From contig NZ_AJLE01000004.1 in assembly GCF_000296775.1 (NCBI RefSeq), forward strand, positions 1 through 64,000: a stretch of DNA of 64,000 bases. The letters are read 5' to 3'. The notes beneath the pieces are model-generated. The model was not told the origin of the DNA. It saw only the letters and a list, made by a program, of their open reading frames with translations, and did no database searches. A program made the translations under genes and the position numbers. Source of the DNA: Sulfurovum sp. AR. GTDB taxonomy: Bacteria; Campylobacterota; Campylobacteria; Campylobacterales; Sulfurovaceae. Each line of letters starts with the position of its first letter. Positions within the stretch are counted from its first letter, which is position 1. This document shows positions 1 to 64,000 of the stretch, one piece after another.

Positions 1-1900
1 GTCATTTGCCATTGAGGATATGGGAATGAAATCGATCATGTATAACTGTAACCCAGAGACCGTTTCAACTGACTATGATACGTCTGATGTTCTCTACTTT
101 GAACCGATTGATTTTGAACATGTCAGAAGTGTTATCGAACTTGAAAAACCGGATGGCGTGATCGTACACTTTGGTGGACAGACACCGCTCAAACTGGCTA
201 AGAACCTTACAGCAATCGGCGCGAACATTTCAGGAACGACTGCGAAAGTGATCGACCTTGCCGAAGATAGAGAACAGTTCTCTACTTTCATCAATGAACT
301 TGGACTCAAACAGCCTGACAACGGTACTGCATTTGCCAAAGATGAAGCGATGGCTATCGCAAACCGTATTGGTTATCCTGTGCTTGTACGCCCTAGTTTC
401 GTACTTGGTGGACGTGGTATGAAAACCGTATATAACGATGCAGAACTAAGACAATACATGGATGAAGCGGTAAGTGTCTCTAATGATGCGCCAGTCCTTA
501 TCGATAAATTCCTGGACAGTGCTGTCGAACTTGATGTAGATGCGATCTGCGACGGAGAAGAGGTGTATATCGGATCGATCATGCAACACATTGAAGAGGC
601 AGGTATCCACTCTGGGGATTCTGCATGTTCACTTCCTCCGGTATCTATCTCAGATGAACTTCAAGAGAAAGTAAAAGAGCAGACTGCACAGATCGCACTT
701 GGTCTTGGTGTCGTGGGTCTGATGAATATACAGTATGCCATCCATAAAGGTGAGATCTACTTGATCGAAGTCAATCCAAGAGCATCAAGAACCGTGCCGT
801 TTGTATCAAAGGCTACAGGTGTACCTTTGGCAAAAGTGGCAACAAGGGTTATGCTACAGGGTGACCTCAGAGAAGCACTCAAGTTCTACGATACATTTAA
901 TGTCGTCAACTTCGATAAAAAGATCATGGAACCAAACCTTAAAGGACATGTAGCAGTTAAGGAAGCGGTTTTCTCTTTCAATAAACTCCCAGGATCGGAC
1001 CTTATCCTCGGACCTGAGATGAAATCTACAGGAGAAGTTATGGGTATTTCTGACAACTTCGCTATGAGTTTTGCTAAGAGTCAGTTTGCCGGCAAAAACA
1101 ATATCCCTCTCAAAGGAACAATCTTCATATCGTTGATGGATACAGATAAACAGTATGCAGGAGAGATTGGAAAAATATTTGAAAAGCTAGGATTTAGTAT
1201 TGTCGCAACTTCTGGAACATATCGAGCACTTAAAGATGCAGGAGTCAACTCAACAAAAGTACTCAAGATCTCTGAAGGTCGACCAAATATTGATGACATG
1301 ATAAATAATGGTGAGATTTCTTTAGCGATCAATACTGGTGATAACGTAGCAACTAAAGCTAATGTCAGAACAATTAGAGAAAAAGTTTTAAATCACCATG
1401 TACCTTATTTTACTAGCGTTGAAGCTGCACGATCAACCGCACTGAGAATCAAAAAGCTCAAAACAATGAATGGTAAATATGAAGATAATATACCACTTGA
1501 AGGTATACTCTTGCTTTCCTTAACAGAGGTAGATAAGAAGTATGCAGGTGAGATTGGCAAAATGTTTGAAGAACTAGGATTTAGTATTATTGCAACTTCT
1601 GGAACATATCGAGCACTTAAAGCTGCAGGTATCAATTCCTCCAAAGTACTGAAATCCTCTGCAGGCCATCCTAATATCAATGATATGATTGATAACGATG
1701 AGATTGCTATTGTAGTCATTACAATTGATAAAAAAGTTATCGAAGCAGATGCTAGAAAAATCCGGGAATCAATTATATGCAACAATGTTGCCTATTTGAC
1801 AACGATTGCAGCTGCAAGAGCTACTGCAATTGCCACTAATGAGCTCATCAAATTGAGTGGTATTTCGGAACCAAAAGCACTGCAAGACTATTTAAGTTAG
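1..1900 (+). CDS. carB: Carbamoyl-phosphate synthase large subunit, 3' part, with two MGS domains
   Basis: C-terminal part of the large subunit that makes carbamoyl phosphate from bicarbonate, ammonia and ATP for pyrimidine and arginine synthesis. The reading frame is open from base 2, so the true start lies before the window. The motif YNCNPETVSTDYDTSD opens the second synthetase half; an ATP-grasp follows, with RPSFVLGGRGM near residue 124 (counted from base 20) and EVNPRASRTVPF near 250. Normal CarB ends in one MGS-like allosteric domain. Here two follow each other, at about residues 362-485 and 490-612, sharing long blocks such as YAGEIGK and ATSGTYRALK. The first keeps the EGRPNI and INTG motifs associated with effector binding in E. 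coli CarB. The second reads AGHPNI and lacks the INT asparagine. The identity is certain; the role of the second copy is unknown. Confidence 0.97.
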   Translation, partial: SFAIEDMGMKSIMYNCNPETVSTDYDTSDVLYFEPIDFEHVRSVIELEKPDGVIVHFGGQTPLKLAKNLTAIGANISGTTAKVIDLAEDREQFSTFINELGLKQPDNGTAFAKDEAMAIANRIGYPVLVRPSFVLGGRGMKTVYNDAELRQYMDEAVSVSNDAPVLIDKFLDSAVELDVDAICDGEEVYIGSIMQHIEEAGIHSGDSACSLPPVSISDELQEKVKEQTAQIALGLGVVGLMNIQYAIHKGEIYLIEVNPRASRTVPFVSKATGVPLAKVATRVMLQGDLREALKFYDTFNVVNFDKKIMEPNLKGHVAVKEAVFSFNKLPGSDLILGPEMKSTGEVMGISDNFAMSFAKSQFAGKNNIPLKGTIFISLMDTDKQYAGEIGKIFEKLGFSIVATSGTYRALKDAGVNSTKVLKISEGRPNIDDMINNGEISLAINTGDNVATKANVRTIREKVLNHHVPYFTSVEAARSTALRIKKLKTMNGKYEDNIPLEGILLLSLTEVDKKYAGEIGKMFEELGFSIIATSGTYRALKAAGINSSKVLKSSAGHPNINDMIDNDEIAIVVITIDKKVIEADARKIRESIICNNVAYLTTIAAARATAIATNELIKLSGISEPKALQDYLS

Positions 1901-2443
1901 TGAGTAACTTGTAAGACCTACTAATTGTTTATGCATCTACCTGATATGTACAAAACAATATTTATCATACTAATACTGCTGTAAGATTTGTTCATTTCGC
2001 TTAGTGTTAAGTAATAAAGATATCATGTAAAAATGCATGTAGCTCCTTATCTTCAATAATTTTAAGAAATTTGTATTTATTCATTTCATAATAATACAAT
2101 GCAGATGTTCAAAATTCACTATTTGCTATATTTACAACTTTTAAATAGTCTATGTTATTGATTTTAAAAAATATCTTTTTATTTTCTGAACGTTTTCCTG
2201 TAAGAAGAAAAACAAGAGATATTAGATCATCAACATACATTATATTCCTTTCTCAAAATATTACAATCTTATAATCTGAAAGATTTCCCCCGATACTTTC
2301 ATCGTTTGGGGTCCATTAAATAGTAATTTATCGAGAGTTTTGTCTCGATGATGAATTTAAATCAAATTGTACTCCGTGCTTACAGGAGGTGTAATTATTA
2401 CCAATTGATGATATCTATGATAATCAAACTAAAATCATCAAAG
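1901..2443. other. AT-rich intergenic region after carB
   Basis: No intact gene is recognised. It contains a broken small ORF on the minus strand (2007-2240, listed separately), an imperfect hairpin at about 2287-2311 (CCCCCGAT pairing with ATCGtttGGGG) and a perfect 7-bp hairpin at 2330-2349 (ATCGAGA / TCTCGAT). Neither hairpin is followed by a clear T run, so terminator function is only possible. A Shine-Dalgarno-like AGGAGG near 2383 on the plus strand is not followed by a convincing gene. Confidence 0.5.
2007..2240 (-). pseudogene. Small ORF interrupted by in-frame TGA
   Basis: On the minus strand an ATG at 2240 follows a good ribosome-binding site (GAGAAAGGA). The frame runs 43 codons to a TGA at 2109-2111 and then continues in the same frame for another 33 codons to a TAA at 2007. 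Both halves have the Lys/Ile-rich composition of a short AT-rich hypothetical protein (for example NKKIFFKINNIDYLKVVNIA and YYEMNKYKFLKIIEDKEL). I recognise no family. It is either a decayed gene with one nonsense mutation or chance open frame in AT-rich DNA; the ribosome-binding site favours the former slightly. Confidence 0.3.
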
Positions 2444-4288
2444 CTATTTTCGAGTTATACGAAAGCCCTCGATATAAAGTTCATCAATATTACAATCAAG
2501 GAAATCCAGGATGGCATCTTTTGCCGTATGTACAATGGTTCGGCCATGCAGATTGAATGAAGTATTTATAACAACTCCAAAACCTGTATATCTTTTTACC
2601 TCTTTAAGTAGTTCATAATAAGCTGGATTATCCTGACGTTCTATAAATTGAGGACGTGCAGTGCCATCGACATGAATGGCTGATGGGATTTGGTCGTAAA
2701 ACTCTTCTTTTGCTCTGAAGGCAATAGCCATATGTTTATGAGGAAAACTGTTCTCAAATAGACGTTCTCTCTCCTCTTCAAGGATTGAAGGACAGAAAGG
2801 TTGATATTCCGGTCTCTTTTTTACTTTTAGATTGATAAGTGCTCTTATATCAGGGTTGACAGGATTGGCCAGAATGGAGCGGTTCCCCAAAGCTCTTGGA
2901 CCAAACTCCATACGCCCGTGCACTACAGCAATTATCTTATCTTCCGATATCGTTTTAGCAGCGTCTTTGTACCATGCCTCACCGATATATTCGGAGGTAA
3001 TACGATCATCGTAAAAAGTGATCGCCTCCTCTATCTCATCACCCGTTAAAACATTACCAAAATAAGGCATATAATGCTGATTGACCCAGCTGATGTCTTC
3101 TCCCATTTCCAAAGCTTTAAGTAGCGCTGATCCTACTGCAATACCTTCATCTCCCATTGGAGGCATGACGAAGATATGCTTAAATTTCGTGCGTTCATAT
3201 ATATTTAAACTCATGATGATATTAGCTGCAGTACCCCCTGAGAGGCAAAGATATTCAATATCTTGATGTTCAGCTAGCATATTGAGGTAATCTACAACCG
3301 TATCTTCAAGATAACTTTGAATGACTGCAGCAAAAGATTTTTCTCCTATCTTTTGGATCTGATTTTTAAGATACTCCATATTGTAAAATGGCTTAATTGC
3401 CTCAACATCATAACCGATTCCTTCTGCTGAAATTCTGGTAGCCGCCACCAGCTCATCATAAAGTACCTCATCTTTTTCTGCAAAAGCAGCCAATGCTTCA
3501 ACTTTTCCCTCATCACTAGCGCGACGCAGTCCCAATGCTTCAGTAAAATTACCATAAAGAACGCCAATTGATGAAAGATTATGTGAAAATCCAAGATTAG
3601 AAGAGTCTACTTTAGCAATTTTTGATTGACCGATCTGATCAAATTGATTACCGTCAAAAACAAAAACTTTACTGAAAAAACCATCACCCCAACCATCGAT
3701 AGTAAGACTCAGTGCCTTATGTTGGAAAGCAAAAGGAGAAAAATAATAGGCTCCTACCGCATGCGTTAAGTGATGATCAAAATAATCTATTTTTTTAGGT
3801 TTAATATTGGAAGATTCAAGTACACCTAAAATATAGTTATCCATTATTTCACGCTGTGTTAAATGTGCTGATTGTTTTATAAACTTATCAGTATATTTTT
3901 TATTTTTCATTTCCATATAATTTTTTACATCTTTTGGGCGAGTAAAGAGAGCAGATAAAAGAATAGAAAGTTTTTTGGTTCTAGAAGGTGATAAATCTTT
4001 TACATATGTTGGACGAAGAAGTTTGCGATGAGCTTTTCCTTGATATAGAGCTATAAGTCTTTCTATTCTCAAGTCACCTTTAATAGGTTCATCAAAATCA
4101 CCATAACCATGACAAACATAGTCAATATCAGAAAATGCATATTTTTCTAATATAGGACTTATATCTAGCCAATCATGTTTTATCCGAGTGACACGTTCTG
4201 TACTAATAGCAAAGATTTCCTTCTTGATTGTATCAATATAGAAAATAGCACTGTCATGACCAAAAAAATTAGTGCCTATAATTTTCAT
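2444..4288 (-). CDS. Carbamoyltransferase, NodU/CmcH family
   Basis: 614 aa, the usual full length for this family, which transfers a carbamoyl group from carbamoyl phosphate to a hydroxyl of a sugar or antibiotic through a carbamoyl-adenylate intermediate. The N-terminal YrdC/Kae1-like part shows DHHLTHAVGAYYFSPF near residue 170 (metal-binding histidines), SGGTAANIIM near 350 and PPMGDEGIAVGSALL near 378. The C-terminal domain has GRMEFGPRALGNRSILANP near 455, a family signature. A gene next to carB, which supplies carbamoyl phosphate, and beside a polysaccharide locus suggests carbamoylation of a surface glycan, but the acceptor is not known. The start MKIIGTNFFGHDSA matches the conserved family N-terminus. 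Confidence 0.93.
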   Translation of the reverse strand: MKIIGTNFFGHDSAIFYIDTIKKEIFAISTERVTRIKHDWLDISPILEKYAFSDIDYVCHGYGDFDEPIKGDLRIERLIALYQGKAHRKLLRPTYVKDLSPSRTKKLSILLSALFTRPKDVKNYMEMKNKKYTDKFIKQSAHLTQREIMDNYILGVLESSNIKPKKIDYFDHHLTHAVGAYYFSPFAFQHKALSLTIDGWGDGFFSKVFVFDGNQFDQIGQSKIAKVDSSNLGFSHNLSSIGVLYGNFTEALGLRRASDEGKVEALAAFAEKDEVLYDELVAATRISAEGIGYDVEAIKPFYNMEYLKNQIQKIGEKSFAAVIQSYLEDTVVDYLNMLAEHQDIEYLCLSGGTAANIIMSLNIYERTKFKHIFVMPPMGDEGIAVGSALLKALEMGEDISWVNQHYMPYFGNVLTGDEIEEAITFYDDRITSEYIGEAWYKDAAKTISEDKIIAVVHGRMEFGPRALGNRSILANPVNPDIRALINLKVKKRPEYQPFCPSILEEERERLFENSFPHKHMAIAFRAKEEFYDQIPSAIHVDGTARPQFIERQDNPAYYELLKEVKRYTGFGVVINTSFNLHGRTIVHTAKDAILDFLDCNIDELYIEGFRITRK

Positions 4289-4338
4289 TTTATACCCCTT
4301 TATAATTTCTAATATTAAGATATTAACTTAACTTTCAT

Positions 4339-5000
4339 AACTTAAAGTTTATCCAAATAATAACAAAATCATCAATGCATCCGGAATACATCTCATAAAA
4401 GAGAAAAACATTCCTCAACTCTTTGTCGTAAGTAAGGTCCTTATGCAAGAGATAGTGGGACACAAGATACACCATAATGTTATGATGCATGGTATACATC
4501 CGGAACCAGTATCACTAAATGAGCTGAATGACCAGATCATTATGCTGGAGGAGATCAGTTCAACACAAAACATAGGCTCCATCGCACGCTCTGCTGCCAT
4601 AGGAATGCACTCATACCTGCCTATACATGGATCACACCCTACTCTAGACGGGCACTTAGGGTCTCGATGGGACATATCAGTATGCTTAAAACACACCTCT
4701 ATGATGATATACATCAGACCATCAGAACGCTTAAAGATAATGGCTACCGTATCTATGCTGCAGAAGTTACGGATGACTCCACCCCCTCTTGCATCTGTCA
4801 AAGTCGCAAACAAATGGGTACTGATTATGGGGCATGAAGGTTCAGGCTTATCCAATGAGATATTGGATCTCTGTGATGAAGTGGTCACCATATAGATGAC
4901 AGAGGGTGTAAAAAGTTTTAATGTAGGTGTGGCAGCTTCCATTATGATGTATCAATTCAAACATAACATAATAATAACTAATAATAATAGTTTTCAATAA
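4339..5000 (+). pseudogene. Decayed SpoU/TrmH-family RNA 2'-O-methyltransferase
   Basis: Remnants of one SPOUT methyltransferase are spread over two frames. Frame A starts near 4339 without a start codon and carries the substrate-binding part (SGIHLIKEKNIPQLFVVS) and the motif-1 region (EEISSTQNIGSIARSAAIGM). At about 4620 the homology moves to another frame with PYSRRALRVSMGHISMLKTH, the family's motif-2 neighbourhood. Near 4775 it returns to frame A for VLIMGHEGSGLSNEIL. There the stop TAG at 4893 falls inside the conserved motif-3 region (VTI-stop-MTEGVKSFNVGVAAS). At least two frameshifts, one nonsense codon and a missing start make it non-functional. Its last bases abut the promoter of the next gene. 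Confidence 0.85.
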
Positions 5001-5015
5001 AATTAAAAAATGCTA

Positions 5016-5044
5016 TTGCAAGTTCATTCTATTTGTGATATACT
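5016..5044 (+). promoter_or_regulatory. Sigma-70-type promoter of the polysaccharide locus
   Basis: TTGCAA at 5016-5021 and TATACT at 5039-5044 are separated by 17 bp. This is a good vegetative-sigma promoter placed about 34 bp before the start codon of the export lipoprotein gene, whose ribosome-binding site is AAAAGGGG. Confidence 0.7.
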
Positions 5045-5077
5045 CAAAACATATTAAATTTTTAAAAGGGGTATATC

Positions 5078-5836
5078 ATGAAACGTGTAGTATTGTTTAT
5101 AGTAGCAGCTCTTGCAATGGCAGGGTGTTCGACGAAATCCGATTTAGTCTTATTTCATGACACAAATGTAAGTAGTGAAGAGGCACCGAAAAGTGTAACA
5201 GTAATAGGTAGTGAGGGTGTGTACGAATATAGGATCCGTCCACATGACAGGATCTCTATTACAATGTATAATCATCCAGAGCTTGGTACAACAAGTGTTA
5301 ATAGCCAAAGGGAAGATACTACAGGAGTCTTAGTGGATTCTAAAGGGTATGTGAGACTGCCACTGGTCAAGTCTATCCATATTGCAGGGCTCACACAGCC
5401 AGCGGCACAAGCTAAAATAGAGAGAGCATATAAAGCGTATCTTGAAAATGCAGAGCTAAACTTGCAAGTGCTCAACAAAAGAGCCTATGTTCTTGGAGAA
5501 GTAAACAAGCCGGGAGAAGTAAATCTCTATAATGAAAGAGCCACTCTCTTACAAGTCCTAGCCGGAGCAGGAGATTTAACAAATTATGCCAATAGACATG
5601 CTATTGTGATTATGAAACCGAGAAAGAATACAGTGGAGACACAAACTGTAGACCTTACAGGTGCAAACTCTATTAAAATGGCCAACTTAATGATTTACCC
5701 TGGTGATACCATTTATGTGGCGCCGAATGGAGTAAGAGCATTTAACATTGGTGTAAATGAAGTAACGCCAGTCTTTGACTTAGCAGGAAAAATTACTCAG
5801 CCTATAGTGAATGTTGAATATTTAAGAGATCGTTAA
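5078..5836 (+). CDS. Wza-like polysaccharide export lipoprotein
   Basis: 252 aa. The N-terminus MKRVVLFIVAALAMAGC is a lipoprotein signal peptide with lipobox AMAGC (Cys17), so the mature protein is probably anchored in the outer membrane. A polysaccharide-export (Poly_export) domain follows from about residue 48 (YEYRIRPHDRISITMY), then an SLBB domain at about 136-167 (YVLGEVNKPGEVNLYNE). It is shorter than E. coli Wza (379 aa) and ends soon after a second short SLBB-like stretch, so the C-terminal membrane helix may be missing. It is inferred to form the periplasmic/outer-membrane export channel working with the Wzc-like protein downstream. The ATG has AAAAGGGG 8 bp upstream. Confidence 0.92.
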   Translation: MKRVVLFIVAALAMAGCSTKSDLVLFHDTNVSSEEAPKSVTVIGSEGVYEYRIRPHDRISITMYNHPELGTTSVNSQREDTTGVLVDSKGYVRLPLVKSIHIAGLTQPAAQAKIERAYKAYLENAELNLQVLNKRAYVLGEVNKPGEVNLYNERATLLQVLAGAGDLTNYANRHAIVIMKPRKNTVETQTVDLTGANSIKMANLMIYPGDTIYVAPNGVRAFNIGVNEVTPVFDLAGKITQPIVNVEYLRDR

Positions 5837-5885
5837 TAGTTCCTGAATACTATTTTGAAATAGAAGTAGTAGTTAATACGATATT

Positions 5886-5912
5886 ACAAGACAGTAAATA
5901 ACACTGTCTTGT
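5886..5912 (+). terminator. Perfect 10-bp hairpin between wza-like and wzc-like genes
   Basis: ACAAGACAGT at 5886-5895 pairs perfectly with ACTGTCTTGT at 5903-5912 around a 7-base loop. No T run follows, so it may attenuate transcription or protect an mRNA end rather than act as a classical intrinsic terminator. Confidence 0.4.
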
Positions 5913-5994
5913 GAGTCACTTTAACTCTTAATGTAGAACTCAAGGCAATTTTTTCTTGCTTTAATTAATACCTTGTACAAGGGAGATTAGCTAG

Positions 5995-8376
5995 ATGGAC
6001 AAAGAAAAATATATTCAGAAAACCTCTATGAATAAAGATATAGATTTTAAAGAAATTTTTTCCATCCTCAAACGTTACTATAAGTCGTTGATCTCTATAA
6101 CTATCTTAGTAATGTTCTTGTCCTCTACATATGCCTATTTTGCTACGAATATCTATCAGTCTCAAACACTTGTGCAACTCGGAGGAAATGAGAATAAGAC
6201 GATGAAGGCTGATTTTATGGCAACGGCTGAAGGAAACGTAAACAGCCGTTTCGAAGATGAGATGGCTTCCTTTAGTACACGGCGTCTGATCGGAAGAGCA
6301 CTTGAAAACCTAAATCTTAGTATACGATATTTTACGAAAAAAAATCTAAAGAGCTATGAACTTTACAAAGACTCCCCCTTTATCGTTACGTTCGAGTATC
6401 TTTCAAAAAATGCTATGAATCTACCGTTCCGTCTTATTCCTACCAAAGATGGTCAGTCTTTTAGACTCGTTACAGAACCGACACTGAAAAAGAAGATCGT
6501 AAATACTATACGCTCTTTCATTAAGCCACTTCCAGCTGACGAACAACCTATCGTCTATGATAAAGTTCATAAATTTGGCGAAAAAATTGAGACGCAATGG
6601 TTTACGATTACTATTCAAAAGGTATTTGAATTCGAAAATGATGACTACTTCTTCACAATGCTACCAAAGAAATTGATCACTAAATTCATACAAGAAAATA
6701 TATCGGTATCTCAACATTCAAAAGATAGTGCTATCATTGTCCTAACTTTTCAGGACAATGTCCCACTTCGCGCAAAAGAAGTCCTTGATATGCTCTCAAG
6801 CGTCTATATCCAGGAGACTATGGAAAACAGGTCAAAAAGCGCCAATAGAAAGTTGCATTTCATCGATATGCAGCTCGAAGCCATTGATAAGACACTTAAA
6901 AGCTCTGCCCAAAATCTTGAGCAATATAAAGCGACCAATATTGTCGTAGATTTAGGTTCAAAAGTACAAATAACGTCCGAAAAGATGAATCAGCTTGAAA
7001 CTCAGCTTGATGATATCAACATGCGTATTGATGTAATGGAAAATATCCTCAACTACATTGAAACTCACAAGGATATTAAAGGCATCAACATCGACTCTGC
7101 TTTTAGAAATGCGACACTAGCAGGTTCTGCAATACAAAATATCATTCTCGAAATTCAAAAAGTAACAGCCCAACGGATTGATCTACTAACTGAGTTTACA
7201 ACACGTCATCCAAACGTCATCAAAGTTGATCGCCAGCTTATATCTCTACGAAATTCGTTAAAGGAAGCCATACTAAATTCGCTAAATGGATTTAAAAAAC
7301 ATAAACAGTCATTAAGCTATATTATCCAAGAAAGCAAAGCCAAGATGCAGACACTTCCAGTGCAAGAACGAGAATTGACACGGCTTACCCGAAATTTTAG
7401 AGTCAATGAAAAGATCTACTCTTTTTTATTAGAAAAAAGAGCTCAAACAGCTATTATCGAATCTTCATCGGTCTCCGAAATAAATATCTTTGAATCTGCA
7501 GCTATTGCGGATAAACCGATTTACCCAAAACGTGTACTCATTCTTTTAGGAGGGATTTTACTGGGTTTTATTTTGGGAATTATGCAGGCGAAGTTGCGCA
7601 GCTACTTGGATAACACCATTAAGAGTGTAGAAGATATCAAAAACCTTACTACGATACCGATCTATGGTATCCTCCCTGCATTAAAACAAAAAGTACTTAA
7701 ACTCGAGGTCCTCAAAGATCCAAAATCACCTTTTGCAGAGAGTTATCGAAGTTTACGTACGAATTTACAATTTTCACAAAAAGGTGACAAAGCCAATGTT
7801 GTTTTAGTAACTTCAATTGTTTCAGGAGAAGGAAAAAGTACCACTGCAGCTAATTTAGGTGCAATTTTTCAGATGGCAAATTATAAATCTATTGTAATTA
7901 ACCTGGACTTGAGAAAGCCTACCATTCATCATTATTTTAATGTAAGTAATAAGAGTGGAATGAGTACATATTTAAGCGGGAAAAGCAATATGAATGAGAT
8001 CATTCAGTCAACCCAATATAATAACTTAGACGTCATTACCTCAGGTCCTATCCCTCCTAATCCTTCAGAACTTATTCTTACAGATAAATTAGATATGCTA
8101 CTAAATGATTTGAAAGAAATCTATGATTATATCTTTATAGACAGTGCACCACTGGGACTTGTGACGGATACCATGCATCTCATGCAATATGCCGATACAA
8201 GTCTTATTGTTTTCCGAGAGAACCATGCCAAGAAATCATTTGTTACGGATCTGAATAATATAGTGGAGAAACATGATCTTAAACACATGGGTATTGTGAT
8301 TAATTCTGCAGATATATCTTCAGGTTCATATGGTTATGGTTATGGTTATGGTTATGGCTATGAGGGGAAGGACTAA
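5995..8376 (+). CDS. Wzc-like chain-length regulator and tyrosine autokinase
   Basis: 793 aa inner-membrane protein that controls polysaccharide polymerisation and export. An N-terminal Wzz domain (about 18-110) has a first membrane helix near residues 35-55. A long periplasmic coiled-coil part with a GNVR-type region follows, then a second helix near 508-530 (ILLGGILLGFILGIM). The cytosolic BY-kinase domain has Walker A SGEGKSTTAANLG near 611, Walker A' INLDLRKP near 637 and Walker B YIFIDSAPLG near 713. The tail is a cluster of alternating Gly-Tyr (about residues 779-791), expected to be the autophosphorylation site. It is encoded by a GGTTAT hexamer repeat, so the number of tyrosines can change without a frameshift. 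RBS GGGAG lies before the ATG. Confidence 0.95.
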   Translation: MDKEKYIQKTSMNKDIDFKEIFSILKRYYKSLISITILVMFLSSTYAYFATNIYQSQTLVQLGGNENKTMKADFMATAEGNVNSRFEDEMASFSTRRLIGRALENLNLSIRYFTKKNLKSYELYKDSPFIVTFEYLSKNAMNLPFRLIPTKDGQSFRLVTEPTLKKKIVNTIRSFIKPLPADEQPIVYDKVHKFGEKIETQWFTITIQKVFEFENDDYFFTMLPKKLITKFIQENISVSQHSKDSAIIVLTFQDNVPLRAKEVLDMLSSVYIQETMENRSKSANRKLHFIDMQLEAIDKTLKSSAQNLEQYKATNIVVDLGSKVQITSEKMNQLETQLDDINMRIDVMENILNYIETHKDIKGINIDSAFRNATLAGSAIQNIILEIQKVTAQRIDLLTEFTTRHPNVIKVDRQLISLRNSLKEAILNSLNGFKKHKQSLSYIIQESKAKMQTLPVQERELTRLTRNFRVNEKIYSFLLEKRAQTAIIESSSVSEINIFESAAIADKPIYPKRVLILLGGILLGFILGIMQAKLRSYLDNTIKSVEDIKNLTTIPIYGILPALKQKVLKLEVLKDPKSPFAESYRSLRTNLQFSQKGDKANVVLVTSIVSGEGKSTTAANLGAIFQMANYKSIVINLDLRKPTIHHYFNVSNKSGMSTYLSGKSNMNEIIQSTQYNNLDVITSGPIPPNPSELILTDKLDMLLNDLKEIYDYIFIDSAPLGLVTDTMHLMQYADTSLIVFRENHAKKSFVTDLNNIVEKHDLKHMGIVINSADISSGSYGYGYGYGYGYEGKD
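8329..8361 (+). repeat. GGTTAT hexamer microsatellite in kinase tail
   Basis: Tandem GGTTAT units, with a final GGCTAT variant and a TCATAT variant at the start, encode the Gly-Tyr tail of the Wzc-like kinase. A hexamer keeps the frame when it expands or contracts, so slippage would change the count of phosphorylatable tyrosines only. Confidence 0.8.
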
Positions 8377-8555
8377 AATGTTGACCACTATACGAATGAA
8401 TAGTAATATGAGGAATACAGGTAACCCATTAATAAAATTAAAATCGCTAAACAACAATCTACGGGTGATAGCAATGAATACATGTGAAAAATTGTTAGTT
8501 TCATCAACAATATTCAAACTGAGTATATTCATTGTAATCAAGAAAGGTAAAAACA

Positions 8556-9827
8556 ATGAGTGCTAATAAAATTTGTGTTATCGGTTTAGGCTATGTTGGA
8601 CTTCCATTGGCCCATGCCTTTTCAGAACAATATAAAGTAGTTGGTTTTGACATTAATCAATCAAGAGTAGATGAATTAAACAATGGCTATGATCGAACAT
8701 TGGAGCTCAATGAAAAACAATTGGCTAACATAAAAGACAAGATATTTTATACAACGAAACTCGAAGATATTAAAGATTGCAATATTTATATTGTAACAGT
8801 ACCTACTCCCATTGATTCACGCAATCGTCCAGATCTAAATCCATTGATTAAATCCTCTGAGAGCGTTGGAAAAGTACTCAAAAAAGGTGACATTGTTATC
8901 TATGAATCAACAGTCTATCCCGGTGTTACAGAAGAAGTGTGCGTTCCAGAGCTTGAGAAAGCAAGTGAACTTATCTTTAATGAAGACTTCTTTTGTGGAT
9001 ACAGTCCTGAGAGAATCAATCCAGGCGACAAGGAACATACGGTAACGAAAATTCTAAAAGTCACTTCTGGTTCCACACCTGAGATCGCCAAAAAGGTGGA
9101 TGATCTTTATAGAAGTATCATCACAGCCGGAACTCACTTAGCATCAAGCATTAAAGTGGCTGAAGCATCCAAAGTCATAGAAAATACCCAAAGAGATGTA
9201 AATATTGCCCTCATCAATGAACTTGCACTGATATTTGACACAATGGGAATTGATACGAATGAAGTCATCGAAGCTGCAGCAACGAAATGGAACTTCATAA
9301 AACTCGCTCCGGGCCTTGTAGGTGGACACTGTATCGGTGTAGATCCATACTATTTGACTTACAAGGCTGAAGAACTTGGTTATAAGCCAAATCTTATCCT
9401 TGGAGCTAGACAGATAAATAATGGTATGGGTAAATATATTGCCCAGCAGACAATAAAAACAATGATTGCCAATGATAAGAAAATCAAAGGTTCAAATGTT
9501 CTAGTCTTGGGAGCGACATTCAAAGAGGATTGTCCTGATATGAGAAATACGAAAGTCATAGATATCATTGAAGAACTTAAAACGTATGCATGTAATGTCG
9601 ATGTATATGATCCTTGGGTTGATCCTGAAGAAGAGAAACAGCATTATAAACATGGGATTATTGATGATCCATTTTTAAATGATAAAAAATATGATGCTAT
9701 TGTCGTAGCTGTAGCACATAAGCAGTTTAAAGAACTTACACGAGCTGATTATGAAAAGATTTCCAATGTTACACCTGTAATTATGGATATTAAAGGCATT
9801 GTCAAAAACCCTAGTTGGAGATTATAA
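8556..9827 (+). CDS. tviB: UDP-N-acetylhexosamine 6-dehydrogenase, TviB/WbpO type
   Basis: 423 aa NAD-dependent nucleotide-sugar dehydrogenase. It has an N-terminal Rossmann motif GLGYVGLP near residue 10, SPERINPGDKEH typical of the TviB/WbpO branch, the conserved VAEASKVIENTQRDVNIALI segment, and the active-site cysteine in GGHCIGVDPYY near 258. It oxidises C6 of a UDP-N-acetylhexosamine in two steps to the uronic acid. The three following genes match WbpB, WbpD and WbpE, so the likely product is UDP-GlcNAcA feeding a 2,3-diacetamido-glucuronate pathway; UDP-GalNAcA is an alternative. RBS AGAAAGG precedes the ATG. The 180 bp gap before it holds no recognisable gene. Confidence 0.93.
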   Translation: MSANKICVIGLGYVGLPLAHAFSEQYKVVGFDINQSRVDELNNGYDRTLELNEKQLANIKDKIFYTTKLEDIKDCNIYIVTVPTPIDSRNRPDLNPLIKSSESVGKVLKKGDIVIYESTVYPGVTEEVCVPELEKASELIFNEDFFCGYSPERINPGDKEHTVTKILKVTSGSTPEIAKKVDDLYRSIITAGTHLASSIKVAEASKVIENTQRDVNIALINELALIFDTMGIDTNEVIEAAATKWNFIKLAPGLVGGHCIGVDPYYLTYKAEELGYKPNLILGARQINNGMGKYIAQQTIKTMIANDKKIKGSNVLVLGATFKEDCPDMRNTKVIDIIEELKTYACNVDVYDPWVDPEEEKQHYKHGIIDDPFLNDKKYDAIVVAVAHKQFKELTRADYEKISNVTPVIMDIKGIVKNPSWRL

Positions 9828-9867
9828 GACAAGTTTGAAATTGATAAAATAGAGAAAAGGATTGGAT

Positions 9868-10827
9868 ATGAAAAATTTTGCGCTGATAGGAGCGGCTGGT
9901 TATATCGCTCCAAGACACATGAAAGCTATTAAAGAGACTGGAAACACTCTTGTCGCAGCATTGGATCCTTATGATGGTATAGGAATTATGGATAGTAATT
10001 TCCCGCAAGCTGACTTTTTTACAGAGTTTGAGAGGTTTGAGAGATTTGTAGATAAGTGGCATAGGGATACCCATAAAAGAATTGACTATGTATCTATCTG
10101 TTCTCCAAATTATCTACATGATGCACATATTAGATTTGCTCTTAAAAATGGAGCAGATGCAATCTGTGAAAAACCACTGGTGCTTAACCCTTGGAATATT
10201 GATCAGTTAAAGGTTATCGAAGAGGAAACTGGGAAAAAAGTTTACAACATCTTGCAGCTCAGACTTCACCCATCTATAATTGCTTTAAAAGAAAAAATAG
10301 AAAAAGATCTAACTGCTAATCCAGATAAGATATATGATATTGACTTAACATACCTGACTTCAAGAGGCAAATGGTATTTCATTTCATGGAAAGGTGATCA
10401 ATCTAAATCAGGGGGAGTCTCTACGAACATAGGTGTGCACTTTTTCGATATGTTAACCTGGATATTTGGAGAAGCAGAAGAGAATATACTGCATCTAAAG
10501 ACTCCTGATGCCAATGCAGGATTTTTAAAACTGAAAAATGCCAATGTTCGTTGGTTCTTGTCCGTTAATAGTGACTACATTCCTGAAGAGATTAAAGCAC
10601 AAGGTCAAACTACATTTAGATCTATTACGGTTAATGATGAAGAGATGGAGTTTAGTGGAGGTTTTACGGATCTTCACACAAGAAGCTATGAAGAGATCTT
10701 AAAAGGAAACGGATTTGGCCTAGATGAAGTATACGCCCCTATTAATATTGTTTCAACCATTAGAAATTTAGACCCTATTGGCTTAACAGGAAAATATCAT
10801 CCATTTTGTAAGAAAGTACTTGACTAA
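9868..10827 (+). CDS. wbpB: Gfo/Idh/MocA oxidoreductase, WbpB-like UDP-GlcNAcA 3-dehydrogenase
   Basis: 319 aa. It has an N-terminal Rossmann fold (FALIGAAGYIAPRHMKAI) and the family signature CEKPLV near residue 100, where the Lys is catalytic. In Pseudomonas, WbpB oxidises C3 of UDP-GlcNAcA and its NADH is recycled by 2-oxoglutarate. Here the gene lies between the 6-dehydrogenase and the acetyl- and aminotransferases that complete that pathway. The start is taken as the ATG at 9868, because AAGGA lies at 9857-9861 with ideal spacing; a TTG at 9862 is too close. The stop overlaps the next ATG by one base, showing translational coupling. Confidence 0.9.
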   Translation: MKNFALIGAAGYIAPRHMKAIKETGNTLVAALDPYDGIGIMDSNFPQADFFTEFERFERFVDKWHRDTHKRIDYVSICSPNYLHDAHIRFALKNGADAICEKPLVLNPWNIDQLKVIEEETGKKVYNILQLRLHPSIIALKEKIEKDLTANPDKIYDIDLTYLTSRGKWYFISWKGDQSKSGGVSTNIGVHFFDMLTWIFGEAEENILHLKTPDANAGFLKLKNANVRWFLSVNSDYIPEEIKAQGQTTFRSITVNDEEMEFSGGFTDLHTRSYEEILKGNGFGLDEVYAPINIVSTIRNLDPIGLTGKYHPFCKKVLD

Positions 10828-11405
10828 TGACTGATTTTTTTGCTCATGAATCTGCATATATCGATGAGAATGTGCATATTGGTAAAAATACAAAAATATG
10901 GCATTTCTCTCATATTATGTCACATACTACCATTGGAGATAATTGTTCTTTTGGACAAAATTGTGTTGTTGGTCCAAAAGTTAAAATAGGTAATGGCGTT
11001 AAAGTACAAAACAATATCTCGATATACGAAGGTGTTGAAGTTGAAGATGATGTATTTTTGGGTCCATCCATGGTATTTACCAATGTTATCAACCCTAGAG
11101 CTTTTATTGTAAGACGAGAAGAGTTTAAAAAAACACTTCTTAAAAGAGGTTGTTCAATTGGTGCGAATGCTACTATAGTCTGTGGGGTTACTATAGGAGA
11201 ATATGCTCTGATTGGTTCTTCGGCACTAATAAATAAAGATGTCAAACCTTATGCACTTATGGTAGGAGTTCCAGCCAGGCAAATTGGATGGGTAAGTAAA
11301 GCTGGAAATACTTTGAAGTTCAATGATAACAACATAGCCATAGATGAATTTGATAACAGTAAATATCAAATTATAGATGAACAGTTAAAGGTAATTAAGG
11401 AGTAA
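10827..11405 (+). CDS. wbpD: WbpD-like UDP-sugar N-acetyltransferase
   Basis: 192 aa left-handed beta-helix acyltransferase made almost wholly of hexapeptide repeats (IGKNTKIWHFSHI, IGDNCSFGQNCVVG, IGANATIVCGVTIGEYALIG). It closely resembles WbpD/WlbB, which acetylates the 3-amino group of UDP-GlcNAc(3NH2)A. The acetyl-CoA donor is known for the family; the substrate here is inferred from the neighbours. It starts by a one-base overlap with wbpB and is followed after 3 bases by the aminotransferase. Confidence 0.92.
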   Translation: MTDFFAHESAYIDENVHIGKNTKIWHFSHIMSHTTIGDNCSFGQNCVVGPKVKIGNGVKVQNNISIYEGVEVEDDVFLGPSMVFTNVINPRAFIVRREEFKKTLLKRGCSIGANATIVCGVTIGEYALIGSSALINKDVKPYALMVGVPARQIGWVSKAGNTLKFNDNNIAIDEFDNSKYQIIDEQLKVIKE

Positions 11406-11408
11406 GAC

Positions 11409-12518
11409 GTGAAAATCGATTTTGCAAACCTACAAAAACATTATCAATGCTACAAAGATGAGATAGATACAGCAATTCAAGCTGTACTTGACAAATCCAA
11501 CTACATTATGGGCGAAGAAATATCTGAATTGGAAGAATCCCTTCAGGAATTTACTGGTGTTAAACATGCTATTACATGTAGCAATGGTACAGATGCTTTG
11601 CTTCTTGCTATGATGGCTATAAATATACAACCTGGAGATGAGATCATCACGACACCTTTTACATTTATAGCTACGGCTGAGACCATAGCTTTTTTAAAAG
11701 CCATACCAGTCTTTGTAGACATTGACGAAGAAACATACAATATCGACCCATCTAAAATAAAAGCTGCTATCACACCCAAAACGAAAGCCATTATCCCAGT
11801 TTCTCTATACGGTCAACCATCAGATATGGATGCCATCCAAACCATAGCCGACCGACAACTAAAAACTAACAACCAAAAACTACACATCATCATCGATGGT
11901 GCACAAAGCTTTGGATCCACCTATAAAGGAAAAACCGACAGCAACTTAGGGGATATCTCGACCACAAGCTTTTTCCCAGCAAAACCATTGGGATGTTTTG
12001 GTGATGGTGGAGCGGTGTTTACCAATGATGATGTACTTGCAGAAAAGATAAAAAGTCTGCGTCTTCATGGCCAGACAAAACGCTATCATCATAAATACAT
12101 TGGCATGGGTGGCAGACTAGACACTATTCAAGCAGCCGTACTTAATATCAAACTAAAACATTATCCAAAAGATCTAAAGCTTAGACAAGAGGTGGCAGAA
12201 AAATATAATAAAATACTATCAACTAAAAACGATCATCTAACACTCCCTGTTGTTAAAAACGATAGGACTTCTACTTTTGCTCAGTATTCTATTAGAGTAC
12301 AGAATAGAGATAAAATTCAAATGAAATTGAAAGAGGAAGGCATTCCGACAGCTGTTCACTATCCTAAACCTTTGCACCTACAGGAAGCGTTTGTATATCT
12401 TGGATACAAAAAAAGTGATTTTCCTATCTCCGAAAAGATTGCAAATGAAATTATGAGTTTGCCTATGAATCCTTTCTTAATGGAAGATGAAATTAAATAC
12501 ATTTGTAAGAACTTGTAA
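11409..12518 (+). CDS. wbpE: WbpE-like PLP aminotransferase, DegT/DnrJ/EryC1 family
   Basis: 369 aa sugar aminotransferase. Family motifs are CSNGTDALLLAM (phosphate binding), DGAQSFGSTYKG (the PLP-ring Asp) and the lysine that binds PLP in FFPAKPLGCFGDGGA near residue 191. It would transfer an amino group from glutamate to the 3-keto sugar made by WbpB, after which WbpD acetylates it. The start is a GTG at 11409, three bases after the wbpD stop and preceded by AAGGAG at the end of wbpD. No 2-epimerase of the WbpI type is visible nearby, so the pathway probably stops at the gluco-configured sugar. Confidence 0.93.
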   Translation: MKIDFANLQKHYQCYKDEIDTAIQAVLDKSNYIMGEEISELEESLQEFTGVKHAITCSNGTDALLLAMMAINIQPGDEIITTPFTFIATAETIAFLKAIPVFVDIDEETYNIDPSKIKAAITPKTKAIIPVSLYGQPSDMDAIQTIADRQLKTNNQKLHIIIDGAQSFGSTYKGKTDSNLGDISTTSFFPAKPLGCFGDGGAVFTNDDVLAEKIKSLRLHGQTKRYHHKYIGMGGRLDTIQAAVLNIKLKHYPKDLKLRQEVAEKYNKILSTKNDHLTLPVVKNDRTSTFAQYSIRVQNRDKIQMKLKEEGIPTAVHYPKPLHLQEAFVYLGYKKSDFPISEKIANEIMSLPMNPFLMEDEIKYICKNL

Positions 12519-12521
12519 GTA

Positions 12522-13811
12522 ATGATAAAAAAATTTATACCAAAGAGTGAGTTTAGTCGTAATATTGCGACACTTATCAGCGGCACGGCTATCGCACAGG
12601 CTATACCTATAGCAATAAGTCCTATTTTAACCAGATTATATTCGCCAGATGACTTCGGAGTATTTGCACTTTATATGAGTATTGCAGCAATTTTATCTAT
12701 TGTTGCAACTGTAAAATATGAAGCAGCAGTAATGCTGCCAAAAAAAGATTCAGATGCAGCACATATTGTGATTTTATCTATTGGTATTGCCTTTGTATTT
12801 AGCCTATTTATTTCGATTGTTATTTTTCTATTCAATAGTCAGATTACTCAGTTGCTACAAAACGAAAAGATATCAATGTGGTTATATTTTGTACCGTTAA
12901 CAACCTTTTTTTCAGGAGTTTACCAAAGTGTTAACTTTTGGAGTAATAGGAAAAAACAATATAAGAGGTTAGCTGTAAGTAGAGTCATTCAAAATAGTAC
13001 AGCCGGTGGTAGTAAATTGGGTATGGGGTTCAGTGGACTGACAAAAGGTGGATTGATTATGGGTACAATTGCCGGGCAAGTTATTGCTGCAATTGTATTG
13101 TTCGGAATGGTTTGGAAAGAGGATAAAGCTCTTTTTAGTAGGGTTAAAAAATTAAAAGTTATTGCATTATCAAAAAAATATATCAACTTTCCCAAATATT
13201 CTACTCCCGGAGTTTTTTTACAAACAGTAGCCACAAGCAGTCTGCCATTACTTATAAATATATTTTTTAATACAACAGTAGTGGGATTATATTATTTTGC
13301 TAATACTATAGTCAGGGCTCCTATTAATTTACTTTTTTCTTCTTTGGCTCAAGTATACCATCAAAAGGCAGTTGTCCTTCATGCCAAAAATAATTTAGAA
13401 TTGCTTGTTTTTACACAAACTATTCAAAAAAAGATGATACTGTTTTTATTGCCTTTTGTAATCTTTATGTTTATATTCTCACCAATTTTTTTTAAAGTTA
13501 TTTTTGGCGAAGAGTGGGAAAAAGCCGGTGAATATCTAAGGTATTTTTTGCCACTGATCTTTTTCGGCAGTATCTTTATTCCGATAAGCTCACTTGTCCA
13601 TGTCTTAGGGGAACAAAAATTTGAACTTTATTGGAAAGTTAGTTTTTTTATATCTCAAATAAGTTCTTTATATATCAGTAGCCTCTATTTTGATTTTGAA
13701 ATTTCCATATTTATTATGTCTATTTTCGGAAGTTTGCATTATATTTATATTAATTATTATTTAAAAAAAATTATAAGATCAACTTTTATGGAGGATAAAT
13801 ATGATATTTAA
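12522..13811 (+). CDS. wzx: Wzx-type polysaccharide flippase
   Basis: 429 aa polytopic protein of the oligosaccharide-flippase (MOP) superfamily. It begins with FSRNIATLISGTAIAQAIPI, the usual first helix, and has about 12 hydrophobic segments. The YSPDDFGVFALY motif after helix 2 is typical of Wzx. It would flip undecaprenyl-linked repeat units across the inner membrane. The gene lies 3 bases after wbpE and overlaps the next gene by 11 bases. From here to about 19.7 kb the base composition becomes visibly more AT-rich than the four sugar genes, suggesting that this part was exchanged independently. Confidence 0.9.
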   Translation: MIKKFIPKSEFSRNIATLISGTAIAQAIPIAISPILTRLYSPDDFGVFALYMSIAAILSIVATVKYEAAVMLPKKDSDAAHIVILSIGIAFVFSLFISIVIFLFNSQITQLLQNEKISMWLYFVPLTTFFSGVYQSVNFWSNRKKQYKRLAVSRVIQNSTAGGSKLGMGFSGLTKGGLIMGTIAGQVIAAIVLFGMVWKEDKALFSRVKKLKVIALSKKYINFPKYSTPGVFLQTVATSSLPLLINIFFNTTVVGLYYFANTIVRAPINLLFSSLAQVYHQKAVVLHAKNNLELLVFTQTIQKKMILFLLPFVIFMFIFSPIFFKVIFGEEWEKAGEYLRYFLPLIFFGSIFIPISSLVHVLGEQKFELYWKVSFFISQISSLYISSLYFDFEISIFIMSIFGSLHYIYINYYLKKIIRSTFMEDKYDI

Positions 13812-14754
13812 ACAAAAATACAAAGAATTTTGTAAAATAGAAGAAGATATACCAATTTTTAGCAAAGACTGGTGGCTTGACGCTGTATGCGGTGAAGAAA
13901 ACTGGGATGTGGTGTTAATAGAAAAAAATAAAAATATTATTGCATCTATGCCGTATTATAAAATAAAAAAGGTTGGCTTTGATCTGATTTCTATGCCACA
14001 ATTAACTCAGACGATGGGACCGTATATCAAATATCCAGAAGGACAAAAATATCATAACAAGCTTTCTTTGGAAAAAAAGATTACGAATGAGCTTATCGAA
14101 AAACTACCTAAGTTTGATAAGTTTTCTCAAACCTTTCATTATAATATAACTAATTGGTTGCCTTTTTATTGGAATAATTTTGAACAGACTACTAGGTATA
14201 CTTATGTAATAGAAGATTTAAGTAATTTAGAGAATGTCTTTAATAATTTTGATCTATCTAAAAAACAAAATATAAAAAAAGCAGAAAAGATTGTTGATAT
14301 TAAATTTGATTTGTCAGCTAGAGATTTTTATGAAAATCATAAAATGACACTTTTAAAACAGAATGATACTATCACCTACAGCTTTGAGTTGTTTGAATCT
14401 ATCTACAATAGTGGCTATAAGCATAATTCCGCAAAAACAATATATGCCATTGACAAAGTTGGAAATATACATGCGGCACTTTTTGTTGTTTGGGATCAAA
14501 ACAGTGCTTATCATTTATTAAATACCGTTGACCCAGATTTTCGAAATAGTGGCACTGCCAGTTTACTGACTAGAGAGATAATCAAATTTGTTTCAACAAA
14601 AACAAAAAAATATGATTTTGAAGGAAGTATGATCGAGAATGTAGAGAGTTCATTTAGAAAATTTGGCGCTATTCAAAAACCTTATTTCCAGATAACTAAA
14701 AAGAACTCTAAAATTTTAAAAATAAGACAATTAATTAAAGAGATTATTAAATGA
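13801..14754 (+). CDS. GNAT/FemAB-like acyl- or aminoacyltransferase
   Basis: 317 aa, soluble. The opening (IFSKDWWLDAVCGEENWDVVLI) and the MPYYKIKKVG and TQTMGPYIKYP segments are typical of the GNAT-like family found in capsule and LPS loci. The C-terminal half has a second GNAT-like fold (NIHAALFVVWDQNSAYHLLN, then VDPDFRNSGTASLLTREII, the acyl-CoA-loop region). It probably attaches an acyl or aminoacyl group to a sugar precursor, but neither donor nor acceptor can be told from sequence. It overlaps wzx by 11 bases and the next gene by 4 bases (ATGA), so it belongs to the same transcript. Confidence 0.75.
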   Translation: MIFKQKYKEFCKIEEDIPIFSKDWWLDAVCGEENWDVVLIEKNKNIIASMPYYKIKKVGFDLISMPQLTQTMGPYIKYPEGQKYHNKLSLEKKITNELIEKLPKFDKFSQTFHYNITNWLPFYWNNFEQTTRYTYVIEDLSNLENVFNNFDLSKKQNIKKAEKIVDIKFDLSARDFYENHKMTLLKQNDTITYSFELFESIYNSGYKHNSAKTIYAIDKVGNIHAALFVVWDQNSAYHLLNTVDPDFRNSGTASLLTREIIKFVSTKTKKYDFEGSMIENVESSFRKFGAIQKPYFQITKKNSKILKIRQLIKEIIK

Positions 14755-16115
14755 TACAAATCTTTATACCAAACAATAATATAAATGAAAGAAAATATAT
14801 AATAGATATTATTTTCAATGAGTTTTTAGGGCTAGAATACAAGGTAAAAAGTAGAAGGAAGAAGGAGGAGGATGACAGTTGGATTATTGAGCTTGAAAAT
14901 AAAAATAAATTGATCTTTGAAGATCATTTTTTTAATAAATTTCCAGAAGATTTAGAATATCTGAAACTGGAAAATATTCCTAATAAAATAGGATTTACAG
15001 AAAATGATTTTATAGTAGAAAATGATGCACCAATCATTTATGGAGGGCATAAACTAAAAACCATAAGCCATAAACAAAAAACCATTATATGTGGTCTAGA
15101 TATCTTTGCCTCATCTTTTTTTATGCTTACAAGATGGGAAGAATATGTAAATAAAAATAGAGATTCCCATAACAGATTTCCGGCATATGAAAGTCTAGCT
15201 TTTAAAAACAACTTTTTAGATAGACCAATCGTCAATGAGTATGTAGAGATGCTTTGGAATATGCTTGCCCATTTAGGCATAAATCAAAAACGGAAAACTA
15301 AAGAATACCAACTATATTTAACGCATGATGTGGATGTTCCGTTAAGGTACACTGATTGGAAAAGTTGTTTACCTGAAATCTGTGGAGATATATTAAAAAG
15401 GAAAGATCCTATTTTGGCCATAAAAAAAATTATCGAGAAGTTATTGGTACATTTAGGATTGCAAAAAGACCCCTTTGATACTTTTGATTATTTGATGGAT
15501 ATAAGTGAAAAAGTGGGAGTCAAATCTTACTTTTTTTTTATGGGAGAAGGTGTTACTAGTTTTGACAATGCATATCAAAGTTCAAATATTTTTATAAAAA
15601 AATTAGTTAAAAATATAAAAAACAGAGGTCATGAGATAGGCATTCATCCTACATTTAATGCCTATAATGACAGTGACCAATTTAAAAAAGAAAAAGAGGA
15701 ATTGGAGAAAGAGTTCAAAACCAGCATAGCATTTGGAAGGGAACATTTTCTAAGATTTGAAGTGCCTGTTACTTGGCAAATATGGGAGGATAACGATATG
15801 AAGTGGGACAGCACACTTGGTTATGCTGATAAAGAAGGCTTTAGATGTGGTGTATGTTTTGAATATAGTGTTTTTAATATTCTTACAAGAAAAAAACTAA
15901 GATTAAAGGAGCGACCACTAATTGTGATGGAAGCAAGCTTTTTGAATTATTCTCCAGAATATGAAGCAATTAAAATGGAAGAAAAAATAACTAAATTAAT
16001 GAAAGTAGTTAAAAAATACAATGGTGAATTTGTTTTTATCTGGCATAATTCAAGTTTTAATGTAAATAGATGGAAAGAACATCAATATATCTATGAGAAG
16101 GTACTGACAAAATGA
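14751..16115 (+). CDS. Polysaccharide deacetylase-family protein with N-terminal DUF7033-like domain
   Basis: 454 aa. The first 185 residues resemble the domain often fused before NodB-like deacetylases in capsule loci (SSFFMLTRWEEYV is characteristic). The NodB-like part starts with the metal-binding LTHDVDVP near residue 190 and continues with GHEIGIHPTFNAY near 293. It ends with FIWHNSSFN, which supplies the last metal/active-site histidine region. The expected chemistry is metal-dependent removal of an N- or O-acetyl group from a glycan; the substrate is unknown. It overlaps both neighbours by four bases (ATGA). Confidence 0.82.
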   Translation: MIQIFIPNNNINERKYIIDIIFNEFLGLEYKVKSRRKKEEDDSWIIELENKNKLIFEDHFFNKFPEDLEYLKLENIPNKIGFTENDFIVENDAPIIYGGHKLKTISHKQKTIICGLDIFASSFFMLTRWEEYVNKNRDSHNRFPAYESLAFKNNFLDRPIVNEYVEMLWNMLAHLGINQKRKTKEYQLYLTHDVDVPLRYTDWKSCLPEICGDILKRKDPILAIKKIIEKLLVHLGLQKDPFDTFDYLMDISEKVGVKSYFFFMGEGVTSFDNAYQSSNIFIKKLVKNIKNRGHEIGIHPTFNAYNDSDQFKKEKEELEKEFKTSIAFGREHFLRFEVPVTWQIWEDNDMKWDSTLGYADKEGFRCGVCFEYSVFNILTRKKLRLKERPLIVMEASFLNYSPEYEAIKMEEKITKLMKVVKKYNGEFVFIWHNSSFNVNRWKEHQYIYEKVLTK

Positions 16116-17230
16116 AAATCGCTTATGTTTTAGACGAGGATATCTCAACGAATACCGGTGTTGTACAAAAGATTATGGCAAAAATAAAAGTATGGGAATC
16201 TCTTGGACATAAGGTGCATATTTTTTCATTGATATCTAAAAATCAAAATAGTATTATCAAAAATGGAACAGTGATATCTGTTTCCAGGGGAAAAATTAAT
16301 TTTTTTCAAAAAATAAAAAGAAACTATGCAAATACTTTATTACTAGATTTAGAATTACAAAAGTACTCGCCTGACATAATCTATAGCAGATATATGAGAT
16401 ATTCGCCCAATCTTGTAAGTGTATTGAAAAGTGCTGCACCCTATATCGTAGAGCTTAATTCCAATGATGTCAATGAGTATAAACAAAGGAGCATACTGTA
16501 CAGTACTTTCAATACAATTGGAAGAACACTTTTTTATGGTAATGCATCCGCTTTTGTTTCCGTAAGCGTTGAATTAAGCAATGATGATAACTTTACAAAA
16601 TTCAATAAAAAAACGCTGGTTTTGGGAAATAGTATTGATATCGATCAAATTAGATACCACAAAAACAACACTTCTTGTGTGGAAAATGTCGTATTTATAG
16701 GTACCCCCAAGCAAATATGGCATGGCATCGATAAGTGTATTTACATGGCGAACAAATTCCCAAACATAACTTTTCATATTATAGGTCCTGATCAGGCAGA
16801 ATTAGATGCTTTTCCCGATTTCCAGGAATTAAGTAATATGGTCGTTTACGGGTATCTTGAGGCAGATAAAGCTCAGCACATTATTTCAAAATGTGATATT
16901 GGTATTTCAAGCTTGGCACTACATAGAAAAGGAATGAATGAGGCATCACCTCTAAAAAGCAGGATGTATTTGGCCCAAGGATTACCAATTATTACCGGTT
17001 ATCAGGATACAGACTTCGAGATCGACACTTTGCCATTCGTATTGAATATTGGAAACAATGAGAATAATGTCCGAGATAATATTGTACATATAAAACAGTT
17101 TTTTGATTCGGCATCCAAATACACATCTGATGATATCATCAAGGAAGCACGTAGGATTTTTGATCTTGAGAAAAAGGAAAACAAACGATTAGATTTTTTC
17201 GAAGAGGTTTTATTAGAAAATGACAGATAG
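16112..17230 (+). CDS. Glycosyltransferase, GT4-like
   Basis: 372 aa GT-B fold protein. The N-terminal part begins MKIAYVLDEDISTNTGVVQK, a GT4-like donor-domain opening. The C-terminal Rossmann part has FIGTPKQIWHGIDKCI and an ASPLKSRMYLAQGLPII block in place of the common E-x7-E motif. The protein would add one sugar to the lipid-linked repeat unit on the cytosolic face. The acceptor and donor cannot be assigned. It is translationally coupled to the deacetylase (4-base overlap) and overlaps the polymerase gene by 11 bases. Confidence 0.85.
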   Translation: MKIAYVLDEDISTNTGVVQKIMAKIKVWESLGHKVHIFSLISKNQNSIIKNGTVISVSRGKINFFQKIKRNYANTLLLDLELQKYSPDIIYSRYMRYSPNLVSVLKSAAPYIVELNSNDVNEYKQRSILYSTFNTIGRTLFYGNASAFVSVSVELSNDDNFTKFNKKTLVLGNSIDIDQIRYHKNNTSCVENVVFIGTPKQIWHGIDKCIYMANKFPNITFHIIGPDQAELDAFPDFQELSNMVVYGYLEADKAQHIISKCDIGISSLALHRKGMNEASPLKSRMYLAQGLPIITGYQDTDFEIDTLPFVLNIGNNENNVRDNIVHIKQFFDSASKYTSDDIIKEARRIFDLEKKENKRLDFFEEVLLENDR

Positions 17231-18484
17231 TAAAGAATTAAACATTATGGAATGTTTTGCTATAGCACTGTACTCCATAATGTTTCTATATCAGATTTTT
17301 GGTGTAATGATTCATAAGCAATATGGATTCGGATTTTTTTATTGGCCCGTTCAGCAAGCATTTCTTTTACTTATTTCATTAGTATTAATCATTTTTTCAA
17401 ATAAAATAAAATATGTATTTTCTCAAGGATATTTGTATCATTTATTATTTATATCATTGATTTTATTTCAAATTACATATATTATAATTTATGATTATGC
17501 AAACTATTTGCCTTTCGATGAAAAGTTGAGTATATTTTTTGACACAATATCATGGTACATTATTTCACTGGCAATGATTATGACATACCCATATCTATTC
17601 AAATTTAAAAATATTTTATATTTATATATTATTTATTTTTCACTCATATTTCTTTTTTTTATATATCTAATACATATTTATCCAACTGATTATATTCAAG
17701 CACTTATTAGAGGTGCAGGCATTCCATATAGCAAAAGATCATTATATTATGGTTACGAGGTGGGTTTTCATCTTTTTTTCTCCTCTTATTTTGCCATTTT
17801 TTCTTTTTTGTTTTATCATATATAAAAAGAAACAGCATGTTCTTATTCGTCTCCCTTTTATCAATTTATATACTTTATTTAGCTTCCGGTAGAGGTACCT
17901 TATTGGCTTATTTGACTGTGTTCACTATTTTTTTTCTTAGTAAAAAAGCTAAGATCATTACTTTATTACTATTAGCTATTTTATTTGTTTTGGGAAATTC
18001 TCAAGAATTTCAAAATTTATTAATGGAAGCAAACCCAGGTATGTATTTTTTATTTTATGGTATTGAAGATGATCCATCTGGGCAGGGACGTTTGATTCAA
18101 TTAGAGCAGAATTGGGAATATATAAAAAATAATTTTATAACTGGAGGGTTAAGATCTGACACGTTAGTGTTTGGAGAAAAAGGTTCTTATATACATAATA
18201 TACTTTCTTTTCTTCAAAACTATGGGATAATAGTATTTTTATTATTAATAGTACTATTAGTACACGGATTGTATGTAATAGTTTCAACAAACAGCGGTGA
18301 TAAGGCATATTTTATTGCGACTGTAGTTTTTTCATATTTTTTTATTGAAATTCTATTGTTTAAAACAGTTGGTGAAATCAGATCAATTTTGCCGCTAGTT
18401 ATAACCTATAATTATTTATTGTTTTACAAGTATAAAACTACATCTTCTGGTCGTAAAGCAACTGATATGTTAGGTGAGAAGTAG
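17220..18484 (+). pseudogene. wzy: Wzy-like O-antigen/EPS polymerase, split by frameshift
   Basis: Two adjacent frames make one polytopic membrane protein. The first (17220-17825, 201 aa) has about six hydrophobic helices and stops at a TAA at 17823 just after FSFLFYHI. The second continues in the -1 frame, open well before its ATG at 17837. It starts with another helix followed by LASGRGTLLAYL, the signature loop of Wzy/WaaL polymerases. One missing base in the ATATA/AAAAA stretch near 17818-17828 accounts for the break; restoring it gives about 421 residues, a normal size. The gene may be inactive, phase-variable, recoded by slippage, or hit by a sequencing error. No other polymerase candidate is seen in the locus. 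Confidence 0.8.
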
Positions 18485-18542
18485 GTGCAGTGAGATTGAA
18501 TTGGCGCGGTAATTTTAAGCATAAAATAAAAGGATTAAGCTA

Positions 18543-18650
18543 TTGTTTACATTAGTACTAGTGATTAATGAAAAAACAGTAACAAAAAGTTTTCCTGCTA
18601 ACAATATTGTAGCTGGAAATTTTGAAAATTTTTTTGAGCAAGGAAAATAA
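18543..18650 (+). pseudogene. C-terminal remnant of a hexapeptide acetyltransferase
   Basis: An in-frame stretch ending at TAA 18648-18650 encodes VTKSFPANNIVAGNFENFF, which matches the last turn of sugar O-acetyltransferases (consensus like VVTKSFPxNxIIAGNPAKVI). There is no start codon or upstream domain: the rest of the gene is gone. It lies in the 170 bp gap between the polymerase and the next glycosyltransferase and shows that a gene was deleted here. Confidence 0.6.
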
Positions 18651-18653
18651 TTT

Positions 18654-19751
18654 ATGAATATTCTTATTACAGCACCATCATTAGATACAAAGTATAATGT
18701 AAGTGGTATTTCATCAGTTGTAAATAATATTTTAACTGAAACAGATCAAAATTATATACATTTTTTAGTAGGTAAAAAAGATCAACAAAAGCGTAATATG
18801 ATGTGGTTTTTGGATCAGTTTATATTACCGTTTAAATTTATGTACAGTCTTTCAAAAAATAAAATAGACATTTTCCATCTTAATGCTCCTTTAAATACCT
18901 TAGCTATTATGAGAGATTTTATATTCTTGAATATTGCCAAGTTAATGGGGATTAAAGTACTTTTACATTTACATGGCGGAACATATCTTAAAACAACTCC
19001 GAAAAACAAATGGCTCTATAAGTATTTGGAACACTATTTCAATAGTGCAGATCATATTGTTGTGTTGAGCCATCTAGAAAAAGATTTGCTATTGCAAAAA
19101 TACAAACTTAAAGAAGAAGATATTACACCGATAGAAAATTGTGTTACTGTACCTGATATTAAATATAAAAAAAGTCATGAAACAGCACGAATTATTTTTT
19201 TAGGAAGGATTGTAGAAAGCAAGGGTGTTTTTAATATTGTTGAAGCTCTATCACAATTAAGCGTAAGAAGATCAGATTTTGAATTTAATTTATATGGCAC
19301 AGGCCCTGATCAAGATGATGTAATTAAACAACTAACTGCTACAATTGGTGAGAATTTTCAATATAAAGGTATTGTTGCGGGTGAATCAAAATTCGGAGCA
19401 TACTTAGAAGCAGATATCTTTTTATTGCCGTCTCTTTATGGTGAAGGATTGCCAATGGCGTTATTAGAATCTATGTCTTATGGTGTGATTCCTGTTGTGA
19501 CTGATGATGGATCTATGGCAACTGTGGTTGAGAATGGAATAAATGGTTTTATAGTAGATAAGAATAATAGTTCACAATTATGTAATCTTATGGATGAATT
19601 AATAGAAAAGTTTAATAAAAGTTCTATAGATATCTTGCAAGAAAAAGCTAGAGCAACTATCAAAGAAAAATATAATTGTCAATATTACTCTATTAAATTA
19701 AACAAAATCTATGAAAAGATAATTAATGAAGGGGCGGATAGAGTATATTAA
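18654..19751 (+). CDS. Glycosyltransferase, GT4 family; 3' end fused to IS remnant
   Basis: 365 aa GT-B enzyme. It starts MNILITAPSLDTKYNVSGIS, with GxS-type N-terminal glycine loop, and has a FLGRIVESKGVFNIVEAL opening of the C-terminal domain (near 182). The GT4 E-x7-E motif lies in GEGLPMALLESMSYGVIPVV near residue 263. It is expected to add a sugar to the repeat unit. The last few codons (EGADRVY) already lie in sequence derived from an IS3-family element, so the natural C-terminus was replaced; the catalytic core is complete. RBS AAGGAAAA precedes the ATG. Confidence 0.88.
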   Translation: MNILITAPSLDTKYNVSGISSVVNNILTETDQNYIHFLVGKKDQQKRNMMWFLDQFILPFKFMYSLSKNKIDIFHLNAPLNTLAIMRDFIFLNIAKLMGIKVLLHLHGGTYLKTTPKNKWLYKYLEHYFNSADHIVVLSHLEKDLLLQKYKLKEEDITPIENCVTVPDIKYKKSHETARIIFLGRIVESKGVFNIVEALSQLSVRRSDFEFNLYGTGPDQDDVIKQLTATIGENFQYKGIVAGESKFGAYLEADIFLLPSLYGEGLPMALLESMSYGVIPVVTDDGSMATVVENGINGFIVDKNNSSQLCNLMDELIEKFNKSSIDILQEKARATIKEKYNCQYYSIKLNKIYEKIINEGADRVY

Positions 19752-19956
19752 ACCTGGAAAACCGCAGAAAAATGCCTATATCGAAAGATATCACCTGACT
19801 GTCCGATATGACTGGCTTAATCAATATCTCTTTGAATCAATTGAAGAGGTACAAAAATTTGCAACCAAATGGCTTTGGCTGTATAATAACGAACGCCTTA
19901 ATAATATGGCAATAGGCGGGATCACTCCCGGGCAAAAGTTGGCTCTTGTAGCTTAA
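19726..19956 (+). pseudogene. 3' fragment of IS3-family transposase (OrfB)
   Basis: About 76 codons match the C-terminal end of an IS3-family OrfB integrase core: EYIKPGKPQKNAYIERYHLT, then VRYDWLNQYLFESIEEVQ and the ITPGQKLALVA end. The last acidic residue of the DDE triad is in NAYIERY. All upstream parts of orfB and the whole of orfA are missing. The fragment begins inside the end of the glycosyltransferase gene, with the junction near 19733. Confidence 0.9.
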
Positions 19957-19998
19957 CCTCTACTTTTGGAGGGGTTTGAAAATGGAAGGATTATCGAC
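19733..19998 (+). mobile_element. IS3-family remnant, right end
   Basis: Covers the orfB fragment plus the downstream CTACTTTTGGAGGGGTTTG segment, which resembles the end region of IS3 elements. No left end and no target duplication can be identified. Together with the inverted remnant at 25575-25775 it brackets an accessory block. Confidence 0.6.
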
Positions 19999-20029
19999 AC
20001 TAAGCCAAACCCAAAGTTTGGACTCAGTC

Positions 20030-21175
20030 CTATCGGCGAAGAGTTTTAGTATTTGGGTCTAAAATAAAAATATTTTCTTTTGCGGGTTCTTCTGTTGGTG
20101 CCGGAGAATACCCATCACCATAAATGTTGTCACTCATATAAACATTGGTCATATCACAAGTAGAACATACCCACATCGCATCTGGGCCATCAACATAGCC
20201 GACATACCAGTTATAGTGATAATCAGATCGGTCACGAGGCTCGCCTCTTACGTTATTGGCGCCCCAACCTTCACGATCACGCACACCAACATAGTTGTTT
20301 TCAAAAATAACATTACCTGCCGTAGTACCATCACCATCTCCACCATGCATATCAAAGAGGATGTTAGTTCCTGCTCCATAAGTTATGTTGTTCCTGGCAG
20401 TATAGCTTGTTCCTGCATCTCCGCTTGAAGCTATATTATGACGATTGTTTCCAAACTTGTTGTAATTTATTTCAGCATGTCCTACGAAAACAGATACACC
20501 GTAGCCGTATCCAGGGCGTTTATTATCATAGATGTCGCAGTGGTGTACGTTTAGGTTATTGCCGCTCCTGTCTGACCTGATACCCGCATAAGTCCATCCG
20601 TGTATAAGACAGTTATCTACTTCGATATTGTTCTTCTCTGTGGATATCCCTGTTACCATGTTTACTGAGGCTTCGGTACCGGAAGGACCCTGTATGTCAA
20701 GTCCGGTGAATCTAACGCCGTCAATGTTTACCACTATTGTTTTATGATAATTGTTGGAAAGACTGTCGTTTTTGATTACACCTCCAGTGGAACCGCCAAT
20801 TCCCCTGTTGCTTGCAAACGTAAGCTTTTTACTGATATAAAGCGAGGGTTGTCCTGTAAAGTCGATAGTCGCGCTTTCAGGGATATATATCACATCGTCT
20901 GTTGAGGCAGAAGAAATAGCGGATACCAATTCAGAGTATGATGTAACTGTGTAATCACCTGATGTTTTAATATCGAAGTAGCCAGCTCCTCCGCCTATTG
21001 GACCTCGGTAGTCAGGTTTGGCTCCATACACTTTACCATTCAGTTCTACCCATGAACCTTCTACGGCAGAGGAAGAAGATGGTAGGATAAAAAAGAGTGA
21101 TATTATGACAATGAGATATTTAACCATACTGTTTTTTATTCCAAAAGGAGTTGGAATCTTTGTTCTATTTTGCAT
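20030..21175 (-). CDS. Secreted right-handed beta-helix protein (polysaccharide lyase-like)
   Basis: 381 aa. The N-terminus has a positively charged stretch and then a signal helix (MVKYLIVIISLFFILPSSSSA). The body contains repeated short beta-strand turns (NNIEVDNCLIHGWTYAGI, NLNVHHCDIYDN, VIFENNYVGVRDREG) of a parallel beta-helix, as in pectate-lyase-like proteins. It is inferred to act outside the cell or in the periplasm on an exopolysaccharide, as a lyase, epimerase or binding protein; I see no decisive catalytic triad. The start at 21175 has AAAGGAAAAATA directly upstream, whereas the internal Met at 21127 has none. A cyclic-di-GMP-I riboswitch lies in the leader (21328-21404), so the gene is probably controlled by c-di-GMP. 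Confidence 0.85.
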   Translation of the reverse strand: MQNRTKIPTPFGIKNSMVKYLIVIISLFFILPSSSSAVEGSWVELNGKVYGAKPDYRGPIGGGAGYFDIKTSGDYTVTSYSELVSAISSASTDDVIYIPESATIDFTGQPSLYISKKLTFASNRGIGGSTGGVIKNDSLSNNYHKTIVVNIDGVRFTGLDIQGPSGTEASVNMVTGISTEKNNIEVDNCLIHGWTYAGIRSDRSGNNLNVHHCDIYDNKRPGYGYGVSVFVGHAEINYNKFGNNRHNIASSGDAGTSYTARNNITYGAGTNILFDMHGGDGDGTTAGNVIFENNYVGVRDREGWGANNVRGEPRDRSDYHYNWYVGYVDGPDAMWVCSTCDMTNVYMSDNIYGDGYSPAPTEEPAKENIFILDPNTKTLRR

Positions 21176-21327
21176 TATTTTTCCTTTTTTAATTTAACAA
21201 ACTATTTTAGTAATAAAACTTACAATTGTGAAAATTAAAATACAGAAAACTACTTTTTCAATTCTTTCGGTAGAATCTTGAAGTATCACATAAGACTTTA
21301 TTTTAGTATACAAAACAAAAGTATTAA

Positions 21328-21404
21328 GGTAACCCGGCTATCTCATCTACATAAAATAAGATCCGTAGCTTTCCGTCCCTGCTTCACAACAAGTTTGGCT
21401 TTTT
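21328..21404 (-). promoter_or_regulatory. Cyclic-di-GMP-I (GEMM) riboswitch upstream of beta-helix gene
   Basis: Read on the minus strand it has the GEMM-I landmarks in order: GCCAAAC, a hairpin with GTGAA-type loop, CAGGGACGGAAAGC, a variable P3 stem, and GATAGCCGGGTTACC at the 3' side. It ends 153 bases before the start codon of the beta-helix gene. The leader after it shows an imperfect TCAAGATTCT / AGAATTGA stem but no clear terminator, so the mode of control is open. Confidence 0.92.
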
Positions 21405-21764
21405 ACTGCATCATTGTATCATCAAACTATTACCACTGCATTACCTATATATTTAAGATATTTAGGTGCATACTTAGACTCAATCTTATCTATTGTATCA
21501 GTTTTATATTAAAATTTTTTGAAGGGATGAAAGACTTAAGTTTTTGGATTGATTAACATAGGGGCACCTTAAAAAAGATGGCAATAAAGTGTATTCAAAA
21601 TTTATAAAGTGATACAAATGCCTTTTAGAAAGTCCTATAAATTAGATTAGATATTATATTAAAATTTTTCAATAACTAATATTTTTAATTTTGCTTTCTT
21701 GATCATTACTATTTTAAATTCAGTTTGTTTTTAAATATTCTGACATATACTAATTATTACTTTA

Positions 21765-21832
21765 ATAAAGCCAAACTATCTGTAGAGATAGGACGGAAAG
21801 CAATGGGGCTCAAGTAGATCGCCAAGCCACTC
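21765..21832 (+). promoter_or_regulatory. Divergent cyclic-di-GMP-I riboswitch upstream of wecG
   Basis: GCCAAAC is followed by a perfect CTATC/GATAG hairpin, the invariant core GGACGGAAAGC, and a short P3 region ending GATCGCCAAGCC. The core matches the other four copies, but P3 is short and the 3' side departs from the GGGTTGCC-type ending, so ligand binding may be weakened or altered. It lies about 40 bases before the wecG start codon, close enough to act on translation initiation. Confidence 0.75.
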
Positions 21833-21873
21833 AGAAATTATTAGTTGAAATGTATATGATGAGAGGGGTATAA

Positions 21874-22599
21874 ATGTCAAATTTTTTAGGTATTAACTTT
21901 TTGTTTGAAAAAGAAGAGATCGAAAGAAAAATAGAAGACTTCATTGCTGACAGAAAGGTGACATATGTCTGTGCAGTGAACGCCAATACTGTTACTGTGG
22001 CAAACAATAATCCAGAATATAAAAAGATTATAAATAATTCAGGATTTAATTTATGTGATGGTTCTTTGTTGGCGTTGTTTTACAGAAAAATATACAAAGA
22101 ACCGGTTTCTTCTTATCCTGGTCCAGATTTTTTTATAGATTATCTAAGTAAAGGAAGGTATAAGTCCTTTTTTTTAGGTTCTACTGATGAGTTATTAAAG
22201 TCATTGAAACAAAAATTAGTAAAATATGATCCTAAAATTTCAGATATGCTATTTTATTCACCACCCTTTATTCCACTTGATAATTATAATTATGGATCGA
22301 TTGCGAAAATGATCAATGAAAGCAATGTAGATATTATTTGGGTTTCACTGGGAGCACCTAAGCAGGAAGAATTTATGTATAGGTTAAAACCATACCTCAA
22401 ACAAGGCATAATGGTTGGTGTCGGAGCAGCATTTACTTTTTATGGTGATGATAATTTTAAACGAGCACCTATAATTATGAGAAAAATGCACATAGAATGG
22501 GTATACAGGAATTTAAAAAATCCCTCTAAATCATTTCCACGATTATTAAAACAAATTCGGTCTGTTCCTATATTAATTTATAAGGAATTAAAAAAATGA
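21874..22599 (+). CDS. WecG/TagA/CpsF-family glycosyltransferase
   Basis: 241 aa, the normal length for the GT26 family. Motifs are VCAVNANTVTVANNNPEY (family N-terminal region), DGSLLALFYRK, PGPDFF, and WVSLGAPKQEEFMYRLKP followed by GVGAAFTFYGD, the conserved block of the family. GT26 enzymes add N-acetylmannosaminuronate, ManNAc or similar sugars to the lipid-linked primer sugar on the cytosolic side of the membrane. It may act right after the WecA-like initiating enzyme encoded at 25763-26755. RBS GAGAGGGG precedes the ATG and a c-di-GMP riboswitch the whole gene. Confidence 0.93.
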   Translation: MSNFLGINFLFEKEEIERKIEDFIADRKVTYVCAVNANTVTVANNNPEYKKIINNSGFNLCDGSLLALFYRKIYKEPVSSYPGPDFFIDYLSKGRYKSFFLGSTDELLKSLKQKLVKYDPKISDMLFYSPPFIPLDNYNYGSIAKMINESNVDIIWVSLGAPKQEEFMYRLKPYLKQGIMVGVGAAFTFYGDDNFKRAPIIMRKMHIEWVYRNLKNPSKSFPRLLKQIRSVPILIYKELKK

Positions 22600-23825
22600 A
22601 TCACAAAATCAAAGTCTTATTGCTTGATGGCCATACTATTCAGGTTCTGCCATTGGCAAAAGCACTGCGAAAAAAGAACTATCATGTTACAGCATTTTGT
22701 GAAGAGAAATTATCTTTTGGTTGGGCATCAAGATACCCTCATGAAAAAGTACTGTGCCCAAGTGCTATCAATGAGACGGATACCTATCTGAATTTTCTGG
22801 AAAAATTTCTCAAAAAAAACAGATATGATGTAACAATACCTCTTTTTAATGATACTGCTGAACTTATGAGTGAAAATAAAAAGAGGTTTAGCGTATATAC
22901 AAAGGTTGCCATACCTGATTATCATATTTTAATCCAGGGGCATGATAAAAACTTGACTATGAGTATTGCCAGGAAATTGAATATTCCGCATCCAAGAACA
23001 ATGGATTTGGAAAAAAACTCTCTTGAAGATGCTGTAGCATATTGCGGCCTTCCCTCATTAATTAAGCCAAATATCGCAGCCGGCGCAAGAGGTATCACAA
23101 GAGTAGATTCTTTGGATGAATTAAAATCAATTTATCAGGAGATACGAACTGAATTTGGACCATCAACTCTCCAGGAATTTATACCACAAACTGGATTTCA
23201 GTTTAAATGCCAGATGTTTAGAGACAATGACGGCAGTTTAAAGGCATCAACTGTACAAAAAAAATATCGTTTTTTTCCTATAACTGGAGGTAGTACAAGT
23301 TGCAGTGAGATTGTAGATAGGCTTGAGATTGTTGAATATTCAAAGCAAATACTTGATGAGATTAAGTGGACTGGTTTTGCTGATTTTGACTATATTCAAG
23401 ATCCGCGTGACAATAAATATAAAATCATGGAAATTAATCCTCGGGTGCCAGCCTGTATTCGGTCCTGTTTTGAGTCGGGAACTGATTTTGCAGAAATGAT
23501 TGTCCAGCAAGCTTTAGGAAAAAATGTTACATCTTATCAATCAACTCCCGGTATGATCTTGCGTTTTATGTCCTTGGACATCTTATGGTTTTTATTCAGC
23601 TCAAACAAAGAAAGGTTTGCAACTAAACCAAGTTGGTTCAAATTCTGGGGAAATAACATCTGCTATGAGGACGGAGCATGGGATGACCCACTGCCTATGT
23701 TTGCGGGGTTTATCCTTGGAATAAAAAAATACCTTAATCCAAAATTTCGGAAGTCTAAGCTCTCATTTAAGAGAAAATCTTCAAATAATGATTTACAGGA
23801 GTACAGGTCATGTCAGAAAGTATAA
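22596..23825 (+). CDS. ATP-grasp enzyme of polysaccharide locus
   Basis: 409 aa. The fold resembles the carbamoyl-phosphate-synthase-like ATP-grasp family: an N-terminal Rossmann-like pre-ATP domain (KVLLLDGHTIQVLPLAKAL), then LPSLIKPNIAAGARGITRV (ATP-binding lysine and glycine-rich loop, near 150). The metal-binding KIMEINPRVPAC follows near 280. Such enzymes ligate a carboxylate to an amine via acylphosphate; in surface-sugar loci they are thought to attach amino acids or similar groups, but the substrate here cannot be told. It overlaps wecG by four bases and the next gene by 16. Confidence 0.85.
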   Translation: MNHKIKVLLLDGHTIQVLPLAKALRKKNYHVTAFCEEKLSFGWASRYPHEKVLCPSAINETDTYLNFLEKFLKKNRYDVTIPLFNDTAELMSENKKRFSVYTKVAIPDYHILIQGHDKNLTMSIARKLNIPHPRTMDLEKNSLEDAVAYCGLPSLIKPNIAAGARGITRVDSLDELKSIYQEIRTEFGPSTLQEFIPQTGFQFKCQMFRDNDGSLKASTVQKKYRFFPITGGSTSCSEIVDRLEIVEYSKQILDEIKWTGFADFDYIQDPRDNKYKIMEINPRVPACIRSCFESGTDFAEMIVQQALGKNVTSYQSTPGMILRFMSLDILWFLFSSNKERFATKPSWFKFWGNNICYEDGAWDDPLPMFAGFILGIKKYLNPKFRKSKLSFKRKSSNNDLQEYRSCQKV

Positions 23826-24391
23826 ATGATAAAAATTTAGAATTAGTACAAAAAACACAGATGAGTAATCACGAAAAATTGGGTATTATAATCAAATCAA
23901 TATTTTCATTGCATTTTATAAAATCACTTATATCATCATTTGCTTATTATCTATTTGAACATGTTTACTGGAAGTTTGATATTACTACTAGGGGAGTTTA
24001 TAGGGTTCATGCTACAACTTCTATACGCAATGCAAAAAATATTTCTCTTGGCTTTGATACACGAATTACGACGAATTGCATTATATGGGCAGGTAAAACA
24101 TCTAAAATTACTATCGGTAACAATGTATTGATCGGACCAGGAGTACAACTTCATGCATCAAATCACGGATATGCACTAGATAAAGGACCTATGACTTACC
24201 AGGAGAAAATGGAAAAAGATATCATACTTGGGAATGATGTTTGGATCGGGGGTAATAGTGTGATTACGGCTGGAGTTACATTGGCGGATGGTATTATTGT
24301 GGCAGCTGGTTCTACAGTAACGAAAAGTTTTGATGAGAAAAATATTATTATCGGTGGTGTACCAGCAAAGAAAATTACACAAAGGAACTAA
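23810..24391 (+). CDS. Hexapeptide-repeat acyltransferase (WcaF/LbH type)
   Basis: 193 aa. After an N-terminal amphipathic part it has left-handed beta-helix repeats: ITIGNNVLIGPGVQLHASNH (with the catalytic-type His), then DVWIGGNSVITAGVTLADGI and AAGSTVTKSFDEKN with the usual C-terminal GGVPAKKI. This is typical of O-acetyltransferases that modify sugars in capsule and colanic-acid loci. It probably decorates the same glycan as its neighbours. It overlaps the ATP-grasp gene by 16 bases. Confidence 0.9.
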   Translation: MSESINDKNLELVQKTQMSNHEKLGIIIKSIFSLHFIKSLISSFAYYLFEHVYWKFDITTRGVYRVHATTSIRNAKNISLGFDTRITTNCIIWAGKTSKITIGNNVLIGPGVQLHASNHGYALDKGPMTYQEKMEKDIILGNDVWIGGNSVITAGVTLADGIIVAAGSTVTKSFDEKNIIIGGVPAKKITQRN

Positions 24392-24392
24392 A

Positions 24393-25256
24393 ATGAATGT
24401 ATTGACATTTGATATAGAAGATTGGTTCCATGTTTTGGATAACCCATCAACAAAAACTGAAAAGCAGTGGGTACAACTTGAGTGTAGAATCCACCAGAAT
24501 TTGGATAGAATTTTAGATATTTTAAAAAAGCACAATCAAAAAGCCACTTTTTTCTGTATTGGATGGGTGGCAAGAAGGTATCCTACCATTGTTAAAAAGA
24601 TTGACAATTACGGGCATGAAATCGGCAGTCATTCAGACATGCATCAGCTCGCCTATGAGTTCAATAGAGAAGAGTTCAGGCAGGATCTTGAACAATCGAT
24701 CAAGTCCATTGAAGATGTAGTCGGTAAAAAGGTAAGAGCATATAGAGCTCCTGGTTTTTCTCTCAAACATCAAAATAGTTGGATGCTTGAGGAGCTCAGC
24801 AAGCATGGTATTGAAATAGACTGTTCGGTATTTCCTGCACGAAGAGCACATGGTGGTTTTAAAGAATTTGGTCATGCAGAACCGGCATATGTTGAAATAG
24901 ATGGTGCTAGAATTAAAGAATTTCCAATTAATCTTTACTCGTTATTCGGGAAAAATATTATTTTTTCCGGCGGTGGATATTTTAGATTGATCCCATATCC
25001 ACTCATTAAATTCTTCATGAAAACATCCGATTATGTCATGGTCTATCTTCACCCAAGAGATTTTGATTATGATCAGCCAATGATAGAAGGGCTTTCAGCA
25101 TTTAGAAGATTTAAATCTTATGTTGGACTAAAAACTACATCCAATAAACTTGATAGATTACTTAATGATTTTGATTTTGTGGATTTACGTGAAGCAAATA
25201 AGAATATAGATTGGTCACAAGTCAAAACAATTAAACTTAATAGAAAAGACAAGTAA
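24393..25256 (+). CDS. Polysaccharide deacetylase, NodB family with DUF3473-like C-terminus
   Basis: 287 aa. It begins at once with the metal/catalytic motif TFDIEDWFH and has GHEIGSHSDMHQ with the two metal-binding histidines near 77. AYRAPGFSLKH follows near 117, and LHPRDFDYDQP near 215 belongs to the C-terminal DUF3473-type part found in exopolysaccharide-associated deacetylases. It removes N-acetyl groups from a glycan; the substrate is unknown. The start is the ATG at 24393, one base after the previous stop, with AAAGGA upstream; an in-frame Met at 24330 lies inside the acyltransferase gene and is not used. Confidence 0.9.
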   Translation: MNVLTFDIEDWFHVLDNPSTKTEKQWVQLECRIHQNLDRILDILKKHNQKATFFCIGWVARRYPTIVKKIDNYGHEIGSHSDMHQLAYEFNREEFRQDLEQSIKSIEDVVGKKVRAYRAPGFSLKHQNSWMLEELSKHGIEIDCSVFPARRAHGGFKEFGHAEPAYVEIDGARIKEFPINLYSLFGKNIIFSGGGYFRLIPYPLIKFFMKTSDYVMVYLHPRDFDYDQPMIEGLSAFRRFKSYVGLKTTSNKLDRLLNDFDFVDLREANKNIDWSQVKTIKLNRKDK

Positions 25257-25480
25257 TGGCTGGAGTTAAAAAAATTATATCGCGTTATAATGTTCTGAAT
25301 ATTCAAAACAACGTGATGTATGTAGCTAAAGGCTATGAAATTTATAAGAGTGATAATGAAGGAAAGAGTTGGGAGCTTGATGGCAGAGTAAGAGATAGTA
25401 AATATAGTATATGGGCAAAAAGTAGATTATTGGAGAGATTATTGGTTTTTTCAGAGGGGAAGTTTATAGAAAATTTATAG
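25256..25480 (+). pseudogene. Truncated BNR/beta-propeller glycosidase-like gene
   Basis: 74 codons overlapping the deacetylase stop by one base (TAATG). The protein starts like the first blade of a sialidase-type propeller: YVAKGYEIYKSDNEGKSWE contains the BNR Asp box (S-x-D-x-G-x-x-W). It then stops after a region that normally leads into further blades. Nothing resembling the remaining blades is found before the IS remnant, so the gene appears to be cut off at about 25480, perhaps by the same rearrangement that brought the IS3 fragment. Confidence 0.55.
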
Positions 25481-25574
25481 GAATGGAGCATCAATGAGTC
25501 GATAAATTACCTCTGGTTTTATCTAAGTATATTAGAGTTAGATCATCATTAAAGGAAAAAGTTAGGAGTATAAT

Positions 25575-25775
25575 GAACCCCAAAAACCATACCACTTAAA
25601 ACAACTTTCTTATTCCAAATGATAGAATATCAAATAAGAAAATTGTAGCATCTTAGCCTCATAATTGACTGGAGACATATATCCATTGGACGAATGAAGC
25701 CTCTATCTATTATAAAACACCTCTATGTATCAAAGATAGCCCGATTAGCCTCAGCTCTTGCTTTAACGTCTTTTA
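25575..25775 (-). mobile_element. Decayed IS3-family transposase end
   Basis: On the minus strand the sequence encodes KARAEANRAIFD, then after a frameshift YIEVFYNR-stop-RLHSSNGYMSPVNYE, the C-terminal end of IS3-family OrfB integrases (consensus YIEVFYNRxRLHSSLGYLSP). A frameshift and a TAG make it non-coding. The outer end contains TGAACCCCAAAAACCAT near 25574, resembling an IS3 terminal repeat. It is a different subgroup from the remnant at 19733 and points the opposite way; the 3' end of the WecA-like gene runs into it. Confidence 0.8.
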
Positions 25776-26755
25776 AGGCGCTGATCAAATAAATTTAAGT
25801 AGATAGAGAACAACAATATAAACAGAATCAAAGAAAGAAAATCACCTGCATGACTTACCTGATATCCTATAATAGAAAATATCATTTGCATCATGGTCAA
25901 GATGATGACCGTATAACGGATATCCCCTTTCACATTGAATAAGAAATGATGCATGTGATTTTTATCTGCATGAAATGGTGATATATGACGTTGCATGCGC
26001 CGTATCATTACGATAAATGTATCCAAGACAGGCAGTGCTACAATAAACAAAATAGATATAGGCGTAATGTACTGAGTCGAGTATATACCTAAAATAGATA
26101 TTACCATTCCTAACGAGAGTGAACCGCTATCACCCATAAATACTTTTGCAGGGTACCAATTAAACAACAAAAATGCGAAAAGAGTTACAATGAAGAATGA
26201 CGATAAGGAAATGATAAGTTCATCATGATGTAGTAAACCTATAGCTAAGAAAGTAACAAGTATCACCATAGAGATAGATGCAGCCAACCCATCTAAACCA
26301 TCCATTAAATTCAAGGCATTAGTGTAGCCTGCTATGGCAAAAAAGCTAAAAGGAAAAACCATCCAAGCTGGCAAGATGATTTCATATTCAAAATAAGTCC
26401 CTAAAGAATATATCGCAACATCATTGATATATAATATGATTGAAGAAACAAAAATAAAGATAAATTTTATTATCGGTGAAATATTTTTTAGATCATCCCA
26501 CACCCCTGCTATAAAGACCATAACAATAGCCAGATAGATATAATAGTATGTTTTCAAATATTCAAGATCAAATAGTAATAAAGTAATAAATATAGCCAGA
26601 ATAAAAGCAATACCTGCACCTCTTGGTATCGGTTTTTTGTGTACACTTCTTTCATTTGGAATATCTATCAATCCTACTTTCTGAGCAAAAAACATAAATA
26701 TAGCTATACCTGCTAAAGAAGATAAAAAAATATAAACTAATAACAGTTCATTCAT
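25763..26755 (-). CDS. WecA/MraY-like polyprenyl-phosphate sugar-1-phosphate transferase
   Basis: 330 aa with about 10 membrane helices. Family motifs are the N-terminal DIPNERSVHKKPIPRGAG, AGVWDDLKN (Mg-binding Asp pair region), NLMDGLDGLAAS, VFMGDSGSLSLG and the cytosolic PFHADKNHMHH histidine loop. It transfers a sugar-1-phosphate, often GlcNAc-1-P, to undecaprenyl phosphate and so would start the repeat unit. The ATG at 26755 has AAAGGA 7 bases upstream; the GTG at 26761 is too near that site. The last codons (RLKRR) overlap IS3-derived DNA, so the C-terminus may have been shortened or replaced. The gene faces away from the rest of the locus. Confidence 0.93.
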   Translation of the reverse strand: MNELLLVYIFLSSLAGIAIFMFFAQKVGLIDIPNERSVHKKPIPRGAGIAFILAIFITLLLFDLEYLKTYYYIYLAIVMVFIAGVWDDLKNISPIIKFIFIFVSSIILYINDVAIYSLGTYFEYEIILPAWMVFPFSFFAIAGYTNALNLMDGLDGLAASISMVILVTFLAIGLLHHDELIISLSSFFIVTLFAFLLFNWYPAKVFMGDSGSLSLGMVISILGIYSTQYITPISILFIVALPVLDTFIVMIRRMQRHISPFHADKNHMHHFLFNVKGDIRYTVIILTMMQMIFSIIGYQVSHAGDFLSLILFILLFSIYLNLFDQRLKRR

Positions 26756-27107
26756 AAACACATCCTTTACAATTAATGCTACTCCTAATAATACTATAAA
26801 ATAGACATATCAAGCAATATTCATACTAGTGAATTTATTCTTAAGATATTCATACAGTTCTATGAGTAATGTTTAAGTAATGCTCTTACAATATAATTTT
26901 CATCAAGTTAGTGAAAAAAGCCAAACCTGTTGTGAAGTAGGGACGGAAAGCCAAGGGTCTCAATTTTAATGAGATAGCCAAGTTGCCTTTGTTCAATACA
27001 AAGTAATACTATAGAGTACTGTTTTTATATAAAACTCTTCTATGCCTTCACAATAAATCTTTCTTCACAACAAACACGTCATCAATCGAAGAAGGAAATT
27101 CAAACCA
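26756..27107 (+). other. Leader region of the first surface lipoprotein
   Basis: The gap contains the divergent upstream DNA of the WecA-like gene, a -10 element TATAAT at 26892-26897, a GEMM aptamer at 26915-26990 and a short hairpin CTTTG/CAAAG just after it (about 26986-27002). A ribosome-binding site GAAGGAAA precedes the ATG at 27108. The whole leader is nearly repeated at 28640-28871. Confidence 0.8.
26915..26990 (+). promoter_or_regulatory. Cyclic-di-GMP-I riboswitch upstream of lipoprotein 1
   Basis: Contains GCCAAACC, a CCTG/TAGG hairpin with GTGAA loop, GGGACGGAAAGCC, a GTCTC/GAGAT P3 stem and AGATAGCCAAGTTGCC. All conserved parts of the GEMM-I aptamer are present. The promoter -10 TATAAT at 26892-26897 puts the transcript start within about 10 bases of the aptamer, as expected for a dedicated leader. 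The following 117 bases hold short hairpins and a T-rich tract near 27019 that could be the switching part. Confidence 0.93.
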
Positions 27108-28205
27108 ATGTTTAGACTTAACAATATCAAACAAAATTTACTTATCGTAGCTTTAGCAACATTTATTTCAGGTTGTGGTGGTGGTTCGACAACTACTTCA
27201 GAAGGAATAGCATCTACACCAGCTTTAAGTTCGAAAGCTATACAAGAAGGACAGGTGATAGATAGAGCTACAGGAAGAGGTCTAGCAAATGTCGAAGTAA
27301 ATATCGAATCACATACGACAACAACTGATGCAAATGGATTCTATAGACTAAATAATATAGCTGTAAATGACAATGCGGTAGTAAACTTTGAAAAAGATGG
27401 CTATCTCTTCGGTAGTACTAAGGTCCAGATAAAAGCATTATCTGGAGACAATACACCTTCTACGAATTACCTAGAGTATACGCTTGATACTTATAATACC
27501 CAATGGAGTTATGATAGCCAAGATGGATCTACTAGTGCTGCAGTTGAAATACCTGCAGGTACTATCCATACAGATGAATCAGAGAATGTCTATAATGGGG
27601 TTGTCTATAGTCGTTGGCTCTTTAAAGATACAATGACAGCTGAAGGACGAGATGCTTTTCCTGGTGCTTTTGAAGGAATGAACAACAATGGTATTGTTGT
27701 TCCATTTGTCTCCTATGGACTTATGTCAGTAGAATTAAAAGATGAAAATGGTGCTTCACTAAGCTTATCAGAAAATATAACTTTAGCACTTCCTTCAGTC
27801 ACAGGAACAACTGAAAATATCCTTTCACTTTGGTACTATGATTATGATCAGGGGTTATGGATTGAAGACGGTTTTGCTGAACGGCAGTCAGACGGAACAT
27901 ATCTTGGGGAAATCTCACACCCTGGAACATGGAGCCTGAGCCAACCCATTGAAGTAGAAGTCGGTATCTATCGTGGTTATATTCTCAATGTAGACGGATC
28001 TCCGATGAGTGACGCAAGAGTTTATGCAGTAGGAGATAACTGGATCAGCAGTGACCTCTCTACGGATCAGAATGGACAATTTGAGCTTGAAGTGATACCT
28101 GGTAACAATTTTCAGCTTTCAGCTTATAACTATAAAGATCAATATGAAGCTACATACAATGGTATAATGCCAATAATCGCTTCTGGAAATATTGTCGAAG
28201 GATAA
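27108..28205 (+). CDS. Surface lipoprotein with carboxypeptidase-regulatory-like domains
   Basis: 365 aa. The signal peptide ends in lipobox ISGC (Cys23), followed by a Gly/Ser/Thr linker. A carboxypeptidase-regulatory-like beta-sandwich covers about residues 46-95 (GQVIDRATGRGLANVEV, TTDANGFYRLNNI). A middle domain at 130-285 contains IPAGTI, AFPGAFEGMN and YYDYDQGLWIEDGFAE, a pattern seen in bacterial cell-surface proteins. A second regulatory-like domain lies at about 288-355 (IYRGYILNVDGSPMSDARV). No enzymatic motif is present; an adhesive or matrix role is inferred from the architecture and the c-di-GMP riboswitch. It is a paralogue of the gene at 28872, sharing its leader and the ends of the protein. 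Confidence 0.85.
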   Translation: MFRLNNIKQNLLIVALATFISGCGGGSTTTSEGIASTPALSSKAIQEGQVIDRATGRGLANVEVNIESHTTTTDANGFYRLNNIAVNDNAVVNFEKDGYLFGSTKVQIKALSGDNTPSTNYLEYTLDTYNTQWSYDSQDGSTSAAVEIPAGTIHTDESENVYNGVVYSRWLFKDTMTAEGRDAFPGAFEGMNNNGIVVPFVSYGLMSVELKDENGASLSLSENITLALPSVTGTTENILSLWYYDYDQGLWIEDGFAERQSDGTYLGEISHPGTWSLSQPIEVEVGIYRGYILNVDGSPMSDARVYAVGDNWISSDLSTDQNGQFELEVIPGNNFQLSAYNYKDQYEATYNGIMPIIASGNIVEG

Positions 28206-28449
28206 AATAGTCTTTTCTTTACATACAATAAACATTTAATATGGAGAAGCACACATAGTTTCTCCGTAGTTTAATTCTTCTATATTCACTATCATTTAAC
28301 ATTGATCTCAAAGTCTAAGATGATAATTCATCAATTTAATTGATTATAAACATATATTTTAATTTTATATTATTTTCAGTTTAATTATGTATTATTCCGA
28401 TACGACTATGATTTAAGGTATTACTTAATCATAAGTTTCAGAAATAAAA

Positions 28450-28525
28450 GTATTAGGCCAAACCTGTTGTGAAGCAGGGACGGAAAGCTTCAGGTCTTTT
28501 GAAAAGAAGATAGCTGGGTTGCATT
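28450..28525 (+). promoter_or_regulatory. Cyclic-di-GMP-I riboswitch, first of tandem pair
   Basis: GGCCAAACC, hairpin CCTG/CAGG with GTGAA loop, GGGACGGAAAGC, P3 and AGATAGCTGGGTTGC are all present. Directly after it a perfect 11-bp all-A/T stem (28523-28533 with 28557-28567) overlaps the 3' edge of the aptamer, a plausible alternative structure that the ligand could regulate. There is no start codon with a long frame between it and the next aptamer. Confidence 0.92.
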
Positions 28526-28644
28526 TATTTAAAATAGTCGTATCTCTTATGATCAATTTAAATAAATTATAACTTTTAACTAAAGTTTATAATCCTAATC
28601 TTATATACAGTCCAGTGGGTAATATTGAAGTAATACTCTTTTAA

Positions 28645-28650
28645 TATAAT
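28645..28650 (+). promoter_or_regulatory. -10 element TATAAT of the second lipoprotein leader
   Basis: TATAAT sits about 20 bases before the aptamer, in a context (GTAATnCTCTTnnAATATAAT) that matches the same position before lipoprotein 1 (TATAAT at 26892-26897). A clear -35 is not seen, which is usual for Campylobacterota promoters. Confidence 0.6.
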
Positions 28651-28667
28651 GCCCATCAAGTTAGGGA

Positions 28668-28745
28668 GAAAAGCCAAACCTGTTGTGAAGCAGGGACGGA
28701 AAGCCAAGGGTCTCATAATAATACTGAGATAGCCTAGTTGCCTTT
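28668..28745 (+). promoter_or_regulatory. Cyclic-di-GMP-I riboswitch, second of tandem pair
   Basis: Near-identical to the aptamer at 26915-26990: GCCAAACC, CCTG/CAGG hairpin, GGGACGGAAAGCC, GTCTC/GAGAT P3 and AGATAGCCTAGTTGCC. It lies 127 bases before the ATG of the 695-aa lipoprotein. A CTTTG/CAAAG hairpin follows it, as in the paralogous leader. Confidence 0.93.
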
Positions 28746-28871
28746 GTAACATACAAAGTAATGCTATATTATAGTGGTTTATACCGTTCTTCAAAGAAAA
28801 ATATTTTCTATTTACTTCATAACAAATTTTCTTCACAACAACACGTTCATAAAAGAAGGAAAATTTAAACA

Positions 28872-30959
28872 ATGTTTAGACTTAACAATATCAAACAAAA
28901 CATACTTATAGTAGCTATTGCAGCTTTGCTAACAGGTTGTGGAGGTGGTGGATCAACAGATTCTACAATAGATTCAACTATCAACCTAAAACCCGTGTCT
29001 GTTCCTGCTGATACAATAGATGTAACAGAAAATTCTGCAACTATAGATCTCACAAATTGGTTAGAGAAGAGCTATACTGTAACAGAAGTAAAATATGATT
29101 ATATTACTAACAATAACTATGGTTCATCTATTACCATAAATGATACTGAAAGTACGGTTACCTTAGTTAATTTAGAATCTAGTACAACATATCATTATCA
29201 AATAATAGGTGTTGACAACAACGGTAAAAAGATTTCAAATAAAGAAGATATTCTCACTTTTACAACTAAACCAGCACTACAAACAGAACCGGCGCCAATA
29301 CCGTTAACAATTAATTCTATTTCGGATAGTAGTACAACAGAAAATTCAACACTTATTACCTGGGAACTAAGCAACTATGCAACAGGACAAGTAGAATACG
29401 GAATTACTAATAATTATGGTAATTTTTCTACAAAAGAAACGAGTTTCAATTATAATAAACATATCCAACTACTCTCTAATCTTAAACCTGACACTACCTA
29501 TCATTATAGAGTCATCTCAACAGATGAAAATGGTAATACTGTTATAAGTGACGACCAAACCTTTCAAACACTACCAGCACCAACCGAACCGATTGTAACT
29601 GAGCCAGCGCCAAGTGAACCAATCATAACGGAACCGATCGTAACAGAACCAGTACCAAGCGAACCGATCGTAACTGAACCAGCGCCAATACCTTTAACAA
29701 TTAATTCTATTTCGGATAGTAGTACAACAGAAAATTCAACACTTATTACCTGGGAACTAAGCAACTATGCAACAGGACAAGTAGAATACGGAATTACTAA
29801 TAATTATGGTAATTTTTCTACAAAAGAAACGAGTTTCAATTATAATAAACATATCCAACTACTCTCTAATCTTAAACCTGACACTACCTATCATTATAGA
29901 GTCATCTCAACAGATGAAAATGGTAATACTGTTATAAGTGATGACCAAACTTTTAAAACACTGTCTAGTTGTCAGAGTGGACCAGCTCAACATTTAGGAC
30001 AAGTTAAAGACACTACTTCCGATACTGGTTTAGTAGATGTTACAGTAACGATCGCTGGTTGTTCTACTAAAACCGATGCAAATGGGTTCTATAGACTAAA
30101 TAATATAGTTGAAAATCAGAATGCAGTTGTGACTTTTGAAAAAGAGGGATATCTCCTCGGAAGTACTAAAATCCAGATCAAAGAGTTATCTGGAGACAGT
30201 ACACCTTCTACGAATTATCTAGAGTATGCTCTTGATACTTATGATACTGAATGGAGTTTTGATAGTCAAACTAGTGTTGATGATACTCATATTAACATAC
30301 CTGCTTCAGTCTATACAACTACAGATGGTAATCCCTACAGTGGTGTAGTTTCAGTTGCGTTAGAAATACAAGATGTTACAACAGATCTAGGAAAAAGAAT
30401 CTTTTCTGGCTCATTTGAAGGTCAAAACACATATGGTGAGATACAACAGTTTGTTTCTCATGGTCTTATCAGTTTATTATGTAAAGATGCGAATGGTAAT
30501 CTACTCAATTTTGCTGAAGGCAGCAGTGCAACATTGACATTTGATGCAGTATCTTCTATGGATGGAGCGAATATCATTCCACTTTGGTATTATGATTATG
30601 ATCAGGGGTTATGGATCGAAGAAGGTTATGCTGAATTGCAGGCAGATGGTACATACCATGGTGAAATATCACACCCGGGAACATGGAGTTTAAGTCAGCC
30701 GATTGAGAACACTCCTGGTATCTATCGTGGTTATATTCTCAATGTAGACGGATTACCTATGAGTGACGTAAGAGTCTACGCCATAGGAGATAACTGGGTA
30801 AGCAGCGATCTCTCTACGGATGCAAATGGTTTATTTGAACTCGAAGTGATTCCAGATAGTAGTTTTCAACTCAAGGCGTATAATTACAAAGATAATTATG
30901 AAGCCGTATATAATGGGACGATAGATCCAATCGCTTCTGGCGTAATAGTTGGAAATTAA
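28872..30959 (+). CDS. Large surface lipoprotein with FN3-like repeats
   Basis: 695 aa. The lipoprotein signal (TGCGGGG after the lipobox) is nearly identical to the paralogue at 27108. Domains in order: an FN3-like domain at about 35-135; a second FN3-like unit at about 141-232 (YATGQVEYGITNNYG, TTYHYRVISTDENGN); a Pro/Glu/Thr linker of EPIVTEPAPS-type repeats; a third unit at 271-362 nearly identical to the second even in DNA; then a carboxypeptidase-regulatory-like domain. The same middle and C-terminal domains as the paralogue complete it (YYDYDQGLWIEEGYAE, IYRGYILNVDGLPMSDVRV). It looks like an extended stalk lipoprotein for adhesion or biofilm matrix; no enzyme motif is seen. Two GEMM riboswitches precede it. 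Confidence 0.85.
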   Translation: MFRLNNIKQNILIVAIAALLTGCGGGGSTDSTIDSTINLKPVSVPADTIDVTENSATIDLTNWLEKSYTVTEVKYDYITNNNYGSSITINDTESTVTLVNLESSTTYHYQIIGVDNNGKKISNKEDILTFTTKPALQTEPAPIPLTINSISDSSTTENSTLITWELSNYATGQVEYGITNNYGNFSTKETSFNYNKHIQLLSNLKPDTTYHYRVISTDENGNTVISDDQTFQTLPAPTEPIVTEPAPSEPIITEPIVTEPVPSEPIVTEPAPIPLTINSISDSSTTENSTLITWELSNYATGQVEYGITNNYGNFSTKETSFNYNKHIQLLSNLKPDTTYHYRVISTDENGNTVISDDQTFKTLSSCQSGPAQHLGQVKDTTSDTGLVDVTVTIAGCSTKTDANGFYRLNNIVENQNAVVTFEKEGYLLGSTKIQIKELSGDSTPSTNYLEYALDTYDTEWSFDSQTSVDDTHINIPASVYTTTDGNPYSGVVSVALEIQDVTTDLGKRIFSGSFEGQNTYGEIQQFVSHGLISLLCKDANGNLLNFAEGSSATLTFDAVSSMDGANIIPLWYYDYDQGLWIEEGYAELQADGTYHGEISHPGTWSLSQPIENTPGIYRGYILNVDGLPMSDVRVYAIGDNWVSSDLSTDANGLFELEVIPDSSFQLKAYNYKDNYEAVYNGTIDPIASGVIVGN
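29293..29957 (+). repeat. Tandem 390-bp-period duplication inside the FN3 lipoprotein gene
   Basis: Bases 29293-29567 recur at 29683-29957 with only a few substitutions, mostly at the ends. Between them lies a linker of degenerate CCGATCGTAACTGAACCAG-type units. The near-identity means a recent duplication or gene conversion, and a substrate for copy-number change. Confidence 0.93.
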
Positions 30960-31408
30960 AATAATAAAGAATTTATTATGACGATGATGATATGAGTAAT
31001 TCATCATCGTTATCTATCCCCAACACACAGGATATTATAAAAACAAACTTTTTAAACTCCTATGAAGCTTCTAGTTTTGCTTTTACAGTTCAAGCATTGA
31101 TAACATTGAATACTTCCTAAATTATTATTTTCTCAAACATTTATATTTCACTCATCTTTTCACTTTTTTTCACTCTACATAACATTGTAAGAAATATTTT
31201 TTGCCAATATATTCAATTTGAGAGTTATCTATTAAGATAATATTTAATATATTATATGATATTATTGATTGTAATAAAAAAATATTTGAAGGAGTAAAGA
31301 TGATAAAAAGTGTTATGTCTTTAAAGCGAATATGGTAATAGCGGAGTTAAATATAGATGCCGACACATAAACTGTTGGCTTACCTTATAATGTAAAAAAG
31401 GATCGATA
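30960..31408 (+). other. Intergenic region before the FISUMP lipoprotein
   Basis: A perfect 10-bp hairpin (ACGATGATGA 30981-30990 with TCATCATCGT 31001-31010) follows the lipoprotein stop. Further on, a strong ribosome-binding site GAAGGAG precedes a 12-codon ORF (31300-31338, MIKSVMSLKRIW), possibly a leader peptide or the start of a lost gene. A GCCGACA/TGTTGGC hairpin lies at 31359-31379. The rest is AT-rich with no recognisable gene. Confidence 0.5.
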
Positions 31409-32146
31409 ATGAAAACAATGAACCTCAAAATATACTCTCTTTTAATCTCAATTTTTGCCTTGTTAACTTTTAGTGGATGTGACTCTTCTAGCTCTCCAGG
31501 ACAACCTGCTGGTGAGACAGAGGCAGAATGTCTATTGAATGCAGGAGGATATGTAGCCATTGAGATCAATGGTTGAACCTGGTTGGATAGAAACCTTGGT
31601 GCCAGTCAAGCTGCAACTGAAACAAATGATTCTCTAGCATACGGTGATTACTATCAGTGGGGACGGTATGCAGATGGTCATGAGAAAAACGATTCAGAAG
31701 TATGCGATGCGTTTTTAGCCACAGACCTAAACGATAGTAATACTTCCGATTGGTATGCACAATTCATTGTACCTCCTTCAGGTCCTCATGATTGGGTAGC
31801 TGCTGATGTTGATGATAATGGTAGTTTAAGATCTGCATCTTGGAACACACCTTATGATGATAATCAAGTGTGTCCATGTGGTTATGTTGTAGCTACGGAA
31901 AATGATTTTAAAGATCTCAATATTACTGATACCAATGTTTCGAATGACTTTAAATTAGCATATGCAGGATATAGATCGCCCGATAGTTCATTAGGTGGTG
32001 TTGATACTATGGCAATTTATTGGACAAGTGATACTAATGATACCAATGGAAGAGGATCAATTCCTTATGATTTAATAGGTGATGGTAGAGCTTCAGATCA
32101 TAAAAGAGCTTATGGTCTACCAATACGTTGTATTAAACCTCAATAA
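31409..32146 (+). pseudogene. FISUMP-domain lipoprotein gene with in-frame TGA
   Basis: The frame starts with a lipoprotein signal peptide (ISIFALLTFSGC) and reaches TGA at codon 56 (31574-31576) within AIEING-stop-TWLDRNLGAS. It then continues in the same frame to 32146. The second part is a typical Fibrobacter succinogenes major paralogous domain: TWLDRNLGASQAATETNDSL, YGDYYQWGRYADGHE, CPCGYVVATENDF and GLPIRCIK at the end. In relatives the residue at the stop is an ordinary amino acid, so one base change explains it. The body is otherwise undamaged, suggesting a recent mutation, a sequencing error or readthrough. Full length would be 245 residues. Confidence 0.82.
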
Positions 32147-32153
32147 CAGCTTC

Positions 32154-32191
32154 CAGAAAGAAACTATAATACAGTTTCTTTCTGTCTTTTC
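32154..32191 (+). terminator. Rho-independent terminator after the FISUMP gene
   Basis: CAGAAAGAAACT and AGTTTCTTTCTG form a perfect 12-bp stem (32154-32184) followed by TCTTTTCT. It ends the plus-strand lipoprotein region just before the minus-strand housekeeping block. Confidence 0.8.
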
Positions 32192-32239
32192 TGATGTCAG
32201 ATATATTTTTCTTTCAAAATAAAATTAGGAAGAAGCTAC

Positions 32240-32575
32240 CTAAAAGGTAATTACCTTCCAATCTTCTTTGAGTGCCCCTGTAAGTAGTTCCCCGGTATGG
32301 ATCATATCTATCCCTAATGAAGCCAGCTTCTCAGTCACTCCATATTCATCACTGCATACGACACAGCATGAGAGTGCAACACCTGTAGCTTTGACCTGAG
32401 CTACTATCTCTTGCAATACTTTATTTTCTGCCAAAAGTTTTGCCGAAGGTCCCCATATCATTAAATGGGCTTGATCCCAGTAGCCTCTTGGAAGGATGAC
32501 ACTTGAGTAGAGTAGTACCATCTTTTTTGCCACTTCTATCTCGGCAGTACTCCATACAATAAGTAGTTTGTCCAT
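32240..32575 (-). CDS. DsrE-family protein
   Basis: 111 aa small cytosolic alpha/beta protein. The start KLLIVWSTAEIEVAKKMVLLYSS and the middle CCVVCSDEYGVTEKLASLGI fit the DsrE/DsrF-like fold, including cysteines at about 70-73 (the sequence SCCVVC). Relatives take part in sulfur relay or are of unknown function. It is transcribed alone, downstream of purH, with RBS AGGAATA before the ATG. The specific role is not known. Confidence 0.75.
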   Translation of the reverse strand: MDKLLIVWSTAEIEVAKKMVLLYSSVILPRGYWDQAHLMIWGPSAKLLAENKVLQEIVAQVKATGVALSCCVVCSDEYGVTEKLASLGIDMIHTGELLTGALKEDWKVITF

Positions 32576-32683
32576 AGTTATTCCTAATAAATTAATGATG
32601 TATTATAGTATTTTTGGGAAGATTAAAAAAGGAAGAAAATGAATAAAAAAGGCAGTACATCAATCATATACTGCCAAAAGATC

Positions 32684-34216
32684 TTAGTGTAAAAAGTGTC
32701 TTACAGTAGTAAAGTAAAGAGAGATACCATGTTCATTGGCAGCTTCAATGACTTCATCATCTCTGATGCTTCCGCCAGGCTCGATGATCGCTTTTACACC
32801 TGCAGCTGCTGCTGCATCGATACTGTCACGGAACGGGAAGAAGGCTTCAGATGCCATCGCTGCACCAGATACATCCAGATCCATCTCTTTGGCTTTTTTA
32901 AGGGCACACTGTGCAGCATCCACACGGCTTGTCATCCCCATACCTACAGCGACCATTGCTGAGTCTTTTACATACACTACGCAGTTAGACTTCGTCAGAC
33001 CGGCGACTTTCCATGCGATCTCCAAGTCTTTCATCTCTTGCGCTGTAGCAGTCAGTTCTGATTTTTGTTGAGCATTATGTACTTCACCATCACAGATACA
33101 GTCTGCATTCTGATAGACAAATCCGCCGTCTACATGTTTGAAATCATGGCTATCATTTGACATCACAAGTTTTGTTCCACCCTGGGCAAAGAGTTTAAGA
33201 CGTTTTTTCTTCTCAAACACTTCTAATGCCTCTGCATCAAAATCCGCTGCCATAACAACTTCAAGGAAGATCTCATTCATTTTCTCTGCAAGCTCTTTTG
33301 TTACCACACCATTGACTGCAACCACACCACCGAATGCAGAGACAGGATCACATTTCAGTGCTTCTGTATAGGATTCCAAAAGCGACTCTTTGATGGCAAA
33401 ACCGCAAGGGTTTCCATGTTTTACGATACATACGGCATTTTCATCACCAAAACTTGAAGCGATCTTCAATGCACCGTTCACATCATTGATGTTGTTGAAA
33501 CTTGCTTCACCTTTAACTTGCTTGAAGTTGTTCGTGAAGTGATTGTCAAACTCATAGAGTGCACCTTTTTGGTGCGGGTTCTCACCATAACGTGTCTGAA
33601 ATGATTTTTTACCTGTAATGAACTGATAATCACCGAATCCATCGTTAAAACGACCGTTCATATAGTTTGCGATCATTGAATCATACGCAGCTGTATGCTC
33701 AAATGCTTTGATCATCATATCTCTTCTGAACTCAACCGTGTTTGTATTGTTTTTCAGGTTATTGAGTACTGTGTCATAGTCTGCGACATCGGTCACAATG
33801 ATCACACTGTCAAAGTTCTTCGCTGCACTTCTTACCATTGCTGGTCCACCGATGTCAATGTTCTCAATGATCTCATCAAAATCATCGGTCTTTTCAATCG
33901 TTGCTTTAAACGGATAAAGATTCACACATACAAGATCAATCCCTTCAACACCGAGCTCTTTTGCCTGATCTAAGTGAGACTGTTTGTCCCTTCTATGTAA
34001 AATACCACCGTGGATATATGGGTTAAGCGTCTTCACTCTTCCCTCAAAACACTCAGGAAATTTTGTCACTTCATTGGCTTCAATCACCGCAATACCTGCA
34101 TCTTGAAGTTTTTTATAGGTACCACCCGTTGAGATGATCTCATAACCTAATGCTACCAACTCTTTGGCAAAGTTCTCTACACCGCTTTTGTCACTTACTG
34201 ATATTAGTGCTCTCAT
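32684..34216 (-). CDS. purH: Bifunctional AICAR transformylase/IMP cyclohydrolase
   Basis: 510 aa, full length. It catalyses the last two steps of IMP synthesis. The N-terminal MGS-fold cyclohydrolase domain (about 1-190) starts [20 protein letters not shown] and has [10 protein letters not shown]. The C-terminal transformylase has [12 protein letters not shown] near 265 (catalytic Lys-His) and [20 protein letters not shown] near 455. It lies downstream of purL in the same direction; copy A of the dispersed repeat lies between them. Confidence 0.98.
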
Positions 34217-34248
34217 TCTTCTCTCTTTCTCAATAATTAATAATAAAT

Positions 34249-34335
34249 GTTACGGCGAACGCCCTTGAAAGCGAAGCGTTTCGAGAGCCGTAACGCTTTT
34301 TTGCCTACTTTTTATAAAAAAAGTAGAAATAAAAC
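34249..34335 (+). repeat. Dispersed palindromic repeat, copy A
   Basis: Stem GTTACGG (34249-34255) with CCGTAAC (34288-34294), an inner CTTGAAA/TTTCGAG pairing and a GCGAAGCG loop. A second hairpin CTACTTTTT/AAAAAGTAG at about 34305-34326 follows. It sits in the gap between purL and purH. Confidence 0.85.
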
Positions 34336-34438
34336 TCTCATCCCCAAAATAAAACTGGAAATGCATACATCAATTCAAATAATAAACTCAAGTATACATT
34401 CCCACTCAGAAGAGTGGGAACAAGAGGAAATTATACTA

Positions 34439-36661
34439 TTACAGGTCCTGCTCAATGGTACGAGCAAACGTATTAAAGTAAATATCTTTTACTTTCTCCA
34501 AAGAAAGTGCCACATCATTTACCTTCACGCTCTCTCCACCAACTGTACCAATGTTCGTCACTTTAATACCAAGGTCCATAGCCATACGAACAACTGCTTC
34601 TACATACTCTTCAGAAACTTCTAAAAGTGCTCTACTTTGTGATTCATCAAAAATATTTTTACTGTCATCCAACGCGATCTCAGCGCTTACACCTTTGTTA
34701 GAGACTGCTGCCATTTTAGAGAGTGCGATGGCTAACCCACCCACATTCACATCTTTTGCAGACTTTAAAAGTCCCTGTTTGTTCGCTTCGATGACAAGTT
34801 CCCAAAGTGCGAGTTCTGTTTTATAGTCAAATGTCGGTAAAGACCCAGCTGTTTCACCATGCAATGCTTTAATATAGAGTGATCCACCGAATTCACCTTT
34901 GGTTTCACCTACAAGAAGGATTTGACTTCCCTCTTCCTGGAATGATGAAGGGAGTACTTTATTTTGATCATCGTTGAGTCCTACCATAGCTATAGCAGGT
35001 GTAGGAAATACAGATACACCGTTGGTTTCATTATAAAGAGATACGTTTCCACTAACCACCGGTGTATTGAGTTCCAAACATGCTTCTTTGATACCTTCAC
35101 AACCCTGTGCGAACTGCCACATCACTTCCGGGTTTTCCGGGTTACCGTAGTTCAGACAATCCGTGATAGAGAGTGGTCTAGCTCCAGACATTGCCACATT
35201 ACGTCCAGATTCAACCACTGCAAGTGCCGCACCCTTTTTAGGATCGATGTAACAGTAACGAGGGTTACAGTCAGAACTCATTGCCAATGCTTTTCCGTTC
35301 TCTTTGATACGGATCGATGAGGCATCTAGGCTTCCTGGTCCTTTCGTTGTGTTGGTCTGTACCATAGAATCATACTGATTGTAGACCCAAGCTTTGTCTG
35401 ATACTTCGATATTTGAAAGCAGTGTTTCATAGGCTTCTTGGTCATCCACTGCTGGATAGCTCTCAACAGTTTTTGCATTCACTTCATCCAAATATGCAGG
35501 TCTTGCCACTGGTCTGTCCAGTACCGGCGCTTCTTCACTCACCGGAGCGATAGGCATATCTGCACATTTTTCACCATGCCACATCAATTCCATACGTGCT
35601 GTATCGGTTACTTCACCGATCACTGCTACATCCAATTCCCATTTTTCAAAAATGTCGATAATAGCCTGTTCACTTCCCTTTTTCGCACAAATAAGCATAC
35701 GCTCCTGAGACTCAGAAAGCATAAAGTCATACGGTGTCATACCCTCTTCTCTTGCCGGCACTTTATCCAAGTGCATGATAAGGCCTGCACCTGTTTTACC
35801 AGCCATTTCAAATGCTGAAGAGGTAAGTCCAGCTGCACCCATATCCTGGATACCTACTACATGATCCGTTTTGAAGAGTTCCAAACATGCTTCAAGAAGC
35901 AGTTTCTCTGTAAATGGATCACCTACCTGTACTGTAGGACGAAGTGATTTTGACTCCTCAGTAAAACTATCAGAACTCATCACCGCACCACCAAGACCAT
36001 CACGGCCTGTTTTTGAACCTACATACATCACAGAGTTACCTATACCTGAGGCAACACCCAAGAAAATCTCATCTGCTTTGACCAGTCCCAAGGAAAAGGC
36101 ATTCACAAGAATGTTCCCGTTATAACTCTCATCAAAGCTCACTTCCCCACCGATCGTAGGAACACCCATACAGTTACCATAAGATCCGATACCATCTACA
36201 ACACCACGTACGAGGTGTCTTTGGTATTTTGCAGTGTCACTGTCACCATTTACTGTACCAAAACGCAATGCGTTAAGGTTTGCCACTGGTCTTGCTCCCA
36301 TGGTAAAGATATCTCTAAGTATCCCACCTACACCTGTCGCTGCACCCTGGAAAGGTTCAATGAATGACGGGTGATTATGACTCTCCATTTTAAAGACAGC
36401 TGCCATACCCTCACCTATATCGATAACACCTGCATTTTCACCTGGTCCCTGGATGACCCATGGTGCTTTTGTCGGGAAACCTCTAAGGTATTTTGTACTT
36501 GATTTGTATGAACAGTGCTCTGACCACATAGCAGAAAAAATACCAATCTCTACGATATTTGGGTGACGACCGTCTAAGATACGTAAAATATCCTGGTACT
36601 CTTCTTTGCTGAGTTTGTGATTCTTTAAAACTTCATCTAGATTCTCTATAGGTTGTGACAT
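34439..36661 (-). CDS. purL: Phosphoribosylformylglycinamidine synthase, subunit II
   Basis: 740 aa, the size of the small-type PurL that works with PurS and PurQ. It makes FGAM from FGAR, ATP and glutamine-derived ammonia in purine synthesis. Visible motifs are [15 protein letters not shown] near residue 48, [37 protein letters not shown] split over the catalytic His and the ATP site, and [14 protein letters not shown] near 268. RBS AAAAGGA precedes the ATG. It probably forms an operon with purH, although copy A of the repeat separates them. Confidence 0.98.
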
Positions 36662-36856
36662 AGATAGTGTCCTTTTAGGGGGTGAAATAAGGGTTATATT
36701 TTACTCAAAAAGTACTAAATAAGTGATAAAAAGGTAGAATGTTTTACTATAAAAAGTGACTGGTCACTTGAGCTTTCTGATGAAGAAAACTTAGCACTAA
36801 GCTCATAAAATGGACTTTGTTCATTTTATGATTCAAATTAAGGATAAAGGTTATAA

Positions 36857-37537
36857 ATGGACAAGATTTTACAGATGCTGATGCTTCAACAACAACTCAA
36901 TGATGCAACCAATGGTGAAGGTTGGGAAAAAGGTATCACTAAAAATGGGAAACAGATTGACTGGAAACGTTGTACCTATTTGGAATGTGCGGAGCTTATA
37001 GAATCTTACCCGTGGAAACACTGGAAAAATATAGATGCCGAACCTGATTATGCGAACATTCAGATAGAAGCGGTTGATATTTGGCACTTCATTATGTCAC
37101 AAGGGCTCGAAGACTATAAAATTAAAAACCTAGGAAGTATTGATACATTGTCAAGAGCAATTTCCAAGTTACCTAATTTTCAAACGTTTTCTGCAGAGAT
37201 CACGCCTACTACAAAAGATCATTATGAACAGATAGAAGTCGTTGAGCACTTGATGAGAACTATTTTCTGTGATGAGCCTACAGAAAAATTCATGGAAGCA
37301 TTTATCGATGTGGCCGTACAGTCTGGACTCAACCTAGATGCCTTGTATACACTTTATGTAGGAAAAAATATCTTAAACCAGTTCAGACAGGACCACGGCT
37401 ATAAAGAAGGTACCTATATCAAAATATGGAATGGTGAGGAAGATAATGTTGTCATGCAACGTGTGCTTGAAGAAAACAAAGATGTAACGCCAGATGACCT
37501 TTACCAAGCATTAAAAGAAGCTTATCCGAAAGGATAA
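36857..37537 (+). CDS. dut: Dimeric dUTP diphosphatase, MazG-like all-alpha type
   Basis: 226 aa. It hydrolyses dUTP to dUMP and PPi, keeping uracil out of DNA and feeding dTMP synthesis. The all-alpha fold shows the acidic metal-binding helices ECAELIESYPWKHWKN near 43-58 and IEAVDIWHF near 71. A later pair is FMEAFIDVAVQSGLNLDALY near 155, with the GKNILNQFRQDHGYKEGTY segment typical of the Campylobacter/Leishmania-type dimeric enzyme. It is the only plus-strand gene between purL and nspC; the 195 bp upstream is a divergent promoter region. RBS AAGGATAAAGG precedes the ATG. Confidence 0.93.
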   Translation: MDKILQMLMLQQQLNDATNGEGWEKGITKNGKQIDWKRCTYLECAELIESYPWKHWKNIDAEPDYANIQIEAVDIWHFIMSQGLEDYKIKNLGSIDTLSRAISKLPNFQTFSAEITPTTKDHYEQIEVVEHLMRTIFCDEPTEKFMEAFIDVAVQSGLNLDALYTLYVGKNILNQFRQDHGYKEGTYIKIWNGEEDNVVMQRVLEENKDVTPDDLYQALKEAYPKG

Positions 37538-37549
37538 GCGAGAGAAGTA

Positions 37550-38173
37550 TTACTCGACTGCCCTTGTCAAGTCTTGTTCCACGACTTGATTTCCACGTAC
37601 ACTTACTTTCGTAGCTATACGTATATTTTTCATACTCTCATACCCGCACTCTTCTCCACATTTCACAGTACCGATAAGATAATAACTTCCCGAAGGCACA
37701 CCATAAAATGCAAATTTTCCATTTTGGTCTGATGCTGTGAACTTTAAATAGTTAAAGAGTCTAGGGTCTGCCTCTTGCATCTTGTACCCACCGAGGTAAC
37801 TCTCTTCATACCACTGCTCAGAATAACTTGTGATCGGATTTAGGTAGAGGCGTGTACTTGCTCCCAACACACGTCTGTCATAATAATCCTTCACATAAAT
37901 GGTACCCTTAACTGTTCCTTTACCTGTTCTAGGCAAACGATAATATTCTGATTCAGGGAATTCAATACGTGCCATTTTATTCTCTTCACCATCTTCCGTA
38001 ATCATCATTTCAGATTCTGTAAGATTCTCATCAGAGATATTGACATCATCTACACTACTTGAGTGAGCCCAAAAATTTCTATTTTTATTAAATTGGATAT
38101 CTCTTTGTACACATCCTGTAAATAAAGACATTGCCATCAGTGACATTATGATCATAGTGCCTAGTTTAAACAT
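37550..38173 (-). CDS. Lipoprotein with carboxypeptidase-regulatory-like fold
   Basis: 207 aa. The signal peptide ends in lipobox FTGC (Cys21). The mature part has an acidic linker and then KGTVKGTIYVKDYYDRRVLG and QNGKFAFYGVPSGSYYLIGT, a beta-sandwich of the carboxypeptidase-regulatory kind. No catalytic motif is present. It is convergent with dut, ending 13 bases from its stop. Location is probably periplasmic side of the inner or outer membrane; function unknown. Confidence 0.75.
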   Translation of the reverse strand: MFKLGTMIIMSLMAMSLFTGCVQRDIQFNKNRNFWAHSSSVDDVNISDENLTESEMMITEDGEENKMARIEFPESEYYRLPRTGKGTVKGTIYVKDYYDRRVLGASTRLYLNPITSYSEQWYEESYLGGYKMQEADPRLFNYLKFTASDQNGKFAFYGVPSGSYYLIGTVKCGEECGYESMKNIRIATKVSVRGNQVVEQDLTRAVE

Positions 38174-38226
38174 TTTATACCTTCATTTATAATTTCGGTA
38201 TTATACACAATTAACTTTACTATCAT

Positions 38227-38550
38227 CTATGAACAATGTTTCTTCTCACGTATCTTTTCTAGAAGGTTTTTCGCATCATTATCACCGGAGAAGGCGGCTT
38301 TTTGGTACCAAAATGCTGCTTTTTGACAACTTTTTTTGACAGCATACCCCTTACGGTATCGGTGTGCTAAAGAGTGTTGTGCATCCATTTCACCCGCTTT
38401 GGCAAATCGGTGTAGGTTCTTTACCTTTCTCTTCTCACCCCTATAATACTTGACCGTATTCAAGATGAACCAGATCGTAAAGATACATAAAACCAAGATC
38501 ATATAAAGCTCTATATTCTCCAAGTCATTCAAATACTCAATACCCAGCAT
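38227..38550 (-). CDS. Small membrane protein with Sel1-like repeat
   Basis: 107 aa. One N-terminal membrane helix (about 17-35, LVLCIFTIWFILNTV) is followed by a basic stretch and a Sel1/TPR-like alpha-hairpin pair (AEMDAQHSLAHRYRKGYAV, CQKAAFWYQKAAFSGDNDAK). It is translated right after mnmE, 1 base away. Sel1 repeats mediate protein contacts; partners are unknown. Confidence 0.75.
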   Translation of the reverse strand: MLGIEYLNDLENIELYMILVLCIFTIWFILNTVKYYRGEKRKVKNLHRFAKAGEMDAQHSLAHRYRKGYAVKKSCQKAAFWYQKAAFSGDNDAKNLLEKIREKKHCS

Positions 38551-38551
38551 C

Positions 38552-39892
38552 TTATTTTCCTAAACAGAACTCACCGAACATTTTATCCAGTATCTCTTCA
38601 CTGTCATAAGGTTTGGAGATCGAGGAGATAGACTTGACTGCTTCTTGCAAATGGTAAGAAAAAAATTCCAATTCGCCATTCATTAAAGGTACTTTCGCTT
38701 CTTCTATAGAGATTTTTGCTTTATTGACAGCTTCAATCTGTCTGGAAGAGATCAGCATAAGTTCTTCTCCCTCTCCAATACTATCAAAGAGGCGTTCAAG
38801 TCTTTCTGTCAGTTTTACAAAAGCTTTTTTGGCACTGACCTCCAATACCTCATAGGCATCAAGTTTCGTGATATCAAAGACCCTATCAAGATCAGATTTG
38901 TTGAGGGCAACCACGATATGTTTATCTTCTACTGCTTCAAGAATAGAAAGTATTTTTGCATCTTCACCGTCAAAGGGTCTTGAACTGTCAAAAAGTGCAA
39001 CAATGACATCCGCATCCTTCACGGATGAAAGTGAACGTTCTATCCCTATTTTTTCTATTGTATCATCCGATTCACGTATCCCTGCGGTATCTACCAATCG
39101 TATAATATGAGAACCGATACGTACCTGCTCCTCGATCGTGTCTCTAGTCGTTCCTGCGATATCACTGACAATGGCCCTGTCATACGAAAGCAAGGCATTC
39201 AACAGAGAACTTTTACCCACATTTGGTTTCCCTACGATCGCTACTTTGAAACCTTCTATCAATCCTCTTCGCCTGTGACTTGCTTCAACGATCTGTTCTA
39301 TCTGCTCTGTGAGTGCATCCAGCTGTGTAGATATACTGTTCATGATGTCATCAGGAATATCCTCTTCCGCATAATCGATCATCACCTCTGAGTACGCCAA
39401 AGATCTTAAAAGTGCATCCCTGCTCTCATCCACAAAGGTTTTAAGTTCACCTTTCATCTGCTTCGCCAATATCTTCGCGGCATCGACACTTTTGGCTTCT
39501 ATCAGTTTTGAAATAGCCTCTGCCTCGGTAAGGTCGATCTTGCCATTGAGAAATGCACGTTTAGAGAATTCACCGGGTTCTGCAAGTCTTACACCATAAG
39601 AAGTGATGGTGTCAAGTATCTCCTGCGCGACGATCATCCCTCCATGACACTGAAACTCTACGATCTCTTCACCTGTAAAGCTATGCGGTGCAGCAAAATA
39701 TATCATGATCGCATGGTCTATCAGTTCATTGTTAAAATTATACAGGGAAGTAAGGTGTGCGTGTCTTGGAATGATGTTTTCTAAATGGGATATCTTATGT
39801 GCTATCTCCAATGCAGCATCTCCGCTCACTCTAATAATAGAGATAGAAGAGACACCATGTGCAGTGGCGATAGCGGTTATCGTATTATACAT
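38552..39892 (-). CDS. mnmE: tRNA modification GTPase MnmE
   Basis: 446 aa. With MnmG it installs the 5-carboxymethylaminomethyl (or related) group on U34 of certain tRNAs. An N-terminal formyl-folate-like domain starts MYNTITAIATAHGVSSISII. The helical domain carries an inserted G domain with GKPNVGKSSLLNAL near 217, DTAGIRES near 262 and NKSDL near 327. The C-terminus is FCLGK, the catalytic-Cys motif. It overlaps the jag gene by 8 bases and is the last member of the rpmH-rnpA-yidC-jag-mnmE cluster. Confidence 0.98.
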   Translation of the reverse strand: MYNTITAIATAHGVSSISIIRVSGDAALEIAHKISHLENIIPRHAHLTSLYNFNNELIDHAIMIYFAAPHSFTGEEIVEFQCHGGMIVAQEILDTITSYGVRLAEPGEFSKRAFLNGKIDLTEAEAISKLIEAKSVDAAKILAKQMKGELKTFVDESRDALLRSLAYSEVMIDYAEEDIPDDIMNSISTQLDALTEQIEQIVEASHRRRGLIEGFKVAIVGKPNVGKSSLLNALLSYDRAIVSDIAGTTRDTIEEQVRIGSHIIRLVDTAGIRESDDTIEKIGIERSLSSVKDADVIVALFDSSRPFDGEDAKILSILEAVEDKHIVVALNKSDLDRVFDITKLDAYEVLEVSAKKAFVKLTERLERLFDSIGEGEELMLISSRQIEAVNKAKISIEEAKVPLMNGELEFFSYHLQEAVKSISSISKPYDSEEILDKMFGEFCLGK

Positions 39893-40736
39893 GGCTCTTA
39901 TTGCTGTTAAATTCGTTTATGACAACAAATTTTTTACCCTCTTTACCTGTCTTGACTGCCACATACTTATCGGGAAATCTTTCACGCAGCTGTTCCAGTG
40001 CAATCTGTACCAAAATACCATCGAGGAAACGTGTTTTACCTTTCCCCTGCTTTTCAACATGTTCAATGACCGGTTTAATATAATTACGTATCATCTCCTG
40101 TTGTGTCGTCAAGAACTCTGCGATCTCAAGTTTTATGAAGAGTTCATATTTTGTATGTAACCAGTTAAACAGCATATAAGAGAGAGCATTGTAACGATAC
40201 CCCTCTTTACCTATAAGAAGTGCCGCATCCTCACCATCAATAAAGATCAATGCAGTATTGTCTCTGACATCCACTTCAACGACATCTATATCAAAACAAG
40301 AGTGAGAAAGCAGCTCTTTGAGTTGATCTTCTATCATCAAGGCCAACTCATCATAGACAAGCGCTTCATCTTCAAATGTTTCAAGGTCAGCTTCATAATG
40401 ATCTACTTCAAAAAAGCTATCGACAATGGCATTTTTTTCAATTTCAGGTTCAGTAGGGGTAGTCTGTTCTTCTTTGACGGTTGCAATAATCTCAGAGGCA
40501 ACACTCTCTTCCGCAGTTTGCACGGTAGGTGCTTCTTTGTTTACTTTATTTTTTTCATACTTGGGAGCAGATGCTTTACATGTTGCTACGATGATCGCAT
40601 TTTTTTTCAAAAGGCCGAAGATACCTTTGGAAGGATACTGTATCACTTCAGATTGAAGTTCAGAAACAGAGCAGCCCAACATTTGAGAAGCTTTTTCATA
40701 AGCTCCTTCCAGTGTTGATGCTTCTACCTTTTTCAT
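39885..40736 (-). CDS. Jag/KhpB RNA-binding protein
   Basis: 283 aa. It has an N-terminal Jag_N domain (VEASTLEGAYEKASQMLGCS), an acidic linker, a KH domain in which the usual GxxG reads GKEGYRYNALSYM, and a C-terminal R3H domain. Jag/KhpB binds small RNAs and mRNAs and affects cell envelope formation. The ATG at 40736 is preferred over the GTG at 40739 because AAAGGA lies 9 bases upstream. It overlaps mnmE by 8 bases and follows the yidC stop directly. Confidence 0.92.
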   Translation of the reverse strand: MKKVEASTLEGAYEKASQMLGCSVSELQSEVIQYPSKGIFGLLKKNAIIVATCKASAPKYEKNKVNKEAPTVQTAEESVASEIIATVKEEQTTPTEPEIEKNAIVDSFFEVDHYEADLETFEDEALVYDELALMIEDQLKELLSHSCFDIDVVEVDVRDNTALIFIDGEDAALLIGKEGYRYNALSYMLFNWLHTKYELFIKLEIAEFLTTQQEMIRNYIKPVIEHVEKQGKGKTRFLDGILVQIALEQLRERFPDKYVAVKTGKEGKKFVVINEFNSNKSHV

Positions 40737-40739
40737 CAC

Positions 40740-42338
40740 CTAGTCCTTTGTTTTCTTGTGCGCAGCGACTGCCAACGCTTTTTGTTTTGCATACATATGG
40801 TTGATAAAGTATTGTTGCGCGATTGTAAACAAGTTGTTTACTAACCAGTACAATACAAGACCAGATGGGAAATAGATAAAGAATACTGTCATGATCACAG
40901 GGAACCACTTAAAGATCTTCTCCTGTAACGGATCGGTAAAGTTACTTGGCGTGATCTTTTGCTGGAACCACATAGATGCACCCATTAAAACAGGCAGAAC
41001 AAAATAAGGGTCCATCACGGCAAGATTGTCTATCCAGAGTATCCATCCTGCACCTTGCAATTCATCTGCATTTAAAAGCACACGGTAAAGCGCAAAGAAA
41101 ACAGGGATCTGTAAAAGAAGCGGTAGACATCCACCCATAGGGTTTGCACCATGTTTCTTATACATTTCCATCATCTGCACATTCATTTTTGCAGGGTCAC
41201 CTTTATACTTCTCTTTGATCTCTTTCATTTTAGGTGCCAGGTCTTTTAGTTTATTCATAGACATCATACCTTTGTATGAAAGTGGGAATAACACAAACTT
41301 TACCAGTAATGTAAAGAGGATTATCGCCCAACCCCAGTTACCCACATAATCGTTGATCCAAAGTAATACTTTAAAGAACGGTTTAGCAAGGAATGAGAAC
41401 CATCCAAATTCTATGGCATCTGTCAGTTCAGGATGGATCGCTCTTAGTATTTTGTCCTCTTTTGGTCCGATATATGCCTTTAAGGCTAATGACTCATCTC
41501 CCTGTACAAAGATAAGAGGATCACCATTTGCTTCTTTTAAGATAGAAACGTTCATCCCTTTTTCAAAATCGAAGAACATGGAAGCGACATATCTGTCAAA
41601 AGCAGAAGCTATTTTGGCATTTTGGAACTTTTCATACCCTTCAGCATCTCCATCTTCGATCGTATTGATAATATTATCCGCTCCTTTCACCAATGCTCCT
41701 CTTACAAGCATATACATAGACTCATCCGCAACCGGTCTGTGTCCCGGTGTGATGAAGTATGGTGTTGGTGCAGAAGTTTCCACTGTCACATGATACTCTC
41801 CTGTAGGCTTAAAAGTGATCTTTTTTGTCACTGTCACAGAAGAGAGTGTTTGTGTCAAAGTCACTGCTTGAGGGCCTTTGCTCACATCTACTGTTTTACT
41901 TCCACTGGTTACATAAGGCGTTTTAAATGCTTCTTCATTCAACTTTGTATCTGAAAACCTTACTTCCAATGGCTTCACTTCATTCGCACCTAAAATTTTC
42001 AGATTGTTACCATCTTCATCATGATACTTTGCTTCTAAAAGTTCAACTTGAGAGATACGTCCATATGCATCCAGGGTAATAATAAAGTGATCAGATTTTA
42101 CAGTGATCAAGGCTGCTGATACCGTTTGAACCGGTGCACTGGCTGCTGTTGCTGCTGAAGCACTTGGTGTTGCTACGTTTGTTTTATCTACTGTAGGCGT
42201 TTGATGCGCTGTATTGGTTGTTTGTGATGTAGTTTGTGTAGGTTTTTCAGGTGGGAAGAAATAGCTATATCCAATAAATACAAAGAAAGAAAGTGCCAGT
42301 GCCAGAAGAAGTCGTTTATTTAAATCTTGTTGTTCCAA
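40740..42338 (-). CDS. yidC: Membrane protein insertase YidC
   Basis: 532 aa. An N-terminal membrane anchor (LLLALALSFFVFIGYSYFF) leads to a Thr/Ala-rich linker and a large periplasmic domain. The C-terminal insertase core of five helices begins around residue 335 (VGNWGWAIILFTLLVKFVLF) and contains LKDLAPKMKEIKEKYKGD. GGCLPLLLQIPVFFALYRVL follows near 398. It inserts inner-membrane proteins with or without SecYEG. yidD, often found between rnpA and yidC, is absent; the gap to rnpA is 52 bp. Confidence 0.98.
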   Translation of the reverse strand: MEQQDLNKRLLLALALSFFVFIGYSYFFPPEKPTQTTSQTTNTAHQTPTVDKTNVATPSASAATAASAPVQTVSAALITVKSDHFIITLDAYGRISQVELLEAKYHDEDGNNLKILGANEVKPLEVRFSDTKLNEEAFKTPYVTSGSKTVDVSKGPQAVTLTQTLSSVTVTKKITFKPTGEYHVTVETSAPTPYFITPGHRPVADESMYMLVRGALVKGADNIINTIEDGDAEGYEKFQNAKIASAFDRYVASMFFDFEKGMNVSILKEANGDPLIFVQGDESLALKAYIGPKEDKILRAIHPELTDAIEFGWFSFLAKPFFKVLLWINDYVGNWGWAIILFTLLVKFVLFPLSYKGMMSMNKLKDLAPKMKEIKEKYKGDPAKMNVQMMEMYKKHGANPMGGCLPLLLQIPVFFALYRVLLNADELQGAGWILWIDNLAVMDPYFVLPVLMGASMWFQQKITPSNFTDPLQEKIFKWFPVIMTVFFIYFPSGLVLYWLVNNLFTIAQQYFINHMYAKQKALAVAAHKKTKD

Positions 42339-42390
42339 AATTATGCCTTTAATAATATATCAATGATAGTATAGTGTTAAATGTGTTAAA

Positions 42391-42672
42391 TTATGTTGCA
42401 GTACACTTTTTTAGTGCATGTAGATACGCCTTACGGGTCACAGAATAGTTTTCTTCAATAAGCGCAGGTTTTGCAACTAATACGTAACTACCTTGAGATA
42501 AGAGGTCTATATTTTCGATGAAATGTGCTCTTAACAAACGTTTTGCTCTGTTTCGATGAACTGCATTTCCAATTTTCTTAGAGGCAACAAAACCTACTTT
42601 ATACTCATCACTCTTTTTGAAGAAAAGTACAAAATAAGGTGTATGCCATGTTTTTGTCGCGTGTTTATACAC
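42391..42672 (-). CDS. rnpA: RNase P protein component; start codon uncertain
   Basis: 93 aa from the GTG at 42672. RnpA binds the M1-type RNA that cleaves tRNA 5' leaders. The core VGFVASKKIGNAVHRNRAKR with RRLLRAHF-type RNR motif is unmistakable. The conserved N-terminal helix (KTSKEFNSVYK) is encoded upstream in the same frame, but between the rpmH stop (42745) and 42672 there is no ATG, GTG, TTG or CTG. Either GTG 42672 is used, which drops that helix, or translation begins at a rare AUC codon (42726, 42717 or 42699). An AAAGAG sits 9 bases before the GTG. Confidence 0.9.
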   Translation of the reverse strand: MYKHATKTWHTPYFVLFFKKSDEYKVGFVASKKIGNAVHRNRAKRLLRAHFIENIDLLSQGSYVLVAKPALIEENYSVTRKAYLHALKKCTAT

Positions 42673-42744
42673 GCTGTTAAACTCTTTACTGGTTTTGATC
42701 CTAGTAAAATGTTTGATTGAACTGATGGTTGTATACCAGAAGTA

Positions 42745-42879
42745 TTATACTGCTAGTCTTTTTCTACCCTTAGCTCTTCTTGCAGAAATCACTTTTCTAC
42801 CATTCTTCGTTTTCATTCTTGTTCTGAATCCGTGCGTTCTTTTTCTTGGTGTGCTATGAGGTTGGTATGTTCTTTTCAT
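42745..42879 (-). CDS. rpmH: 50S ribosomal protein L34
   Basis: 44 aa. It begins [18 protein letters not shown] and is rich in Lys and Arg throughout, ending [10 protein letters not shown], all typical of L34. Its stop (42745) is in the frame of rnpA, which limits where rnpA can begin. It is the first gene of the conserved rpmH-rnpA-yidC-jag-mnmE cluster. Confidence 0.97.
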
Positions 42880-42970
42880 TCTGAATCATCCTTAATAAAT
42901 TTTTACCCGCATTCCTGCAGTTGTTATAGTTGGACGGGATTCTACTGTAAAATCCCTTAAAACCTACTAA

Positions 42971-43450
42971 TTATTGCAGACTTCTAAAAACAATTTCATT
43001 AGACTTGTTCGACAGTTTACTTTTTGCAAACGTTTCGAGTAGTTTTAGTATCACTTGTTTCGGCGTGTAATGTGTCGCTCTTACTTCCAGTTCCGTACAA
43101 AAGATATCCGATCCCTTATCTAACTGGATATTTCTAATCAGTCTCTCTGCAAAGCGATATCCTCCATCCACCTTGGTATCTTGACAAAGCATTACGTAGA
43201 GCGGTTCTTCTTTATCAATTTCAAATAATATATCAGTTTCGCGTTTCTCTCTGTCCAATAATGTATTTAGATCTACATCTTTCGCTGTCAATAGCATCAG
43301 TACAAAAGCCTGTTGATTCTCATTCTCCATAAGATAATAAATAATATCGATCGTAGCTTCTAATTTATCTAACATCTTCACAGCTAGCTGGATATCCTTA
43401 CCGTTAAATCTTAAGCCTTCACTACGATTGTCATTTTCCCTTGCACCCAT
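42971..43450 (-). CDS. Conserved-looking hypothetical protein
   Basis: 159 aa soluble protein. It has a helical N-terminal part (DIQLAVKMLDKLEATIDIIY), alternating strand and helix segments, a GGYRFAERLIRNIQ block near 105 and HYTPKQVILKLLETFAKSKL near 130. The arrangement is faintly like a degenerate GGDEF-type sensor fold, but no GGDEF signature is present, so I assign no function. A strong RBS (GAAGGAGA) precedes the ATG at 43450. It lies upstream of rpmH and is divergent from nspC. Confidence 0.65.
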   Translation of the reverse strand: MGARENDNRSEGLRFNGKDIQLAVKMLDKLEATIDIIYYLMENENQQAFVLMLLTAKDVDLNTLLDREKRETDILFEIDKEEPLYVMLCQDTKVDGGYRFAERLIRNIQLDKGSDIFCTELEVRATHYTPKQVILKLLETFAKSKLSNKSNEIVFRSLQ

Positions 43451-43532
43451 ACTAATAGATCTCCTTCTTCTCTAAACAAAATATTTGCTCCATTATAACA
43501 AAATATTTTGGATTCTATTGTTATAATTTCTC

Positions 43533-44669
43533 ATGAAGAATATATACGATAATTTACCTTCCCCATGTTGGCTTTTAGAAGAAGCGAAACTGCTTAAAAA
43601 TCTTAATGTCATCTCAGAGATCAAAAAAGAGAGTGGCGCCAAAGTATTGCTTGCACTCAAAGGGTATGCTTTGTGGAAAAGTTTTCCACTGATCAAACCC
43701 TATCTTGAGGGATGCTGTGCCAGTGGTCTACATGAAGCAAAGCTTGCGGATGAAACATTTTCTAAAGAAGTCCATACCTACTCTCCTGCCTTTAAAGAAG
43801 AGGAGATCGATGAGATAGCCAGGATATCACATCATCTGGTATTTAACTCCCCTGCCCAGTTCCGCCGGTTCGCCTCACAAGCGAAGAAGATCAATCCGAA
43901 ACTCTCATTGGGACTGCGTGTGAATCCGGAGTATTCAGAGTCTCCCAAAGAGATATACAATCCTTGTGGACTCTACTCCAGACTCGGGACAACAGTACAA
44001 AATATGGATGATGCCATTTTAGAAGAGTGCGATGGCTTGCATTTTCATGCACTGTGTGAGCAAGGGAGTGATGCCCTTGAAAATGTACTCAAAAACTTTG
44101 AAGAAAAGTTTGCTGCATATATACCGAAAATGAAATGGATAAACTTTGGCGGAGGGCATCATATTACGCGTGAAGGATATGATACACAGAAGCTCATCGG
44201 GCTTATCAGGGAGTTTAAAAAGAGATATGATGTAGAAGTCTATCTTGAACCTGGTGAAGCGATAGGATGGCAGACCGGACCACTGATCACAACGGTACTT
44301 GACATCGTGCACAATGGCATGGATATAGCGATCCTTGACTCTTCTGCCGAAGCACACATGCCTGATACCATCATCATGCCTTACCGTGCTGATGTACGTT
44401 ATTCAGGAGTGGCCGGGGAAAAGGCACACACCTATCGTCTGGCGGGCAATACCTGTCTCGCTGGAGATATTATGGGAGACTATAGTTTTGATGCACCCCT
44501 TCAGATAGGGGATAAAATCATCTTTGAAGACCAAATGCACTATACCATGGTCAAAGCTACGACCTTTAATGGAGTGAAGCTTCCTTCTATAGCCATTCAA
44601 AGAGTGGATGGTACTGTAGATGTGGTACGTAACTTCGGCTATGAGGATTTTAAACAGAGACTTTCATAG
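43533..44669 (+). CDS. nspC: Carboxynorspermidine/carboxyspermidine decarboxylase
   Basis: 378 aa PLP enzyme of fold-type III that makes spermidine (or norspermidine) in the carboxyspermidine pathway. Visible are LPSPCWLLEEAKLLKNL at the start, the PLP lysine in LALKGYALW near 44, HFHALCEQG near 173, NFGGGHHIT near 205 and DSSAEAHMPD near 270. No Shine-Dalgarno lies before the ATG; instead TATAAT at 43522-43527 ends only 5 bases upstream, so the transcript may be leaderless. Confidence 0.95.
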   Translation: MKNIYDNLPSPCWLLEEAKLLKNLNVISEIKKESGAKVLLALKGYALWKSFPLIKPYLEGCCASGLHEAKLADETFSKEVHTYSPAFKEEEIDEIARISHHLVFNSPAQFRRFASQAKKINPKLSLGLRVNPEYSESPKEIYNPCGLYSRLGTTVQNMDDAILEECDGLHFHALCEQGSDALENVLKNFEEKFAAYIPKMKWINFGGGHHITREGYDTQKLIGLIREFKKRYDVEVYLEPGEAIGWQTGPLITTVLDIVHNGMDIAILDSSAEAHMPDTIIMPYRADVRYSGVAGEKAHTYRLAGNTCLAGDIMGDYSFDAPLQIGDKIIFEDQMHYTMVKATTFNGVKLPSIAIQRVDGTVDVVRNFGYEDFKQRLS

Positions 44670-44679
44670 ACCAAGAGGT

Positions 44680-47600
44680 TTAAAAATCTTTTTTATAGAG
44701 TATGTCATAGGATTGTGATTCTTCACTCACACCTATCACACTCTCCGTACGTTTTCCATGTTCATATTTGAGTTTTACACTTGAAACCTCATCATTGACA
44801 TAGATGATCGTGATCTTGTCTGTCAACTTTTTACCTACCTCTACACTCTTCCCCTCTCCAAGTACAAGATGGTCCAACTGTACGCCCAGATCTGAAAGTG
44901 CTGACTTTGCCATAGCACCTCCCATCATCTTCATCATCTCTTCACCACTGTTTGTACCCGCACCCGCTTCTGAATCAAATAGGATGATCGATAGTATCTG
45001 TTCTTTGGTCAATGAAGGTTTGGAGGTGAAATGGATATTCGGTGCATCCGCTGAACCCGTGATCCTGATAGTGATAAGATGATTCAGGGATTGATAGGTG
45101 ACACTCGCTTCAAGAAGCGGTTTATTTGGATTACCTGTAAAATGCACATAACTCTTATCCAAAATAAACTTCTTACCCTCGAAAGTATAGCTTCCCCCTT
45201 TTAGTATCTCTACAGAACCCAAGAGCATGAGTTCTGACTCTTCTGCCTTATAGACACTCAGATCCACTGCAGCTTGTATATCAACATTGCCTTTTTTATA
45301 GATCAATGGTTTTTTTGTCTTTATCTGTACAGAGGCACTGAGTCCATCCATAAATGGATTGGGTTCTTTCTCTTTAATATCTTGCACGATGATAATATCA
45401 CTGTCAGATGCGTAAGTCTTTTGACCCAGGTCATAGTGTATATCACCACCCAAAAGCGTGATCTCACCATTGACCGATGTTTTATTCCCGTCCAGCACCG
45501 TTTTGATATCTATAGCACTCTCCAGGTCAACGATCTCATGTACTATAGGAAAGGTATCAGCTTCTGCCGTTATCGTTCCTTTTCTAGCCTTAAGGTCATA
45601 GGTACCCAGAACCTTTAATCCGTCATTCAACCAAATAGGTTCCATGGTCACATTTTGATCGTTCAAAAATATCGTTGAGGATTTTGTAGAAAAAAGTTTT
45701 TGCCCTCTATAGGTAAACCTGTAATGGTTCAATACAATTTTTTCATCCTGCAAATGCACTGCCAGATCTATATCATTGACAATATGTTCTGTTTTCCGCT
45801 CTGCTTGATAGCTGATCTGCGGTGATCTCAGTGCAATGTCGATATTTTTTAACTCACTGAGTGCTACAGAGAGTTCTGCACTCCCTTTGACTACAGGAAC
45901 CTCTCCAAGGGTATAGACATCTTTAATACTTTTTATCAAAGCATTCATAGAAGTGATCTGTGTATCTACTGTGAGTTTTTCTTGAGGCACGCCAGATAGA
46001 TTGGCAGTTAAACCACCTAATGTGACCTTCCCTTTTAATTGGCTACTGTTCATATCATATTGTGCATTTGCATTCAGCCTGCCTGCTGTAACTACAACAT
46101 CTATACTATTTCCTAGTACGGTTACGTCATTTTTGAGAGGATCCAGATGATCCCACTTTATAGAGGTATTGTAAGTGCGCAAAAGTGACTCTTTAGGTAT
46201 ATGCATCACTGTTTGTACTTGTAATCTCTCTTTCAAACTCATGTTCACATCGATATTCACCACATTAGAATCTATTTTCGCATAGGCCATCAGCGAAGCA
46301 TTCTTCTCAAAGCTGATAGGTGCATCTATGACCATATTGGCTTTTGTTTGGTTCAGTTCTACAGGAAGTGCTATAAATTCATTAAGCACCAATGGATGCT
46401 TGTTCTCTAAATGTAAATCAGCCTTTTTAAAATCAGGGGAGATAAATGTTCCTTGTAGATTATCTGACTCTATCTCTGTTTTCACACTGTGTCCGTCACC
46501 TTTGTATGTGACGCGTAAGTGATCAAGAGGTTTTACAAATTTTGGATCAACGCCAATGATCTTTGCAGCATAGATCTCTCCACTGTAACTGATATGCTTA
46601 TCCATCGTAAAAAGATTGGTCACCAAAACATCTTTTGCATACGGTGTTGTCAGCAGTAGATCACTCTTAGCCTTTAGAGTGCTTTTTTTGATATCATACT
46701 CCACATTGATATGTAGATCATCGATATCAAGATTAAAATCATTGACATCAGCCTTCAGGACCTGTTCCATCTTTATTTTCAGATCTGAATTTACCATTGA
46801 TCGAGAGACATTGAGATCAACAACGATGTCCCCCACGGCTTCTCTTCTTATAGGCAGTTCATAGAGTGTAAAGAGTGCTTTTTTAGGTTTGAAATCCACC
46901 TTTCCAATCAGTTTATTGTTCTTCACTTTTGTCTTATAATATATATCACTGAGATTTGTACTGCTGTACACATTCAGATCAGCTTTTTGAAGTAGAAGCT
47001 TTTCTACTTCAAAAACGGCGTCCCTTCCACTTACATTAAACGCTTTCGCATCTACAGGACCATAGATAAAAGGAAGTGTATTAATCTTTAATCTGCCTAG
47101 ATGTACCCATTTTGGCATTAATGGATTCACCGTTTTATCTTTACTTCTATTATCATTTCCTGTAACGACTGCATCACTTTCATTACTCTCATTACTGTCT
47201 GGAATAAAAAGTGTTTGCAGTGCAAGTGCATCAAGCTCTTTGATGGTCAATTCTCTTACATTCAGATACCTATCTTTCAACCCTGCCTTCAAAGTGATCT
47301 TAGTCACATTAGAATCCACTTTCAGATCCAAGGCACGTACATCCACACTCTCACTTGAATACTGCAAATCCCTTACATCCAACATCAGCTTTGAGATACC
47401 TATCCCCTGTTCATCAAAAGGTTCAAGACTGAGTGAAGCATGCTGTACACTTACATCTATCTCCAAAGGCGCATCCGTACTGCTGCTCTCATTGCTTGTA
47501 TTATTTTCGCTGGAAGAGAAAGACGCCATCAGTGTTTTGACCGTACCCACATTGGCTTTTTCGATCTGCAGGGTATTGATGATAAGTGTTTTTTTGAAAA

Positions 47601-47874
47601 GTCCGGCAGGGTTCCATTTCAGCGTAATATGTTTAACAAGCGGATCTTCATTATATGCCAAATCTTCTATCATCACTCCCGTCAGTACATTTCCATGGAT
47701 ACGGCTGTAAGAGATGTTATAATCAGGTGCAAAGTGATCAGCCACTTTCCTGACAACATAGGCTGAATTGACGATAAAATAAAGAGCCAGTCCCATGACA
47801 ATAGCCAGTATGAGTAGGTATACAATGATTTTTCTCATCCATAACAACGGCCTGTAAAGTAATATCTTTTTCAA
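44680..47874 (-). CDS. tamB: TamB-like envelope transport protein
   Basis: 1064 aa, one N-terminal membrane helix (KIIVYLLILAIVMGLALYF), then a very long beta-rich periplasmic part and the conserved C-terminal DUF490/TamB domain (LTKEQILSIILFDSEAG near 990). TamB forms a periplasmic groove with TamA, implicated in phospholipid or autotransporter delivery to the outer membrane. It overlaps tamA by four bases (47871-47874), so the two are translationally coupled. Confidence 0.93.
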   Translation of the reverse strand: MKKILLYRPLLWMRKIIVYLLILAIVMGLALYFIVNSAYVVRKVADHFAPDYNISYSRIHGNVLTGVMIEDLAYNEDPLVKHITLKWNPAGLFKKTLIINTLQIEKANVGTVKTLMASFSSSENNTSNESSSTDAPLEIDVSVQHASLSLEPFDEQGIGISKLMLDVRDLQYSSESVDVRALDLKVDSNVTKITLKAGLKDRYLNVRELTIKELDALALQTLFIPDSNESNESDAVVTGNDNRSKDKTVNPLMPKWVHLGRLKINTLPFIYGPVDAKAFNVSGRDAVFEVEKLLLQKADLNVYSSTNLSDIYYKTKVKNNKLIGKVDFKPKKALFTLYELPIRREAVGDIVVDLNVSRSMVNSDLKIKMEQVLKADVNDFNLDIDDLHINVEYDIKKSTLKAKSDLLLTTPYAKDVLVTNLFTMDKHISYSGEIYAAKIIGVDPKFVKPLDHLRVTYKGDGHSVKTEIESDNLQGTFISPDFKKADLHLENKHPLVLNEFIALPVELNQTKANMVIDAPISFEKNASLMAYAKIDSNVVNIDVNMSLKERLQVQTVMHIPKESLLRTYNTSIKWDHLDPLKNDVTVLGNSIDVVVTAGRLNANAQYDMNSSQLKGKVTLGGLTANLSGVPQEKLTVDTQITSMNALIKSIKDVYTLGEVPVVKGSAELSVALSELKNIDIALRSPQISYQAERKTEHIVNDIDLAVHLQDEKIVLNHYRFTYRGQKLFSTKSSTIFLNDQNVTMEPIWLNDGLKVLGTYDLKARKGTITAEADTFPIVHEIVDLESAIDIKTVLDGNKTSVNGEITLLGGDIHYDLGQKTYASDSDIIIVQDIKEKEPNPFMDGLSASVQIKTKKPLIYKKGNVDIQAAVDLSVYKAEESELMLLGSVEILKGGSYTFEGKKFILDKSYVHFTGNPNKPLLEASVTYQSLNHLITIRITGSADAPNIHFTSKPSLTKEQILSIILFDSEAGAGTNSGEEMMKMMGGAMAKSALSDLGVQLDHLVLGEGKSVEVGKKLTDKITIIYVNDEVSSVKLKYEHGKRTESVIGVSEESQSYDILYKKDF

Positions 47875-49631
47875 AACGATTGTCCTATCTGAAATGAAAT
47901 GCCATACTGTGAGAAATCATTGACATTGAAACCTATATCCAGTTTAAAAGGGCCTATAGGTGTCATATAGCGAGCTCCTACACCCACAGCAGAGATGATC
48001 TCTCCTTTAAAATTGTAGCTTTCCTCTGTAAGCATGGTATTGTCCGTAAAGAGTGCCCCATAGATATCACCCCATACAGGATAATTTGCTTCCAAAGAGA
48101 GATTGGCCATGGTTGAAGCACCATAGATACTATCTTCTTTAGGAGAAATGATCACCCCCAGTTCTCTAAATCCGTATGCACGGTTAGAGTAGGCACCTCC
48201 CCCAAAAAAATACTTTGATTCTGGCAGTCCATTCTCGGTTGAGACATCCACTATACCTACCTTTCCTACAGCTGCAAGCGTAAGATCGGCAAATGTATGG
48301 ATGAACCTGCCTTCGAACAGTGTTTTCATATAGACACTGGCTTCCTCATCATAGGAGAGGCCAAATTCACCGTAAGCAGAAAGGTAATACCCATATTTTG
48401 GATTGAGTTTGGAATCTCTAGCGTCATAGACAAGATCAACATAGGGATATAAGAGTGGAAAAGTACCCTCTGTGAATGCCTGAGACAATTCAGCACTCGA
48501 ATCAACGTTTTCTAATGCAGTGATAACAATATTTTCCAAAGCAATACCTGCTCTTAATCTTAGTCTTTTATGCTCATGTTCCAAATAGGCTTTTAAAAAT
48601 GCTTTTTCCTCTTTAAATCCATCAAACTCCAAATTTGAATATCCTGTATTCCCACCTAGATCCGTGTAATACCCAAAAATATCTAAAAATGCCGGTTTAA
48701 AATAACCCAACTTGATCAACTGTTCTCTTTGAGACCAAGATGTTTGAAGCTTTAATTCCTGCGCATTGCCCATAAAGTTATGTTTGGTGATTTCTCCAAG
48801 CACCCGCATTCCTACATATGTGTCATAGCCTGCACCCGCTTCCAAATGGTAGGGTTTTTCCATCTCTGTAAAGGTGATATCTACCGGTACCACATTGTAA
48901 AACTTCCTATCTACATCGATAAGCACACTGTCAAAAGCATTCAATCCGTAAAGTTTGTTGGATGTATCCTGTATCAGATCCGTACTATACCTTTGCCCCT
49001 CTTTGGCTTTGACACGTGACCTGATGACATCCTCATCTATGGTTTCCAGTCCTGAAGTTGTTAATTTCCCGAAGCTACATATGCCACCTTTACGCAGGAT
49101 GTAGCGCAGATCAACAGTGTGCAGATCCAGATCTACATAGGCTTTCGTGTCCAGATCATAACTGCAATATCCCTCTTTGAGTAACCCTGCAATCATTTTA
49201 CTTTTTATTGCTATAAAGGTTTCAGCTCTAAAAATATCATCTTTTTTCATAGTGACCATGGTAGAGATGTTATAGTCACTGGAGATATTGATATCTCTCA
49301 CCCTGACAGGTTCATTCTCACTAATGGTTACAAAGACGGTTGTGTTAGTCTCTTGAATAGTAAAATTGGCATCATAAAACCCTTCAGAGTCGTAAAAGCT
49401 TTTTAATGAGGCTGCTAGAGAAGGTATGAGTTTATCTTTGATACGAGGGGTATTATCTTTCCAAAATTGGAAAAAACCTGGTGTCGTCACACCTAAGGCA
49501 TCTTGCAGATCAGATTCTTCAAAATATTTTTGACCACTAAAGTGAATCTCATGGGTCGGTAATTGTATTTCATCAGCAAAAAGAAGTGTAGATATGCATA
49601 TGATAAGACAAAATGTAAACGTGTGCCGCAT
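47871..49631 (-). CDS. tamA: TamA-like Omp85 outer-membrane protein
   Basis: 586 aa. A signal peptide (FCLIICISTLLFA) is followed by POTRA-type domains (about 25-260) and a 16-strand-type Omp85 barrel. The motif FFGGGAYSNRAYGFRELG near 478 is the conserved Omp85 loop-6 region (the RGY-like motif reads RAYGF), and GPFKLDIGFNVNDF lies near the C-terminus. It would insert outer-membrane components together with TamB. Confidence 0.93.
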   Translation of the reverse strand: MRHTFTFCLIICISTLLFADEIQLPTHEIHFSGQKYFEESDLQDALGVTTPGFFQFWKDNTPRIKDKLIPSLAASLKSFYDSEGFYDANFTIQETNTTVFVTISENEPVRVRDINISSDYNISTMVTMKKDDIFRAETFIAIKSKMIAGLLKEGYCSYDLDTKAYVDLDLHTVDLRYILRKGGICSFGKLTTSGLETIDEDVIRSRVKAKEGQRYSTDLIQDTSNKLYGLNAFDSVLIDVDRKFYNVVPVDITFTEMEKPYHLEAGAGYDTYVGMRVLGEITKHNFMGNAQELKLQTSWSQREQLIKLGYFKPAFLDIFGYYTDLGGNTGYSNLEFDGFKEEKAFLKAYLEHEHKRLRLRAGIALENIVITALENVDSSAELSQAFTEGTFPLLYPYVDLVYDARDSKLNPKYGYYLSAYGEFGLSYDEEASVYMKTLFEGRFIHTFADLTLAAVGKVGIVDVSTENGLPESKYFFGGGAYSNRAYGFRELGVIISPKEDSIYGASTMANLSLEANYPVWGDIYGALFTDNTMLTEESYNFKGEIISAVGVGARYMTPIGPFKLDIGFNVNDFSQYGISFQIGQSF

Positions 49632-49667
49632 ATTTTACTCTCCTAAAATACTATAGTTAACTTCTCT

Positions 49668-50555
49668 TTAATCCAGTAAGTCTTTCACACTCTCCAAAGG
49701 ATCTTTACCCTCTTCTATCATGGCATATACTTCTTCAGCGATAGGAAGATAGATCTCTTTCTCTTTGGCTATTTTATGCAAGGCTTTGGCTGTAGGTACT
49801 CCCTCGGCCACTTCTCCAAGCTCACTGAGTATCTCATCCATATCCTTACCCTTTGCCAGTCCTAACCCTACTCTGTAATTCCTTGAGAGTGTCGAACTTG
49901 CTGTAAGAAAAAGGTCGCCTGCCCCGCCCAAGGAAAGAAACGTTTCAGTCTTTGCACCAAACGCTTCTCCAAAACGTGTCATTTCCACTAAGCCTCTGGA
50001 GATGAGTGCTGCCCGCGCATTATTTCCAAGCCCCAAACCATCACACACGCCACCGGCAATGGCAATAACATTTTTATAGGCTCCCGAGACTTCTGCACCA
50101 ACAACATCGCTGCTTACATACCCTTTGATAAATTTTGGTAGTGCATCTGCATAGGTTTGTGCCAATTCATGATTTGTAGAACTAATGATCAATGCGGTTG
50201 GAAGCGATTTTTGCACTTCTGCTGCGAAGGACGGACCGGAGATGAAAGCCAGTCTATCCGCAGAGACAAAGTCACCGTACACTTCATTCAAAAAAGCTCC
50301 AGTACTTGTCTCTATCCCTTTGGCTGCAACCAGGATCTTCTGTCCATGATCCACAAAATTCTCTTCCATCCATCCGCGAACAAACTGTGCAGGGATAGCT
50401 ATCACCAGATACTCACACTTTAACGCTTCACTCATAGGCACAAAATTCTCTATCGCTTTCGTATGCCGAGAAGAGATCACCACATCATTCTTTTGACTAT
50501 AGGCATGATACAAGGCCTGTCCCCATTTCCCTGCGCCAATAATTGCCATTTTCAT
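49668..50555 (-). CDS. gpsA: Glycerol-3-phosphate dehydrogenase [NAD(P)+]
   Basis: 295 aa. It reduces dihydroxyacetone phosphate to sn-glycerol-3-phosphate for phospholipid synthesis. The NAD-binding start is MKMAIIGAGKWGQALYHAY. AAKGIETSTGAFLNEV and FISGPSFAAEV follow near 98 and 117, the catalytic GAYKNVIAIAGGVCDGLGLG near 179, and LGGAGDLFLTASS near 237. It overlaps the K+ channel gene by four bases. Confidence 0.97.
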   Translation of the reverse strand: MKMAIIGAGKWGQALYHAYSQKNDVVISSRHTKAIENFVPMSEALKCEYLVIAIPAQFVRGWMEENFVDHGQKILVAAKGIETSTGAFLNEVYGDFVSADRLAFISGPSFAAEVQKSLPTALIISSTNHELAQTYADALPKFIKGYVSSDVVGAEVSGAYKNVIAIAGGVCDGLGLGNNARAALISRGLVEMTRFGEAFGAKTETFLSLGGAGDLFLTASSTLSRNYRVGLGLAKGKDMDEILSELGEVAEGVPTAKALHKIAKEKEIYLPIAEEVYAMIEEGKDPLESVKDLLD

Positions 50556-52192
50556 CTTTCTACCCTTTTTACATTATTATCGATCATTTCAACAAACTGT
50601 GAAGCACTCTCATCATACATATCAAATATTTTGCTTACACCTGCCAAAAGCAATTTTCTATTGTCTTCTTTCGTATCAGAGAGTGCCACGATTTCATCTT
50701 TAAATCCATTGGCACGCAGTGTAATGCTGTAGTAGACATTCAACGCTTCATCATTCATTGCACACACTGCGATTCCATCCTTGATATCAGGAGTTTCACT
50801 GTTTTTTTTATCGATGAGGATCACGTTGGTAAAACCGTCATCTTTAGCTGCTTCATAACTCTCATTTCCGATCTCATAGATCGTCACTTCTATCCCCTCT
50901 TCTTTAAGCATTTTACAGATATGGTCACTCTTATGCGTATAACCGAAAAAGGAAATACTTTTCTTCTCCTCTTCACTGTGCTTCTTCAAATAATGAAAAG
51001 CTCTTGTATCTATCACATCATAGGGTTCGACCAAGCCATCTACTTTTGTCGCTTCATACTGTGGACGTAACTCCACTTGATTCATACGGGCATACACCAC
51101 AGAATCGGATTGGATACTTTTTGCATTGAGGATAAAATAGATATTATTGATATCAGAACTGCTTAAAGTCAGCATCGCTCTGATATTCTCTCTTTCATAC
51201 AATGTTTTTACCATTTTAGCACTGGAACCATCTGCATGTATCACTTGATAGCCATCTTGTTGTGCTTTATTTGCTTTGGATTCATCATCTTCTATGATCA
51301 CAGGTTCATAGTTTTTCTGTATTTTTAGTTTCTTTGCGATTGTTGTTCCCAAATGCCCATATCCATTAATGATAACCACGTTATGCATTTTATGCACATG
51401 ATTGATACTGTCCTGGTTACGCAGTTCACTAAATCTTTCAGAAAAAGCAGAAACCATCACAGAAGTCACAAAAGAGATCATCGCGATACCAAATATAATA
51501 CCGAACATCGATACGATCTTACCCAGTTCAGTCACAGGAGTGATATCACCATACCCTACTGTAGAGATGGTCACTAAGGCCCAATAGATAGCATCCAGAT
51601 AAGAACCCAACGCTTGATTGATACCGAATTCAAGCAGATAAAATATGGAACCAAAAGTAAAAGTGACGCCCAAAAGCATATAGCCTAAAAAAACAAATTC
51701 AAAACGTTTTTTAAGCAATGCGTTAAACAGGCTCGATGCCCCATGCATGTAATGATAGAGTTTTAAGAGCCGCAAGATCCTGAATTTCGGGAAAATAGCT
51801 ATAAGATCGATCAATGCAGGCAGGGAGATCATATAGCGTAATTTCGATCTTAAAACCGCCCAGTATCTCTCAGAACTACTAGTGTCAGAGGCTGAAGCAA
51901 CAAGATATTTATGGATATCATGGCTGATCCATAATCTTAGCAGATACTCCACAGCAAAAATAGCTGTGACAAAATAGAGATCGAATTCTACAAGCCACTC
52001 AGGGACCTTGCCTGTTTTGCTCAAAATGAGTATCGCGATCGATAGTACGATAAGCATAATCATAAATGCATCAAAGTACTTTTTATAGGGGTAGTTTATA
52101 TCTTCAAGCAGTGAACGAAAAAAAGATTTTATCTTTTGATAGCGTACAGAACTGTCTATCTTGTGCGAGAGTTTAACGATGAAATCATGCAT
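50552..52192 (-). CDS. Voltage-gated-type potassium channel with RCK domains
   Basis: 546 aa. Six membrane helices lie in the N-terminal 240 residues. The S4-like segment is RFRILRLLKLYHYMHGASSL and the selectivity filter is STVGYGDITPV near 213. A RCK/TrkA-N domain with NGYGHLGTTIAKKL follows near 275. A second RCK-like domain begins near 410 (SISFFGYTHKSDHICKML). The protein is a Kch-like inner-membrane channel; the ligand of the RCK domains is not clear. It is coupled to gpsA by a four-base overlap. Confidence 0.93.
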   Translation of the reverse strand: MHDFIVKLSHKIDSSVRYQKIKSFFRSLLEDINYPYKKYFDAFMIMLIVLSIAILILSKTGKVPEWLVEFDLYFVTAIFAVEYLLRLWISHDIHKYLVASASDTSSSERYWAVLRSKLRYMISLPALIDLIAIFPKFRILRLLKLYHYMHGASSLFNALLKKRFEFVFLGYMLLGVTFTFGSIFYLLEFGINQALGSYLDAIYWALVTISTVGYGDITPVTELGKIVSMFGIIFGIAMISFVTSVMVSAFSERFSELRNQDSINHVHKMHNVVIINGYGHLGTTIAKKLKIQKNYEPVIIEDDESKANKAQQDGYQVIHADGSSAKMVKTLYERENIRAMLTLSSSDINNIYFILNAKSIQSDSVVYARMNQVELRPQYEATKVDGLVEPYDVIDTRAFHYLKKHSEEEKKSISFFGYTHKSDHICKMLKEEGIEVTIYEIGNESYEAAKDDGFTNVILIDKKNSETPDIKDGIAVCAMNDEALNVYYSITLRANGFKDEIVALSDTKEDNRKLLLAGVSKIFDMYDESASQFVEMIDNNVKRVER

Positions 52193-52219
52193 ATATTGCT
52201 ACCTCCCAAAATGCACATC

Positions 52220-52238
52220 CCATGGTACTATACCATGG
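52220..52238. terminator. Perfect inverted repeat between gatB and the channel gene
   Basis: CCATGGTA (52220-52227) and TACCATGG (52231-52238) form an 8-bp stem with a 3-base loop just after the gatB stop. On the minus strand it is followed by GATGTGCATTTT rather than a strong T run, so it may be a weak terminator. Confidence 0.4.
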
Positions 52239-52250
52239 ATGAATTTTATT

Positions 52251-53681
52251 TTATCCCAGTCTTTGTTTCAGTAACTCATTGACCTTACCAGGATTTGCAG
52301 TCCCTTTGCTGGCTTTCATCGTCTGTCCGACAAAGAAACCAAAGAGTTTTTCTTTACCACCTTTATACTCTTCTACCTTTTCCGGGTTCGCCGCCAGTAT
52401 CTCATCGATAATGGCCAAGATAGCGCTATCATCACTGACCTGTGCAAGTCCTAGCTTATCGATCAATCCATCGATATCACGATCTTCATTTTCCATCATA
52501 TGATCAAGGATCTCTTTAGCACCTTTACCGGAGATAGTATTGTCAGTAATTTTAGATACCAAGGTACCCAGTGTTTTGGCATCTACCGGCGAATCTTCTA
52601 TAGAGACTCCTGCTTTATTCAGACGGCCAAGAAGTTCAGAGGTCAACCAGGTTACGGCTGTTTTAGCCACAGCACCGTGCTCTAACATCTCTTCAAAGTA
52701 GTATGCCAATTCTTTATCTGCTGTGATCACATGGGCATCATAAGGCTTGATCCCAAGCTCTTCCATATACCGTTTTGCTTTTGCATCCGGAAGTTCCGGC
52801 ATGATCTTTGCTTCTGCTACCATCTCATCCGTCACGATAAGCGGACGCAAGTCCGGGTCAGGGAAGTAGCGGTAATCCGCAGCTTCCTCTTTCCCTCTCA
52901 TCGATTTTGTTACACTCTCTTCCACATTCCAAAGACGTGTTTCCTGATAGACTTCCTCTTCATACACTCCATCTTCATAGGCTTCAGTCTGTCTTTGCAC
53001 CTCATAAGCGATCGCAGCAGACACAAATTTAAATGAGTTGATGTTTTTGATCTCTACTCTGGTACCAAACGCTTCTTGACCTTTAGGACGAATAGAAACA
53101 TTCACATCACATCTGAACGATCCCTCTTGCATGTTTGCATCAGAGATATCAAGATAGCGTACCGTAGAGTGAAGTTTTTTCAAGTATGCTACCGCTTCAT
53201 CTGCACTTCTCATATCCGGTTGAGATACGATCTCAAGCAGTGGTGTACCCGCACGGTTGAGATCCACCTTCGAGTGGTTTCCCTCATGCATGTTCTTCCC
53301 TGCATCCGCTTCAAGATGCGCCTGTGTCATACCTATGCGTTTTTGTGTACCATCTTCCAGGTCTATGAACAACTCACCATTTTGTACGATCGCCTTTGTC
53401 AACTGTGTGATCTGGTACGCCGACGGACTGTCCGGATAAAAATAAGATTTTCTATCGAATACAGAATCATGGTTCACATCTGCATTGATCGCATATCCAA
53501 ATCTCATCGCCTTGATCGCAGCTTCTTTATTGACCACTGGTAAAGCACCCGGAAGTGCTAAACAGGTAGGACAGGTATTGATATTTTGATGCTCTGCAAA
53601 AGAGGTAGGACAAGAGCAAAAGAGTTTAGTTTTAGTGTTAAGCTGCACATGCACTTCAAGACCGATAACGGTTTCAAACAT
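52251..53681 (-). CDS. gatB: Asp-tRNA(Asn)/Glu-tRNA(Gln) amidotransferase subunit B
   Basis: 476 aa, full length. In the GatCAB complex it activates and amidates mischarged Glu-tRNA(Gln) or Asp-tRNA(Asn). It begins [20 protein letters not shown], with the zinc cysteines in LFCSCPT and [14 protein letters not shown] near 30-50, the kinase-like core [17 protein letters not shown], and a C-terminal tail/YqeY domain (about 325-476). gatA and gatC are not in this window. Confidence 0.98.
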
Positions 53682-53762
53682 AGTAAGTATCCTTATAAAT
53701 ATAACGCGTATTTAATAAGGTAGATTATAGCGTTTTGCTTATTTAAGAGAGTTTATTCTCCA

Positions 53763-54515
53763 CTATTGCTTGATGATACGTACATCCCCGAAGAAGATCA
53801 AGTCTTTCAGGACAGCTTTTTCTACCAGCCCCTCTTTACCGATCCTTACATCCAATTCACCCTGTTTGCTATGGTAGAGTTTACGATACATGACCACCCT
53901 GCTGTACCAATCACCCTCTTGACCCTCACCTACAAAATCTATGATCTCTTTTAAGACTTTTCCAGAAGGTATCGTTATGTCAACACGCCCATTTTTACGG
54001 TCTTCGCCTACGGCTTTAAATTGATACTTTTCAGGTCTGTATTTCTCTTTGATATGTACTGGAAGATTCAAAAAAAAGGTCATGAGATCATCTTTGGCAT
54101 AATAATCCAGTTTTTCTGTAGCATTGATGATCTGTTGATCATATTTCCACTTCTTATACTGACGTGTGAGTCTCTTTTTTTTATGATCCACCCTGTAGAT
54201 CGTTGTACTGGTATAGGGACCAAAAGATTTGATCATCTGATACATATCTGTCACCAGAAAACCTTTTGAAATGTGTCCTTTCGAGATATGTCTCTCTTGA
54301 AGATCATCAGTGACAGTTTTTGCTATACCCAGTGTAGATACATTTGCATCTATCATATAATATGTGTCATCAGTTCTCAGAATCGCATGTGCCTTACCCA
54401 CTTGACCAAATATGCCATACTCCACACGGTAATCCGCTGCAATCTCTTCGGCCTGCAGAAGCACTGAAAAAAAGACACCAATGAGAGAAATAAGCAGTAA
54501 ACTATTTCGTAACAT
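53763..54515 (-). CDS. DUF3108-like periplasmic protein
   Basis: 250 aa with a signal peptide (LLLISLIGVFFSVLLQAEE). The beta-rich body (IAADYRVEYGIFGQVGKAHA, YYAKDDLMTFFLNLPVHIKE, RKNGRVDITIPSGKVL) fits the DUF3108 family, whose function is unknown. It starts 2 bases after the ThiE-like gene, in the same transcript. Confidence 0.8.
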   Translation of the reverse strand: MLRNSLLLISLIGVFFSVLLQAEEIAADYRVEYGIFGQVGKAHAILRTDDTYYMIDANVSTLGIAKTVTDDLQERHISKGHISKGFLVTDMYQMIKSFGPYTSTTIYRVDHKKKRLTRQYKKWKYDQQIINATEKLDYYAKDDLMTFFLNLPVHIKEKYRPEKYQFKAVGEDRKNGRVDITIPSGKVLKEIIDFVGEGQEGDWYSRVVMYRKLYHSKQGELDVRIGKEGLVEKAVLKDLIFFGDVRIIKQ

Positions 54516-54517
54516 TC

Positions 54518-55054
54518 CTATGCTCCAAAATAGCGGATAGAGGCAAAACCGCTAGCACCGTATCTTTCACATGCACGTATCTGCTCCTCTGTCAAAATAC
54601 CTCCCAAGGCCAATACAGGTATATGTACCTGAGACGTCACAGATCTCAACACTTCCAAGCCTACCGGTGCACCTTTATTCGGCGTTTCAAAGATAGGACT
54701 GAAGGTTGCCATATCTGCCCCTAAGACTTCTGCTTTTTTAAGCTCTTCTAACGTATGGGTACTGACCACCACAAAGAGACCCATTGCTTTTGCCTCAGCT
54801 ATTTCATCGAGTTGCAGACTGCTTAAATGTACGCCGTCAGCCCCTGCCGCTTTTGCCAATGAAGGGTTACCGTGAATGACGACTTTTTCAAAATCATACA
54901 TTTTAGCCGCTTGAACGAACGCAGCTTCGTTCTTAGAGACGTTGGATTTGTCCCGATAGACGATCATAGAAGCTTTTTGAGAAAATCTTTTAAGGTCACG
55001 TTCTAAATGGTTGAAATCTAAGGTAGAGGGGTCAGTGATAGCATAGCTGATCAT
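54518..55054 (-). CDS. Thiamine-phosphate synthase/TenI-like protein
   Basis: 178 aa TIM-barrel. Motifs are MIVYRDKSN (phosphate/pyrimidine side), ADGVHLSSLQLDEIAEAKAM near 73, STHTLEELKKAEVLGADMA near 97, SPIFETPNKGAPVGLE and LALGGI near 150. ThiE couples HMP-PP and thiazole phosphate; TenI relatives isomerise the thiazole. It is a little shorter than standard ThiE (about 210 aa), so I cannot decide between them. It overlaps the small membrane-protein gene by four bases. Confidence 0.82.
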   Translation of the reverse strand: MISYAITDPSTLDFNHLERDLKRFSQKASMIVYRDKSNVSKNEAAFVQAAKMYDFEKVVIHGNPSLAKAAGADGVHLSSLQLDEIAEAKAMGLFVVVSTHTLEELKKAEVLGADMATFSPIFETPNKGAPVGLEVLRSVTSQVHIPVLALGGILTEEQIRACERYGASGFASIRYFGA

Positions 55055-55332
55055 TGGTGGTTTTGTTTCTCTTTTTGTTCGAGAAGTTTTTCAAGGAGAG
55101 CTGTCTGTTTTTTCAATTCTAAATATCTCTCTTTGCCTGTGATGATATGCTCAAGTATAAGCACGGATATCATCCCCGGTAGTGCACCGATAAAAGCAGA
55201 TATGAATGCTAAGAGTAGACTTTCTGGATAAAAAGTAAGAAATGAAGTGATGGCACCTAGCAGGACAGATGCCCATGCTACGCCCAAGAGAAAGTTAACT
55301 ACAAAACTCAAAGGTCCGTTTTGCAGTCTCAT
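55051..55332 (-). CDS. Small membrane protein of unknown function
   Basis: 93 aa with two or three hydrophobic helices (VVNFLLGVAWASVLLGAITS, SLLLAFISAFIGALPGMISV). A charged coiled-coil tail ends it (ERYLELKKQTALLEKLLEQ). It lies between atpB and the ThiE-like gene and overlaps the latter by four bases. No family is recognised. Confidence 0.7.
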   Translation of the reverse strand: MRLQNGPLSFVVNFLLGVAWASVLLGAITSFLTFYPESLLLAFISAFIGALPGMISVLILEHIITGKERYLELKKQTALLEKLLEQKEKQNHQ

Positions 55333-55355
55333 GTTTAGAAGTCCCCGAAATGATC

Positions 55356-56033
55356 TTAGTGATCATCTTCCATAGCTACGGCACCTGCAAGGTACACATA
55401 GATAAGGATCATAAATACAAACGTCTGAAGCAATGCTGAGAACGTAAGTAGTAAGTATGCTGGAAGTGGTGCAATGAAAGGTACCAACATAAGAAGTACC
55501 CATAAGAAAAGGTCATCCCCTTTGATGTTACCAAAAAGTCTGAATGAAAGTGAAATGATTCTTGAAATGTGAGAAACGATCTCGATCGGGAACATTAAAG
55601 GTGCCAATAGTTTCACAGGCCCTGCAAAGTGCGCAAAATATTTGATCACACCATTCTCTCTGATTCCTTCGTAGTTGTAGTAGAAAAATACCAGAAGCGC
55701 TAAAGGCAATGTAATGTTGATGTTTGAAGTTGGTGCTTCAAATCCAGGGATAATACCGATCACGTTTGAAACAAAGATAAATAGACCCACTGCAGCAACA
55801 AGTGGAAGGTATTTTCTCGCAAGCTCTTCACCGATCACATCTTTACCCATAGCGATCACACCGCCAAGGTACGCTTCCATAACATTTTGTGTACCTGTCG
55901 GTACTGCTCTAAGACTCTTTGTTGCCATTTTTGCAATTGCCAGTACGATAATTGCTACCAATACCAAATGTGAGACAAACAGCATTTGTCCATGACCGAA
56001 AATAGCGCCCAGGTAAGTAAATACACCTTCCAT
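55356..56033 (-). CDS. atpB: ATP synthase F0 subunit a
   Basis: 225 aa inner-membrane subunit that forms the proton half-channels facing the c-ring. It has five or six hydrophobic helices and the key [20 protein letters not shown] segment near 150, containing the essential arginine, plus the C-terminal helix [20 protein letters not shown]. In Campylobacterota atpB lies away from the F1 operon, as here. RBS CAAGAGGAT precedes the ATG. Confidence 0.96.
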
Positions 56034-56101
56034 AAAACATCCTCTTGTAAGTTTAATATTGCGGGATTATATCCTTTTTCACCTTAGGAAACCTCTAAAT
56101 T

Positions 56102-56854
56102 CTATGCCAATTTTTCCTGTCCCAGACGATAAAGTGCAAAATCGTATTTAATAGGATCTTTTGCATCAAATGTACGCAAGGTATCTGTCAATTCAATACT
56201 GGCCTTCATATCATACGTTTTACGTTTAAGTAAGCCTAAACGTCTTGAGACCTGGAACGTATGTGTGTCTAGAGGCATAAGTAGATCTTTTTTATCTATC
56301 TTAGACCATAAACCCATATCTAAAGCATCTTCTCGTACCATCCAGCGTAAGTACATCATATAACGCTTGTAGGTCCCTGCTGAAAGTACTTTCTTGGGTA
56401 TGGAACCTACCAAAAAATTGTACCCACGTGTTTGTCTGGGATAGACCGACTGTAATCTCTCTATAAAATGCCAGAGACCATCTAAAATATTTCCTTCATT
56501 TTTATATCCGGTATAAAAAATATCTTCAATACTCTCTAACGATCTAAGACGCTTTAACGCGATGAAAAGAGCAGCGACATCTTCACTTTTTTGAAAACGG
56601 TAATAATGGGAAGAGAGTGCTTTTTGTATTTTTTCTTCACTGGCGTCCAATAAAGAAAAATCCAGACTTTGTAAAAACTGGACGATAAGCCTAGCATTAC
56701 CGTAACCGAACAGTGCACAGATCAGTGCTATGGATTCATCCTGGTACTGAGATGCGATAAAAAGAGGATCGGGCTTCTCAAAAGAAAGTTCAGCACTGTT
56801 GTTCCTGGCTTTCACTTCTCTGTCTAAAAGGATCTTGATCTCAGATAATTTCAA
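56102..56854 (-). CDS. TIGR02757-family protein
   Basis: 250 aa soluble, mostly helical. Features such as DPLFIASQYQDESIALICAL near 29, LFGYGNARLIVQFL and GSIPKKVLSAGTYKRYMMYL near 150 with LRWMVREDALDMGLW and PLDTHTFQVSRRLGLL fit the uncharacterised TIGR02757 family, which has a distant HhH/DNA-glycosylase-like look. Function unknown. It stands alone; copy B of the repeat lies upstream. Confidence 0.8.
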   Translation of the reverse strand: MKLSEIKILLDREVKARNNSAELSFEKPDPLFIASQYQDESIALICALFGYGNARLIVQFLQSLDFSLLDASEEKIQKALSSHYYRFQKSEDVAALFIALKRLRSLESIEDIFYTGYKNEGNILDGLWHFIERLQSVYPRQTRGYNFLVGSIPKKVLSAGTYKRYMMYLRWMVREDALDMGLWSKIDKKDLLMPLDTHTFQVSRRLGLLKRKTYDMKASIELTDTLRTFDAKDPIKYDFALYRLGQEKLA

Positions 56855-57173
56855 GTATATACTCCCATATTTACGTCATCTCCGGGCACTTGATACCGTA
56901 GATCTACATACCATCATGATCTCATTCATTTATCGTACAAAGTACGCAACTTGTCACGGTGAACGCCTTTGTAAGCATAGCAATTCGAGAACCGTGACGA
57001 TTTTTTGTTTCGTTTTTTCTAAAAAAATGAAAAGAGAAACATCACCGCAGTCTGAGTTTTATGGAAGCCCGTTAAAACAAAGAATGTTACGGTTTTCCGG
57101 GTCCTGATATCTGTATCGAAAATGTAATTGGAAAGGGTGCAAGTCCGAGAATAACAGAAAAATAGTCTCCTAT
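56855..57173. other. Intergenic region with repeat copy B
   Basis: Mostly occupied by the palindromic repeat at 56931-57040. The rest (57041-57173) shows no gene; a stretch GGGTGCAAGTCCGAGAA at about 57137-57153 is unexplained and not part of a tRNA that I can fold. Confidence 0.6.
56931..57040 (+). repeat. Dispersed palindromic repeat, copy B
   Basis: Three hairpins in a row: CGTAC/GTACG at 56934-56946, the main stem GTCACGGT (56953-56960) with ACCGTGAC (56991-56998), and TTTCGTTTTTT/AAAAAATGAAA at about 57009-57031. It is the longest form of the repeat. Confidence 0.85.
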
Positions 57174-57896
57174 TTAAAATGTAAAGTGTTCACCAAGATA
57201 ATGTTTACGTACATTCTCGTCATTAGCTACTTCATCACTGGTACCTGTCGCTAACATTTCACCACTTCGCATCACATAGGCCCTGTCACAGATGCCCAGT
57301 GTCTCACGTACATTGTGGTCTGTAATGAGAATACCCATATCAAGATCAACCAGCTGTTTGATAATATTTTGTATGTCCAACACAGCTATAGGATCCACAC
57401 CGGCAAAAGGTTCATCCAGAAGCAGGAACTTTGGTTCCCCTACCAATGCTCTTGCTATTTCCACTCTTCTTCTCTCTCCCCCACTCAGACGAATCCCAAG
57501 ACGGGCACGGATAGGTTCAATGTTGAAGATCTCCAGCAGTTTTTCAATACGGGGCTGGATCGTCTTTTTATCAAGGTTCAGTGCTTCCGCCGCAATGAGC
57601 AGATTTTCTTCTACCGTAAGGTCTTTAAAAATGCTGGACTCCTGAGGAAGATATCCTATACCCATCTGTGCACGGGCACTTAAAGGCAGTTTGGTGACAT
57701 CTTCGCCATCCAAAAAAACCTGCCCTTCTGTCGCATCCGTTAATCCGCATACCATGTAAAATGAAGTGGTCTTTCCCGCACCGTTGGGACCAAGAAGTCC
57801 TACGATCTCTTTACTCTTCACCTCTAAAGAGATATCATGGACCAACTTTGTTTTTTTAATGGTTTTGGCCAGATTTTTGGCTTCTAATGTATGCAT
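57174..57896 (-). CDS. lptB: LPS export ABC transporter ATP-binding protein
   Basis: 240 aa ATPase that powers LPS extraction from the inner membrane with LptFG. Walker A GPNGAGKTTSFYM near 36, the Q-loop YLPQESSIF near 84, the signature LSGGERRRVEIARAL near 139, Walker B FLLLDEPFAGVDP and the H-loop ITDHNVRETL near 195 are all present; LLGPNGAG and FAGVDP are typical of LptB. It overlaps the tsaE gene by one base. Confidence 0.96.
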   Translation of the reverse strand: MHTLEAKNLAKTIKKTKLVHDISLEVKSKEIVGLLGPNGAGKTTSFYMVCGLTDATEGQVFLDGEDVTKLPLSARAQMGIGYLPQESSIFKDLTVEENLLIAAEALNLDKKTIQPRIEKLLEIFNIEPIRARLGIRLSGGERRRVEIARALVGEPKFLLLDEPFAGVDPIAVLDIQNIIKQLVDLDMGILITDHNVRETLGICDRAYVMRSGEMLATGTSDEVANDENVRKHYLGEHFTF

Positions 57897-58318
57897 TATA
57901 CGTCTATCCTGTAAATTCTACTGTTTTTTTGAGACTCAATCTCTATGGTTGTAACATTATAACCTACGCCTTCTAAAAAGGCTTTAAGCTCATCCGAACC
58001 CCACTCTACCATATGCCACCCCGGCTTTTCGAACTCTTCAAAAAGTCCCATCTGCATAAACTCTTCATGGTCTAAACGGTAGAGGTCGTAATGGTACAGA
58101 CTGCTGCCATCTTTTGCACCATAACACTGCTGTAAAGAAAAGGTCGGAGAGGTCACTTCACCTTCGATCCCTTTGGCTTTGGCTATGGCCTGTGTGAGTG
58201 TCGTCTTTCCTGCAGCCAGATCACCTCTTAAAAATACGATCGAATCAGAAGGAAGTGTCTCTTCTAAGTAACTGACCACTTTATCCAGTTCATCTAGGGA
58301 TGCAATGATCTCTTTCAC
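57896..58318 (-). CDS. tsaE: tRNA threonylcarbamoyladenosine biosynthesis ATPase TsaE
   Basis: 140 aa P-loop ATPase that supports TsaBD in making t6A37 on ANN-decoding tRNAs. Walker A is RGDLAAGKTTLTQAIAKA near 31, and SPTFSLQQCY near 58 and the YHYDLYRLDHEEF motif near 73 are diagnostic. It overlaps lptB and trpD by one base each, so the three are co-translated. Confidence 0.95.
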   Translation of the reverse strand: MKEIIASLDELDKVVSYLEETLPSDSIVFLRGDLAAGKTTLTQAIAKAKGIEGEVTSPTFSLQQCYGAKDGSSLYHYDLYRLDHEEFMQMGLFEEFEKPGWHMVEWGSDELKAFLEGVGYNVTTIEIESQKNSRIYRIDV

Positions 58319-59307
58319 TAGGCATTACTTCCTGAGAGCTGTTGACTGATCTTGGCCATACGTTCTAGATGTGCACTGGCCTTACCGCTGTCAAGTCCGC
58401 TTTTAGCCATCTCGATCGCCTCTTCTATGTCACGCACATGACCGTCTACAAAAAGTGCAAAGGCTGCATTGAGCAGCACAATGTCTCTTTTTGCACCTTT
58501 CTCTTTACCAGAGAATATATCGCGTGTGATCTGCGCATTAAAGTTTGCATCCCCGCCCAGAATGGCCTCTCTAGGGGCTAGTTTAAATCCAAATCTCTCC
58601 GGATTGATCTCACCTTCCAATATGCGGTTTGACTCCACATAGGCAAAAGAGGAGTGACTTGCAATCGAGATCTCATCCATACCGTCATGACTGCTGACCA
58701 CACAGGCACGTTTGGCACCAAGTTCAACCAATGCATCGGCTATACGCTTGATGAAAGAAGGGTCAAATACCCCTAAAAGGTATTTCTCTGCACCGGCAGG
58801 ATTTGTCAATGGTCCAAGAATATTAAAGATAGTCCTGTGTTCGATAGACTTACGTATAGGCATGATATGCTTCATCGCAGGATGATGGTCTGTTGCAGGG
58901 AAAAAACAAAAGCCTGTCTCTTCAAGCATTTTGATCTTATTTTCTATGGTGAGGTCCAGGTTAATGCCCAAGGCCTCGAGGACATCGGTGGAGCCTGAGT
59001 TGGAGGTCACACTGCGGTTTCCATGTTTAGCCACAACACGACCCATAGAAGCAAGAAGAAGCGACACAGTGGTAGAGATATTAAAGCTTCCGCTTTTATC
59101 TCCACCAGTTCCCACTACATCGATGGCTTTTTCTTTCAGAGTATCAGATAAAGAGAGTTTGATAGAGTGTTCACGCATGACTGAAGCAGCCGCAGCAATG
59201 TCACTGCCGCTTTCACCTTTTTCATACAGTGCTACAAGGAAATCTCTTGCTTCCTCTGTACCCATTTCATTGTTAAACAGTCTTTCAAACTCTTCCCTGA
59301 TACCCAT
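58318..59307 (-). CDS. trpD: Anthranilate phosphoribosyltransferase
   Basis: 329 aa. It transfers phosphoribose from PRPP to anthranilate in tryptophan synthesis. VVGTGGDKSGSFNISTT near 63 is the PRPP loop, KHGNRSVTSNSGSTDVLEAL near 92 and NILGPLTNPAG near 162 are family signatures. The ATG at 59307 is chosen over the GTG at 59310 because GGAG sits at a better distance. It is coupled to tsaE; other trp genes are not in the window. Confidence 0.96.
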   Translation of the reverse strand: MGIREEFERLFNNEMGTEEARDFLVALYEKGESGSDIAAAASVMREHSIKLSLSDTLKEKAIDVVGTGGDKSGSFNISTTVSLLLASMGRVVAKHGNRSVTSNSGSTDVLEALGINLDLTIENKIKMLEETGFCFFPATDHHPAMKHIMPIRKSIEHRTIFNILGPLTNPAGAEKYLLGVFDPSFIKRIADALVELGAKRACVVSSHDGMDEISIASHSSFAYVESNRILEGEINPERFGFKLAPREAILGGDANFNAQITRDIFSGKEKGAKRDIVLLNAAFALFVDGHVRDIEEAIEMAKSGLDSGKASAHLERMAKISQQLSGSNA

Positions 59308-59320
59308 CACTCACTCCTAT

Positions 59321-59593
59321 TTAATTTGACAGCTCTTTGACATATTCTTCTTTTTGACTCTTAGGTATGGTCTTGGTTGTAGGGATCTGCAGGACTTCAT
59401 AGGACTTAGGACCCTTAAGATACTCTATGGTCACCTTATCCCCTACGGCTACATTCTTCGACGCTTTAGCCTTCATTCCATTGACATAAACCACACCAGA
59501 TTTAAGCATATCCGTAGCAATAGTACGACGCTTCACCACATTCACAGCCGACAACCATTTATCTACACGCACCCTAAAACTCCTATTAATCAC
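59321..59593 (-). CDS. S4-domain RNA-binding protein
   Basis: 90 aa. The S4 fold is plain: VRVDKWLSAVNVVKRRTIAT, MLKSGVVYVNGMKAKASKNV and VAVGDKVTIEY. Small S4 proteins of this type (Hsp15/YrfH-like) bind RNA or stalled large ribosomal subunits. It lies 13 bases upstream of trpD; repeat copy C covers its upstream side. Confidence 0.9.
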   Translation of the reverse strand: MINRSFRVRVDKWLSAVNVVKRRTIATDMLKSGVVYVNGMKAKASKNVAVGDKVTIEYLKGPKSYEVLQIPTTKTIPKSQKEEYVKELSN

Positions 59594-59606
59594 ATGAAGT
59601 GTGCCT

Positions 59607-59690
59607 TATCACGGCGAACGCCCTTAAAAACGAAGTGTTTCGAGAACCGTGACGACTTTTGCCTACTTTTCTAGAAAAGTAGAAAGAAAA
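59607..59690 (+). repeat. Dispersed palindromic repeat, copy C
   Basis: Main stem TCACGG (59609-59614) with CCGTGA (59647-59652), then a perfect CTACTTTT-ctag-AAAAGTAG hairpin at 59663-59682. It lies between dapD and the S4 gene. Confidence 0.85.
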
Positions 59691-59734
59691 CCCAAACTAT
59701 CAAACAGCCATTATTTGACAAGAGGTACTATTGC

Positions 59735-60928
59735 TTAGTGCAATTCCACGTTCAACTTCACTTCTCTCGTACTTCTACGAGCAATGATCTCACCTGTAGT
59801 AGAATCTTGTCTAAAGTGGATCCCGTTAAGCCCTTGAAGTTCTGCACCCTTGAATGTTGTCTTATGCTCAAGATTTGCATCCGGATTCGCTTCAGCGATC
59901 TTAGCCAACTCTTCTGGAGCGATCTTGATCTTCGTGCCGGCCAAAATCGTGATACCTGCATCCACAATACATGCATCACCCAAAGGAAGACCCGTTACAG
60001 AGTTTGCACCAAGCAGTGTGTTCTCTCCGATGCTGATAGGATTTCCATCTGTACCAGAAAGAACACCAAGTATACTTGCACCACCACCAACATCTGAGCC
60101 TGCACCCACGATAGCAGATGAAGAGATACGACCTTCAACCATCACTGGACCGAGCGTTCCTGCATTGAAGTTGATATATGATGCACCTGGCATCACTGTT
60201 GTACCTGCAGCAAGTTGCGCACCCATACGTACTTTAGATGCTTCCAAGATACGTGTATTATCCGCTGGGATCACATGCTGTAAGAATCTTGGGAATTTGT
60301 CGACAGCATCCACAGCCGGATAGGTACCGTTAAGTTTCATTTCGATCTCATTTTCTCTGAGGTAATCCAGTTCATACGGTGTATTCCCTACCCATGCCAC
60401 ATTTGACAAGATACCAAATGCACCATTCAGGTTGATCTTTCTAAGTTCTGCTTTACTCTGAGAAAGCGCATAGAGTTTAAGATAGACTGCTTCTACAGAT
60501 CCAGGGTTTGCATCTTCGAACAAAAATACGATTCTAAAGTTTTTACCAATATCCGCCATGTTTGATAATGCTTTGATCACTTGTACGTTTTTATGTGCAT
60601 CCCCTGTTGCTTCTGCTACATACGGAGCAAAGGCTGCCATAGCATTGTGTACAAAGTTATCATTGATCGTTGCTACAAATTCAGTTCCTGAAAAGTCTAC
60701 ATCACAATTTGCTTCCTGCAGTGCTTTGATAAATACTGCAGCACTTCCGAAGTTCTCTTTCCAGTTGATGAGTCCAAAATTAGCCTGAAGTATTTTCTCA
60801 GCATTTTTTTGACCTCTATCCACTCTTGCGATACCAAATGCCATAGGCTCTTTGTATCCTGCTTGTGAAGTAACATCTGTTACCAATTGTTTAAATGCGT
60901 CTGTACTTGTCACTGTTTCAATAGCCAT
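59735..60928 (-). CDS. dapD: Tetrahydrodipicolinate N-succinyltransferase, long type
   Basis: 397 aa. It succinylates tetrahydrodipicolinate in the lysine/diaminopimelate pathway. The length and the start MAIETVTSTDAFKQLVTD match the long Campylobacter-type enzyme, not the 274-aa E. coli type. The catalytic domain is a left-handed beta-helix at about 220-330 (MGAQLAAGTTVMPGASYINF, VEGRISSSAIVGAGSDVGGG, GENTLLGANSVTGLPLGDAC). A good RBS (GGAGAGA) precedes the ATG. Confidence 0.95.
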   Translation of the reverse strand: MAIETVTSTDAFKQLVTDVTSQAGYKEPMAFGIARVDRGQKNAEKILQANFGLINWKENFGSAAVFIKALQEANCDVDFSGTEFVATINDNFVHNAMAAFAPYVAEATGDAHKNVQVIKALSNMADIGKNFRIVFLFEDANPGSVEAVYLKLYALSQSKAELRKINLNGAFGILSNVAWVGNTPYELDYLRENEIEMKLNGTYPAVDAVDKFPRFLQHVIPADNTRILEASKVRMGAQLAAGTTVMPGASYINFNAGTLGPVMVEGRISSSAIVGAGSDVGGGASILGVLSGTDGNPISIGENTLLGANSVTGLPLGDACIVDAGITILAGTKIKIAPEELAKIAEANPDANLEHKTTFKGAELQGLNGIHFRQDSTTGEIIARRSTREVKLNVELH

Positions 60929-60965
60929 TGAACTCTCTCCTATAAATCGAATAAATTTAAAGCGA

Positions 60966-61394
60966 TTATACTTGATTTTGTTTAACCTTTCTCATGATGG
61001 AGAACCAGTCTCTGGAAAAATGCTTCTTGATATAATCTTCATGATGTGGCACTGTACAACCACTACAATCTTGATGGATAGCATCATCAGAGACAAACTG
61101 AGCACCATCTTTGGACTCGATACTGCATCTGCTGTAGAGCACTTGATTCTCTTCTTTGGAAAGCCCATTATCATCAAAACGAAAGTTGGGACAGGCACAG
61201 AGGTAGCAGTTCAGTTCCTCCATCTCATGACACTTTTTCTTGTCTTTATAGAGAAAACAGAAATCCGGTTCCTTTTCCACCATATTTTCAAACCTGAAGT
61301 ATGTGATGACTTCATCATCACTCAAATTTTCTAGTTTCTTCATAATATTCTGGTGTTTCTTACCATGTGATTCAAACCAAGTATTGTAATTCAT
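60966..61394 (-). CDS. Cysteine-rich small-domain protein
   Basis: 142 aa cytosolic protein. The C-terminal half has the cysteine-rich small domain: FCFLYKDKKKCHEMEELNCY, LCACPNFRFDDNGL, then HQDCSGCTVPHHEDYIKKHF. The Cys and His spacing suggests one or two metal sites. The function of the family is unknown. It lies downstream of the repeat-filled gap and is separated from dapD by 37 bp. Confidence 0.85.
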   Translation of the reverse strand: MNYNTWFESHGKKHQNIMKKLENLSDDEVITYFRFENMVEKEPDFCFLYKDKKKCHEMEELNCYLCACPNFRFDDNGLSKEENQVLYSRCSIESKDGAQFVSDDAIHQDCSGCTVPHHEDYIKKHFSRDWFSIMRKVKQNQV

Positions 61395-61548
61395 CTATTA
61401 TCCATTTTTTTACATAGTATAACTCATTCCATCGTCATCCTCGGGCTCACCCAAGGGCATTTCCTACGGGCACCTGTGGAGCTGCAGTTTATGCATTTTT
61501 TTAGTTTTGCATGACTTCTACACACCCCAAACTGTGGAGCTGTTTCCT

Positions 61549-61650
61549 CTTTCATTTTTTTAGAAAAAACGAAACAAAAAATCGTCATGGTTCTCGAATC
61601 GCTTTGCTTACAAGGTCGTTCACCATGACAGGTGGCGTACTTTGTACGAT
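61549..61650 (-). repeat. Dispersed palindromic repeat, copy D (inverted)
   Basis: Read on the minus strand it matches copy B: CGTAC/GTACG at 61636-61648, main stem CCATGAC (61623-61629) with GTCATGG (61584-61590), and the T-rich TTTC hairpin at about 61550-61574. It is the only copy in this orientation. Confidence 0.85.
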
Positions 61651-61715
61651 TTTCAGATGACGAAACTCAGGAGTTGAATAGTATAACATAAAGAATTTTT
61701 CTGTACAATCCGCCC

Positions 61716-61886
61716 ATGAAACATCTTAGAGGCCACAATAAAAACTACTTTTCATTAGCCGTCATCGCCATGTACTCCACACTTTCAAAGTTGTGTTGGA
61801 TCGACAGCAATTTTCAGTACCATAAAAAAGCCTTTATCTACCACGAGTACAAAACCTCACCTCCCTGTTTATCCATTTTTTACTAA
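61716..61886 (+). CDS. Short ORF, possible small protein
   Basis: 56 codons starting MKHLRGHNKNYFSLAVIAMY and ending with PPCLSIFY. It has a short hydrophobic part and several aromatic residues. There is no clear ribosome-binding site and I recognise no family, so it could be chance. It lies 42 bp before the receptor gene. Confidence 0.25.
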   Translation: MKHLRGHNKNYFSLAVIAMYSTLSKLCWIDSNFQYHKKAFIYHEYKTSPPCLSIFY

Positions 61887-61927
61887 TCTACTAAAATATT
61901 ACATACAAAATAAACAAGGAACAACCT

Positions 61928-63877
61928 ATGACATTCAAGTCACTCAGCCTCATCACGGCTACACTACTACTAACATCCAACACTTATGCAGGCGAAACAC
62001 TCGAACCACTTATAATAACTTCTACAGGTATTGAAACTAATGAACTTCAAGCTGCTGATGCAATTGAAGTTTACACAACACAAGACATTGAACAAGCTCA
62101 TGTTCAAAATGTATATGAATTTTTAAACAAAGCTACATCTGTTTTTACAACGAATGCTTATGGAAATCCATTTATGCAAAAGATTGATATGAGAGGTTTT
62201 GGTGTTGGTGACGGCTATCAAAACATTGTTGTAACCATTAATGGTCGGAAAATGAATAATGTGGATATGGTGCCGCAACTCTTGTCTTCCATCTCTCCAT
62301 CATCTATTGAAAAAATTGAGATCATCAAATCAAGCGGTATAGTCCTAGGTGGTGATGGAGCCAATGCAGGAGCTATCAACATTATTACAAAACAAAGTAA
62401 TGACAAAGAGCTCACTTTTTATGCAGGAACTTATGGACTGATTGATGGTGCATTTTATATTGGTCATGCTGATGAAAAAATTTCTATAAATCTAAGTGGT
62501 GAAACACAGAAGAGCGATGGTATTCGTCATATCGATACAAATGGAAATAAAGATGAAAATAGATTTTCAACTCTTGCATTCAATGGAACTTACACACCAA
62601 ATGATAAGTTAGAGTTACGTCTAGGAGCAAATACTACGCATACTAATGTGATATATATGGGAACTATGACACTCAATGAGTTTAACACTGATCCATCACA
62701 AATAGGCTCAAATCAGTATGGCTCGAGTTACCACTCCATACAAAAATACAATTCAAATGTTCTAAATATCGGTGCAAGTTATTATCTTAATGATGCATTA
62801 TCAATTTCGATCGATTTATCCAATGAAAAGAAAAAATCTGAATATACTCTTCCACTTTATAGTTCTACTAGTGATTCCGACTACAGCTATACACTTGCAA
62901 AAACATATGTAGAATATGCGACAAAACTTTTTGCTCTAAAAGTTGGATTTGATGGATTTTATGCTGATCTAGACTATGTAAACAGCTACAGTGTTGATCT
63001 GGATATGGAAAAGAACAATCAAGCTGGCTTTATCATATCTGAGTTTTATCTAGACAAACTAAGACTCAAAGCTGGATATAGATATGAGCAGATGAAATTT
63101 AATGAATCAAGTGGAGATAATGAAAAGGAAAATCTTCATGGGGTGGAGTTAGGTTTCAATTATCTCCTAAATACAAACTGCTCATTTTTTGCAAACTATT
63201 CACACGCATATCAGACTGCATCTCTTGACAGAATGTTTGATTATTTTAGTGGCGGATACATGGGCTATGTCAAGCCATCAGAAAGTGACAACTATACAAT
63301 TGGCTACACTTACTTTTCTAAGCAAAACAAGTTAAAAATATCGCTTTACTACATTGATTTAAAAGATGAAATTTATTACTATTCTGATCCAGGATATACT
63401 AACTCAAGAAATACTAACATCGATAAATCACACAAGTATGGTTTAGATATATACGACAAGTACATTCTAAATGATGCACTCAATATCGTTGCCAACTACA
63501 ATTATGTTCAAGCTATTATAGATGAAGAGACTGAAAATGGTGAAAACTATTCCAATAAAAAACTTCCAGGGGTTTCAAACCATAACCTAAAACTTACACT
63601 TAACTATTTACCAAATAAAAATACTACACTATCACTCACAGAAGTGTACCGCTCAGATGCTTATGCAGCAGAAGATTTTGGTAACAGCTTTTCTCAAAAA
63701 CAAGAGGCATACAATACTACGGATGTTGCAGTGACCTATACAAAAGATAATTATGAGTTTTTTGCAAAGGTAAACAATATATTTAATCAAAAAAATGGGA
63801 TTTGGATACATGATGACGCTATCTATCCTATGAATTACACCACTACTGCAAAAGCAGGTATAAAGTATAGTTTCTAG
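61928..63877 (+). CDS. TonB-dependent outer-membrane receptor
   Basis: 649 aa. A signal peptide (SLITATLLLTSNTYAG) is followed by a TonB-box-like LEPLIITSTG, the plug domain (NPFMQKIDMRGFGVGDGYQN, GGDGANAGAINIITKQ) and a beta-barrel. The barrel ends with GIKYSF, a terminal aromatic typical of outer-membrane proteins. It takes up a ligand such as a metal chelate or cobalamin using the proton-motive force; the substrate cannot be inferred. RBS AACAAGGAACA precedes the ATG. Confidence 0.93.
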   Translation: MTFKSLSLITATLLLTSNTYAGETLEPLIITSTGIETNELQAADAIEVYTTQDIEQAHVQNVYEFLNKATSVFTTNAYGNPFMQKIDMRGFGVGDGYQNIVVTINGRKMNNVDMVPQLLSSISPSSIEKIEIIKSSGIVLGGDGANAGAINIITKQSNDKELTFYAGTYGLIDGAFYIGHADEKISINLSGETQKSDGIRHIDTNGNKDENRFSTLAFNGTYTPNDKLELRLGANTTHTNVIYMGTMTLNEFNTDPSQIGSNQYGSSYHSIQKYNSNVLNIGASYYLNDALSISIDLSNEKKKSEYTLPLYSSTSDSDYSYTLAKTYVEYATKLFALKVGFDGFYADLDYVNSYSVDLDMEKNNQAGFIISEFYLDKLRLKAGYRYEQMKFNESSGDNEKENLHGVELGFNYLLNTNCSFFANYSHAYQTASLDRMFDYFSGGYMGYVKPSESDNYTIGYTYFSKQNKLKISLYYIDLKDEIYYYSDPGYTNSRNTNIDKSHKYGLDIYDKYILNDALNIVANYNYVQAIIDEETENGENYSNKKLPGVSNHNLKLTLNYLPNKNTTLSLTEVYRSDAYAAEDFGNSFSQKQEAYNTTDVAVTYTKDNYEFFAKVNNIFNQKNGIWIHDDAIYPMNYTTTAKAGIKYSF

Positions 63878-63890
63878 TTTCTAAAATACT

Positions 63891-63919
63891 CATCATCCTC
63901 AGTTTAACTGGTGATGATG
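63891..63919 (+). terminator. Hairpin after the TonB-dependent receptor
   Basis: CATCATC and GATGATG form the outer stem, and CAGTT/AACTG an inner stem, giving a strong two-part hairpin just after the stop codon. It lacks a long T run but is placed where a terminator is expected. Confidence 0.5.
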
Positions 63920-63927
63920 TGCCCCAT

Positions 63928-64000
63928 TTATCGTATAAAGTACGCCTTTGACATTATGAACACCCTTGAAAGCGAAGCGATTTGAGAGTGATGTCGATTT
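63928..64000 (+). repeat. Dispersed palindromic repeat, copy E (cut by window end)
   Basis: TATCGTATAAAGTACGC (63929-63945) followed by GACATTA pairing with TGATGTC at the main stem and a CTTGAAAGCGAAGCGA loop. The 3' hairpin would lie past the window end. Confidence 0.75.

Follow-up and report, generated by a model that had tools for sequence, protein, structure and literature searches.

Five c-di-GMP-I (GEMM-I) aptamers are present in the first 64 kb of contig NZ_AJLE01000004.1 of Sulfurovum sp. AR (the window), and we consider it likely that they belong to a genus-wide c-di-GMP riboswitch regulon whose targets are surface lipoproteins, adhesin-like proteins, PAS sensors and cell-wall enzymes, this locus being one site among others. 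The aptamers, their fold, a c-di-GMP-type pocket, the gene context and covarying leader elements can be read directly from the sequence, and ligand binding and the direction and level of control are predicted from them.

Five aptamers in four leaders

A cmscan search of the whole window returned exactly five c-di-GMP-I aptamers and no member of any other Rfam family. The best clan-model scores are 63.6, 62.4, 59.8, 57.8 and 41.9 bits, and the RF01051 scores (66.8, 62.4, 59.7, 57.8 and 41.9 bits) are all above the gathering score of 35. The motif GGACGGAAAGC has five exact occurrences, each within one of these aptamers. The covariance-model scan proposed in the preliminary description hence bears out all five riboswitches claimed there, with ends that agree within 4 nt, and gives a genome total of 21 aptamers. 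The genes it had named behind them, for a beta-helix-like protein, a WecG/TagA glycosyltransferase and two lipoproteins, are likewise present.

Aptamer 1 (21324..21408, minus strand; 63.6 bits with RF03167, 66.8 with RF01051) lies 149 nt from the gene of a secreted beta-helix-like protein of 381 residues (20030..21175, minus strand), which has a signal-peptide-like N-terminus. A role in matrix degradation had been suggested for this protein; however, it matches PF13229 only below the cut-off (E 3.8e-4) and has no PDB relative and no match to a solved enzyme, so that neither the Pfam nor the PDB comparison supports a matrix-degrading enzyme. Aptamer 2 (21760..21834, plus strand), the lowest-scoring copy, is in the leader of the wecG operon, 39 nt from a WecG/TagA/CpsF glycosyltransferase gene (21874..22599, plus strand; PF03808, E 7.7e-35; relative PDB 7mpk). 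The three remaining genes of the operon (22596..25256, plus strand) encode an ATP-grasp protein (22596-23825), a hexapeptide acetyltransferase (23810-24391) and a polysaccharide deacetylase near the XrtA-system type (24330-25256).

Aptamer 3 (26910..26990, plus strand; 57.8 bits with RF01051) is separated by 117 nt from the gene of lipoprotein 1 (27108..28205, plus strand), a protein of 365 residues with a lipobox-like SGCGG and a CarboxypepD_reg-like domain (PF13620, E 3.5e-15). Aptamers 4 (28447..28526, plus strand; 62.4 bits with RF01051) and 5 (28664..28746, plus strand; 59.8 bits with RF03167, 59.7 with RF01051) share one leader with no gene between them, and the gene of lipoprotein 2 (28872..30959, plus strand) follows after 126 nt. 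Since these two form a tandem pair, the five aptamers make four regulated leaders. The same tandem arrangement occurs in L043, L111, L067, L050, L055 and L057. Lipoprotein 2, with 695 residues comprising Fn3-like repeats and a CarboxypepD_reg domain, is a paralogue of lipoprotein 1, and the two are homologous in both leaders and proteins.

The helices P1b, P2 and P3 are conserved with compensatory changes, the aptamer at 21760 being mismatched in P3. Compensated pairs number 11 of 19 among the aptamers of this genome and 16 of 19 among 108 genus aptamers, where 97.7% of cells are paired. Some copies, chiefly aptamer 2, could be decaying remnants without function, a possibility that we lean somewhat against. 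Aptamer 2 combines a score of 41.9 bits and broken P3 pairs with a short gap to the gene and the absence of a downstream hairpin or clear platform, and in C. difficile no more than 11 of 16 predicted switches proved functional (PMC6200980). However, it retains the pocket bases G20, A47 and C92 and a P1 of 7 nt, and the accessibility of its Shine-Dalgarno (SD) sequence is predicted to rise upon folding.

Predicted expression platforms

We propose that each aptamer, lying close to the mRNA 5' end, would bind c-di-GMP and compete with leader structures that control the downstream gene, the outputs being surface and envelope proteins. The -10-like box TATAAT directly 5' of aptamer 3 (26892..26897, plus strand) suggests such a position near the mRNA 5' end, and -10-like boxes are found in 61 of 123 leaders versus 32.8 in shuffles. 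The segment from -8 to +36 relative to the aptamer end folds more stably than its shuffled versions (mean z -1.04, p 1e-13, n = 121), an effect that fades further downstream and whose p-value, like the others given here, overstates independence because the leaders share descent.

The aptamer's own P1 scores above all 200 permutations and overlaps an abutting hairpin. In most genus leaders this hairpin shares the 3' strand of P1 and precedes a pyrimidine-rich stretch, which together suggest a pilM-type ON switch acting on transcription. The hairpin that abuts aptamer 4 (28523..28567, plus strand), whose 5' strand doubles as the P1 3' strand, is kept in four genomes with compensatory change at two pairs. 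Counting against the proposed model, intrinsic terminators are weak and only modestly enriched in the genus set (15 of 101 leaders reach p <= 0.05, 5 expected), and a simple search found almost none in the 21 leaders of this genome.

Pairing between aptamer and leader was scored as contiguous helices, since RNAduplex allows large loops and was uninformative. The aptamer 5' strand and the downstream element covary by class. In the leader of the beta-helix gene, the candidate anti-aptamer GUAGUUUUCUGU (21242..21253, minus strand) complements the ACGGAAAGCUAC core of aptamer 1 over 12 nt, in a helix of -18.8 kcal (p = 0.002 versus dinucleotide shuffles), and a compensated 12-nt pair, TGTTGTGAAACA/TGTTTCACAACA, is present in L111:2376. 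The complement of a leader's own P2-loop hexamer occurs in 13 of 115 leaders, compared with 2.4 in shuffles. The abutting hairpin and the elements complementary to the aptamer 5' strand or P2 loop are thus probable expression platforms, predicted to be mostly transcriptional and ON.

The lipoprotein leaders are probably translational toggles of the OFF type. In these leaders the element CUUCAC would pair either with the P2 loop of the aptamer (GUGAAG) or, together with its neighbours, with the SD sequence; the c-di-GMP-bound aptamer would free CUUCAC, the SD sequence would be covered and translation would be turned off. Upstream of lipoprotein 1, the first 9 nt of the putative toggle TCTTTCTTCACAACA (27058..27072, plus strand) complement the SD strand GAAGAAGGA (27088..27096, plus strand) and its last 10 nt complement aptamer 3 at its P2 arm and loop. 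Upstream of lipoprotein 2, the corresponding element AAATTTTCTTCACAACA (28824..28840, plus strand) contains AAATTTTCTT, complementary to the SD strand AGGAAAATTT (28857..28866, plus strand), and CTTCACAACA, which complements aptamer 5 at its P2 arm and loop.

The hairpin and P1 overlap seen in most leaders, and the precedent of pilM, in which the aptamer and the terminator cannot form together (PMC9262584), would also fit a transcriptional ON mechanism in every leader, including those of the lipoproteins, with the CUUCAC/SD complementarity a coincidence. We find this doubtful, however, as the lipoprotein leaders have no U-tract after the abutting hairpin, and they conserve CUUCAC and an SD-covering helix whose sequence changes. 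The translational toggle is proposed for the lipoprotein leaders and not as a general rule, which predicted SD accessibility does not support: among 86 leaders it falls by more than 0.2 on aptamer folding in 11 and rises by more than 0.2 in 2, and most are little changed.

Genomic distribution and the EPS locus

The preliminary description regarded the locus as a c-di-GMP-controlled matrix locus whose switch had probably been duplicated and recruited several times. In its strict form, a dedicated matrix locus to which aptamers were recruited singly to coordinate polymer tailoring, matrix degradation and adhesins, this is unlikely. The exopolysaccharide (EPS) genes wza, wzc, wecA, wecG and a deacetylase do adjoin, and three genomes have the lipoprotein cassette at their EPS locus. 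None of 20000 random placements of the genome's 21 aptamers put five within 7.42 kb, and with tandems and paralogous copies merged (3 of 17 independent units) residual clustering persists at P = 0.02. However, the other 16 of these aptamers are outside this locus, and the set is shared across the genus. The wecG operon is the only aptamer-bearing part of the EPS genes, and has the weakest copy; most EPS genes (5-19 kb of the window), including the main EPS operon, have no aptamer by cmscan. The corresponding locus of a sister genome (G027) has neither the beta-helix nor the wecG switch, and the beta-helix protein has no Pfam match above the cut-off and no PDB relative that would point to a matrix role. 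Duplication of the switch is borne out, but for three of the five copies separate recruitment is not: they are part of a single lipoprotein cassette that spreads by gene duplication. The high local count results from this three-aptamer cassette, resident at the EPS locus and duplicating with its switches, plus the beta-helix and wecG switches of this genome. A comparable cluster, five in 8.9 kb, occurs elsewhere in the genome in L044, from the same species.

The claim of an RNA-level regulon is supported, as are a functional-looking pocket and the proximity to an EPS locus; the genus-wide regulon that we favour extends the claim. GEMM-I aptamers are present in 56 of 61 Sulfurovum genomes, and the cultured S. 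lithotrophicum has five. GGDEF domains occur in 59 of the 61 genomes and PilZ domains above the cut-off in 0 of 61, versus 58 of 200 genomes in a phylum sample. With this usual protein sensor domain missing, RNA may do much of the surface-gene control. One MshEN domain was found, which counts against a purely RNA output, and degenerate GGDEF/EAL or divergent PilZ proteins may be further c-di-GMP receptors. We tentatively suggest, as a joint proposal that is itself somewhat doubtful, that c-di-GMP output in Sulfurovum has shifted largely to RNA and that the lipoprotein platform reads the GNRA-type P2 loop through the CUUCAC toggle, with tetraloop docking on c-di-GMP binding switching translation. 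If so, a P2 tetraloop would be read directly by the platform, and the output would be carried by as many as 21 class-I aptamers in a 2-Mb genome. To our knowledge, no described c-di-GMP-I member has an expression platform with complements of the P2 loop or 5' strand.

Sulfurovum has been reported to be without flagella and chemotaxis genes, and the same survey of Campylobacterota signalling only counted c-di-GMP enzymes, because effectors were not known, and did not mention riboswitches (PMC9239204). C. jejuni and its relatives have been described as nearly without metabolite riboswitches (PMC3847290). The many c-di-GMP aptamers before surface proteins in a sulfur-oxidizing genus with no recognisable PilZ name candidate effectors, and the regulon supplies a testable target list. 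The more than 100 leaders also form a natural series in which to study the coupling of a single aptamer to different outputs.

Ligand specificity and related systems

Judged by their bases, the five aptamers are predicted c-di-GMP sensors: G20, A47 and C92 are kept in all five, and in 108/108, 108/108 and 106/108, respectively, of the genus set. Two of the five reach the gathering threshold of 59 for RF03167, the c-di-GMP-I-GGC variant (63.6 and 59.8), and three are below it (58.8, 54.7 and 45.6). On our own reading of the model consensus GACGCGAAGC, this variant would have G in place of A47; all aptamers have A, and the variant is rejected on that basis. In cGAMP-type aptamers the base at the selectivity position is A20. 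Sensing of cGAMP, or promiscuity for cyclic dinucleotides, as in the GEMM-Ib switches that share this fold and are abundant in Geobacter (PMC8835794), is very improbable, given that cGAMP types have an altered base at the selectivity position (PMC9481103), which is G in all 108 aptamers.

The aptamers resemble RF01051 in the P1b-P2-P3 fold, GNRA-type P2 loop, G20/A47/C92 pocket and location in leaders of surface and signalling genes, although P1b is GCC...CGG here and GGC...CGC in RF01051. As in the Geobacter pilM switch (GEMM-Ib, ON; PMC9262584), the aptamer-stabilizing 3' strand would be reused downstream so that aptamer and hairpin are mutually exclusive; unlike pilM, which senses cGAMP, the Sulfurovum aptamers have a c-di-GMP-type pocket, and the terminator tails are weaker. 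The C. difficile regulon (16 switches; PMC6200980) likewise has many switches per genome, with adhesin, pilus, protease and signalling genes behind them, but C. difficile is a Firmicute in which class I is OFF, whereas here 21 class I aptamers occur in a 2.1-Mb campylobacterotal genome. The local density, initially thought unusual, has a published precedent in Desulfobacca acetoxidans, with seven riboswitches in 7 kb, including three c-di-GMP-I aptamers (PMC9481103); that cluster combines different classes, proposed to act as logic gates, and the Sulfurovum cluster is of one class. Tandem c-di-GMP-I riboswitches (PMC9481103, PMC4759541) do not differ in principle from the pair at 28447 and 28664. 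In both cases a leader holds two aptamers and a separate structure follows each, and at least seven genomes conserve the Sulfurovum tandem ahead of lipoproteins.

Window aptamers and ligand type

A cmscan search of the entire window with Rfam 15, in which the gathering score served as the cut-off, placed c-di-GMP-I aptamers at 21324-21408 on the reverse strand and at 21760-21834, 26910-26990, 28447-28526 and 28664-28746 on the forward strand. All five exceed the gathering score, which bears out the five riboswitches of the preliminary description, and no other Rfam family exceeded it in the window. An exact search for the core GGACGGAAAGC gave five matches in the window, always within these aptamers. 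The genes behind them are also as had been named: a secreted beta-helix-like protein (20030-21175, reverse strand) behind aptamer 21324-21408, a WecG/TagA glycosyltransferase behind aptamer 21760-21834, and two paralogous lipoproteins (27108-28205 and 28872-30959). WecG/TagA is the first product of a four-gene operon (21874-25256) that also encodes an ATP-grasp protein, an acetyltransferase and a polysaccharide deacetylase. Because the aptamers at 28447 and 28664 stand in tandem ahead of the second lipoprotein, the five aptamers make up four leaders. The earlier observation is confirmed, and its interpretation is partly supported by the results below.

Compensatory change was found at 11 of 19 base pairs among the 21 aptamers of the Sulfurovum sp. 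AR genome. Across 108 aptamers from the genus and the window, 97.7% of cells are paired and both-sided change occurs at 16 of the 19 pairs; none of 500 shuffles attained any of the five observed pairing measures. With Vc2 numbering transferred to the alignment by our own mapping, the pocket bases are G20 in 108/108, A47 in 108/108 and C92 in 106/108, and judged by these bases the pocket is of the c-di-GMP type. The Rfam model of the GGC variant scores two window copies slightly above its threshold; at the A47 position, where our set has A throughout, the model consensus shows G, and this variant was rejected. Aptamers of the cGAMP type carry A20, and that assignment was rejected on the invariant G. 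The aptamers belong to a known class and are in themselves unexceptional; less ordinary are their number in the genus, the lack of a recognisable PilZ domain and a candidate toggle involving the P2 loop.

Abundance and c-di-GMP signalling proteins

The proposed Rfam scan for further copies gave a total of 21 c-di-GMP-I aptamers in the genome (2.13 Mb, 11 contigs), every one above the cut-off. Genome counts in the larger samples were made with strict filters. Aptamers are present in 56 of 61 genus genomes at 1 to 21 apiece, several others having 16-18. Matches were found in 25 of 298 genomes sampled evenly across the phylum, and outside the genus copies are few, at most 7, these counts being lower bounds since 14 candidates per genome were scored. 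Clostridioides difficile 630 has 16 c-di-GMP riboswitches of two classes, said to exceed any genome save a few deltaproteobacteria (PMC6200980). An open-access literature search combining Sulfurovum and riboswitch returned nothing on these aptamers.

The genome encodes 14 GGDEF and 10 EAL domains and one MshEN domain, and a domain search found no PilZ. GGDEF is present in 59 of the 61 genus genomes; PilZ exceeded the cut-off in 0 of 61, with two weak sub-threshold matches in one genome, and in 58 of 200 phylum-sample genomes, none of them from the same family. Divergent PilZ proteins, degenerate GGDEF or EAL receptors, or other c-di-GMP-binding proteins may exist in the genus. A survey of Campylobacterota signalling, which describes Sulfurovum as devoid of chemosensory and flagellar genes, counted turnover enzymes alone, effector knowledge being lacking, and the word riboswitch is absent from its text (PMC9239204).

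Predicted targets of the regulon

Elsewhere in the genome, aptamers precede the genes of two secreted proteins (a large one, with pseudopilin-like genes after it, and a short one), two more lipoproteins (a DUF4382 type with tandem aptamers and one carrying acidic repeats), three PAS sensors, a small membrane protein, an L,D-transpeptidase and a hybrid histidine kinase (aptamer G000:C11:140166, L016). The kinase gene is separated from the L016 aptamer by a small ORF (MDYRVKNTIKDLFQ...) that has a Shine-Dalgarno (SD) sequence of its own and possibly encodes a leader peptide. A GGDEF-EAL gene begins 40 nt past an aptamer at G000:C5:83614-83713 on the reverse strand (L041), a possible c-di-GMP feedback on its own turnover. 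At G000:C6 400693-407538 (L031, L038), tandem aptamers precede a subtilase and a third precedes an ABC exporter in a lasso-peptide-like cluster, which is possibly under c-di-GMP control. The exporter aptamer also precedes transglutaminase-like and asparagine-synthase-like genes, with a PqqD-like ORF close by. An odd target is threonine synthase, 248 nt past the aptamer at G000:C11:57837-57911 (L040). The domains met most often among 68 genus targets are CarboxypepD_reg, DUF4382, PAS, SdrD_B, LysM/NlpC, cadherin-like and Ig-like, and none of the commonest is a polysaccharide-synthesis domain. The regulon is one of surface, envelope and signalling.

Candidate expression platforms

Both window lipoprotein leaders contain CUUCACAACA, 41-45 nt upstream of the start codon, with 10-nt complementarity to the arm and loop of P2 in the respective aptamer. 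It is preceded by 9-10 nt complementary to the SD strand, which overlap its first 3-4 nt. Both helices are kept in five homologous MFRL-type leaders despite sequence change in the SD-covering helix, and in a further leader, where the aptamer has TGTTGTGAAACA and the element TGTTTCACAACA, the 12-nt match is compensated. CUUCAC is kept in the more distant lipoprotein leaders L050, L055 and L072, and lies within the SD-covering helix in L050 and L055. Of 115 leaders, 13 contain a complement to the P2-loop hexamer of their own aptamer, where shuffles gave 2.4. Should a bound aptamer keep its P2 loop docked, the element would be released to cover the SD, giving translational OFF control. On aptamer folding, computed SD accessibility in the two window leaders drops slightly (0.09 to 0.03 and 0.34 to 0.25), too little to prove such control. 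Ligand binding and regulation, here as for all the aptamers described, are predictions from sequence.

Structure of a transcriptional kind was sought in 121 leaders, with start codons, here and elsewhere, assigned by rule. The segment from -8 to +36 relative to the aptamer end has greater stability than its shuffled versions (mean z -1.04, p 1e-13, optimistic like our other p-values because the leaders have common ancestry), while segments beginning at +20 or later have no extra stability. Pairing increases directly past C92. In P1, which joins the 5' and 3' flanks, the own partner beats all 200 permutations; the hairpin reuses on average 59% of the P1 3' strand, and the pyrimidine peak lies 3' of it. 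Terminator-like structures at p <= 0.05 were found in 15 of 101 leaders, against 5 expected. This layout is that of the Geobacter pilM ON switch, in which aptamer and terminator are mutually exclusive (PMC9262584).

A downstream element covaries with the aptamer 5' strand (GAAAAAG/CUUUUUC; UUGUUGUG/UACAACAA). The own pairing averages 11.97 against 11.20, with a maximum of 11.73 in 300 permutations, and G20 itself lies inside 31 of the 55 strong helices. Such an element would compete with ligand binding. In the big-adhesin leaders L062, L115, L048 and L061, a CUUUUUC-like pyrimidine stretch, complementary to the A-rich 5' strand of the aptamer, lies within a loop, that of a second small hairpin (CAUC...GAUG). 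In the beta-helix leader, a candidate anti-aptamer of 12 nt (p = 0.002) was found in a single genome. In the wecG leader P3 of the aptamer is degenerate, and no clear expression platform was found.

Origin of the cluster

None of 20,000 random placements clustered five aptamers as closely; with tandems and paralogues merged, P = 0.02. The two window lipoprotein leaders are homologous to one another and to two leaders in a genome of the same species (G027), where the tandem pair precedes the first lipoprotein, not the second. In a third genome (G003), one lipoprotein of the cassette is again preceded by two aptamers in tandem and the following one by a single aptamer. The cassette adjoins wza and wzc homologues in 3/3 genomes, with secreted-protein or deacetylase genes nearby in each. 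The G027 locus lacks counterparts of the aptamers in front of the beta-helix gene and wecG. Elsewhere in G027, the DUF4382 lipoprotein is duplicated together with its tandem aptamers, giving five aptamers in 8.9 kb. From this duplication and the homologous leaders, it follows that copies spread with their genes.

The second window lipoprotein (28872-30959) has a near-identical internal repeat of ~90 residues (PLTINSISDSS...QTF), which the first lacks. A long gap separates it from an ORF with a Fib_succ_major domain (31583-32146), whose sole start is TTG and which may be a truncated or decayed gene.
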